The position numbers were made by a program, and so were the translations under genes. The notes beneath the pieces were generated by a model, which was not told where the DNA came from, ran no database searches, and saw only the letters and a program-made list of their open reading frames with translations. 39,216 nucleotides of DNA from Gammaproteobacteria bacterium (GTDB taxonomy: Bacteria; Pseudomonadota; Gammaproteobacteria; UBA6429; Thiohalophilaceae): contig JACQBC010000028.1 of assembly GCA_016194635.1 (NCBI GenBank), positions 1-39,216 of the forward strand. The letters run 5' to 3'. Positions 1 through 39,216 of this stretch are shown here, piece after piece (position 1 is the stretch's first letter; each line of letters starts with the position of its first letter).

Positions 1-75
1 AAAAGTGCATCAGGGGATTTTTTTTAAGCGTCACCCTGTGTGCGGGTATTTTTGCGTTTTAAAAAACGGAATTAA

Positions 76-735
76 AAGCAGAAAATCGTTTTTAGTACGA
101 CGACCGCCTCCGGGAAATGTTTTCCAGGGCAGTATTTCGATGCGGAGTCGGGGCTGCACTATAATTATTTCCGCTATTATGATCCGAGCACGGGAAGATA
201 CATCAGCAGTGATCCGATTGGTCTGGACGGAGGTTTAAACACGTTTGCCTACGTGGACGGAAACCCACTAAGTTTTATTGATCCATTTGGGCTGCGGGAT
301 TTGACACGTGAAGAATTAATAGAAATTTCCAATGGAATGACAGAGCCATGGATGGAAGTTATTGATGCTGGTGCAGGTGGTACAGCAGCCGCAGCGAAAA
401 TCATCATAAAAGACGCCGCCAAGAAGTGCGTTAAAAAAGCCGCTAAAAAAGGTGAAACTAAATTCACATCCGCGGGCCGTCGTGCGCATCAGCAAGAACC
501 GCTGCCCGATGGGTTTGAACGTGATGTAAAAATTCCAGGCACTCGCAAAAGAATGGACGGATATAATCCGGAAACAAAGGAAATTATAGAAATTAAACCA
601 AATAATCCGCGAGCAATTAAGCGCGGTGAGAATCAAGCAAAAGATTATTGTAATGCATGCGATAATTCTGAGCTTGGTACGGGCCATACAGCCAGACCTG
701 TACAGACGTATGACCCAAGCAACTATTTGGAGTAG
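76..735 (+). pseudogene. 5'-truncated Rhs core end with C-terminal nuclease toxin domain
   Basis: The frame is open from a stop at 73-75 to 735 and has no credible start codon. From about position 120 it encodes the hallmark end of an Rhs/YD-repeat protein: [32 protein letters not shown] and the IDPFGL motif, where the toxin tip is normally released. The following 145 residues form a variable tip: an Ala/Lys-rich linker, then a segment with [19 protein letters not shown], which fits the D...ExK pattern of PD-(D/E)XK-fold nuclease toxins. Rhs proteins normally have hundreds more residues of shell before this point, and the DNA at 1-75 has no YD-repeat coding in any frame. This is therefore an orphan, probably silent tip left by recombination or truncation. 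The nuclease assignment is inferred from the motif; the Rhs core assignment is firm. Confidence 0.8.
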
Positions 736-748
736 AGGTAAAAAAATA

Positions 749-1201
749 ATGGTTAAAGATATATGGATACAGAAGGGACAATTCTCGTTGCAGTTACCAA
801 TGGACTGGGAAGTATCAGAGTTAGATGAATCAACAGAAATTGTACCAGCGAATGGTGAGGCTGCTATTCATATTACTGCTTTCAAAAAAACAAGTTCTGG
901 CATTCCTACTAAGAAGGATGCTGCCATTCTAGTGGACAATTTCGCACAGAAAAATGGACTAAAGAAAATTAATATACTTTCAACATCCGAGACAAAGCAC
1001 TGCTGCAATTTTCTAGAACAGTTAGCTGGAAATGGAAAGCCATCACAACCTTTGTTTTGGGTGGTTAAAAGTATTGTTGGATCAAGCAAAGGTATTTTAG
1101 GTACATTGTGTATTGATGAATTGACAACTCAAACATACAAAGACGGGTTGGCCATTTTAGAAAGTCTGAAGATTGATGATGGAAATCTAAAGCTAGAGTA
1201 G
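749..1201 (+). CDS. probable immunity protein to the Rhs tip toxin
   Basis: This 150-residue protein starts 13 bases after the toxin stop. I chose the ATG at 749 because AGAGGT sits just upstream and because a longer reading would run back through the toxin gene. It has no signal peptide or membrane segment, so it is probably cytoplasmic. It opens with a beta-rich stretch (FSLQLPMDWEVSEL) reminiscent of small immunity or DcrB/DUF1795-like folds, but I do not recognise a defined family. Position directly after an Rhs tip is the standard place for the cognate immunity gene, so the role is inferred from context. Base composition is clearly more AT-rich than the flagellar genes further on, which suits a transferred toxin-immunity cassette. 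A TTGGAGT/ACTCCAA hairpin follows its stop. Confidence 0.6.
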   Translation: MVKDIWIQKGQFSLQLPMDWEVSELDESTEIVPANGEAAIHITAFKKTSSGIPTKKDAAILVDNFAQKNGLKKINILSTSETKHCCNFLEQLAGNGKPSQPLFWVVKSIVGSSKGILGTLCIDELTTQTYKDGLAILESLKIDDGNLKLE

Positions 1202-1202
1202 T

Positions 1203-1227
1203 TTGGAGTGCATGCAATAAACTCCAA
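1203..1227 (+). terminator. possible hairpin after the immunity gene
   Basis: TTGGAGT (1203-1209) pairs with ACTCCAA (1221-1227) around an 11-base loop, directly after the stop codon of the immunity gene. There is no clear T-run, so termination is only suggested. Confidence 0.3.
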
Positions 1228-1275
1228 CGAGTTGTTCACGAAGGGTAACCCATCTATAACTATTCCCCCGCCGAT

Positions 1276-1599
1276 TTATTTTGCGGGTGTTTCCGGTGCT
1301 TGCCAGGGCTGGTTATCGGGGTTGGTCAGATCACGGCTGCCGTGCACGACCATCACTATCTCGATGGTATCGGCGCGCAGCCGGTAGATGAGGCGGTAGC
1401 CCTGGTAAATCACTTCGCGGATGCGCAGATCCTTGGCCTCCGGCATGGCCCGACCGCTGTGCGGAAACTGCGGCAAGTGGCGGGTGGCATGCAACAGGCG
1501 TTCAACAAAGGGTCGGGCATAGGCAGGGGAATCGTGTGCGATGTAATCGCGAATATGCTCAACGTCCAGCAACGCGCGCCGTGACCAGATCACCTTCAT
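1276..1599 (-). CDS. parE: ParE/RelE-superfamily toxin
   Basis: This 107-residue protein is typical of the ParE toxin family. It begins VIWSRRALLDVEHIRDYIA, continues with a helix carrying R and H residues, and then has the conserved strands IREVIYQGYRLIYRL and EIVMVVHGSRDL. ParE toxins usually poison DNA gyrase, while RelE relatives cut mRNA at the ribosome; the sequence here fits ParE better (LLDVEHIRDYI plus the GYRLIYRL strand). Its ATG overlaps the end of the antitoxin gene by four bases, which indicates translational coupling. It is the last gene of a three-gene operon read leftwards. The target is inferred from the family. Confidence 0.85.
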   Translation of the reverse strand: MKVIWSRRALLDVEHIRDYIAHDSPAYARPFVERLLHATRHLPQFPHSGRAMPEAKDLRIREVIYQGYRLIYRLRADTIEIVMVVHGSRDLTNPDNQPWQAPETPAK

Positions 1600-1784
1600 G
1601 CGGGACGTTTGCCCAGTAAGCGCTGTTCCACTTCCTCTTGCGTGTAGGTGCGGCCCTCATCGAGATCGCGCAATCCTTCTTCGAGTTTTTGCCGGACGTA
1701 CAGCGCGTACATGGCATCATCAAACGTCGCCTGCTCGGGCAGTTGTTCGGCGATCGCGTGGACAATCTGTTTCACGGTTTGCAT
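1596..1784 (-). CDS. short antitoxin, PaaA-like
   Basis: This is a 62-residue acidic, helix-rich protein without a recognisable DNA-binding fold. The core ALYVRQKLEEGLRDLDEGR followed by EEVEQRLLGK resembles the layout of ParD/PaaA-type partners of ParE: a helix that grips the toxin, a short linker, then an EVE-R motif. The start is supported by AGGAG upstream of the ATG at 1784. It lies 14 bases after the HTH regulator gene and overlaps parE by four bases. Because it lacks its own DNA-binding domain, transcriptional control is probably provided by the upstream regulator, as in PaaR-PaaA-ParE modules. Function is inferred from context and size. Confidence 0.75.
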   Translation of the reverse strand: MQTVKQIVHAIAEQLPEQATFDDAMYALYVRQKLEEGLRDLDEGRTYTQEEVEQRLLGKRPA

Positions 1785-1798
1785 GGGGTGTTCTCCTG

Positions 1799-2158
1799 TT
1801 AACGGCTGGCTTGGCTTAAGACGCCTTCGAGTAATTCAATCACAAACTTTTGTTTTGCCTTGGGGAGCTGATGAATCCGCTCCATCTGTTGTTGCAGTTT
1901 GGGGGTGGGCCCGCGCTTACCGGGCTTGGGGGTGTCGCCGATCAATTCCTCCAGCGACACGCCCAACAACCTGGCCAGTACCGGCAAGGCCGACACCGGC
2001 ATGCGGCGTTGTCCCAACTCATAGGCGTTCAGGGTGGGCTGCGCCACACCGAGAGTTTCGGCCAGCTGCACTTGGGTGATGTTGTTGAGCTTGCGCAGTT
2101 GCGCGATCCGCGCACCCAGGGCGACAAAAAAGGCACGTTCATCCTGGTTGATGGCCAT
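1799..2158 (-). CDS. XRE-family HTH transcriptional regulator of the TA operon
   Basis: This 119-residue protein has a Cro/C1-type helix-turn-helix at residues about 12-70 (ARIAQLRKLNNITQVQLAE, then LGVAQPTLNAYELGQRRM), followed by a basic tail KPGKRGPTPKLQQQMERIHQL that may mediate dimerisation. The reading frame extends to 2233, but I chose the ATG at 2158: the extra 25 residues do not look like protein and would cover the promoter and operator. It is the first gene of an operon with a short antitoxin and parE, as in PaaR2-PaaA2-ParE2. It probably represses the operon through the TATCAC-N5-GTGATA palindrome about 70-85 bases upstream. The HTH call is firm, the regulatory target inferred. 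Confidence 0.85.
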   Translation of the reverse strand: MAINQDERAFFVALGARIAQLRKLNNITQVQLAETLGVAQPTLNAYELGQRRMPVSALPVLARLLGVSLEELIGDTPKPGKRGPTPKLQQQMERIHQLPKAKQKFVIELLEGVLSQASR

Positions 2159-2225
2159 GGTACTAAGTTCCAGTGGTGTCGAGAATGTGCATACCTTAAT
2201 CCCGGGTGCTGTAAACGTGATTGAC

Positions 2226-2253
2226 AATATCACGACCAGTGATAATCTGTAAA
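2226..2253 (-). promoter_or_regulatory. candidate promoter and operator of the regulator-antitoxin-parE operon
   Basis: On the minus strand TTTACA (2253-2248) and GATATT (2231-2226) are 16 bases apart. Between and over them lies the palindrome TATCAC-N5-GTGATA (2228-2244), well placed for an autoregulatory HTH protein. The leader to the ATG at 2158 would be about 60 bases. The same stretch has TTGACA at 2221 on the plus strand, so it may be a divergent control region. Identified by eye only. Confidence 0.45.
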
Positions 2254-2305
2254 ACAGTTATTTTCTGCCAAACCTCCTTGACAGGGTTTTACCCAAAGGA
2301 CAAAC

Positions 2306-2377
2306 ATGGCCCGGATACCCGATGCGACCCTCAACCTCCTCAAGGCCACGGTATTGTCAACGCTCAATTCGATTTGA
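2306..2377 (+). pseudogene. 5' stub of a CHC2 zinc-finger (DnaG-like) protein gene
   Basis: An ATG preceded by AAAGGA opens a frame reading MARIPDATLNLLKATV before it runs into the IS21-like end at about 2355 and stops at 2377. From memory, MARIPxAxLxxLKxxV is the opening of a family of CHC2 zinc-finger, primase-like proteins often found near IS21-like elements and integrative elements. Only about 16 original residues survive, and the zinc-binding CHC2 residues are gone. The gene is certainly not functional. The family assignment rests on a short match and is an inference. Confidence 0.4.
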
Positions 2378-2547
2378 CCCGCCTTCGCTCATGTAAAATT
2401 GACCCACTGCTGGTTAAGGAAATTAGAATTTATTCATAAGGCACCTCCCGTAAAGGGAAAGCGGGCGGTAATACCACCAAGCCCACATTCAAGAGTGGGT
2501 CAATTCCTGCTGAGCGGTAGTGGGTCAGTTTGAAGTGAGCGTTGATA
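2355..2547. mobile_element. ends-only remnant of an IS21-like element
   Basis: The left end (TGTCAACGCTC from 2355) and right end (GAGCGTTGATA to 2547) form an imperfect inverted repeat of about 23 bp with 19 matches. A second, perfect 12-bp inverted pair lies inside: AATTGACCCACT at 2397-2408 and AGTGGGTCAATT at 2494-2505. Multiple nested terminal repeats carrying GGGTCA are typical of IS21-family ends. Only about 190 bp separate the outer ends and no istA or istB coding is present, so this is a deletion derivative or MITE-like relic. I saw no target duplication. The family assignment is by recollection of end sequences. Confidence 0.5.
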
Positions 2548-2597
2548 CCTGTACTCTGAAAGGAAATACGCGTGATAGTAACCACATCGTTCCGTTG

Positions 2598-2659
2598 TCT
2601 TTACCATTGACAATTAGTAAAGGATGTTTATGATCTTTACTATTAACGATATGTAAAGA
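2598..2659 (+). promoter_or_regulatory. vapBC promoter with two tandem palindromic operators
   Basis: Two copies of CTTTAC-N12-GTAAAG lie at 2599-2622 and 2635-2658, and the 26-bp units match at about 20 positions. A strong sigma-70-like promoter sits between and over them: TTGACA at 2607-2612, 16 bases, then TATGAT at 2629-2634. The second palindrome also covers the ribosome-binding AGAGG of vapB. This layout is what is expected for cooperative autorepression by the VapBC complex. Confidence 0.75.
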
Positions 2660-2667
2660 GGTTATGT

Positions 2668-2904
2668 ATGCCCAAAGTCAGCTCCAAACGTCAAATCACG
2701 CTCCCGATCGAGCTGTGCGAAATGGCCAATATCAAGCCTGGCGATGAGATCGAGGCGTTTATTTATCAGGGGCAGATCACCATTGTGAAAAAAACCAAAG
2801 GTGCTGCTAAAGGCCTGCTGAGTCATATCAAGGCGGATAAGCGGCTAAGTGATGAAGACTCCCTGCAGAACACCCTGAACGTACGGCACAAAGGTGCGGC
2901 GTGA
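2668..2904 (+). CDS. vapB: AbrB/MazE-type antitoxin (VapB)
   Basis: This 78-residue protein has a swapped-hairpin AbrB domain in its first 45 residues: VSSKRQITLPIELCEMANIKPGDEIEA followed by a strand GQITIVKK. The tail (residues 46-78) probably wraps the toxin. Its last four bases overlap the GTG start of the PIN-domain gene, the usual coupling of vapBC. The start at 2668 gives the proper N-terminus; an ATG four bases earlier is out of frame. It would neutralise VapC and bind the two palindromes immediately upstream. The family is clear; binding to that operator is inferred. Confidence 0.9.
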   Translation: MPKVSSKRQITLPIELCEMANIKPGDEIEAFIYQGQITIVKKTKGAAKGLLSHIKADKRLSDEDSLQNTLNVRHKGAA

Positions 2905-3317
2905 TTGCCATTGATACGAATGTCTTACTTCGCTATTTACTACAAGATGACAGAGACCAATCACCCAAAACCACAAAATTACTCGCGGACCGGGAAAAGG
3001 TGCTGATAACGGACGTAGTGCTGGTGAAGACGGTTTGGACATTGCGAGGTAAGAAATACAAGCTCGCCAAAGCGGATGTGATTACCGTGCTGCATCAGCT
3101 CTTTCAGGAACCTACTATCGTGTTCGAGGATAATCAGTCGGTTTGGAATGCGTTACATGATTACCAGACGGCCGCGACCGGCAACGACGTTGATTTTGCC
3201 GATACCTTAATTCTCGAAAAGGCACAATACGATACGGATATGAAAGCGGAGTCCTTCAACGGACTGTATACATTCGATGTGGATTTGCAGCAGTTAGATC
3301 AAACAAAAAAACCGTAA
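2901..3317 (+). CDS. vapC: PIN-domain ribonuclease toxin (VapC), possibly inactive
   Basis: This 138-residue PIN-domain protein starts with GTG and overlaps vapB by four bases. The N-terminal IDTNVLLRYL carries the first catalytic Asp (D5), and GNDVDFADTLI carries D98 and D101; TFDVDLQQL near the end matches the usual closing motif. In relatives the second strand usually reads VVLVELVWVL, with Glu as the second metal ligand. Here it reads VVLVKTVWTL, so the acidic residue is Lys43 (codon AAG). If this alignment is right the Mg-binding centre is damaged and the RNase may be inactive, though the gene is otherwise full length. VapC toxins cut tRNA or rRNA; the target here is unknown. Confidence 0.88.
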   Translation: MIAIDTNVLLRYLLQDDRDQSPKTTKLLADREKVLITDVVLVKTVWTLRGKKYKLAKADVITVLHQLFQEPTIVFEDNQSVWNALHDYQTAATGNDVDFADTLILEKAQYDTDMKAESFNGLYTFDVDLQQLDQTKKP

Positions 3318-3462
3318 CTAAAATTTGGAATAAACGCAGGAGAAGCGACATAGAATATTTACTGACTCACCATGACATCGCCCACGCGGGGGCTGGGCGG
3401 CAGCACGCTGGTGATGGCCCGTTCGACCTGGGTTTAAGTTTATAAATTCACCGCGTATCGTC

Positions 3463-4560
3463 TTAATCGTCCAGGTTATACACTTTGAGATCCGTGGCAA
3501 CGGAGATCCGGCCGGTATACCCCTGGGCGCGAATCGACTGTTGTACTTCATCCAACCGTGTTTCGGTAATCGGTGTGATGTGTGAGAGCACCAACGTTTT
3601 TGGTTTCGCGGCAGAAGCCACCTGCCCCATACGGGTGGGCGTGGTATGCAGGGCGTAGAACACGGCATCGGCCGGGTTTGCGCTCAAGCTAGGCTGGGTG
3701 TCGGTAATGGAGGTATCGTAGATGAGTAGATCGGCGTCGTGTGCGATGGTGATCATATTATTAGTCAGGGAGCTGGTGTCCCCGGAATAGACAATACTCT
3801 TACCCTTGTATTCGATGCGAAAGGCCAGCGCCGGCACCGTTGATACAACCAGGTTACCAGGAGGATGGCCGTGGATGACGCCAATTGATTTTATAACCAG
3901 CCCATCCTCATCCAGAACGGTTTGCATCTGATCGGTGGTGAAGGGCGAAAGGTTTGTCGCGGTGTAGGCAAATTCACCCGCGCTGATCGAGGGGACAAAT
4001 GCCTTCAGGTAACGCTCGACCCCGCCCGGCATGGCGTAATGGCCATCGACGTATTCCTCGCAAGATGGATACTGCGCCACCGTTGTGCCTGGAAAGGGTA
4101 TATTGGTCGCACCCGGGCCCCAGATGCGAACCGGTTTACTGGCGGGGCGCGGTATTCCAGTGGCACGGCGATGAAAATAGAGGGTCTTGATCATGGGCGA
4201 CAAGTCGCCGGTGTGATCGATGTGTAAATGGCTCAGCAGTATGATGTCGAGATCCGGAATGGTGGCGCCGCTTTCAGCCAAGCGTTGGTAGGTGCCGCCA
4301 CCCACATCCATCAGCACGCGCGGCACGCCCTCGACGAAAATAAGATAGCCGGCACTGGCACGGCCCGAGCCCGCTGCCGCGGCCATGGGCCCACCGGAGC
4401 CTAGAACCATCACCGACAGGTTGCCTTTTACTTCATTAACCGCAAGTTTTTCTTGGTGGTGATCACGCGCGTGATTGTTGTCTGCGTTCACCGTAGGCGC
4501 CGCTAAACACAACACAACCATGGCGGCATGAAACGCGGGTTTGATATGGGAAAGACACAT
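3463..4560 (-). CDS. exported metallo-beta-lactamase-fold hydrolase
   Basis: This is a 365-residue protein with a probable signal peptide (residues 1-26, hydrophobic AAMVVLCLAAP, cleavage near VNA-D), so it is likely periplasmic. The dinuclear zinc motif is intact: H111-L-H113-I-D115-H116, then H230 or H232 in VIHGHPPG, D261 in YSGDTSSL and H327 in LSHITP. This spacing fits the RNase Z/arylsulfatase (AtsA)-like branch of the MBL superfamily rather than class B beta-lactamases. GAGGAG lies eight bases before the ATG. It stands alone, with its downstream end facing vapC. The substrate cannot be told from the sequence; a phosphodiester or sulfate/lactone ester is possible from family precedent. 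Confidence 0.85.
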   Translation of the reverse strand: MCLSHIKPAFHAAMVVLCLAAPTVNADNNHARDHHQEKLAVNEVKGNLSVMVLGSGGPMAAAAGSGRASAGYLIFVEGVPRVLMDVGGGTYQRLAESGATIPDLDIILLSHLHIDHTGDLSPMIKTLYFHRRATGIPRPASKPVRIWGPGATNIPFPGTTVAQYPSCEEYVDGHYAMPGGVERYLKAFVPSISAGEFAYTATNLSPFTTDQMQTVLDEDGLVIKSIGVIHGHPPGNLVVSTVPALAFRIEYKGKSIVYSGDTSSLTNNMITIAHDADLLIYDTSITDTQPSLSANPADAVFYALHTTPTRMGQVASAAKPKTLVLSHITPITETRLDEVQQSIRAQGYTGRISVATDLKVYNLDD

Positions 4561-4701
4561 GCAACATTTCTCCTCTTAAATGATTTATTAGATGATTCAC
4601 CGGAACCATTTCCTTTTATTTATTATTCTTGAGTTGCGCCCGACGGGCGAATACCAAAGTCTTGCTAATCGGGGTGGGTAGGACGATAGCACAAATCCGC
4701 T

Positions 4702-4731
4702 TAAAGATAAAAATAATCCGGCGGACGGATT
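4702..4731 (-). terminator. intrinsic terminator downstream of the GH13 pseudogene
   Basis: On the minus strand AATCCG-TCCGC-CGGATT is followed by ATTTTTATCTTT. The six-base-pair stem with a T-rich tail lies about 50 bases beyond the pseudogene stop and before the divergently placed MBL gene region. Confidence 0.6.
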
Positions 4732-4783
4732 TATTTCTACCGCCTGTTGTTTGCAGTAGCATTATTATTTTCTGAATATTTGA

Positions 4784-5623
4784 TTAAGATCCCAAGCCCG
4801 ATGGCATAACAGCCACCACCGCGTAAGTTAATCCCCCGCGTCCCTGGCAAACACCAACAAACCATTGGCGGGTATTACATATAGGGGTGGAACAGGGCAA
4901 CCCATGGAGTGAAAGATCTTGCGCCTGAAGGCCGCCATTATTACCTGCGATGCCTGGATTAGGCAGGTTGTCGTAGTAATCGCTGTTGAACACTTTCAAC
5001 CACCGGCCACGGCCGAGAAAACCCGGTTGGTAATTCCAATAGATTGTCTCGCTGAAGCTGGCGACTCGGGTGCGGCTGCGGGGGTACCAGGAACGGCTAT
5101 TGTTGGAATCCGCCAGTGCGGCGAGACGTGGCTCGCGATCATTATCGTTTTCCAGGCGTTGGCGATCATGGTGTTCCAAAAACCGCACCGCTTGCCAAGA
5201 CGCCACGAAATTCCCTGGCCGGTATAAACTGTCGCGCACCGTATTTAAGTTCACGCTTGCGCAACCGCTTATGCCCCGCCTGGCGACCACACCGCGTCAA
5301 AGCCCGCGCCGCCTTGCTACCGATCGCACAACACCCAGGAGGGACATCGCACCAGTATTCGGCGATGTTGATCGCGTGGGGTTTATAGTATTTCAGCGTG
5401 CTGGTCATATCTTGTAAAACAGATCCGTGCCGTTATAGCCAAGGCTATAAGGGCTTTGAAATTCCACCACCGGCAGGGGTTCGATGGCATTAACACCCCA
5501 TTGTGCAAGATAGAGAATGCGTTCTAACACATCCAAGAATTTCTCCACGCGCGTGTGCCGTGCGTCCTCGCGGTTGGCGTCCACGGCATAAAAACGGCCC
5601 CCATGGAATGGATAAATGATCAT
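4784..5623 (-). pseudogene. GH13 alpha-amylase-family pseudogene
   Basis: Three fragments in two frames match successive parts of a GH13 alpha-amylase or branching-enzyme-like protein. Fragment one (5623-5405) reads FYAVDANREDARHTRVEKF and QPLP-like EPLPVVEFQSPYSLGYNGTD, then stops. Fragment two begins at 5408 with YYKPHAINIAEYW; the 200 or more residues expected between are missing. After a frameshift, fragment three reads VNLNTVRDSLYRP, WQAVRFLEHHD, RIAALAD-like RLAALADSNNSRSWYPRSR, and then jumps to the C-terminal beta domain (WLKVFNSDYYDNLPNPG, LSLHGLP). At least two internal deletions and a frameshift make it non-functional, although the 3' terminator still stands. The intact ancestor probably acted on alpha-glucans. 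The family is clear from motifs; exact breakpoints are approximate. Confidence 0.8.
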
Positions 5624-5947
5624 ACGGAATAGCTTTCTAAACTCGAATTAAAAATAACAGAAAACAAATACCAACCAGGTTATTTTTATTGCTCGCACCG
5701 AGCTTCCGCGGGTGGTTAGGAATATTTCACAGATAACGTGTAATAAAACCATGGACGCGCCGCGCAATAACACGGCTTATACTGTTTGCATAACATGCTC
5801 GAACCGACACGGTCGCGAGACATTGGGCGTGCAGGGACCCTGCACGCCCAATGTCGTACTAAAACCCGATCTACACGGCGGGTTCGGGGTTATTGCGCCC
5901 TTGGAAAAATAAATGCATCGCCATTATGGGTCCGTTATACTTGCCGC
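5624..5947. other. intergenic stretch with a long perfect palindrome
   Basis: No gene was seen here. The AT-rich part next to the GH13 pseudogene probably held its promoter. The second half carries a 37-bp perfect palindrome (separate entry) and the promoter-like TATACT just before the next gene. Confidence 0.6.
5819..5855. repeat. 37-bp perfect palindrome
   Basis: Eighteen bases starting GACATTGGGCGTGCAGGG are repeated exactly in reverse complement after a single central A (5837). As RNA or extruded DNA it would form an 18-bp, GC-rich hairpin. There is no T-run in either direction, so it is not a standard terminator. It could be a REP/BIME-like unit or a recombination site; copy number in the genome is unknown. 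Confidence 0.85.
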
Positions 5948-6532
5948 ATGGCGCATAGCAGTTATGATGAATTTTATGTAATCCGCCTCAACGGTGACCC
6001 CACCGAGGAGCTCAAATCCGATCCAGGGGATTTTGGCCTGTACCTGTCAGCGGATCATTGTGCCGTGGCGTTTCCCGAGGCCGCGCAATTTGTCTGCCTT
6101 GAGACGGCGGAAGCGTTTATCCGGCAATGGCCTGACAAGGATCACCATTCCCTGCTGGTGCAATACTGCACGCGGGGCAGGTCCACCGAAAACAACCCCG
6201 CCTATTCGCAGATCACCCAGTTGCTAATGGAAATCCCCCTGCCCTATCGGCGCAGCGCCTATAACTGGTACCACGGTAAAAACGTCAAGGCGCAATTGTT
6301 GCAGCAATCCCAGGAGGTATGGCAGCGCCATTATAGATTTTTACTCGATTTTGACATCGATCTGGAAAAACCCAGCACGGTGCGCTTATTGCCCCGGCAA
6401 CGTAAAAAGATTGAGTTTACCTTGGTCGCGACTACCAATGCCCCAAAAAGTTATTTCTCTACACGGCAGGAGCGGCCCAGTGTAAAACAAGAGCCGGGCT
6501 GGATTAAGGACACGGACGAATTAGATCAATGA
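5948..6532 (+). CDS. uncharacterised protein, possibly leaderless mRNA
   Basis: I do not recognise this 194-residue soluble protein. It starts MAHSSYDEFYVIRLNGDPTEEL, has several Trp and aromatic residues (FIRQWPDKDHH, YNWYHGKN), no signal peptide and no membrane segment, and ends in a charged, low-order tail. Three tandem-looking basic-aromatic stretches (RRSAYNWYHG, WQRHYRFLLDF, LLPRQRKKIEF) hint at nucleic-acid or protein binding but are not diagnostic. I chose the ATG at 5948 because the upstream extension would be read through the 37-bp palindrome. There is no ribosome-binding site, and TATACT ends only six bases before the ATG, so the transcript may start at the start codon. Its stop is four bases from the convergent SPOR gene stop. 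Confidence 0.6.
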   Translation: MAHSSYDEFYVIRLNGDPTEELKSDPGDFGLYLSADHCAVAFPEAAQFVCLETAEAFIRQWPDKDHHSLLVQYCTRGRSTENNPAYSQITQLLMEIPLPYRRSAYNWYHGKNVKAQLLQQSQEVWQRHYRFLLDFDIDLEKPSTVRLLPRQRKKIEFTLVATTNAPKSYFSTRQERPSVKQEPGWIKDTDELDQ

Positions 6533-6536
6533 CGAT

Positions 6537-7187
6537 CTATTTTATCATGCGTTGGATATCCGCGACATTGCGTATCCACGGCGACCATTTCTTCAAATCC
6601 GCGGGTAATTGTGCCACGGCTAGGTTCGCCTCCGCCACGGTGTCAAAATTTCCATACACCAAGGTGTACCACACCTGCCCCTGTCGACGCGACGGGAAAT
6701 AACCCGCCTTACCACCCAAACTAACATTTTTATAATATTCTAAGACGATGTCTTCATCCGTCGTGCTGACCAGTTGCACGGTGTATTTGCCCTCGCCTAG
6801 GGATTGCACCCAGTGTTTGGGTTCAACGCCGGTGACCGGTGATGCTGAAACAACAGTATTTTTGTTTGCGGTTATACCGGCACTGGGTTGGACACTGTTG
6901 TTATTGAGTTGTTTATAGGCCTCGGTCAATCCTTGCCGCGCCGCCAAGGTTAACCAGTGCTGGGCGGTGGCGACATCCGCCTTGACGCCTTGACCGTGTT
7001 GATACAACATGGCGAGGTTGTATTGCGCCACCGGATCACCCGCGGTCGCCAGTTGTTGCCAGGCCAGCGCGGCGCTGGTGTAATCACCCTTGACCTGTGC
7101 ATCCAAGGCGGTGTGATAGTTTTGTGCCGCGAACAGCGCTTGGCTGATCACGGCTGAAAGTCCGATAACAAGATAGCGTTTACGCAT
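6537..7187 (-). CDS. exported Sel1-repeat and SPOR-domain protein
   Basis: This 216-residue protein has a signal peptide (RKRYLVIGLSAVISQALFA). Residues about 22-95 form two Sel1/TPR-like repeats (AALAWQQLATAGDPVAQYNLAMLYQHGQG and ATAQHWLTLAARQGL). A linker leads to a C-terminal SPOR domain (YTVQLVSTTDEDIVLEYYKN ... VWYTLVYGNFDTVAEANLAVAQL), which binds denuded peptidoglycan at the septum or pole. I chose the ATG at 7187 because GAGGTG sits five bases upstream. It follows the DUF1249 gene by 42 bases, and the pair is preceded by a FliA-type promoter, so a link to flagellum or cell-pole biology is inferred. Domain calls are firm. Confidence 0.85.
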   Translation of the reverse strand: MRKRYLVIGLSAVISQALFAAQNYHTALDAQVKGDYTSAALAWQQLATAGDPVAQYNLAMLYQHGQGVKADVATAQHWLTLAARQGLTEAYKQLNNNSVQPSAGITANKNTVVSASPVTGVEPKHWVQSLGEGKYTVQLVSTTDEDIVLEYYKNVSLGGKAGYFPSRRQGQVWYTLVYGNFDTVAEANLAVAQLPADLKKWSPWIRNVADIQRMIK

Positions 7188-7229
7188 TTCGCACCTCACT
7201 GTTGTGGGGCGAAATGAGTTAACCCCACA

Positions 7230-7670
7230 CTAGTCGCAGATTTGTGATTCGGTTAACAATCGGAAACGCTTCCAATGGTTTAACCAATCGTGCAGGAGTA
7301 AATTCACTTGGCGCTTTTCATCCGTCTGCAGCATTAACGCATTGGGATAACGATAACGCGGTTGAAGATGATGGATTCCCTGATAGGCCACTACCTCGGC
7401 CAGCGCCGCGTCCAAATACACCCGCACTTTGAGCATGAGGTCGGAGACGTAATGCTGCTCGCTCACGAAGCGGTGTTCGATGTTCAACAACAGCGTATAA
7501 CGGGAGCGCTCCAGCACCTGGATACCAATCTGACTGTTGCCCCGCCCGATCCGCACTGATGAAGCAGTTCCTAAATCGAATTCCGTCATCAAGGCCATAA
7601 TCCCAGCAAAATTTTGCTCGAAATACCACATGGGATTATTCAGTCGTAACGTGGCGATGCTCTGTGACAC
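7230..7670 (-). CDS. DUF1249 (YqiB-like) family protein
   Basis: This 146-residue protein matches the DUF1249 family: an aromatic N-terminal segment (WYFEQNFAGIMALM), a central region with IQVLERSRYTLLLNIEH, and the diagnostic C-terminal block PRYRYPNALMLQTDEKRQVNLLLHDWL. The family is widespread in gammaproteobacteria and has no established biochemical role; in Escherichia coli yqiB lies next to nudF and cpdA, which is not the case here. Translation starts at a GTG preceded by GAGGTAGGA. Immediately upstream is a TCAA-N15-GCCGATAA site, so it should be read with the flagellar late genes. There is no signal peptide, so it is cytoplasmic. Function unknown. Confidence 0.85.
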   Translation of the reverse strand: MSQSIATLRLNNPMWYFEQNFAGIMALMTEFDLGTASSVRIGRGNSQIGIQVLERSRYTLLLNIEHRFVSEQHYVSDLMLKVRVYLDAALAEVVAYQGIHHLQPRYRYPNALMLQTDEKRQVNLLLHDWLNHWKRFRLLTESQICD

Positions 7671-7695
7671 GTCCTACCTCATGCGCCTGATGGGG

Positions 7696-7722
7696 TTATC
7701 GGCAGTCGCCGGGGGGGCTTGA
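7696..7722 (-). promoter_or_regulatory. sigma-28 (FliA) promoter for the DUF1249-SPOR pair
   Basis: Read on the minus strand: TCAA (7722-7719), 15 bases, then GCCGATAA (7703-7696), an exact match to the FliA minus-10 consensus with the TCAAG type of minus-35. The inferred start site near 7689 leaves a leader of about 20 bases, just enough for the GAGGTAGGA ribosome-binding site of the GTG-initiated gene. Confidence 0.75.
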
Positions 7723-7773
7723 ACCAGGGGGATGCTAAATACGGTCATGGTGGTAAGATTCTTCCATGCCAAG

Positions 7774-7796
7774 ATGAAAATTGCCACCTTTGTGGC
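7774..7796 (-). terminator. intrinsic terminator of the membrane protein-VWA operon
   Basis: On the minus strand GCCAC-AAAG-GTGGC is followed by AATTTTC, about 40 bases after the stop of the VWA lipoprotein gene. The stem is short (5 bp), so strength is uncertain. Confidence 0.5.
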
Positions 7797-7834
7797 GCGA
7801 TAAGCTAGTTAGTTTGCATACGAATTGTACGGCT

Positions 7835-8482
7835 TTAATCAAAAATAGGTTCAAGCCGATCTAGATCATTGATGGTTTTCCAGCTACCGCCGGCGGCCTC
7901 GACCTTGCGTTTCCATGCCTCCAAACGGTCCAGGTAGTCCTGGGGATTCACGTTGTCACTGCGTAACTTGGTGATATTGATCGCGATCACATTAAATCCC
8001 GCCAGCTTGAGCGCGATATCGCGGTTATAGCCCTTGTGCAACTCCTCTTTCATATCCGAAAAAATCAGAATGGTCTTTTTGCCCGGTCCGGCTTCGGTAA
8101 GAAACTCGATGCCCTGCAAAATACCGCCGGTGATATCGGTGTACGCGCTGGGTTTGACGTTTTGGGTGAATTCCTGGATTTTCTGTTTGAACAACAAGCG
8201 TTGTTCATTGGCCTTGCTGGGACGCATGTCGAAGGTTTTGCTATAGATAATATTTTTCTCGCTGAAACTACCACTGTCCACACGCTGCACGGCGAAGGTG
8301 TCCCCCGGTTGCAGTTTCGATAAAATATGATTGATGATCTTCACCGAGCCGCCCAATTCCTTCGCGTAGGTGCCGGACGCGTCCAGCAACATATAAATCC
8401 CCTGATCACGGTTCGGATTGTGCTTAGAACAACCCGGCAACAGGGTTGTGGCGAGTACCAACATACCTAAGTAGCGGAACAT
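7835..8482 (-). CDS. von Willebrand factor A-domain lipoprotein
   Basis: This is a 215-residue lipoprotein: signal peptide MFRYLGMLVLATTLLPGC with the lipobox LLPG-C18. The mature part is a single VWA fold. Its MIDAS site is visible as D34-A-S36-G-T38, then YTDITGGI as the threonine loop and ILIFSDMKEE as the final Asp loop. The third MIDAS residue is Thr in place of the usual Ser. VWA domains bind partners through a chelated Mg ion. It lies 16 bases after the gene for a large membrane protein and shares its operon and terminator. I do not recognise a described system; a role in envelope assembly or sensing is only an inference. Confidence 0.8.
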   Translation of the reverse strand: MFRYLGMLVLATTLLPGCSKHNPNRDQGIYMLLDASGTYAKELGGSVKIINHILSKLQPGDTFAVQRVDSGSFSEKNIIYSKTFDMRPSKANEQRLLFKQKIQEFTQNVKPSAYTDITGGILQGIEFLTEAGPGKKTILIFSDMKEELHKGYNRDIALKLAGFNVIAINITKLRSDNVNPQDYLDRLEAWKRKVEAAGGSWKTINDLDRLEPIFD

Positions 8483-8498
8483 AAATTATCCTTAGTTA

Positions 8499-9905
8499 TT
8501 AAATTGTCGAGGTATGATCGCCGGTTTCCAGCTCATCACCGGGTTTAAATAAACTTTCGACCCACAGCGGCAGGAATATAATAAAGTCATACAGATGTAA
8601 CAGCGCCTTACCGGCGAAACGTACCACGTTACCGATGATCCGAAATAACCAGGCCAATGAACGCAAGATCACAATCCCCGCCACCCCCAGGACGGTGCGC
8701 AGGGAATGGATAAACGATTCCAATGGAATCGCCACGAACATCAAGATATAGGGTAATACCCACCCCAAGCCCATTTGGGCCGCGGTGATGATCCAGGTTT
8801 GCTGATTTTTAAACGCGTCGGCGCCGAGCTCGACCGATTTGGTATCGATGATCAACCAATCGCGCATCCAGGCCAACCCCGCCTCCACGCAGGCCAGGGT
8901 GGTTAGAAATACAAACGCGGCCCAGGTAAGCCGCACCCGCATTTTATCATTCAGCGCGCCGATCACCGGGAACAAGCGAGTGACCCGCAGCAGTTCCATC
9001 ACAAAAATACCGACAGCGATTTCCAATAATATGATCACCAAGGCGGCGATACGGTAGGTTTCAATACCCATGATCTCGGTTTTCTGTTGCACCATTTCCG
9101 ACATCGGCAACGCAATCAACTCAAAGTTAATCACCGCACCGCCGCCCGCCACCGACAATACAAACAGCGCGATAAAAAACTGGGTTAACGATGACGACGA
9201 CAACATGCGTTCGGCGCGCGAGGTCTTGCGCACGGTATTTTCATACTCGTCCATATACCGATCGATGGTCTGGGCGCGTGACAATAAACTCTTGGCGTTT
9301 TTATCCACCTGTTCCAATACTTGTTGCACCTTGCGCCAACGCGGTAGCATCTTTTTTAAATGCTCATGACGGCTGTGACTGGCCTTGCGGTACTCGACAA
9401 TCGCGGTATTGTTGGCCTTGATCATCGATTCGTGGATATCCTCCAAGATATTGACCACCATCGGATCCTTGCCGGGAAGTTTGGCCACCGCGTCAACGGC
9501 CTTGTACCAAGCCGGGGGCTCCGGCGGCACATCGGCGCTTTGTTTGTAATCCTCTTCAAGTTGAGTGATATCCTCACTCAAGTGACGGTGCAAGCCTGGA
9601 TACGCGGACATATCGCGCCGTACCGAGGCGTCGATCCGATCAAATTCGCGTTCGATGATCCGCTCCGATGCCTCGCGTCCCTGGGCGAGCAACACCTCGC
9701 GGTTGCGTTCCATCAACCAGCGCTCGCCGCGTAACATCCCGCGCGCGGATAAACGCAGCCCATTGTGTAACGTCCGGCTCAGCGCCGTGATCACCGCACG
9801 GGCAGGCGTACGCGCAAAATAAAGAATCACCACCAACATCACTAACCAAATAAAACCTGATACATAGGGGTTAGAAACTATCAAGAACGCGTCAGCCCAA
9901 AGCAT
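8499..9905 (-). CDS. large polytopic membrane protein, partner of the VWA lipoprotein
   Basis: This is a 468-residue protein I cannot assign to a named family. It has an N-terminal membrane anchor (IWLVMLVVILYFA, residues about 18-32) and a long charged, mostly helical soluble region (about 40-240) with coiled-coil character (FDRIDASVRRDM, VQQVLEQVDKNAKSLLSRAQTIDRYMDEYENTV). It ends in a block of about six hydrophobic segments (about 245-455), including FFIALFVLSVAGGGAVINF, ALVIILLEIAVGIFVMEL and WAAFVFLTTLACVEAGLAWM. The ribosome-binding site AAGGAGAGG precedes the ATG. It is the first gene of an operon with the VWA lipoprotein. The architecture recalls large envelope complexes in which a membrane stator is paired with a MIDAS protein, but this is speculation. 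Confidence 0.75.
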   Translation of the reverse strand: MLWADAFLIVSNPYVSGFIWLVMLVVILYFARTPARAVITALSRTLHNGLRLSARGMLRGERWLMERNREVLLAQGREASERIIEREFDRIDASVRRDMSAYPGLHRHLSEDITQLEEDYKQSADVPPEPPAWYKAVDAVAKLPGKDPMVVNILEDIHESMIKANNTAIVEYRKASHSRHEHLKKMLPRWRKVQQVLEQVDKNAKSLLSRAQTIDRYMDEYENTVRKTSRAERMLSSSSLTQFFIALFVLSVAGGGAVINFELIALPMSEMVQQKTEIMGIETYRIAALVIILLEIAVGIFVMELLRVTRLFPVIGALNDKMRVRLTWAAFVFLTTLACVEAGLAWMRDWLIIDTKSVELGADAFKNQQTWIITAAQMGLGWVLPYILMFVAIPLESFIHSLRTVLGVAGIVILRSLAWLFRIIGNVVRFAGKALLHLYDFIIFLPLWVESLFKPGDELETGDHTSTI

Positions 9906-9971
9906 AACCTCTCCTTACCCATTGGCAAGTAAAACCGATGAGATGGGATACTAGGGGGGGCATGACGGGTA

Positions 9972-9987
9972 GACTGTCGATACAGTC
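9972..9987. promoter_or_regulatory. short palindrome upstream of the membrane protein operon
   Basis: GACTGT-CGAT-ACAGTC lies 67 bases upstream of the ATG at 9905. It could be an operator for the membrane protein-VWA operon, but nothing else supports it. Confidence 0.25.
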
Positions 9988-10050
9988 ACAATACTTTAAA
10001 TAGTTGTTGCACGCAGACGATCAACCTAGTTTATTCCCCCAACCCTTCCC

Positions 10051-10065
10051 CAGGGCGAGGCCCTG
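10051..10065 (-). terminator. possible hairpin after fliA
   Basis: CAGGGC and GCCCTG are separated by three bases, 16 bases beyond the fliA stop. The minus-strand sequence that follows is G-rich and not T-rich, so intrinsic termination is doubtful. Confidence 0.3.
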
Positions 10066-10080
10066 TATCGGGAAAAATGA

Positions 10081-10830
10081 TTAGGCCGCCGAGGATGCCG
10101 ATTGGATGAATTCCTGCAGCAAGCCACGCATCCGCAGATGGGCTTGGCTGAGTAACTGGCTCACGCGGGATTCGCTAACCCCTAATACACCGCCAATTTC
10201 CTTGAGATTGAGTTCTTCGTCGTAATACAAGCTGACAATTAATTGCTCGCGTTCGGGGAGTTGTTTGATCGCTGCGGTGAGATGACGACGAAATTCATCG
10301 CGTTCAATTCCACGCAAGGGCCCATGGTCACGTTCATCGGCAATCGACTCGCCCAGATTCTCATCGTCGGATTCCACTTCGGCAAAGTTCAGCACCCGGC
10401 AGGTGTTGGTCTGCAACACTAATTGATGATACTCGTCCAGCGATAGGTCCATGGCCGCGGCGATTTCGTGGGGTTTGGCCTCGCGGCCGGTACCAGACTC
10501 GATCTGCCGCATGGCATCCACCATGTCACGGGCACGGCGGTGTACGGACTTGGGCGCCCAATCATTGCGTCGCAACTCATCCAACATCGCGCCACGCACA
10601 CGAATCGCGGCATAGGTTTCAAAGCTCGCGCCTTGGGAAGGATCATAATGGCCGGCGGCGTTGAGCAGCCCCATTAACCCGGCCTGGATCAAATCATCCA
10701 CCTGCACACTGGGCGGCAGTCGTGCCATTAAATGGTAAGCAATGCGCTGTACCAAGGGAGCATGTCGCTCCAGCAGGGTGTTCAAATCCGCGTGTTGCGC
10801 GGCGCTATAGGACTGAGGTTTGGTCGACAT
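10081..10830 (-). CDS. fliA: flagellar RNA polymerase sigma factor sigma-28
   Basis: This 249-residue protein has the four sigma regions of FliA: region 2 (HAPLVQRIAYHLMARLPPSVQVDDLIQAGLMGLL and FETYAAIRVRGAMLDELRRNDW), region 3 (around AREKPHEIAAAMDLSLDEYHQ) and region 4 with the helix-turn-helix LNLKEIGGVLGVSESRVSQLLSQAHLRMR. Length and motifs match FliA closely. It directs late flagellar and chemotaxis genes and is normally held by FlgM, which is not in this window. Its own promoter appears to be of the sigma-54 type (10866-10881), which places it under FleQ or FleR control. It lies divergently from the chemotaxis operon, which has a FliA-type promoter, and away from the usual flhF-fleN neighbours. 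Confidence 0.97.
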   Translation of the reverse strand: MSTKPQSYSAAQHADLNTLLERHAPLVQRIAYHLMARLPPSVQVDDLIQAGLMGLLNAAGHYDPSQGASFETYAAIRVRGAMLDELRRNDWAPKSVHRRARDMVDAMRQIESGTGREAKPHEIAAAMDLSLDEYHQLVLQTNTCRVLNFAEVESDDENLGESIADERDHGPLRGIERDEFRRHLTAAIKQLPEREQLIVSLYYDEELNLKEIGGVLGVSESRVSQLLSQAHLRMRGLLQEFIQSASSAA

Positions 10831-10865
10831 AGTAACCAGCCAATATTATGACAACCGGTAAACGA

Positions 10866-10881
10866 TGCAAGAAACAGTCCT
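10866..10881 (-). promoter_or_regulatory. sigma-54 promoter of fliA
   Basis: On the minus strand AGGACTGTTTCTTGCA shows GG and GC ten bases apart with the canonical TTGCA of the minus-12 box. The start site would fall near 10855, giving a leader of about 25 bases. Confidence 0.6.
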
Positions 10882-11026
10882 GTTTTACCTTCCCCGGACC
10901 CACATTGTTACAAACGGTGGCACCCCTGTCCCCCCGTCGATGAGCCGCTTCGACTTCTATCAGAACACGCTAATACAACCTGAATGTAGCGCGATGCAAT
11001 CCTAAAAGATTCCGTTAAGTTTTATT

Positions 11027-11053
11027 TAAAGGAAATATACACGGAGACGATAA
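11027..11053 (+). promoter_or_regulatory. sigma-28 (FliA) promoter of the chemotaxis operon
   Basis: TAAA (11027-11030), 15 bases, then GACGATAA (11046-11053), seven of eight positions of the GCCGATAA consensus with the optimal spacer. The leader to the STAS gene would be about 105 bases. Confidence 0.7.
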
Positions 11054-11162
11054 CTGGACGAGGCATCTGGAGGTCAATAACACCAGATAACCATCTCATC
11101 AGTAATGACATAGCGATGTATCTGTTTATTTAATTGATGTCGGATAAGGATCGAAACGTAAA

Positions 11163-11465
11163 ATGAAAATAATCGAATGCGGCGAATCACTTGATATCAC
11201 GATTGCCGATAAATTTTACACGCAACTCGCCGACGCCCTCAACAGCCACGAACCGCTCGCGCTCAACGCTGGGCAACTAAATCGGATCGACGGCGCGGGC
11301 TTGCAGTTGTTGACCGCATTATTCCGTGAGGCTCACGCCCATGCGGTCGAAGTCAAATGGGAAGCAACATCCGCCCCTTTAATCACAGCGGCAAAAATTC
11401 TTGGGGTGTCGGCGGTATTAAAACTCGAAGACACAACGATCGACGAAAGTTCAGCAAGAGGTTGA
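11163..11465 (+). CDS. STAS-domain protein at the head of the chemotaxis operon
   Basis: This 100-residue single STAS domain resembles the anti-sigma-factor antagonist fold (SpoIIAA-like): a first strand IIECGESLDI, then LALNAGQLNRIDGAGLQLLTALFREA. In SpoIIAA the corresponding loop is DSSGL and carries the phosphorylated Ser; here it is DGAGL (G44, A45), so the known phosphosite is absent. Small STAS proteins of this kind precede cheY-cheA in several proteobacterial chemotaxis operons, and their exact role is not settled. The cheY ATG follows five bases after its stop. A scaffold or localisation role is inferred. Confidence 0.82.
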   Translation: MKIIECGESLDITIADKFYTQLADALNSHEPLALNAGQLNRIDGAGLQLLTALFREAHAHAVEVKWEATSAPLITAAKILGVSAVLKLEDTTIDESSARG

Positions 11466-11470
11466 ATTCA

Positions 11471-11836
11471 ATGGCAATGAAAATACTTGCGGTGGATGAT
11501 TCCGCTTCGATGCGCCAGATGGTCAGCTTTACCTTAAAAGGCGCCGGTTACGACGTCGAGGAAGCCGCTGATGGCAAGCAGGCGTTGGATAAAGCCAAAG
11601 GAAATAAATTTAATCTGGTGATTTCCGATGTCAACATGCCGGTGATGGACGGCATCAGCTTCATCAAAGAGCTGCGCACCCTGCAGGACTACAAATTCAC
11701 CCCAATCCTGATGCTGACCACTGAAAGCACCGACGGAAAAAAACAAGAAGGAAAGGCCGCCGGCGCGACCGGATGGATTATCAAACCGTTCAATCCCGAT
11801 CAACTGCTCGCGACGATTAAAAAGGTCCTGGGTTAA
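11471..11836 (+). CDS. cheY: chemotaxis response regulator CheY
   Basis: This 121-residue single receiver domain has all phosphorylation residues: acidic pocket D9-D10, phospho-acceptor D53 (LVISDVNMPVMDG), T84 (MLTTES) and K105 (IIKPF). There is no output domain, so it should act by binding the flagellar switch (FliM/FliN) when phosphorylated by CheA. I chose the ATG at 11471, directly after the STAS gene, since the frame upstream runs inside that gene. Within the operon it precedes cheA by 21 bases. No cheZ is seen in the window, so the phosphatase, if any, is encoded elsewhere. Confidence 0.93.
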   Translation: MAMKILAVDDSASMRQMVSFTLKGAGYDVEEAADGKQALDKAKGNKFNLVISDVNMPVMDGISFIKELRTLQDYKFTPILMLTTESTDGKKQEGKAAGATGWIIKPFNPDQLLATIKKVLG

Positions 11837-11857
11837 TCCAATCCAGCAGCAATACCT

Positions 11858-13816
11858 ATGAGCATCAACATGGAACAATTTCATCAAACCTTCTTCGAAG
11901 AATCCTTCGAGGGACTGGATGCGATGGAAAGCAATTTACTGGAATTACAATCCGGCAATTCCGATCCCGAAGTAATTAACACCATTTTCCGCGCGGCGCA
12001 TTCCATTAAAGGCGGTAGCGCCACCTTCGGTTTCAACGAGGTGGCTAAATTCACCCATGTATTGGAAACGCTGCTCAACGAAATGCGCGAGGGCCAACGC
12101 GCCGCGACACCCCAGGCGGTGAATCTATTGCTGGAATCCGTGGATGTATTACGCGAGATGCTCACCGCGGTGCGCGGCAAGCAACCGATCGATACCGCCC
12201 AGGCTAACGCAACCCAACAACAACTCGAGATCTTGCTCGACAGCGCCGCCGCGCCGGTCACCAGCAGCAGCACATTAAAGGCTTCAACCAGCGCGGCGGG
12301 CTGGCAGATCCGCTTTCGTCCCAAGCCCCATTTATTTATGTCGGGCAATGATCCGTTGCGAATTTTGCGTGAGCTGGGACAACTGGGAGAAATGCACATT
12401 GATGTGGACTATTCCGCCCTGCCGGGGTTTAATAATTTTGACACGGAAACCAGCTATCTGGGCTGGTTGCTGCTGCTCACCACTCCCCGCAGCAAAGAAG
12501 AAATCACCGAAGTGTTCGCCTGGGTGGAAGAGGATGCGGACTTAACCATTGAGCCGCTGGCCGCACAACCGCTTGAAACCGTTGCGCGCCAAGGCGGCGA
12601 TCGGCGGGTTAGCGATGAACGCCGCGCCGCCGGGGTTGAAAGCACCTCGATCCGGGTAGATATTTCCAAGGTCGACATGCTGATCAATATGGTGGGCGAA
12701 CTGGTCATTAATCAAAATATTCTACAGCAGATCGGCGAGCACTTTGAGACCAACAAACTCGATTTATTGCAACGCGCCCTAGGCGATCTGGCGCGCAACA
12801 CCCGTGAACTACAAGAATCGGTAATGCGCATCCGCATGCTGCCGATCAACGTTGCCTTCAACCGCTTCCCCCGGCTGGTGCACGACGTCAGCCAGAAACT
12901 GAGCAAAAAGATCGAACTCAAGATGTCGGGTGAAGGCACCGAGCTGGATAAAACCGTGCTGGAAAAAATCGTCGATCCGCTGGTGCACTTGGTGCGCAAC
13001 TCGATGGACCATGGGATCGAAACCCCCGAGATCCGCCGCACCTTGGGTAAACCCGAAACCGGCACGCTGCTGCTCTCCGCCTGCCATAAGGGCGGCAACA
13101 TCGTCATCGAGATCAGTGACGACGGCGCGGGACTCAATAAGGCAAAGATCGTCAAAAAAGCCGTCGAACGCGGCTTGATCAAAGCAACGGACCATCTCAG
13201 TGACGATCAAATCCATGAATTAATTTTCCTGCCGGGATTTTCCACCGTGGAACAGGTCAGCGATCTGTCTGGACGCGGCGTGGGCATGGATGTCGTGCGC
13301 AAGAACATTTCCTCGCTCGGTGGCAGTGTCGAGATTCGCTCCGAATCCGGCAAAGGTTCGCGCTTCACCATACGCCTGCCGTTGACGCTCGCCATCGTCG
13401 ATGGCCAGTCGGCCGCGGTCGGCAATGAATTTTATATCGTGCCGCTGGTATCGATCATTGTCTCAACCCAAGTGAAATCCGGTCAAGTCAGCTTGGTGGC
13501 CGGGCGTGGTGAAGTATTTCATTTTCGCGATGAATATTTACCGGTACTGCGGTTACACGAATTATTCGGCGCCAAACCCCGCGATCGCGATATTCACGCC
13601 GGACTATTGGTGATCGTCGAGGGCGACGGCAAACGCGCCGGCTTGTTCGTGGATGAATTACTCGGCCAGCAACAAGTGGTTATCAAATCATTGGAAACGA
13701 ATTACAAACGGGTTGAAGGGGTTTCCGGCGCGACTATTTTGGGTGATGGCGCGGTCGCGCTGATCCTGGATATCCCCGGACTGATCCGCATTGCACACCA
13801 ACGCCAAGTGGCGTAA
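11858..13816 (+). CDS. cheA: chemotaxis histidine kinase CheA
   Basis: This 652-residue protein has the CheA architecture. The P1/HPt domain carries H48 in FRAAHSIKGGSATFG. A P2-like region (about 147-235) opens with WQIRFRPKPHLFMSGNDPLRIL, a form seen in larger proteobacterial CheA proteins rather than the enterobacterial P2. The P3 dimer helices start at VDISKVDMLINMVGELVINQN. The P4 kinase core has the N box (HLVRNSMDHGIE), the G1 box (DDGAGL) and the G2 box (GRGVGMDVVRKNI). The P5/CheW-like domain follows, from about 510 to the end. It phosphorylates CheY and CheB. It lies between cheY and cheW, the normal core order. Confidence 0.96.
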   Translation: MSINMEQFHQTFFEESFEGLDAMESNLLELQSGNSDPEVINTIFRAAHSIKGGSATFGFNEVAKFTHVLETLLNEMREGQRAATPQAVNLLLESVDVLREMLTAVRGKQPIDTAQANATQQQLEILLDSAAAPVTSSSTLKASTSAAGWQIRFRPKPHLFMSGNDPLRILRELGQLGEMHIDVDYSALPGFNNFDTETSYLGWLLLLTTPRSKEEITEVFAWVEEDADLTIEPLAAQPLETVARQGGDRRVSDERRAAGVESTSIRVDISKVDMLINMVGELVINQNILQQIGEHFETNKLDLLQRALGDLARNTRELQESVMRIRMLPINVAFNRFPRLVHDVSQKLSKKIELKMSGEGTELDKTVLEKIVDPLVHLVRNSMDHGIETPEIRRTLGKPETGTLLLSACHKGGNIVIEISDDGAGLNKAKIVKKAVERGLIKATDHLSDDQIHELIFLPGFSTVEQVSDLSGRGVGMDVVRKNISSLGGSVEIRSESGKGSRFTIRLPLTLAIVDGQSAAVGNEFYIVPLVSIIVSTQVKSGQVSLVAGRGEVFHFRDEYLPVLRLHELFGAKPRDRDIHAGLLVIVEGDGKRAGLFVDELLGQQQVVIKSLETNYKRVEGVSGATILGDGAVALILDIPGLIRIAHQRQVA

Positions 13817-13846
13817 CGGCGTCATCACTGACGCAAAGGAGAAACC

Positions 13847-14374
13847 ATGGAAGCAGTAGCAACTAAACAAAACAGCGGTGACACGGCCAGCATCGTTACC
13901 ACCACCGGCCTGATGCAGTACCTGACCTTCTCGCTCGGGCAAGAAGACTACGGGGTGGATATTCTGCGCGTACAAGAGATCCGCGGCTGGCACCAGGTCA
14001 CCCGCGTGCCCAATGCCCCCGCCCACATGCTCGGTGTACTCAACCTGCGCGGCACCATCGTACCGATCATCGATATGCGCATGCGCTTTCATCTGGAAAA
14101 GGTCGAATACAACCCGGTGACGGTGATCATCGTGTTATCGATCCAAACGCCCAAGGGCACCCGTGTGTTTGGCATCGTGGTCGACAGCGTGTCCGACGTG
14201 CTCGACGTTACCAGCAAGGATATCAAGGCGACGCCGGATTTCGGCACCACGGTGAATACCGACTTCATCAGCGGTCTGGCGACCGTCAGCGAACGCATGG
14301 TGATGTTGCTGGACATCGACAAGTTATTAAGCGCCGATGAATTGGCCCAGGTCAATGCCGCGGCGGCGGCGTGA
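13847..14374 (+). CDS. cheW: chemotaxis coupling protein CheW
   Basis: This 175-residue protein has the CheW beta-barrel fold: QYLTFSLGQEDYGVDILRVQEIRGW, the conserved VPNAPAHMLGVLNLRGTIVPIIDMR, then FGIVVDSVSDVLDV and ISGLATVSERMVMLLDIDKLL. It links CheA to the receptors. AAAGGAG precedes the ATG by seven bases. It follows cheA by 30 bases and precedes an mcp gene after a 200-base gap, so the receptor may also have a promoter of its own. The Ala-rich end (AAAAA) is unremarkable. Confidence 0.96.
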   Translation: MEAVATKQNSGDTASIVTTTGLMQYLTFSLGQEDYGVDILRVQEIRGWHQVTRVPNAPAHMLGVLNLRGTIVPIIDMRMRFHLEKVEYNPVTVIIVLSIQTPKGTRVFGIVVDSVSDVLDVTSKDIKATPDFGTTVNTDFISGLATVSERMVMLLDIDKLLSADELAQVNAAAAA

Positions 14375-14574
14375 TCAAAACCAGGACCTCGCGTACCTGA
14401 GGTTATGGCAGTGTTTACCGGATTCAAGAGTTTAACCACTAAAGGCAGTGGTCGTTGTTAGAGTAATGCGCGCGGAGAATTGGTGGAGCAGTATTTTCTT
14501 CGGGTGACAAAAGGTAACGGTACCGCGTAGCGGTGAGCCGTTGGATCGGAAATTAGATACAGGAGAGTAATTGT

Positions 14575-16323
14575 ATGTCATTAACAAATATGAAAATCGG
14601 CTTGCGCTTGGGTCTGGGTTTTGCCTTGGTGCTGGCCTTGATGGTTACGCTGGCGGTGTTAGGCTTATCGCGGATGGCGTATATCAAAGATAAACTCGAC
14701 TATATTACAAGCGATAGCGTCGTAAAAGTGGATTATGTGCGCAACATGCAGGAATCCGTACTGGAACGCGCAATCGTAGCACGTAACATCGTATTAGCGA
14801 CGGATAAGGAAGCCATCGAAAAAGAATTCCTGCGGCTGGAAAAGGCCCGCGAAGCCTACCGCACGAACGCGGAGGCGTTGACAAAAATAATCAAATCCGA
14901 ACAAGCCAAGGCCCTGCTCGCCAAAGCCGCTGACAGCCAGAGCACGGCGCGGCCATTGATAGACAAGGTGGTGGAATTTGGCCGCGCCAATAAAACAGCG
15001 GACGCTACCAAGGTATTATTCAAGGAAGTGCGCCCCATCCAGATAAGTTGGCGCGAAACCCTGAACGAGCTGTTGAAGTTTCAACAAGATAAAATGCGTA
15101 AAGATACTGAAGAAGCCCATGCCGCCTATGATAGCGCAAAAACACTGGTTTTGACGCTGGCAGTGTTAGCGGTGGTGCTCGGCGCGGTGATTGCTTGGTA
15201 TATCACCCGCTCGATCACCCGGCCGCTGAGTGAGGCCGTGGTCGTGGCAGGTGCGGTGGCGAACGGTGATTTAACTAAATTGATTGAAATACGCAGCAAG
15301 GATGAAACCGGCCAGTTGCTAACGGCGCTGAAGAACATGACCGAGAAACTCGGGCAGATCGTCGGCGATGTGCGCGCCACCTCGGATTCGGTCGGTTCGG
15401 CGGCCAAGCAGATCTCGGCGGGTAATAACGATCTCTCACAACGCACCCAGGAGCAGGCCAGCGCGCTGGAAGAAACCGCTTCGAGCATGGAACAGATGAC
15501 CAGCACCGTGAAACAGAATGCCGACAACGCCCGCCAGGCCAATCAACTGGCGGTAGGCGCGCGCGACCAGGCGTCCAAGGGCGGCGAAGTGGTGACCAAG
15601 GCGGTCGGCGCGATGAACGAGATCAGCTCGGCGAGCAAGAAGATCGCCGACATTATTTCCGTGATCGATGAGATCGCGTTCCAAACCAATTTATTAGCGT
15701 TGAACGCAGCGGTGGAAGCCGCACGCGCCGGTGAGCAGGGCCGCGGTTTCGCGGTGGTGGCGAGCGAGGTGCGCAATTTGGCGCAGCGCAGTGCCGGCGC
15801 GGCTAAAGAGATCAAGGATCTGATCAACGATTCGGTGGATAAAGTCAAAACCGGTTCGGCCTTGGTGGATGAATCGGGCAAGACCTTATTGGATATCATC
15901 GACGGCGTAAAAAAAGTCACCGACATTGTCGCCGAGATCGCGGCCGCCTCGCAGGAGCAATCCACCGGGATCGAACAGGTGAACAAGGCCGTGATGCAGA
16001 TGGACGAAGTGACGCAGCAAAACGCGGCCTTGGTGGAAGAAGCCGCCGCCGCCAGCAAGTCGATGGAAGAACAGGCACAGCGCATGGTCGAGTTAATGGG
16101 TTTTTTTCAAACCGGCGCAGCCGCGAGCAACAGCGGTAGTCCGTCCTACAAAACCGCTACCGCAACGACCGTGGCCAAGATAAGCCCATCAAAACCCGCG
16201 CGCGCCGCGAAAAACAACAGTCGCGATAGCGGCCATCACGAAAGCCAAGCCGCCAAATCCAAACCCGCTCCGGCCAAGAGTAACGGCGGCGGCGCTCAGG
16301 ATGATCAATGGCAGGAGTTTTAA
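14575..16323 (+). CDS. methyl-accepting chemotaxis protein
   Basis: This 582-residue receptor has a first membrane helix ([19 protein letters not shown]), a periplasmic four-helix-bundle sensor of about 150 residues, a second helix ([21 protein letters not shown]), a HAMP domain ([23 protein letters not shown]) and a long signalling coiled coil. The hairpin tip [36 protein letters not shown] is intact (written in relatives almost unchanged). The tail is Ala/Lys-rich and ends WQEF, resembling the CheR/CheB-tethering pentapeptide of high-abundance receptors. The methylation helices carry several Glu/Gln pairs. The ligand cannot be inferred. Its place before cheR, cheD and cheB fits an adapting receptor. 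Confidence 0.95.
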
Positions 16324-16340
16324 GTAACACCCGCCCGGTA

Positions 16341-16364
16341 TAGGTCGGCCATGCGGCCGACCTA
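16341..16364 (+). terminator. strong hairpin after the mcp gene
   Basis: TAGGTCGGCC and GGCCGACCTA form a perfect 10-bp stem around the loop ATGC, 18 bases after the mcp stop. There is no T-run, so it may act as a transcript-stabilising or partial terminator element between mcp and cheR. Confidence 0.5.
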
Positions 16365-16598
16365 GCCGCTCGGTTATTCTAGGTATGTTGCTCTAGATAT
16401 ATGCTAAATAACTGTTCCAAAATAGTGGCAACTTGCTCAGCAAGCGCGCAACCGCAGATACGCCTGACAAGAACCCTAGGATTTTGGAACCCTCATTGAG
16501 ACATCCCGTTGCCGCCACCTAAGAATAATTTTCTTGGTTTGCCTGCAGAACGGATTTAAACCCTGGAATTCTCGCTGGGTACGAAGGAGTCATTCGCC

Positions 16599-17447
16599 AT
16601 GCCGCCGGCACAACCGCGTGAACGTGAATTTGAACTAACGGATCAGGATTTTACCTATTTCCGTGATTTGGTGGGTCAGCATACCGGTATCACCCTCGGC
16701 GAGCATAAACGTCAGCTGGTCTACGGACGATTGTCGCGGCGCTTACGTGAATTGCGCTTAACGAGTTTCGGCGACTACTGCCAGTATGTCGAAACCCATG
16801 CCGACACGGAATTGACCGAGGTGATCAACGCCATCACCACCAATCTCACGTCGTTTTTTCGCGAGCAGCATCACTTCGAGCATCTGGCCACGGCGGCCCT
16901 GCCGGAGATTCAAGCGCGCAACACCCGCTCACGGCGGCTGCGGATTTGGTCGGCAGGCTGTTCGACCGGTGAAGAACCCTACTCCATTGCCATGACGGTA
17001 GCCGAGACATTTCCCAACCACAAGCACTGGGACACACGCATTTTGGCCACCGACATCGACTCCCAAGTCATTGCCTGTGGGCAGAAGGGGGTGTACCCCG
17101 ATGAGCGCATCAAAGACATTTCTCCCGAACGCGCGCGGCGCTGGTTTTTACGCGGCACGGGCGCCAATGCCAACAAGGTCCGGGTGTCGCCGCGCTTACA
17201 GGAGCTGATTGCCTTCCGGCAACTCAATTTAATGGGCGGCTGGCCGATGCGCGGGCCGTTCGACGTGATTTTCTGCCGTAATGTGGTGATCTATTTTGAT
17301 AAACCCACCCAGCGCAAACTGTTTGATCGTTATGCCGACTTGCTGGCGCCGGAGGGCTATCTTTACGTCGGCCACTCGGAATCGCTCAATGGCACCAGTG
17401 AACGTTTTGAGTTAATCGGCCGCACTATATATAAGAGGATCGCATGA
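16599..17447 (+). CDS. cheR: chemotaxis protein methyltransferase CheR
   Basis: This 282-residue protein has the N-terminal helical CheR domain (FTYFRDLVGQHTGITLGEHKRQLVYGRL) and the SAM-dependent methyltransferase domain: NLTSFFREQHHF, the SAM loop RIWSAGCSTGEEPYS, LATDIDSQVI and FDVIFCRNVVIYFD, closing with GYLYVGHSESL. It methylates receptor Glu residues using S-adenosylmethionine. GAAGGAG precedes the ATG. Its stop overlaps the cheD ATG by four bases, so the two are translationally coupled. A gap of 275 bases with a hairpin separates it from mcp. Confidence 0.96.
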   Translation: MPPAQPREREFELTDQDFTYFRDLVGQHTGITLGEHKRQLVYGRLSRRLRELRLTSFGDYCQYVETHADTELTEVINAITTNLTSFFREQHHFEHLATAALPEIQARNTRSRRLRIWSAGCSTGEEPYSIAMTVAETFPNHKHWDTRILATDIDSQVIACGQKGVYPDERIKDISPERARRWFLRGTGANANKVRVSPRLQELIAFRQLNLMGGWPMRGPFDVIFCRNVVIYFDKPTQRKLFDRYADLLAPEGYLYVGHSESLNGTSERFELIGRTIYKRIA

Positions 17448-18106
17448 ATAAGCAGGATGGCCTATCCCTGGCCAGTCCAGCGCATCCCCCCGCTCCCCCG
17501 CGCATGCTGCCGGGATTTGCGCATATCAACCGTTATTGGGATGAACAACACGCGATGTACGCTGCCAAATTGCTGCCGGGGGAGTACTACGTCACCTGTG
17601 AGAAAGAAACCATTGTGACTGTGTTGGGTTCGTGCGTTTCGGCCTGCATCCGTGATCCGGTGTTTGGTGTCGGCGGCATGAATCATTTTATGTTACCGAC
17701 GAATCAGGGTAACGGTTCGTGGGAGGCCAATGGGGTCGGTGCCTCGACCCGCTACGGTAGCTTTGCCATGGAGCAATTGATCAATGACATTCTCAAACAC
17801 GGCGGCGTGCGCAAGAATCTGGAAGTTAAATTGGTCGGCGGCGGTAAAATACTCGCGCAGATGACCGACATCGGCCGCAAGAATATCGATTTCGTGGAAG
17901 AATATATTCGTACCGAAGCGTTAAAGGTGATTGCGCGCGACCTGGGCGATATCTACCCGCGCAAGGCGTATTTTACCCCACTCACGGGCAAGGCTTTTGT
18001 GAAAAAACTGCGCTCCTTGCATAACAATACCATTGCCGAACGTGAAAATACTTATTTGTCGCAACTCCAAAGCAAGCCGGTGCAGGGCGACGTAACGCTC
18101 TTTTGA
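17444..18106 (+). CDS. cheD: chemoreceptor glutamine deamidase CheD
   Basis: This 220-residue protein is a CheD deamidase. The catalytic cysteine lies in [11 protein letters not shown] (C64) and the catalytic histidine in GGMNHFMLP (H81), with the 17-residue spacing of the Thermotoga enzyme. Further conserved stretches are [26 protein letters not shown] and [13 protein letters not shown]. It has about 45 extra N-terminal residues rich in Pro, not needed for the fold. It converts receptor Gln to Glu and can act with CheY or CheC in adaptation. It overlaps cheR and is followed by cheB after 10 bases, so the three adaptation enzymes form one block. Confidence 0.95.
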
Positions 18107-18116
18107 GGTTTTAGAA

Positions 18117-19193
18117 ATGGCCGATAAAAAGATACGGGTTTTAATCGTCGACGATTCGGCGCTGGTGCGCCAGATACTCACGGAAATGCTGGCGGAAGAT
18201 CGCTCCATTGAGGTGGTGGGACAGGCGTCGGATCCGTATATGGCGCGTGAAAAAATCAAGCAGCTCAATCCCGACGTGCTGACCTTGGACGTGGAAATGC
18301 CCAAGATGGACGGCGTCACCTTCCTCTCCAATCTCATGCGCCTGCATCCTATGCCGGTGCTGATGGTCTCATCGCTTACCGAACAGGGGGCGGATATCAC
18401 CTTGCGGGCGTTGGAATTGGGCGCGGTGGATTTTGTGACTAAACCCAAGGTGGATCTGGCCCATACCCTGGCGGACTATGCCGAGGAAATCCGCGCGAAA
18501 GTAAAAGTGGCGGCGGGGGTGAACGTGCGTGCGCTGGAACGCATGGCGCTGCAACCCCATCCTGTCGACGCCAAATTGTCCGCCGATGCGGTCATTGCCA
18601 AGGGCATCCCGCAACACTTGAAGACCACTGAAAAGATCATTGCGATCGGGGCCTCCACCGGTGGCACCGAGGCCATTAAAGAAGTATTAGTAGCTTTACC
18701 GGCGAACGCGCCGGGTATCGTGATTACCCAGCATATCCCGGAGGCTTTCAGCCGGCCCTTTGCCGAACGCATGAACAGTCTCGCCGCCATGACGGTGGCG
18801 GAGGCGCGCGATGGCGATCAGATTGTACCGGGCTACTGCTATATCGCCCGGGGAGGCAAACACCTGCTGGTGGTGCGTTCCGGCGCGCGGTATTACTGCC
18901 AGGTCAACGACGGTCCGCCGGTCAACCGCCATCGGCCCAGTGTTGATGTCCTGTTCCGGTCGGTGGCCCAGAACGTAGGGCCTAATGCCATCGGGGTGAT
19001 CCTCACCGGCATGGGAGACGACGGCGCGCGGGGTCTGCGCGAAATGAAGGACGCGGGCGCGCCCACCATTGCCCAGGACGAGGCCACCAGCGTAGTCTGG
19101 GGAATGCCGGGCGAAGCCGTCAAACACGGCGCCGTGGATACTCAGCTGCCACTGGGAACGATCGCGGGTAAACTCATGAGCCTGGTGCGTTAA
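18117..19193 (+). CDS. cheB: chemotaxis response regulator methylesterase CheB
   Basis: This 358-residue protein has an N-terminal receiver domain (phospho-acceptor D58 in [13 protein letters not shown]109 in VTKPKVD) and a C-terminal methylesterase with the triad S180 ([10 protein letters not shown]), H206 ([12 protein letters not shown]) and D302 ([11 protein letters not shown]). CheA phosphorylation activates removal of receptor methyl groups and deamidation of Gln. A linker of about 45 residues separates the domains. It ends the plus-strand chemotaxis operon; the next gene, fliK, converges on it. Confidence 0.97.
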
Positions 19194-19304
19194 CCTCCAC
19201 CTTTGCCTGAAGGCCGGGCTCGGCACTTACCGGTTCGCCGATCTATTTTGGGCGTCCGCCGAGTATTTACGGCGCGATGAGAATTTCAGAGCCATCCTAT
19301 TCTT

Positions 19305-20423
19305 TTAAGCATAGAGATCAACCAATCCCCGGCCGTAACGAGGCAGAACTGTCGTCACAGCGGGTATTTCGGCGGGATCCGTACCAGCACGCCCGAGGTT
19401 TTGCCGCCCGTCTATACCCGCACTAAAACGTTCAGCGGGGTGTTGGTGTTGGGAAAGCGACTGTTGTGACACATTGACATCGCCCAGTTGAATCCCCGTA
19501 TCGCCCAACATGTCACGCAACCGTGGAATAGCATGCTCCACGGCATCGCGCACCGGGGCATGGGGCGAGCAAAAAGTGATATTCGCCTGATCCGAATGCA
19601 GCTGAATCCGTACTTCGAGTAAGCCGAGATCGGGCGGATTCAAATGCAGATCGGCTTGTTGTATATGTTGTTGCGTCATCCAGCGCACCCCTTCCCCGAG
19701 TTGATTCGCCCACTGGGGATGATCCAGCGGCACGGCCAAGCTGCCCACGGCCTGATCAGGCCGCGCCACTTGCGCATAGGAGATCGTGGGATGACCGGCG
19801 CTAAACGCCACTGCGTTACCCGCGGTCGTCAATAAAGTGTTGGGATTGCTATCGGCCGTCAGAGCAGTGGGGCTGATCGTTGGATCCAAGCCCTTGGCTA
19901 ATAGCAGGGGCGACAGTGCGGGCGAGGGCATCGCCAGGGCATTGACCGGGGGTAGCGCCACCAACTGATTGTCTAACGGCAAGGCGGGCATAAAACTGCG
20001 CGGTTGTTGTAACGCTGCCTGTACAGCCGCGGGGATATCCGTCCCGCGGGCCAATTTACCTATTGACATCAGTGTGTTATCCCCTTCCATGGCCACGGCA
20101 CGGGCACCCTGATCATCGGCCGCCACCACCGTTCCCGCCCAGGCCATGAACGGGGGTGCAGTGGGCAGGGGATTGCCGTCCGGCGGGACAGCGTTTGCCG
20201 CCGGGGTTGGTGGGGTATCTTGGGGATCAGTCGCCACCACAGGACCGTCCTGGGATGCCGCGCTACCTAGCATCGCGGTGGAAAACATCTCCGCAAAGGC
20301 ATTATCCCCCGCCACAGGGCCGGCCGGAGACTCGGCAGCCGTGGAATTGGCCACTGCGCTCGCCAGGCCGGTGGTTGGCAGGGCTTTGGGCACGGCGGTT
20401 GCGGTAGGTATCGTGGTCGTCAT
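19305..20423 (-). CDS. fliK: flagellar hook-length control protein FliK
   Basis: The 372-residue protein has a low-complexity N-terminal two-thirds rich in Ala, Pro and Thr, which in FliK acts as the secreted ruler, and a C-terminal Flg_hook domain (about 250-345) with HLNPPDLGLLEVRIQLHSD, ITFCSPHAPVRDAVEHAIPRL and LGDVNVSQQS. I chose the ATG at 20423; a longer reading to 20489 would cover the sigma-54 promoter. It controls hook length and switches export specificity through FlhB. It is the last gene of the fliE-K cluster but probably has its own promoter. The terminal gene cheB converges on it. Confidence 0.9.
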   Translation of the reverse strand: MTTTIPTATAVPKALPTTGLASAVANSTAAESPAGPVAGDNAFAEMFSTAMLGSAASQDGPVVATDPQDTPPTPAANAVPPDGNPLPTAPPFMAWAGTVVAADDQGARAVAMEGDNTLMSIGKLARGTDIPAAVQAALQQPRSFMPALPLDNQLVALPPVNALAMPSPALSPLLLAKGLDPTISPTALTADSNPNTLLTTAGNAVAFSAGHPTISYAQVARPDQAVGSLAVPLDHPQWANQLGEGVRWMTQQHIQQADLHLNPPDLGLLEVRIQLHSDQANITFCSPHAPVRDAVEHAIPRLRDMLGDTGIQLGDVNVSQQSLSQHQHPAERFSAGIDGRQNLGRAGTDPAEIPAVTTVLPRYGRGLVDLYA

Positions 20424-20462
20424 CGGCACATCCCATCCTTCATTTGTATCTGCCGAATAAAG

Positions 20463-20478
20463 TGCAAGCCATATGCCA
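20463..20478 (-). promoter_or_regulatory. sigma-54 promoter of fliK
   Basis: On the minus strand TTGGCATATGGCTTGCA has TGGCA and TTGCA with GG and GC ten bases apart, the best sigma-54 match in the window. The start site would be near 20453, about 30 bases before the chosen fliK ATG. Confidence 0.75.
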
Positions 20479-20513
20479 ATAGTCGCCACTGCTAATCCGC
20501 AACGACGTCCCCT

Positions 20514-20529
20514 CTTTCCCGTGGGAAAG
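20514..20529. terminator. small hairpin between fliJ and fliK
   Basis: CTTTCCC and GGGAAAG lie back to back around GT, about 45 bases after the fliJ stop and before the fliK promoter. Without a T-run it is a weak terminator candidate separating the two units. Confidence 0.35.
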
Positions 20530-20573
20530 GATCAGGGTGGGAGGAACCAACGGCGCTTACCCCAACGCCCTGG

Positions 20574-21005
20574 CTACTTCCGTTTTGGGCGATCGTCGGT
20601 TTCTTTTTGTTCTTGGCGCTGGGCGTGTTGCTGTTCATGGTTCAAAGCCCGTTCCACGGTTTTGTCGTAGATCCGGGTTTTGATATGGGTTTGTTGCCAA
20701 TCGTGTTTTTTATGTTGGCATTCGTGATCCGCCGCGCTCACCGTGCCTTGTTGCTGCGCGATGGCTTGATCCAGTTGTTGCATAAAACGATGGTAGAGCT
20801 GTAGCGCCGCGCCGCTCATGCCCTGGCGGCCGTTGTGTTTAAACTGTTGTTGATAGTCGTGACGAAATCCGTTGAGTTCGCTGAGCCTCCCCTGCTGAGT
20901 CTGCAAATTCTGTTGTGATTTTCCCAAGGCGCGCACCGCCGCCTGTTCGCGTTTATTGGCGAGACGCTGTAATAATTTAAACCGATCGGATTTATGTTTA
21001 GCCAC
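20574..21005 (-). CDS. fliJ: flagellar export chaperone-like protein FliJ
   Basis: The protein of about 143 residues is almost entirely coiled coil and strongly Gln/Lys/Arg-rich: [27 protein letters not shown] at the start, and a long second helix ([16 protein letters not shown] ... [27 protein letters not shown]). This is the shape of FliJ, the antiparallel coiled coil that sits in the FliI ATPase ring. I favour the GTG at 21005, giving the usual MAK-type start, over the GTG at 21014; either overlaps the end of fliI and so is coupled to it. Sequence conservation of FliJ is low; position after fliI makes the call sure. Confidence 0.88.
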
Positions 21006-22425
21006 GACCAGCACCGTTCATCACCACCGGGGGTTCTGCCTTTGGGGCGGCCGACGTCGGCTTGGCGCGCTCACCCAGTACGTGTTGCAGGGCCTGCAGA
21101 CTTTTTTTCCAGTCCATGGGTTGACGCTGATCCTGTTTCAGAAATTCCAACATCCGCGGATACAAATTAATCGCTTCGTCGATCCGGCTGTCGGTCCCCA
21201 GGGTATAGGCGCCGACGTTGATCAGATCGCGATTTTGTTGATACAGCGAATAGATCTGGCGGAAGACCTGCGCCATCCGAACGTGCTCGGCATTCACAAC
21301 CTCAATCATCACCCGGCTGATGGAATGTTCGATATCCACCGCCGGATAGTGTCCGGACTCGGCCAACTCGCGCGACAAAACGATATGCCCATCGAGGATC
21401 GCCCGCGAGGCGTCGGCGATGGGATCGGTTTGATCATCACCCTCGGTGAGCACGGTGTAAAATGCCGTGATCGAACCCGAACCCTTGTCGCCGTTACCGG
21501 CGCGTTCAACCAATTGCGGCATTCGCGCGAAGACCGAGGGCGGATAACCCTTGGTGGCGGGCGGTTCGCCAATCGCCAAGGCGATTTCGCGTTGCGCCTG
21601 CGCAAAACGGGTCAGCGAGTCCATCAACAACAATACATGTTTCCCTTGGTCGCGAAAATACTCGGCGATCGCCGTGGCCATGATGGCGCCATGGATGCGC
21701 ATCACCGGGGTGTAGTCGGCGGGAACGGCAATCACCACCGCGCGCGCCAGGCCTTCTTTACCCAGGATACGGTCAATAAATTCTTTTACCTCGCGGCCCC
21801 GCTCGCCAATCAATGCGACTACGATGACATCGGCCGTGGTATATTTGGTCATCATCCCCAGCAAGACACTTTTACCGACACCGCTGCCCGCGAACAAACC
21901 CATGCGTTGACCGCGGCCCACCGTCAACAAGGCATTGATACTGCGCACACCGACATCCAAGGGGGTAACAATGGGTTGGCGTTGCAATGGATTAATCGGC
22001 CGGCCCGCCAAGGCGACATGTTGCGGATTTTTTAACGGCCCCTTGCCATCCAAGGGTCGACCCGTGCCATCCAGCACCCGCCCCAATAACATAGCTCCCA
22101 CCGGCGCTTCGTAGACGCGATCGGTGGGGATCACACGTGCATTAGGGCGAATGCCCTGCACCGAATCTATCGGCATTAAGAATAAGCGCTCACCGGAAAA
22201 GCCCACCACTTCAGCTTCAATGGTTTCACCTCCGGGACTGTCCACCAAACAGCGCGCGCCGATCGCGGTATGACAGCCTACCGCTTCCAAGGTCAACCCC
22301 ACCATGCGATTCAACTGCCCTTCAACCACCAAACGCGGCGCCGTGGCCAGACGCTGCATATGTTCCGCCACGCCGACCGACCAGCGTTTGCCGCGCGTGA
22401 TTTGAAGTGGGGTGTTATCCGGCAT
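20998..22425 (-). CDS. fliI: flagellum-specific ATPase FliI
   Basis: The 475-residue protein is an F1-beta-like export ATPase. It shows the Walker A motif [15 protein letters not shown], the Walker B strand [37 protein letters not shown] and the catalytic Glu region [14 protein letters not shown]. It powers and regulates flagellar type III export with FliH and FliJ. I chose the ATG at 22425, which overlaps the last bases of fliH; the reading frame extends upstream but that part does not match the family start. It is in the middle of the fliE-J operon. Confidence 0.96.
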
Positions 22426-23047
22426 GATCTTTCTCGCGTTCGTCACCGAGTAAATTCGCAATCACGCGGTTAAGCTGCTGCTCAATACTGGCGTCGATCT
22501 TGGAATATTGGGTCTCGACACGGCAGCCGCCGCGGCTTAATACGGGTTCTTCAATAATAGTCCAGGTCTTGACGTTGTCATCAATTGAAAACGCGTTACG
22601 CACAATCAGCGCATCTTCTGGGTGTAAATATAACCGTATCTGACTGGCGCCCGCGGGCAAGGAGCGCATACATTCGCGTACCGCTGCCACCACCTGTCCG
22701 GGGTCGGCGCGCAATTCACGGCGGATCACCTGCGCGGCGATCAAAATACTCATGTCGACCAACTGCTGCACCAGGTGTTCATCGGCCTGTAACAACGGCT
22801 CTTGCAAGGATTGGATAATGTTTTGCAGCTGCGTGACTTGGGCGTCGAGGAGGTGTTTACCCGCCGCCAAGCCATCGCGTGTGCCTTGATTAAAACCCTC
22901 TTCATAGGCCAATTTTTGCAGTTTTTCGATTTGCCCGGCGGTTAACAGTCGCTGGTGAGTGGCGCCGCTGCCGGCCGTGTCATCCACCGCAGGCAACTCC
23001 CAACGTTCATAGGCCGATTGGGTTTCCTGATTGATGATCTTAGACAT
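22415..23047 (-). CDS. fliH: flagellar assembly protein FliH
   Basis: The 210-residue protein has the FliH layout: a variable N-terminus, then [22 protein letters not shown], a GxxxG-rich helix typical of FliH, and the C-terminal domain with [28 protein letters not shown] and a [12 protein letters not shown] strand like the V-type ATPase subunit E. It is the peripheral stalk and inhibitor of FliI. The ATG at 23047 lies within the last codons of fliG, and the end overlaps fliI, so all three are coupled. Confidence 0.93.
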
Positions 23048-24074
23048 ATTCTTCGCCGCCCTTGCCCAGCGAGATTTCACCGGATTCCGCCATGCGGCGG
23101 GCGACGGTTAAGATTTCTTTCTGCGAGGCTTCGACTTCACTGAGTTTTACCGGCCCACGCGCCTCGAGGTCGTCACGTAACATTTCACCGGCTCGGCGCG
23201 ACATGTTTTTAAAGATTTTTTCTTTAATGGCTTCATCCGCGCCTTTAAGCGCCATGATCAAGGTGTCGGAAGAAACCTCGCGCAACAAGGCTTGGATACC
23301 GCGGTCATCGATCTCGATTAGGTTCTCAAATACAAACATCAAATCTTGAATACCCGTACCGACCTCTTGGTCGATATCGCGCACCTTCTCGATAATTTCC
23401 GCCTCGATGGAACCGTCGAGGAAATTCATAATATTGGCCGCGGTTTTCAACCCGCCCACCGCCGAAGAACGAATATTATTGGAATTACCCGAGAATTGTT
23501 TTTCCAGCATATCATCCAATTCGTGGATGGCCGTGGGTTGAATCCCGTCGAGGGTAGCGATGCGTAGCACGATATCAACGCGCATGTTCTCCGGCAGGGC
23601 GGCCAGCACATCGGCGGCTTGATCGCTCTCCAAATACGATAAAACGATGGCGATGATCTGCGGATGTTCCAGGCGAATCAAATCGGCAACCGCCCGCGGC
23701 TCCATCCACTTGAGCGCATCCAAGCCCTTGGAGTGCCGACCCAACAAGATCCGATCGATAACATTCCGTGCCTTGTCTTCACCCAAGGCTGAGGTCAACA
23801 TGCGTTTTAAATAATCCTCGTTACCGATACCCAGCTCGGTTTGGTCATCGACCAAATCGCAAAAGTCGCCCAACACCACGCTCACGGTATCTTTATTTAC
23901 ATTACCGATATTGGCCATCGCCTCGCCGATTTTCTGCACCTCTTTGGGCGACATATGTTTCAACACCTCGGCCGCCTCTTTTTCACCCAAGGTCATTAAA
24001 AAAATCGCCGCGCGTTCACTGCCATTGAGTTTGGATTTGGGTTTTACACCGGCTTTATTGGTCGCGTCTGCCAT
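23040..24074 (-). CDS. fliG: flagellar motor switch protein FliG
   Basis: The 344-residue protein has the three FliG domains: N-terminal (ERAAIFLMTLGEKEAAEVLKHM), middle with EHPQIIAIVLSYLESDQAADVLAALPE (the EHPQR-type motif reads EHPQI here), and C-terminal with FENLIEIDDRGIQALLREVSSDTLIMALKGAD, which carries the charged residues contacting MotA. It rotates with the MS ring and generates torque. It follows fliF by eight bases and overlaps fliH. Length matches the family. Confidence 0.97.
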   Translation of the reverse strand: MADATNKAGVKPKSKLNGSERAAIFLMTLGEKEAAEVLKHMSPKEVQKIGEAMANIGNVNKDTVSVVLGDFCDLVDDQTELGIGNEDYLKRMLTSALGEDKARNVIDRILLGRHSKGLDALKWMEPRAVADLIRLEHPQIIAIVLSYLESDQAADVLAALPENMRVDIVLRIATLDGIQPTAIHELDDMLEKQFSGNSNNIRSSAVGGLKTAANIMNFLDGSIEAEIIEKVRDIDQEVGTGIQDLMFVFENLIEIDDRGIQALLREVSSDTLIMALKGADEAIKEKIFKNMSRRAGEMLRDDLEARGPVKLSEVEASQKEILTVARRMAESGEISLGKGGEEYV

Positions 24075-24082
24075 GGCCGTTA

Positions 24083-25729
24083 TTAATTACCTTCACCGAC
24101 CCATTGCTTGACCACTTGCGCGACCCGTTTAGGTTCTTGCACGACCATGGCCTTGGCCATTTGCAAATCGGATTCATATTCGCGGGGTTTAGACAAACGC
24201 GCGGCCGTATCTTGGCCCGAGAGGGTTACCTGATCTTCCTCCAAACCATCGCCACCGCCCGCGGTGACCAGTTTTTTCGCCGCCGGCAGGGTGGATAAAT
24301 TGCGCATCACCGGCCGCAACACCCCAAGCATGATCAGCACGGCGACCAAACCGCCTAAGACTTGCTTGCCTAAGTCCCAGACCCAAGGTTTGTCCAGCAA
24401 CGCGGTGGGTGTCGCCGGCTCCAGCGCCGGTGGCGGGCTAAATTCTGCATTAATAACATTAACCGAATCACCGCGCATGGCGCTAAACCCTACCGCTTCT
24501 TTGACCAGGGCCGTAAACCGATCCAACTCTTCTTTGCTATAAGCGCTGCGTTTCACTTCACCGTTTTCATCGGTGCTGGATTTATTATCCACCACCACCG
24601 CCACTGATAAACGTTTGGTCAGTCCCGGCGATTTACGTTTGTGTACGATGGAGCGGTCTAGTTCATTATTAACCGTTACCCGTACTTTGGATTTAGAAGG
24701 TGGTTGCGCCGCGGCCCCTGTTTGCGGTGGCGCCGAGGCGTTAATTTGTTCCGGGGCTTGCGCGGCCGCGGGCGGCTCATTGCTCAGCGCCCCAGGAACA
24801 CCGCCTTCATTGGCGTTGCCTTGCATACGTTCTTCGATACGCTGCTCACTGCGCACCGCGGGTTGATCCGGATTAAACGATTCCTGGGTCATTTCCACAT
24901 CGGTGAAATCCATTTCGGCGGTCACTTGCGCACGCACCTTGCCGCTACCGACGATCGGCGATAGGATATTTTCGATCCGATCCACATAATCCAATTCGAG
25001 TTGCCGGGTGTACTGGAACTGGCGGGCCGACAAGCCAATACCCCCTTGCGGATCGGTTTTAGATAACAAGTGGCCCTTGTTATCCACCACCGTGACCTGT
25101 TCGCTTTCCATGTTGGGCACGCTCGATGCCACCAGGTGCATGATGGCGCCCACCTGCTCGTCATCGAGTTGCCGACCGTTGTTCATCTCGATCATCACCG
25201 AGGCACTGGCCTTGCGGTTATCGCGAATAAAAGCGGTTTCCTTGGGCAGGGCCAAATGCACCCGAGCGTTTTGTATCGCCGACACGGACATGATGGTACG
25301 CGCTAATTCACCTTCCAGGGCGCGTTGATAACGGGCATTTTGCACAAAATTACTGGTGCCGAACCCTTGCTCCTTGTCTATCAACTCAAAGCCGCTACCG
25401 GTATGATTTGGCAGGCCCTGTGACGCCAGTTTCATACGCGCCTCGTGTACCTTGCTGGAATCCACCAGGATCAAGCCTTTCTCGGTATCCACCTGATAGC
25501 GGATACCTTCCTTGTCCAAGGCCGCGGTGATTTCACCGGCGTCGCGCGCCGACACATTGTTATACAACACATTAAAATTAGGTTTCTGCATCCATAACAC
25601 CATCCCAACCCCCACCGCGATACTCGCCGCCAGGCCGATCAGCAGTCCCAGTTGCCGCACGATCGGCAATTGGGTCATGCCGGTGAACGAGGCATTCATG
25701 GTATCGGTCTTGACGAGTTCATTGGCCAT
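24083..25729 (-). CDS. fliF: flagellar MS-ring protein FliF
   Basis: The 548-residue protein has two membrane segments: residues about 30-48 (LGLLIGLAASIAVGVGMVLWM) and about 450-470 (VLGGLVAVLIMLGVLRPVM). Between them is the periplasmic ring-building region, with YNNVSARDAGEITAALDKEGIRYQVD and SVMIEMNNGRQLDDEQVGAI. The cytoplasmic tail, which binds FliG, is at the end. The ATG at 25729 follows AGGTGATAAC; an upstream GTG is less likely. A Pro/Gln/Ala-rich loop around residues 300-350 is variable in the family. Confidence 0.96.
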   Translation of the reverse strand: MANELVKTDTMNASFTGMTQLPIVRQLGLLIGLAASIAVGVGMVLWMQKPNFNVLYNNVSARDAGEITAALDKEGIRYQVDTEKGLILVDSSKVHEARMKLASQGLPNHTGSGFELIDKEQGFGTSNFVQNARYQRALEGELARTIMSVSAIQNARVHLALPKETAFIRDNRKASASVMIEMNNGRQLDDEQVGAIMHLVASSVPNMESEQVTVVDNKGHLLSKTDPQGGIGLSARQFQYTRQLELDYVDRIENILSPIVGSGKVRAQVTAEMDFTDVEMTQESFNPDQPAVRSEQRIEERMQGNANEGGVPGALSNEPPAAAQAPEQINASAPPQTGAAAQPPSKSKVRVTVNNELDRSIVHKRKSPGLTKRLSVAVVVDNKSSTDENGEVKRSAYSKEELDRFTALVKEAVGFSAMRGDSVNVINAEFSPPPALEPATPTALLDKPWVWDLGKQVLGGLVAVLIMLGVLRPVMRNLSTLPAAKKLVTAGGGDGLEEDQVTLSGQDTAARLSKPREYESDLQMAKAMVVQEPKRVAQVVKQWVGEGN

Positions 25730-25753
25730 TGTTATCACCTATTAACAGGGTAG

Positions 25754-26077
25754 TTACACTTGCATATTCATGATTTCTTGGTAGGCGGAAACCAGTTTAT
25801 TTCTCACCTCCACCATGGCCTGAAATGAAATCCCGGCCTTCTGCATCGAAATCATGACCTCGGCCATTTGCACATTGGGATCGCCTTTCTGGAACGCCTC
25901 GGCCAGCTTATCGGCTTCTTGCTGTTGCGAATCGACCGCCGACAGGGCCTTGGTGAGTAAATCGGTAAATTCCGTGCGTGGAGTCGCGTTTGCCGTGACG
26001 CCTGTGTGGCCCTGCGCCTGCGCGGCCAGAGCGCGCATCTGCACTAATAAGGTATCGGGATTAATCGTAGTGCTCAT
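25754..26077 (-). CDS. fliE: flagellar hook-basal body adaptor FliE
   Basis: The 107-residue protein has the conserved FliE C-terminus: FTDLLTKALSAVDSQQQEADKLAEAFQKGDPNVQMAEVMISMQKAGISFQAMVEVRNKLVSAYQEIMNMQV, given here in its key parts: KGDP, VMISMQKA and VRNKLVSAYQEIM. It joins the MS ring to the rod. I chose the ATG at 26077 because AGGAG precedes it at the right distance; the six-residue extension does not fit. It starts 14 bases after the fleR stop and has no clear sigma-54 site of its own, so it may be read from the fleSR promoter. Confidence 0.94.
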   Translation of the reverse strand: MSTTINPDTLLVQMRALAAQAQGHTGVTANATPRTEFTDLLTKALSAVDSQQQEADKLAEAFQKGDPNVQMAEVMISMQKAGISFQAMVEVRNKLVSAYQEIMNMQV

Positions 26078-26091
26078 CGGAGGACTCCTGC

Positions 26092-27504
26092 TCAAATATT
26101 TTCGGCGAACAATTTATCCGGGATAGCGATGCCGGCCTCGCGCATCCGCGCTAATTTATACCGCAGGGTGCGCTGACTAATACCCAGGCGTTCGGCCGCG
26201 TGTTTGCGGCTGCCCTGGACCGATTGAATGGTGTGCATGATCACATGCCATTCTTTCTGTTTGAGTTCGTCACCCAGGGTCTCGACCGAGTCAAGTTGAG
26301 TAGGTGTAGGTTGAGTAGCTGCAGATTGACTAGACGTTTCGCTATGCAGGTGTGTCCTCGCCGGAGGTGTATGGGATTTTTTCTCCGTCTCAAAACGAAT
26401 TGTCGAGGTATCAAGAACAGTGCCGTCTTGCAAAATCAACGCGCGTTGCAGCACATTATCCAATTCGCGTACATTCCCCGGCCAGGGGTAGTCCAGCAAG
26501 CGGCGTCCTGCCTCATCGGTAATGCGCGGCACAGTGCGTTTTTGTTGCTGGCAATGCCTTTCTAATAAACGCCTTGCCAAGGGCAAGATATCTTGCTGGC
26601 GTTCGCGCAGCGCCGCCACATGCAGCGGGAAAACATTCAAACGATAGAACAGATCCTCACGAAAACTACCGGCGTCGACATAGGCGCGCACATCACGGTT
26701 GGACGTGGCGATGATCCGCACATCGAGCGGTATGGTTTTGCCACCTCCCAAACGCTCCACCTCGCGTTCTTGTAACACCCGCAATAATTTGGCTTGCAGG
26801 GCCATGTCCATTTCGGTAATTTCATCCAGCAACAAGGTACCGCCCTGGGCTTGTTCAAATTTACCGGGCGAGGCCTTATACGCGCCGGTATACGCGCCTT
26901 TCTCGTAACCAAATAAGGTGGCCTCCAACATATTTTCGGGGATGGCGGCGCAATTGATGGCAACAAACGTTTGTGTCGCGCGGGTTGAATGCTGATGAAT
27001 ATACCGCGCCAGCACCTCTTTACCGCTACCGCTTTCGCCGCTAATCATAACGGTGGCGTCGGTTTGTGCCACCCGCGCGGCGATCTGTAGCAATTGTTTA
27101 GACCTTGGATCTTCGGCTAACATTTCGGAATTATCCGCCGAACGGCTGGAGGCATAACGCGACACCATGTTTACCAATACTTGGGCTTCAAAGGGTTTTA
27201 CCAAATAATCCACCGCGCCCTCGCGCATCGCATCCACCGCCTGCTGAATCGTACCGTAGGCCGTCATCAACACCATCGGGATCTGGCTGTGTTCAGCGCT
27301 GATCTTTTTTAATAACTGCAATCCATCCAGGTTGGGCATTTGAATATCGCTGACGATGAGATCGATAGGCTGGTGAAGCTGGCGTAACGCCTCGTGGCCG
27401 TCACCGGTAGGTACTACGTGATAACCCGCCAAGCTTAACGTATCACACAAGGCTTCACGCAATTCAGTATTATCTTCGACGACCAGTATGCGGGTGGTAT
27501 TCAT
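26092..27504 (-). CDS. fleR: sigma-54-dependent flagellar response regulator FleR/FlrC
   Basis: This 470-residue NtrC-type regulator has a receiver domain with phospho-acceptor in LIVSDIQMPNLDG, an AAA+ sigma-54 interaction domain (Walker A GESGSGKE, sigma-54 contact loop GAYTGA, Walker B LLLDEITEM) and a Fis-type helix-turn-helix at the end (KHAAERLGISQRTLRYKLARM). Phosphorylated by FleS, it activates class III genes for basal body, hook and related proteins. GAGGTAACC precedes the ATG. It is 14 bases after fleS, the usual order. The loop is GAYTGA where many activators have GAFTGA, a common variant. Confidence 0.95.
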   Translation of the reverse strand: MNTTRILVVEDNTELREALCDTLSLAGYHVVPTGDGHEALRQLHQPIDLIVSDIQMPNLDGLQLLKKISAEHSQIPMVLMTAYGTIQQAVDAMREGAVDYLVKPFEAQVLVNMVSRYASSRSADNSEMLAEDPRSKQLLQIAARVAQTDATVMISGESGSGKEVLARYIHQHSTRATQTFVAINCAAIPENMLEATLFGYEKGAYTGAYKASPGKFEQAQGGTLLLDEITEMDMALQAKLLRVLQEREVERLGGGKTIPLDVRIIATSNRDVRAYVDAGSFREDLFYRLNVFPLHVAALRERQQDILPLARRLLERHCQQQKRTVPRITDEAGRRLLDYPWPGNVRELDNVLQRALILQDGTVLDTSTIRFETEKKSHTPPARTHLHSETSSQSAATQPTPTQLDSVETLGDELKQKEWHVIMHTIQSVQGSRKHAAERLGISQRTLRYKLARMREAGIAIPDKLFAENI

Positions 27505-27518
27505 GGTTACCTCATTAA

Positions 27519-28742
27519 TTATGCACTGCGGTCCAGCCGCGCGCCTTTGAATTGATCCACGTTATCCGTGGCACTTGGTTGTTGCAGGGCTTTTACCGCG
27601 GGTAATTGCACTACGAACGTGCTGCCTTGGTTAGGGGTTGAATCCACCAGGATCTCACCTTTATGCGCCCGGACAATAGCATGCACCACCGCCAACCCCA
27701 GCCCGGTACCGTCGCCGCGCGTGGTAAAAAAGGGATCAAATATCTTGCTGAGTTGTTCCTCGCTCATACCAGGACCATTATCACTCACCGCGATTTCTAT
27801 GTTATACGGGTTGCTGTGCCGTGCGACCACACGTAACCGTCCTCCGCTGCCCATGGCCTGGATAGCATTGATCGCCAGATTGGTCAAAGCACTCACCAGC
27901 ATTTGCCGATTACCGCTCAAACAACGATCGGTGGTGTCATTGCGCCAACTAAAGTGGGTACGGCTCTGGAATACCTGCGGGTCGATACAGTGTTCGAGGT
28001 CTTGCAACAGTGTGCTGCAATTGAAGGTTTCACTCACGCCCACGCCGCCGCGGGCATACATCAACATGTCATTCACGATATGTTCTAAGTGTGCCAAGCG
28101 TGAATGAATCTTTTGCACAAAACGATCGTGGGCGGCACGGTCCAGCTGTGGATGCTGCAGTTGCGAGCTGTATAACAATGCCGACGCCAGCGGTGTGCGT
28201 ATCTGATGGGCTAAACCCGCCGCCATTTCACCCATCGCCGCCAAACGTTGTTGTTGCGCTAGACGGTCTTGCAAGTGTCGCAGTTCGGTGACATCGGTGA
28301 GTAATAATATCTGCCCCGGTTCGTTGGCCATCGGACAGGTGGCGATCGTGACCCGCCGTCCGTCCACCAGCGACACCTCATGGCCATCATCCCCACGCGG
28401 CGCGAAGGCCCGTTGAATGATCTGCGCCCAGTGGCCGCCGCTTAAGGGTAGGCCCAGTAACTCCGCGGCGACCTGGTTGTATTCCTGCACGCAGCCGCTG
28501 CCGTCGAGCACCACCACTCCGCCGGGTAACACTTGTAACAAAGTCGCGAGGCGTTGGGCTAGGCATTCCTTGGCGGTTAGTTCACGCAGCCGGGCGTCGT
28601 GACTGCACGCCAACTCCTCATTGAGTTCGCCGACGCGCCGTTCCAAGGCGTGATACGACGACGCCAGCTGGACGGATAATTGATTGAAGGTCGCAAACGC
28701 ATCTTGTAATGCCGAAGTCGAGAGTGCGGTTGGAGTTGTCAT
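27519..28742 (-). CDS. fleS: flagellar sensor histidine kinase FleS/FlrB
   Basis: The 407-residue cytoplasmic kinase has a coiled-coil N-terminus, a PAS-like domain (LLQVLPGGVVVLDGSGCVQEYNQVAAELLG), the H box GLAHQIRTPLASALLY (H179 in this numbering) and the ATPase boxes NLAINAIQAMG, VSDNGPGMS and GTGLGLAVVHAIVRAHKG. There is no signal peptide or membrane helix, as in FleS/FlrB. I chose the ATG at 28742; the reading frame extends nine codons upstream. A sigma-54 promoter lies about 50 bases upstream, consistent with FleQ-dependent expression. Confidence 0.94.
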   Translation of the reverse strand: MTTPTALSTSALQDAFATFNQLSVQLASSYHALERRVGELNEELACSHDARLRELTAKECLAQRLATLLQVLPGGVVVLDGSGCVQEYNQVAAELLGLPLSGGHWAQIIQRAFAPRGDDGHEVSLVDGRRVTIATCPMANEPGQILLLTDVTELRHLQDRLAQQQRLAAMGEMAAGLAHQIRTPLASALLYSSQLQHPQLDRAAHDRFVQKIHSRLAHLEHIVNDMLMYARGGVGVSETFNCSTLLQDLEHCIDPQVFQSRTHFSWRNDTTDRCLSGNRQMLVSALTNLAINAIQAMGSGGRLRVVARHSNPYNIEIAVSDNGPGMSEEQLSKIFDPFFTTRGDGTGLGLAVVHAIVRAHKGEILVDSTPNQGSTFVVQLPAVKALQQPSATDNVDQFKGARLDRSA

Positions 28743-28790
28743 ACCACGCCTGCCATGAAAATGATTCACCCGTTGGGATGGATCCCCTGG

Positions 28791-28806
28791 AGCAAGAAGT
28801 ATGCCC
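28791..28806 (-). promoter_or_regulatory. sigma-54 promoter of fleSR
   Basis: On the minus strand GGGCATACTTCTTGCT has GG and GC ten bases apart with a TTGCT minus-12 box, in the 117-base gap between fleQ and fleS. The start site near 28780 gives a leader of about 38 bases. Confidence 0.7.
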
Positions 28807-28859
28807 GTGATTAGCGGGGTATAAAATCAATGAGTTAAACGTGTAGCAGGCAGGAGCGG

Positions 28860-30305
28860 TCAAATTTCTGACAGGTGTTCTTGACGGGTAAAGCCGTATT
28901 TACGCATTTTTTCCACCAGGGTGGTACGGCGCATCTGCAAACGTTTGGCCGCATGCGCCACCACCCCGTCGGCTTCATCCAAGGCTTGTTTGATCAGGGA
29001 ATACTCCAATTGGTTGAGGTGTTCCTTAAGATCCAGCCCATCACGCGGCAAGCGCATCACGCTGGGCAGGTTGGGGTCGATCTTAACCACCGTATCCCCA
29101 TCGCCGGTCTCAACCATTTCATCCTCGCCGGGCTCATCACTCACCACCGCGACACCGCGGAATTTTTCGGGCAAATCGCGCACGTCCACCACCCCATAGG
29201 GGTACATGATCATCAACCGTTCCACCAGGTTGGATAATTCCCGCACGTTACCCGGCCAGGGATAATTCGCCAGGGCGGCAATCGCCGCCGGGGTTAACCG
29301 TACCGAGCCGCGCTGGTCATGCTCCATGCGGGTAATTAATTCCTTGATCAATAACGGCGTATCTTCGCTACGATCGCGCAGCGCCGGCATTTCAATCGGA
29401 AATACATTCAGACGATAATATAAATCTTCACGGAAACGGCCGAAGCGAATTTCAGTTTCGAGTTCGCGGTGCGTGGCCGCGACGATACGTACATCCACAT
29501 GAATACTGCGATTACTGCCTACCCGCTCAAATACCCGTTCTTGAATAACACGCAATAATTTCACTTGCATGGGTAATGGCATATCGCCGATTTCATCCAG
29601 GAACAAGGTTCCGCCCTCGGCCAACTCAAACCTTCCCTGGCGCGCGCTGATCGCCCCGGTGAAGGCGCCCTTCTCGTGCCCGAACAATTCGCTTTCGAGT
29701 AAATCCGGGGGAATGGCGCCACAGTTTACCGGCACAAAGGGTTTATCGCGACGCGAGGAATGATAGTGGAGGTTACGTGCCACGACTTCTTTGCCGGTAC
29801 CCGATTCGCCGAGCACTAATACGTTCGCGTCGGTATCGGCCACCTTTTCGATCAATTTGCGTACTTGGGTGATTTTACGGCTATGCCCCACCAGGCTGCG
29901 AAACAGCATCGGCGTGGCCCCGCTACCCCCCGATTGAGATTCGCGGTACACCTGCGCGAGGTGTAAGGCGTGGATTAGCTGGCGGTGTTTGAGCGGCAAT
30001 TCGATCACGTTGACGATAATCGAGGCCAACTCGTTGGGAATTTGGCTTTTGTCACGCGACGCGGACAACAACAATACTGGGGTAATGGTACCCAGTTCCT
30101 GTTTAATCGCGGCAACGGTCGCGATACAGTCGTTGCGATCATCACACTCGCCCAAGATCACCGTATCGGGTAGCGCATCATCGGAGATTTGGCTCTGCCA
30201 GCCATCACAACGGCCCGAGCCATACACTTCGTATTCGCTGAATTTCAGTAACAATTCCGTTTCGTGACGACGCTCATCATGATTGTCGAGTAACAATATC
30301 GACAT
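28860..30305 (-). CDS. fleQ: flagellar master regulator FleQ/FlrA
   Basis: The 481-residue sigma-54 activator begins with a degenerate receiver domain ([25 protein letters not shown]) lacking the usual phospho-acceptor, as in FleQ. The AAA+ domain has Walker A GESGTGKE, the GAFTGA loop and LFLDEIGDM, and the C-terminal helix-turn-helix is [20 protein letters not shown]. FleQ activates early flagellar operons; in relatives its AAA+ domain binds c-di-GMP and FleN. GCAGGAG precedes the ATG. Its own promoter looks like sigma-70, as expected of a top-level regulator. Confidence 0.96.
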
Positions 30306-30335
30306 ACTACTCCTGCACGGTTGGATGGGATAATA

Positions 30336-30360
30336 CCCTGCCTAATGCGAGTGGGCAGGG
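30336..30360 (-). promoter_or_regulatory. hairpin in the fleQ leader
   Basis: CCCTGCC and GGCAGGG form a 7-bp GC-rich stem with an 11-base loop, between the candidate start site (near 30367) and the fleQ ribosome-binding site. It could affect messenger stability or translation of the master regulator. Confidence 0.45.
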
Positions 30361-30373
30361 GCTGCGTAGATAC

Positions 30374-30401
30374 AGCGTAGCAGGGAAATATTTCTTGTCA
30401 A
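30374..30401 (-). promoter_or_regulatory. sigma-70-like promoter of fleQ
   Basis: On the minus strand TTGACA (30401-30396) is a perfect minus-35 box. Sixteen bases on lies TACGCT (30379-30374), a poor minus-10. No sigma-54 site was seen in this gap. Confidence 0.5.
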
Positions 30402-30550
30402 AAAATTGGCACCGCCTCTTTATAAGGTTTTTCGGTGCTGGTTCACACTATCTGATCCAGTGGTACGATGCTTTGTGCAGTTGTGGGTCTACGGTCTGAC
30501 GGGTTCATTAGAACAGAACGGCTGCAGCAAATTGTGCAGTTATACGCGGT

Positions 30551-30946
30551 TTAGTAATGCGCAATCGTCTTCAACTCCGGGTGAGGTTTACTGATATAAC
30601 CGATGGCACCTGGATTGGATTTGATGAAAGCAATCACCTCGGCATCGCCCGACTTCACTTGTGGAATACTGATGCCATCGCGGAAGGATTTTTTAATCCA
30701 CAGGCTGTTGTACTTATCGATGCTGAGTTTGACCACCCTGGCGAGGAAATCGGTTTGTATCAGGGCATTATCCACCAGCACGAGTTTAACCCCGGCGCTG
30801 AGTTGTTTATCGCCGTTATAGATATCGCGCACCTCGTCACTACGAATGCTCAGCGTAGGATGGCTAACAATGTATATCTCGCCCGCCCAAGCGGTTAGAT
30901 GCGCGGCCAGGACGAGGATCAGCAGCAGCGCTTGTCTCGCCTTCAT
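30551..30946 (-). CDS. small periplasmic phosphate-binding-like (PBP) protein
   Basis: The 131-residue protein has a signal peptide (ARQALLLILVLAAHLTAWA) and one lobe-like domain of the PstS/type 2 periplasmic binding class: IYIVSHPTLSIRSDEVRDIYNGDK, a VDNALIQTDFLARVV strand and IKSNPGAIGYISKPHP at the end, the usual closing of such domains. At this size it is only a fragment of a classic PstS; proteins of this short type are commonly annotated as phosphate ABC transporter substrate-binding proteins. The ATG at 30946 follows AAAGGG, 10 bases after the porin stop, so it forms an operon with the porin. Confidence 0.78.
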   Translation of the reverse strand: MKARQALLLILVLAAHLTAWAGEIYIVSHPTLSIRSDEVRDIYNGDKQLSAGVKLVLVDNALIQTDFLARVVKLSIDKYNSLWIKKSFRDGISIPQVKSGDAEVIAFIKSNPGAIGYISKPHPELKTIAHY

Positions 30947-30956
30947 GCGCATCCCT

Positions 30957-32222
30957 TTAGAATGCAACCGCATATTGCACACGGATTTCATTGTAATTCA
31001 AACTCGGCGCAGTGGTTTGATGTTGACGCGTGGTATCGACCTCGAGTTTTAACGAGGTCTTAATGTTCAAATCAAACCGCAGTCCCACGACACTGCGCTG
31101 ATAGGATTGGCCATAGGTCTGGTAGGAAAAGTAAGGGTCGGTGGGATTAAACGAAGCCTTTTCATAACGCGCATAGGGGGTCCAACGACGTTGCACTGTG
31201 ATCCCAAGCTGGGCAAAACCCGCCCAACTGGAGTGATCCCTCGTGGTTAACAGGTCGGCATTATTAAAGTGATAATATTCAGAAATAATTTCCCAATCAT
31301 TGTTATCGTAGACCGCGTACCCTCCCAGCATGGTAAGCATGACGCGCGCGACGCTAACACCGCTGACATAGGCATCAACTTCTTCACGTAAACCATGGAT
31401 ACCTAGACGCAATCCCTCCAGATCGTCTCGAAACTCATAGCCTAGATTTATACCCAGTGCTTTATTAGCATTATCGTCCTTGGCATTATTCATATCCAAC
31501 GCCCCCGCGGTGATCCGGCTGCCATTCGCCACATAAACATCGTAGTTTATTTTATCGGTGCCGTAACGGATATTCCCCGTGGCCCACAGCCCAACGCTGT
31601 GCGCAGGTAAAATTCCGCCCTTGTCCTCGAAGTCCAAGAATTTGGGGCGGGTTAATGCCGTTTGTATTTGCGCGCCATGGTGAAACCCCGTATTCCAATA
31701 TCCGTAGGGGGTATGAAAACGTCCACTCCAGAGGGTTAAGGCATCACTGAAGGCATAACCAAGTTGTAACCGTTCCAGATCAACCCCCACCTCGCCATTG
31801 GCATCGGGTTCCACCAGCGCCTCGATCAAGGCATGGGTCTGATCGCTAAACTGCGGACTCAAATACAAATCCACCCCGCTACTGGAAAAACCCTTTGGGC
31901 TAAGTGCACCATAGTCTCTAGAGGACTTGCCCAGCGTCACATCGGCAAAACCGTGCAAGGGAATACCGGCGTCGGTTTTTTTATTCAATTGATCAATGAC
32001 CTCCGCCAGACCTTTTTCAAGCGCGTCGATCCTTTCCTGCTGCGCCTCCGGCGACATAAGCGCTAATTGCGGATAACCCACCGTCAACGGGACAGGCGCA
32101 GGCAAATGCTGCGTATTTTCTTCTGCGGCCGCGATCGTATTGTGGGAGGCATAGGCGCTAAATCCACTGCTCAGCAAAACCACGATGGGTATGACTACTA
32201 AGACGAAAGACCGATATAGCAT
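30957..32222 (-). CDS. outer membrane porin-like beta-barrel protein
   Basis: This 421-residue protein has a signal peptide (RSFVLVVIPIVVLLSSGFSAYA), a short coiled-coil stretch (EAQQERIDALEKGLAEVIDQLNK) typical of trimeric porins, and then alternating aromatic strands characteristic of an outer membrane barrel (LWSGRFHTPYGYWNTGFHHGAQIQ, YDVYVANGSRI, WEIISEYYHFNNADLL). It ends in Phe (QYAVAF), the outer membrane sorting signal. AAGGAACC precedes the ATG. It sits between pilZ and the small PBP-like gene, all on one strand, inside the flagellar cluster. The substrate is unknown; a small anion is suggested only by the neighbour. Confidence 0.82.
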   Translation of the reverse strand: MLYRSFVLVVIPIVVLLSSGFSAYASHNTIAAAEENTQHLPAPVPLTVGYPQLALMSPEAQQERIDALEKGLAEVIDQLNKKTDAGIPLHGFADVTLGKSSRDYGALSPKGFSSSGVDLYLSPQFSDQTHALIEALVEPDANGEVGVDLERLQLGYAFSDALTLWSGRFHTPYGYWNTGFHHGAQIQTALTRPKFLDFEDKGGILPAHSVGLWATGNIRYGTDKINYDVYVANGSRITAGALDMNNAKDDNANKALGINLGYEFRDDLEGLRLGIHGLREEVDAYVSGVSVARVMLTMLGGYAVYDNNDWEIISEYYHFNNADLLTTRDHSSWAGFAQLGITVQRRWTPYARYEKASFNPTDPYFSYQTYGQSYQRSVVGLRFDLNIKTSLKLEVDTTRQHQTTAPSLNYNEIRVQYAVAF

Positions 32223-32275
32223 GGTGGTTCCTTGGGTAGAGAGTTAATTACCGCGTTGTTTACCCCGCGCTTAGA

Positions 32276-32797
32276 TCACGACACGGGGGGTGATTCGCGC
32301 CGTGATCTCGCAACATACTGGCGGTGTTGCCGGAATACCCAGCGCTGCCATGCGGTTTCGTCCGTCTCGCTGGCATGCTGCAACTGCAACGTAACCCAAT
32401 CCGTCAGTCCGGGAACCACCACCCCGCACAGGTATAGCGGTTGTGGCAAGCTGGGGTCCAGCACCAGTTGCACGCTGAGCACCGTGCCCGGTGTAACCGG
32501 TTGGGTGCTTGGCCATGCAAGACTTGCAATCGACACACGTAATCGAACCGGTAGTAAGCCGGGAACCCTGGACTGCACCACTTGGGTGACCAGAGCAAGC
32601 AATAAATTCAGCTTAGCTTCAACCCGCAGTAAGCCATCCTGTTTATGTATCGGCTCGGTGCGTGGCGCAACTTCGGCACAACTGTCCGCGATGCTGTACA
32701 CCAAGGCATTGGTGGGCTGTTGTCTATCACACGCACCGGCCGGGCTTATTTGCCAGGAAAATGGCAGGACGAGGTCTACTGTTAATCCCGTAGTCAT
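32276..32797 (-). CDS. PilZ-like protein of the flagellar cluster
   Basis: The 173-residue soluble protein resembles the atypical PilZ proteins that follow fliT in gammaproteobacterial flagellar clusters: strands VEAKLNLLLALVTQVVQSRVPG, VRLRVSIASLAW and VSLQLVLDPS-like SVQLVLDPSLPQPLYLCGVV, then a terminal helix WQRWVFRQHRQYVARSR. The RxxxR and D/NxSxxG c-di-GMP motifs of classic PilZ are not present in standard form. It may tune flagellar assembly or motility by c-di-GMP; this is inferred from place and fold. It follows fliT by 25 bases. The start codon has only a weak ribosome-binding site. Confidence 0.6.
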   Translation of the reverse strand: MTTGLTVDLVLPFSWQISPAGACDRQQPTNALVYSIADSCAEVAPRTEPIHKQDGLLRVEAKLNLLLALVTQVVQSRVPGLLPVRLRVSIASLAWPSTQPVTPGTVLSVQLVLDPSLPQPLYLCGVVVPGLTDWVTLQLQHASETDETAWQRWVFRQHRQYVARSRRESPPVS

Positions 32798-32822
32798 GCA
32801 TTAATGTCTAGATAACATTGGA

Positions 32823-33140
32823 TCAGCTATAACTATGATATTCCCGTACCGCACGTTGCCCCTGGAATGCCGCAGCGAGTTGGATCTCAAGTTGTTGTCG
32901 CGCCGTATCACCCAGCGCCATGCACTGTTTGTCTAAACCCACGACCTGTTGCAGGGTCTGGGCAACCAGGTTCAATGCCTGTGGCATTTGTGGGTGTTGA
33001 AAAAGAGCGGTTAAAGCAAGTTGCCGCTGCTGCTCGACCTCTAGCATGGCTTCCCACGCGTCTTGCCGCGCTAGCTGTAACAGGTATTGGGTTAAACGTA
33101 ACACCTTATTGGCCGTTTGCTGCAGGGATAAATACTGCAT
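32823..33140 (-). CDS. fliT: flagellar export chaperone FliT-like protein
   Basis: This 105-residue all-helical protein has the size and pattern of FliT: an opening helix (SLQQTANKVLRLTQYLLQLARQDAWEAMLEVEQQRQLAL) and Gln-rich following helices. FliT keeps the cap protein FliD soluble and aids its export. Its ATG lies four bases beyond the fliS stop. FliT sequences are weakly conserved, so position between fliS and pilZ carries most of the weight. Confidence 0.78.
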   Translation of the reverse strand: MQYLSLQQTANKVLRLTQYLLQLARQDAWEAMLEVEQQRQLALTALFQHPQMPQALNLVAQTLQQVVGLDKQCMALGDTARQQLEIQLAAAFQGQRAVREYHSYS

Positions 33141-33144
33141 CGAT

Positions 33145-33573
33145 TCAGGCCGGCGCGGTGGATTTTTTCGGCGGGTTATGCATATCCGCCGGCACCGCCT
33201 CCCAGGCGGTTTTGATCGAACGCAGCAACGAACTCACCTCGTCCAGCATATCAGGGTTGTTTTCCAGATTAGCGCGCAATAAGCGTTGCGCCATGTAGTC
33301 GTATAAATCGTCTAGGTTCATGGCAATGTCACCACCATGGTCTTTATCCAAACTGGCGCGCAGGCCATCGATAATTGATATCGCCCAGCTGATGTGGCTA
33401 CCTTTATGGGCGATGTCCTTGCGCAGCATAAACCCCTTCGCCATGGCGATCTTTTCCAACGCGCCATTCATTAACATATGAATCAAGCGGTGAGGATTAG
33501 CCGCTTCCACTGCCGACACCACGCCTACCTGGCCATATTGTTTCACCGCGCTATGCAATTTAGCCATGTTCAT
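33145..33573 (-). CDS. fliS: flagellin export chaperone FliS
   Basis: This 142-residue protein matches FliS: YGQVGVVSAVEAANPHRLIHMLMNGALEKIAMAKGFM, SHISWAISIIDGLRASLDKDHGGDIAMNLDDLYDYMAQRLL, and ANLENNPDMLDEVSSLLRSIKTAWEAV are present in family order (shown here only in part: NPHRLIHMLMNGAL and LYDYMAQRLLRANLEN). FliS binds the flagellin C-terminus until export. AGGAG lies seven bases before the ATG. It follows fliD by 66 bases and is coupled closely to fliT. Confidence 0.95.
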   Translation of the reverse strand: MNMAKLHSAVKQYGQVGVVSAVEAANPHRLIHMLMNGALEKIAMAKGFMLRKDIAHKGSHISWAISIIDGLRASLDKDHGGDIAMNLDDLYDYMAQRLLRANLENNPDMLDEVSSLLRSIKTAWEAVPADMHNPPKKSTAPA

Positions 33574-33639
33574 TTTGCAACTCCTATTTAAATATAAAGT
33601 TAGTCATATCAAGTTCACGCCTTTATTGTCGGGCGCCAT

Positions 33640-35652
33640 TTACCTCGTACCCGGCAGCTTGGCCAAGCTATTGGCCAGGTTATCACTGGTATCGCGCATC
33701 TTCCCCATAAGAGCGTCCAAAGACGAGTATTGCTTGAGTAAGCGTTGCTGGGTTGCAGCCAGATGGCGTTCCATCTGGTCACGTTGACCCCCGATATCTT
33801 TAATCCGGGTGTCATAACCCTTATTACGGGTTGCGATAATCCCTTGGTTACTTAAATAATCGTCCAGCACCGCCGACAATTGTTCGGCAACCCCACGAGA
33901 AAACACCACCTCGCCGCGATCCCCGGTTTTGCCCCCCAGCACTTCAACTTGTAACCCATAAGCCGCTTTTCGGCCGGTGAGTCGATTACCCGATCCCTCG
34001 GCCGGTTCGTTACCGAGGGTACCGGCAATATCGGTACCCGCAATCCCTTCGGCCGGATCGATACCCAGCCCACGAATATCCGCATCCGCCGCGATAATGT
34101 CGACCTGAGACTGACTGCCACGTTTCGCGGATTCGATCACCAGTTGATCGGCGACATAACGCACCGTGACGGCAGCCCCGCTGCGTTTGAGGCTGTTGTC
34201 GCCATTGATCTGGCGGGTCAGTTCCGCGGCGATGGTTTTGCCATCGGGATATTCCTTAGCCGGCATGACAATCGGCCCGGAGGTAACCCCGTCCACCTTG
34301 ATGATAAAACTATTTTTTTCGCCGTCCAGGGTATAGGCGTCTAGATCCCCACTACTGGCGCCAAGGTAATAACCGTGTGTCGGTAACTGTGAAACCCGTA
34401 GCGCGTAAGACCCCATCGTCGAATTATCGTTGGCGGTCAAAAACTTCACTAACGGATCGGTGCTTGACCCGGTGCGCGAAAATAAGTGGGTAACTTCATC
34501 GAAGTTATCATTAATCGCCTTGGCGAGTTTAGAATCATCAACGGTTAAACTGCCATCGCGTTGGATGTCGATGCCGATACTGGCGAGGGAAACCAAGTTT
34601 TTATTAATCCCGCCGAAAGAACTGCCATTAACCCGCCGGATCTGATCGACGATACCGCGAATAGTCGCGTCACCCGCCAAGGGACCCGCTTGTTTGGTTT
34701 TTGGGTCCACCCCCGCAACACTCTGCATGACTGTATTGAGTTCGTTAAACGCCTTTACAAATCCCTGCACCGATTCCTTTACAGCGGAGCCGTCAAAACG
34801 AGTGCTGATCCGTACCGTATCAGAGTTGGTCGTATCCTTTAGTTTGAGTGTTACTCCTTGAATGGCGTTTTCAACTTCATTTGAGTCACTGCTTATTTCA
34901 ATACCATCCAACATAATAACTGCGTTTTTGGCGTGCACCGTCTCGGAAAGATTTTGGCCCACCGTATCGCCACGGGTGAGATCGTAACTAAAGCGTGATA
35001 AGCCGGCGTTATCGTTGTTATTACCGTCGGCGTCATCGGCGATAATCCGCAGTTGGTTATGTTCGCCAGAAGCAAGCGCGGAAATCACCAGCCGATAACC
35101 GTTACCATCGTTTATTATTGAAGCGTGCGCACCCAGATTGGCTTGGTTAATCGCTGCGGCGATTCCGCGTAAAGAATTATTACTGTCGTTAATCTCCAGG
35201 GTTTGGGTACTGGACTTTGGATTGGATTCAAACTGCCGAGTTTGAGGATTAAAACGGCCGAATTGAACAGTGAGTTTACCGTTGCCCATGGGTTCAAGAT
35301 CAGAATCAAAGACCGTTGAGGTAAGCCGTTGGGCGCGCGCTAACTGCACCACTTCAAGTTGATAATCACCGTCTTGCGCGTCGTGATTGGCGCTGACCTC
35401 GACCACGTCGTCGTTGGAACTCTTGGCGGCTATCTTGTGTAATTCATTGCTCTCGCGCAATCCTTTAACGCTGGTTTGAAACTCGGCGAGCGCACCGCGA
35501 AAACTGCCCAGCGCGGAGATATCCGCTTGCAACTTCGCTTCCTGGCGCGCCAAGCGCGTTTCCACCGGCAGACGCTCCGCGGTCACCAATTTGTTTACCA
35601 GACCGTCAACGTCCATTCCACTGGAACCCCCGGTTGGACTGATGCCTGGCAT
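33640..35652 (-). CDS. fliD: flagellar filament cap protein FliD, unusually long
   Basis: The 670-residue protein has the FliD N-terminus (SPTGGSSGMDVDGLVNKLVTAERLPVE, LGSFRGALAEFQTSV) and C-terminus (DLGGQ-type RIKDIGGQRDQMERHLAATQQRLLKQYSSLDALMGKM). Typical FliD is 450-480 residues; the extra length lies in the middle (about 330-600), where surface D2-D4 domains are variable, and includes a second DGEKNSFIIKVDGV unit like those of hook-associated proteins. I chose the ATG at 35652, preceded by GAGGAG. It caps the filament and guides flagellin insertion; the exposed domains can bind surfaces or mucins. A sigma-54 site and a hairpin precede it. Confidence 0.94.
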   Translation of the reverse strand: MPGISPTGGSSGMDVDGLVNKLVTAERLPVETRLARQEAKLQADISALGSFRGALAEFQTSVKGLRESNELHKIAAKSSNDDVVEVSANHDAQDGDYQLEVVQLARAQRLTSTVFDSDLEPMGNGKLTVQFGRFNPQTRQFESNPKSSTQTLEINDSNNSLRGIAAAINQANLGAHASIINDGNGYRLVISALASGEHNQLRIIADDADGNNNDNAGLSRFSYDLTRGDTVGQNLSETVHAKNAVIMLDGIEISSDSNEVENAIQGVTLKLKDTTNSDTVRISTRFDGSAVKESVQGFVKAFNELNTVMQSVAGVDPKTKQAGPLAGDATIRGIVDQIRRVNGSSFGGINKNLVSLASIGIDIQRDGSLTVDDSKLAKAINDNFDEVTHLFSRTGSSTDPLVKFLTANDNSTMGSYALRVSQLPTHGYYLGASSGDLDAYTLDGEKNSFIIKVDGVTSGPIVMPAKEYPDGKTIAAELTRQINGDNSLKRSGAAVTVRYVADQLVIESAKRGSQSQVDIIAADADIRGLGIDPAEGIAGTDIAGTLGNEPAEGSGNRLTGRKAAYGLQVEVLGGKTGDRGEVVFSRGVAEQLSAVLDDYLSNQGIIATRNKGYDTRIKDIGGQRDQMERHLAATQQRLLKQYSSLDALMGKMRDTSDNLANSLAKLPGTR

Positions 35653-35698
35653 ATAACTCCTCATCACGCGGGTGATAAAAATCTTAGGGTAAAGGGTG

Positions 35699-35721
35699 GC
35701 CGGTCCCGGCAAGGGACCGGC
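35699..35721 (-). promoter_or_regulatory. hairpin at the start of the fliD leader
   Basis: GCCGGTCCC and GGGACCGGC form a perfect 9-bp stem around a five-base loop. It begins within a few bases of the start site predicted from the sigma-54 promoter, so the transcript would carry a stable 5' hairpin. It could also stop read-through from flaG, though there is no T-run. Confidence 0.6.
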
Positions 35722-35734
35722 TCACAAGTGGTTA

Positions 35735-35750
35735 TGCAAATCTAAGACCA
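35735..35750 (-). promoter_or_regulatory. sigma-54 promoter of fliD
   Basis: On the minus strand TGGTCTTAGATTTGCA has GG and GC ten bases apart with a TTTGCA minus-12 box, directly after the flaG stop. The start site would be near 35725. Confidence 0.6.
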
Positions 35751-35753
35751 GCT

Positions 35754-36191
35754 CTAGGCTTTGATCTCTAATAACATCCCTTTGGTTTGCACATCCTGAT
35801 CGTTCATGAACTCCTTGATCCGTTTGGCAAGTGCCAGCATTTCCTCGCTGGGGATTTGCCGTATTACCTCGTCATTTGTTACATCAATCACCTTTACAAC
35901 CACCTCACCGGTCTGGTCGTCTACATGAAAATCCAGATTCCGGCGCGAATGTTGCACATAGGTTTGCAACTCGCTGACAACCTTTTCGAACGCGTCGCGT
36001 GAGACCTTGGTCTGTTCGGCGGCCGCTGCCTTGGCATCCGACATCTTGGCCAAATGGTCGACGGCAGAAACTTGCCGATCCTTGGCGTTGGTTGGTTCGA
36101 CCTCATGGACCCGGGTTACCGCAATCTCACCGCTCCTGTTGCTACTCGTGCTTACCAGCGAGGGCAGGCTTGCTATGGATTCGCTAGCCAT
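35754..36191 (-). CDS. flaG: flagellin-associated protein FlaG
   Basis: This 145-residue protein has a disordered N-terminal half and the FlaG C-terminus: VQHSRRNLDFHVDDQTGEVVVKVIDVTNDEVIRQIPSEEMLALAKRI, visible in the parts LDFHVDDQTGEVVVKVID and IRQIPSEEML. FlaG influences filament length in several genera by an unclear mechanism. AGAGAGGT precedes the ATG. It lies between fliC and fliD as in Pseudomonas and Vibrio. Confidence 0.93.
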   Translation of the reverse strand: MASESIASLPSLVSTSSNRSGEIAVTRVHEVEPTNAKDRQVSAVDHLAKMSDAKAAAAEQTKVSRDAFEKVVSELQTYVQHSRRNLDFHVDDQTGEVVVKVIDVTNDEVIRQIPSEEMLALAKRIKEFMNDQDVQTKGMLLEIKA

Positions 36192-36209
36192 AACGTTTTA
36201 CCTCTCTTG

Positions 36210-36250
36210 GTAAAGTGTGCGGAATCATGACACCCCGCGCACCCGTTTAC
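36210..36250 (-). terminator. hairpin between fliC and flaG
   Basis: GTGTGCGG (36215-36222) pairs with CCGCGCAC (36235-36242), with one G-U pair; outer arms GTAAA and TTTAC extend the structure. It starts just after the fliC stop and could act as a partial terminator, letting fliC be made in excess over flaG. There is no T-run. Confidence 0.4.
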
Positions 36251-36252
36251 GC

Positions 36253-37683
36253 TTAGCGCAGTAACGACAAGACGCTTTGCGGGGCCACATTGGCCTGAGC
36301 CAACATCGCCGTACCGGCCTGTTGCAGGATCTGTGAACGCGTGAGATTTGCCGTTTCCTGGGCATAATCCGCATCACTGATACGCGAACGGGCAGCGGTC
36401 AGGTTTTCCGAGTTGGTTGACAGGTTCGCAATCGTCGAACTGAAACGACTCTGAATAGCACCAAACTTGGCACGTTGTGCATTGGCTGTATTCAACGCTG
36501 AGTCGACCACCGCCATCGCCTTGTTGGCGCCCGCCACCGTGCTGATATCGATCTCTTGCACGGAATTCAGGTGCGAGGCTTCTTGTGGATTGGTGACACT
36601 GGCGCCGGGATTACCCATCACGCCAAAGGACTTGTCGGAATCAAAGGTAACCTTACCGCTAATGACCGCCTTATCAGCCGTCTTATCCGCACCCAGCACC
36701 ACGCCATCGACATTGACGTTACCGGAATTGGCGTTGACGGTATCGCTCAGAACAATGTTATTACCGGTGTTGTTCACCAGGGTAATCCCTTTATTGTCTT
36801 CGCTGACACGCGCCGTCACACCGGTCTTGGAAGCCACGTCATTGAACGCCGTGACCGCCGCCGATAGACCTTCGTTACCTTCGCTACCCGCGAGGGTGAA
36901 AGAGATCGACTGAGCCTGTTTGTTGTCGGATTGAATATCCAGTGTATACGCGCCTGCGTTACTGAAGTTAATTTCCATTTCGGTACGGGCAAAAGCGCGC
37001 ACTCCAGTTTCATTGGTGAGCGCAGATACTTTTTCTGCGACAACTTTGGAACTGGCACCGGGATCAATCTTGACCGTTCGGGTTCCTAAACTACCTGCTA
37101 CCGTTAAGCTATCGCCGTTGGCATAACGATTTTCCGTTCCTGCTGAATCGCGCATCCCTTCGACGCGGTGGTTACCGAATTGGTCAGTACGGAAGTTATT
37201 GGTGGTAGTCTGGATCGTTTGGTTGGCATTGGCACCGACCTGGAAGGCCGCGGTTCCAAAGGTTCCATCCAAAAGTTTTTGACCGTTGAACTCGGTATTG
37301 GTCGCGATACGATCCAATTCCTGCACCAATTGACCCACTTCAGATTGTAAAGCTTGGCGATCCGAGGCGGAGTTAGTGGCATTGGCGGATTGCACCGACA
37401 ATTCACGCACGCGTTGCAGAATATTACCCGATTCGGATAACGCACCTTCAGCGGTTTGAGCCAATGAGATACCGTCATTGGCGTTGCGCACGGCTTGATT
37501 CAAACCGCGGATTTGTGAGGTAAACCGCTCAGAAATCGCCAACCCGGCAGCGTCATCTTTGGCGCTGTTGATACGCAGCCCCGAAGACAACCGTTGCAGA
37601 GAAGTCCGCAATGCTTCTTGCGAAGTATTGAGGTTGCGCTGCGAATTGAGCGACATGATATTAGTATTAATGACCTGTGGCAT
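36253..37683 (-). CDS. fliC: flagellin
   Basis: The 476-residue protein has the conserved D0-D1 ends of flagellin: [19 protein letters not shown] and [25 protein letters not shown] at the start, and [22 protein letters not shown], then a closing [16 protein letters not shown]. The middle (about 190-370) is the variable, surface-exposed part. I chose the ATG at 37683, with AGGAGTAGG just upstream; the longer open frame covers the promoter region. It is a single-copy gene in this window and is followed by flaG, fliD and fliS. Confidence 0.97.
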
Positions 37684-37767
37684 GACGCCTACTCCTATTA
37701 CGTTTGCCCAGCACACCGATAAGCGTTGCGGCGGGGCGATTACACATAGCGGATATACATTCAACCT

Positions 37768-37783
37768 GGCAATGTATTTACCG
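37768..37783 (-). promoter_or_regulatory. candidate sigma-54 promoter of fliC
   Basis: On the minus strand CGGTAAATACATTGCC has GG and GC ten bases apart and TTGC, but the rest of the minus-24 box is poor. The leader would be about 75 bases. Confidence 0.4.
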
Positions 37784-37795
37784 CTGCCGCAAAAA

Positions 37796-37822
37796 GTAGC
37801 GTCCGCCGGTAGGGGCACTTGA
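37796..37822 (-). promoter_or_regulatory. candidate sigma-28 promoter of fliC
   Basis: On the minus strand TCAA (37822-37819), 15 bases, then GACGCTAC (37803-37796), five of eight bases of GCCGATAA. The minus-35 matches the perfect site at 7696-7722, but the minus-10 is weak. Confidence 0.35.
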
Positions 37823-38000
37823 TAGCGGGAAGAAATTTCCCACCGCGCCCGAGGTAAGGCCGAAACTTATGTAACTTATTGATATTTATATAAAATAATA
37901 TGGATCGCACGGTTTGACGAAGTACCGTGGTGCTGCCCAGGAGGGTGTTTTCGCCGTGATCTGGCTCACGGCCTGGGTTTAGAACGATTATTGTAGGGTC

Positions 38001-39035
38001 TTATTGTTTCGGTGCGGCATCGATTACCGCGAGCAGTTCCGCCAGTGCATTGGGATCAAGAAGAGTGGCGGCATCACCGCGATCCCACAGCAGGTATTTC
38101 ACATTACGCTCGCGGGCATAGCCCAGTAGGCTAGTCCACACGGTCGACTTGGCAGGGCTTTTAATCCCCGTATCATTGACCGCGATAACACCAAACAACG
38201 GCGCACGATCCTTCATGCTGTTATAAAACGGTTGATACACGCTTTGCCAACGCGGGTCGTCTACGCGTAATTCCGCCCCACCCATGACCACGCCGCTGTT
38301 GACTATACCATTGGCAATCTCGGTGTTGATTTTATTATCCGTCATGGACGCTATCGACCAAAAAACCTTCGAGCTAACAAAACTGCTCCTGGCTGAACTC
38401 AGCAGTGTTATCACTACGTCACGATAGGATTCATTGTTATACGCGTACTTAGCCCGCAATGGATCGCTAAGTTGGATATTCGGCGGCTGAATGATCAGCC
38501 CTTCAAAATTTGCTTCAATGTCGAGATGGGCGGCCAGTTCCGCGTACAGACTATTTAAGCGATCAACCACGTAGTTATCCCAGATTTTCAACAGTTGCTC
38601 GCCGTTGGGAAGGGTTAGCACCATTTGGTTTTGCCACAAATAATCGGGGACAACTTTGCTGTCAGCCCGCGGCTGGAGATCAATTTGCACAATAAAATAT
38701 TTTTTCTGGGTGGCGACAGCGGATAGATCAGCACGGATCTGCGAAAAATCATAATTGCCGATACTGGGTTCTAATTCCACCCAGCTATAATGTTTCACCA
38801 CTCCCCGAATATTGGGGTTGGAGGCAAACTGGTTAATTTGCGCGTAGGTGTCTTTGGCGCTAACTACAATATAATGACCGGGATGGGATTTATTCGTGGC
38901 GGGGATAAGCGCTGCTTGGCTTTTGGCTGCGGTCACCGCGACGGCAGGAGACGACGCCGCGGGTGTGGTATCTCGCCCCCCACCACAACCCGTTAATAGC
39001 GTTGCTACTAAAACGCTTGCTGCACTGTATTTCAT
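38001..39035 (-). CDS. lipoprotein with probable glycosidase-like barrel
   Basis: The 344-residue protein has a lipoprotein signal (SVLVATLLTGC, Cys17) and a Ser/Ala/Pro-rich linker. The mature part looks like a beta/alpha barrel of glycoside hydrolase type: IRGVVKHYSWVELEPSIGNYDFSQIRADL is the typical opening of GH-like domains in which W-E-P lines the first barrel strand, and FEGLIIQPPNIQ, FWSIASMTD and YLLWDRGD are later strands. The usual paired catalytic Glu residues cannot be pinned down, so activity is uncertain. It stands beyond the flagellin promoter, on the same strand, and I do not recognise a family name. Confidence 0.7.
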   Translation of the reverse strand: MKYSAASVLVATLLTGCGGGRDTTPAASSPAVAVTAAKSQAALIPATNKSHPGHYIVVSAKDTYAQINQFASNPNIRGVVKHYSWVELEPSIGNYDFSQIRADLSAVATQKKYFIVQIDLQPRADSKVVPDYLWQNQMVLTLPNGEQLLKIWDNYVVDRLNSLYAELAAHLDIEANFEGLIIQPPNIQLSDPLRAKYAYNNESYRDVVITLLSSARSSFVSSKVFWSIASMTDNKINTEIANGIVNSGVVMGGAELRVDDPRWQSVYQPFYNSMKDRAPLFGVIAVNDTGIKSPAKSTVWTSLLGYARERNVKYLLWDRGDAATLLDPNALAELLAVIDAAPKQ

Positions 39036-39216
39036 CCCGCCACGCTCACCTTGAATAATTCTGGAACAGTCATCAACTTGGTAGATCGGCTTTCACTGAA
39101 TAGTATTCCTAACCGCTTCACTTTGGTTATTTTACCATCAATATGTGCATAATCCCAGTTCACATTCTATATTATAGGCGCAGTGGGGATGGGTAAAACA
39201 CCCTAGGCATTTAGAT

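Follow-up and report, generated by a model that had tools for sequence, protein, structure and literature searches.

DUF1249 and the Sel1-SPOR gene behind it would form a two-gene unit transcribed from a single sigma-28 promoter, which is likely read by FliA1 as part of a pilus and c-di-GMP regulon rather than the late flagellar regulon, a reading to which we assign a probability of about 0.56. The pair lies in a 39,216-nt stretch of gammaproteobacterial DNA, called the window throughout. In the mechanism we propose, the promoter would be read by FliA1, which is encoded with flhF-flhG, rather than by the adjacent paralog FliA2. The FliA1 regulon would comprise GGDEF/EAL c-di-GMP enzymes, an MSHA-type pilus operon, CheX, an M23 peptidase and an HDOD protein, and could persist after loss of the flagellum; FliA2, its -10 preference altered, would serve flagellin and flgM.

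More tentatively, we propose a wider history for the Thiohalophilus-containing gammaproteobacterial family. A duplication of sigma-28 may have split the regulon, with FliA2 (C at position 5, R91K) taking flagellin and flgM, and FliA1 keeping the ancestral GCCGAYA sites and controlling c-di-GMP enzymes, MSHA-type pili, CheX and DUF1249 as a programme independent of the flagellum. On excision of the flagellar cluster, a lineage would then have lost FliA2 and its sites and kept FliA1 with at least part of its regulon; two complete genomes are also without FlgM, which would free FliA1 from the flagellar checkpoint.

The gene pair and its promoter site

The features of the locus and the related sites within the window are collected in Table 1.

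Table 1. Features of the DUF1249 locus and other sigma-28-type sites, in coordinates of the window.
Feature	Coordinates	Strand	Basis or remark
Sigma-28 (FliA-type) promoter, TCAAG-N14-GCCGATAA, position-5 A class	7696-7722	-	Sequence and family conservation
DUF1249 gene (E. coli YqiB family), GTG start	7230-7670	-	PF06853, E 7.4e-27; sole copy in the genome
Predicted exported Sel1-SPOR protein: hydrophobic signal-like N terminus, one Sel1 repeat, DamX-type SPOR domain	6537-7187	-	Pfam; profile match to 2lfv
Terminator-like hairpin, GCCAC-AAAG-GTGGC followed by AATTTT, between VWA-like gene and promoter	7783-7796	-	Weak
VWA-like lipoprotein gene	7835-8482	-	Label from motif resemblance; no Pfam match; order family-wide
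MP468, 468-aa membrane and coiled-coil protein	8499-9905	-	ORF; Pfam search
FliA2, second sigma-28 paralog	10081-10830	-	TIGR02479 / PRK06986; clade apart from FliA1
Sigma-28-type site, TAAAG-N14-GACGATAA, A at position 5, A at position 2	11027-11053	+	Before the STAS-CheY-CheA operon
Flagellin promoter-like site, TCAAG-N14-GACGCTAC, position-5 C class	37796-37822	-	Pattern scan

The site upstream of DUF1249 (TCAAGCCCCCCCGGCGACTGCCGATAA, read from 7722 to 7696 on the minus strand) had been described, in a reading made from the sequence only, as a perfect FliA promoter followed after about 20 bases by the GTG of the gene. Measured against the E. coli sigma-28 consensus in the accessible text of PMC2859248, TAAAGTTT-n11-GCCGATAA or TAAA-N15-GCCGATAA, its -10 octamer is perfect and its -35 carries one mismatch, C for A, so that 'perfect' is a correct description of the -10 and of the TCAA variant, though not of the E. 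coli -35. The gene does follow, with its GTG at 7670 and a measured gap from the -10 of 25 bases, and the Sel1-SPOR gene starts 42 bases past the DUF1249 stop. The identities proposed for the two genes are borne out by Pfam: the DUF1249 product scores 94.1 bits against PF06853, over the curated cut-off of 25, and the downstream product contains a Sel1 match (E 2.9e-10) and a SPOR match (PF05036, E 5.6e-9, 36.6 bits, over the curated cut-off of 21).

A hairpin scan found one hairpin, between the VWA-like gene and the promoter, against a mean of 2.3 in shuffles. Read-through from the VWA-like gene was considered and set aside on the ground that this weak terminator-like hairpin intervenes, another hairpin with a T run following the VWA-like gene at a relative's locus (L065); neither amounts to proof.

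Taken in one genome alone, the site is not clearly beyond chance. Four sigma-28 matches with one mismatch occur in the window, the pattern TMAA-N14-16-GCCGATA occurs 42 times in the genome from which the window comes (G000) against 18 times when reversed, and about 40% of bare pattern matches in that genome are expected by chance. Because chance could not be rejected from the window itself, conservation across the family was used as the test.

Conservation of the site upstream of DUF1249

The comparison set consisted of the window genome and 57 relatives, 36 of them from the same family, giving 37 family genomes, of which we counted 31 as flagellated and six as flagellum-less. DUF1249 is present in 31 of the 37, and we examined every one of these loci. 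As far as the contigs extend, their common order is fliA2, MP468, the VWA-like lipoprotein gene, DUF1249 and, usually, the Sel1-SPOR gene. Scored with the pattern T[ACT]AAG-N13-15-GCCGA[CT]A, whose 12 scored positions were relaxed and chosen after a first look at the loci, the region upstream of DUF1249 reaches at least 11 of 12 positions in 26 of the 31 loci and all 12 in 21, compared with 0.6% and 0 of 3100, respectively, in shuffled sequences. The opposite strand reaches 10 of 12 at most, as do the control regions upstream of MP468 (28), the VWA-like gene (29) and the SPOR gene (27), while upstream of fliA2 a score of 11 of 12 is reached in 3 of 20 regions. Under the strict E. coli consensus, a score of at least 11 of 13 is reached by 19 of the 31 loci, against 0.7% of 6200 shuffles and one of 31 loci on the other strand. 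The GCCGACA variant admitted by the relaxed pattern also occurs among variants of the E. coli aer promoter, according to the accessible text of PMC2859248. Conservation across relatives is far beyond chance.

Five family loci fall below 11 of 12. The flagellum-less G005 and G010 and the flagellated G033 are without the site, and the flagellated G022 and G028 reach only 10 of 12. The sequence-only reading had named absence of the site from relatives that keep the gene pair as evidence that would count against it; this check is largely passed, the site being kept in most of them, with these exceptions. Outside the family, 13 genomes have DUF1249; 10 of their loci were fetched, none with the neighbours seen in the family. 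Of these ten, L098 gave no match, and in the other nine no sigma-28 site was found before DUF1249, the best score with the strict consensus being 10 of 13.

A second set, overlapping the first, was built from relatives of MP468, 80 of 107 loci being kept. DUF1249 lies in 28 of these 80, many of which are short, and 20 of the 28 score at least 11 of 12. Among the loci new in this set, L292 is a full match and L304-L306, under cruder anchoring, score 8 of 12 and are without the site. The records from which the MP468 loci L267-L346 were drawn carry the labels Gamma-, Alpha- and Deltaproteobacteria, Campylobacterales and Mariprofundaceae.

Two promoter classes and two sigma-28 paralogs

Leaving -10 positions 2, 5 and 6 free and counting only readable sites, we could read 22 of 31 DUF1249 loci, 25 of 29 flagellin loci, 9 of 10 flgM loci and 11 of 19 loci of the pilus ATPase gene that we call mshE, with 9, 4, 1 and 8 unreadable, respectively. 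Position 5 of the -10 is A in all 22 DUF1249 sites and in 10 of the 11 mshE sites (32 of 33 together; the mshE site of G001 has C), and it is C in all 25 flagellin (fliC) and all nine flgM sites (34 of 34), a split whose significance Fisher values overstate, the family members not being independent. The E. coli fliC site, TAAAG...GACGATAA, has A at this position, so C would be the derived state if that of E. coli is ancestral. Placement in the late flagellar regulon, as the sequence-only reading had it, is not supported: the promoter type differs between DUF1249 and the readable flagellin or flgM sites, and the DUF1249 site survives in some flagellum-less relatives.

Within the window, the pattern T[ACT]AAG-N13-15-G[AC]CG[AC][TC]A finds three sites, those before DUF1249 (A), the STAS-CheY-CheA operon (A) and flagellin (C). 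The second of these, at 11027-11053, resembles the E. coli fliC site, is of mixed class, and stands before a second chemotaxis operon, divergent from fliA2. Genome-wide, the A class (TMAAG-N13-15-GCCGAYA) is found 85 times against 21 reversed in the six flagellum-less genomes and 17 times against 8 in G000, while the GACGCTA class is found 4 times against 17 reversed in the six and 102 against 57 in the other 31, with 22 of those 102 being flagellin promoters by position. The C class seems to be small. A GCCGCTA form recurs before flgM; as a genome-wide class it was rejected, since it is not enriched over its reverse either in the six flagellum-less genomes (16 against 36) or in the other 31 (150 against 186). 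All nine flagellated flgM loci that were read have the C-class site, and none of three flagellum-less ones has it.

Two FliA/WhiG-class proteins over the cut-off are found in 24 of the 31 flagellated genomes, the other seven having one or fragments, and each of the six flagellum-less genomes has exactly one FliA over the cut-off, always of the FliA1 type, with no FliA2 found over it in any of the six. FliA1 of the window genome lies on another contig (C13:276156-276812), with flhA-flhF-flhG and a cheY-cheZ-cheA-cheB set; FliA2 is the paralog beside the DUF1249 locus. The 41 aligned FliA sequences, the partial L086 being left out, fall into two clades that match synteny, 19 FliA1 and 22 FliA2. 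At E. coli position 91, which we take to be a contact to the -10, all 19 FliA1 have R and all 22 FliA2 have K, and D81 and R84 are identical in all 41. If the classes are real, one -10 base and one sigma residue might keep two sigma-28 paralogs apart.

Relatives without flagella

The genomes G002, G005, G009, G010, G019 and G024 have no flagellin and no FlhA match, and all retain FliA1; their completeness is 100% for G002 and G019, 93% for G024, 86% for G010, 71% for G005 and 70% for G009. G002 is Thiohalophilus thiocyanatoxydans DSM 16326, flagellum-less by gene content only, and has GCCGACAG as the -10 before DUF1249. We counted as flagellated both G025, which has FlhA and FliA2 and no flagellin match, and G023, G027, G028 and G033, which have flagellin and no FlhA. 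DUF1249 is kept in five of the six flagellum-less genomes (it was not found in G009), its site in three of those five (G002, G019 and G024, being absent from G005 and G010), and the SPOR gene in one of the five. No FlgM match was found in G002, G009 and G019, nor in G025 and G030, and the FlgM of G024 is short; G002 and G019 therefore carry the DUF1249 site without FlgM, and G024 carries it with the short FlgM.

Gene distances suggest how the flagellum was lost in three of these genomes. Eight flagellated genomes have flgM and DUF1249 on one contig, 35-53 kb apart with flagellin between them, and in G005, G010 and G024 the two are 3.0-4.2 kb apart. We infer that the flagellar cluster was cut out between flgM and MP468 while MP468, the VWA-like gene and DUF1249 stayed. 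Both borders of the apparent excision are in place at G005:C200, G010:C187 and G024:C118 (L065, L069 and L082).

The leading alternative, which we regard as unlikely, places the pair among the normal late flagellar (class III/IV) units: after hook completion the pair would be transcribed with whichever FliA is then active, and it would act in placement or anchoring of the flagellum. This alternative would account for the position of the pair at the edge of the flagellar cluster, with fliA2 nearby in most family loci, and it agrees with the accessible text of PMC2859248, where the E. coli flagellar consensus is itself GCCGATAA. It draws further strength from the SPOR gene, which lies behind DUF1249 at all 26 flagellated loci, including G004 and G034 in fragments, against 1 of 5 flagellum-less ones, the absences representing only three genera (Fisher 1.6e-4, a value overstated by the non-independence of family members). 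Yet in this family the flagellin and flgM promoters that could be read belong to the other class, and DUF1249 stays in five of the six flagellum-less genomes, in three of those five with its site, and was left in place by the apparent excision of the cluster. Given the other promoter class and this partial survival without a flagellum, a late flagellar assignment of the unit is unsupported.

Our preferred reading, in which FliA1 reads the promoter, also has evidence against it. Two of the five flagellum-less genomes with DUF1249 are those without the site, the pilus ATPase is found in only two of the six flagellum-less genomes, and 8 of 19 of its upstream regions are unreadable. In a flagellated genome, either paralog could recognise either class of site. 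The SPOR pattern, moreover, points to a flagellar link that reading by FliA1 does not itself explain.

Other genes behind A-class sites

In G000, nine of 17 A-class sites lie within 65 bases before a gene, and the genes are DUF1249, the pilus ATPase, CheX, an HDOD protein, two GGDEF proteins, an M23 peptidase (whose site falls inside a 71-aa ORF that we took as spurious), a thiamine-diphosphate enzyme and a Crp-like regulator. In G019, seven of 17 lie within about 100 bases of a gene, namely DUF1249, an ankyrin protein, the pilus ATPase, a rhodanese and three GGDEF proteins, and G002, of the same genus, shares the sites at DUF1249, the ankyrin, pilus ATPase and rhodanese genes and two GGDEF genes. 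Across G000 and G019 the genes close behind the other A-class sites are mostly of pilus, c-di-GMP, CheX, M23 and HDOD functions, and no flagellar gene was found close behind one in these two genomes. The remaining A-class sites, within genes or distant from any, may be chance matches; one of them, in G019, stands 284 bases ahead of the gene for ribosomal protein S8 (L179). The family-wide site test covered DUF1249 and the pilus ATPase.

The pilus ATPase scores 555 bits as PilB and 551 bits as GspE, each just under the equivalog cut-off. It is followed by a GspF-type protein (T2SSF, 192 bits in G000 and 207 in G019) and then by type IV prepilins, which in G000 show one methylation motif at 36.9 bits and another, at 19.6, under its cut-off; this order is that of a pilus operon, and the names MSHA and MshE, which we presume for the operon and its ATPase, come from sequence resemblance. 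At E <= 1e-120, a search of 31 family genomes found the ATPase in 19, with G002 and G019 the only flagellum-less ones. An A-class site precedes the first gene of the MSHA-type operon in flagellated genomes and in these two flagellum-less members of one genus. The strict form stands before the ATPase in G000, G002, G019 and G021, among others, and several loci have a GTCGATAA-like form or no readable site.

Further sigma-28-like sites were seen in passing. In three flagellum-less genomes one stands before a gene, downstream of DUF1249, that has ankyrin repeats and a cysteine-rich start (L077 at 7839-7940, L063 around 8071 and L069 at 6782-6904). In three genomes TAAAG-N15-GCCGATA precedes an RpoS-like sigma factor gene, about 480 bases ahead of the part that was matched (L199 at 1126-1153, G024:C5:16883 and G025:C106:3645), that of G000 falling inside the preceding reading frame. 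Near the M23 peptidase gene of G000, an A-class and a GACGCTA-class site on one strand are separated by about 1.7 kb (G000:C31:196182 and 197920).

The SPOR and DUF1249 proteins

DamX of E. coli is a SPOR protein at the division septum. The C-terminal domain of the Sel1-SPOR protein is of the DamX type, matching the profile of the DamX SPOR structure 2lfv at E 1.9e-18, and the whole protein scores 40.2 bits against the DamX equivalog NF008153, for which the cut-off is 256. It differs from DamX in that a signal-like N terminus, which we read by eye, and one Sel1 repeat replace the long N-terminal part, and in the sigma-28 site ahead of its unit. By analogy with DamX, the protein would reach the periplasm and bind denuded glycan at the septum or new pole, where the Sel1 repeat might dock a partner. 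No full-length Sel1-SPOR match was found elsewhere in G002, G005, G019 and G024; given its presence at all 26 flagellated loci and at one of the five flagellum-less ones, the SPOR partner, unlike DUF1249, tracks the flagellum. A flagellum- or pole-linked role is plausible for it, and it probably acts at the pole or septum of flagellated cells.

DUF1249 would be a cytoplasmic companion of the SPOR protein, kept also where the latter was lost. Its AlphaFold2 model (mean pLDDT 80.1) has two N-terminal helices, five strands and one long helix. Foldseek gave no match to the PDB with E up to 0.001, and the best match of the DUF1249 profile to PDB sequences had an E of only 0.56. With VIA-align the best hit is an uncharacterised protein at Z 5.6, p32-like chains lying close by, from which we draw no function.

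Comparison with known systems

Like E. coli YqiB, the DUF1249 protein described here belongs to PF06853 and is encoded by a single-copy gene. The surroundings differ: the E. coli order is nudF-yqiB-cpdA-yqiA-parE, and here DUF1249 lies beside the MP468 and VWA-like pair and the flagellar cluster, and, unlike yqiB, behind a sigma-28 site in 26 of 31 family loci. Our search of an open-access library found no paper that mentions 'DUF1249' and none joining 'YqiB' and 'nudF'. The regulon proposed here would make this uncharacterised family a candidate member of a defined regulon.

This comparison also bears on a second alternative, which we judge improbable, namely that the site is active and the pair is nonetheless a constitutive housekeeping unit that moved beside the flagellar cluster, where sigma-28 only supplements an unseen sigma-70 promoter. 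In its favour, all 44 genomes with any DUF1249 match have exactly one, three of the 10 outgroup loci have nudF or cpdA nearby, as in E. coli, and two flagellum-less genomes manage without the site. Against this, a crude scan found no sigma-70-like match on the same strand between the VWA-like gene and DUF1249, the one match it returned lying inside the VWA-like gene at 8280-8252, and the sigma-28 site has long been conserved. That the site is a chance match or a non-functional conserved sequence is very improbable: matches of such quality are common in one genome, but this one is conserved in 26 loci, with no shuffle matching it fully, while 21 DUF1249 proteins (20 from the family, one from the outgroup) are only 32-59% identical to that of the window.

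Returning to the proposed FliA1 regulon, parts of it have counterparts elsewhere. As described in the accessible parts of the respective sources, FliA is retained in the flagellum-less Legionella oakridgensis (PMC5655016), bifA of Pseudomonas putida is FliA-dependent (PMC5300878), and in Vibrio cholerae the flagellar state, MSHA and c-di-GMP are linked, with no FliA control of mshE shown there (PMC7098655). The family resembles the Legionella and P. putida cases, FliA regulons with non-flagellar members, in having FliA without a flagellum and GGDEF/EAL genes behind FliA-type sites. It differs from them in having two paralogs in most flagellated members, in the different -10 base of flagellin and flgM, and in the kept-class sites that precede the MSHA-type pilus operon and DUF1249.

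A second flagellar sigma factor is also found in bacteria with two flagellar systems, LafS of Vibrio being an example. Here, as there, a cell has two FliA-class sigma factors, and here, unlike there, the other paralog is kept in genomes without flagellin or FlhA. The flagellum-less lineages offer a natural experiment, repeated in several genera, on the role of sigma-28 once the flagellum is gone.

Apart from this locus, the left end of the window appears to contain an Rhs tail and toxin-antitoxin-like genes (ParE-like, HTH and PIN-like, by resemblance) at 253-735, 1276-1599, 1799-2233 and 2901-3317.
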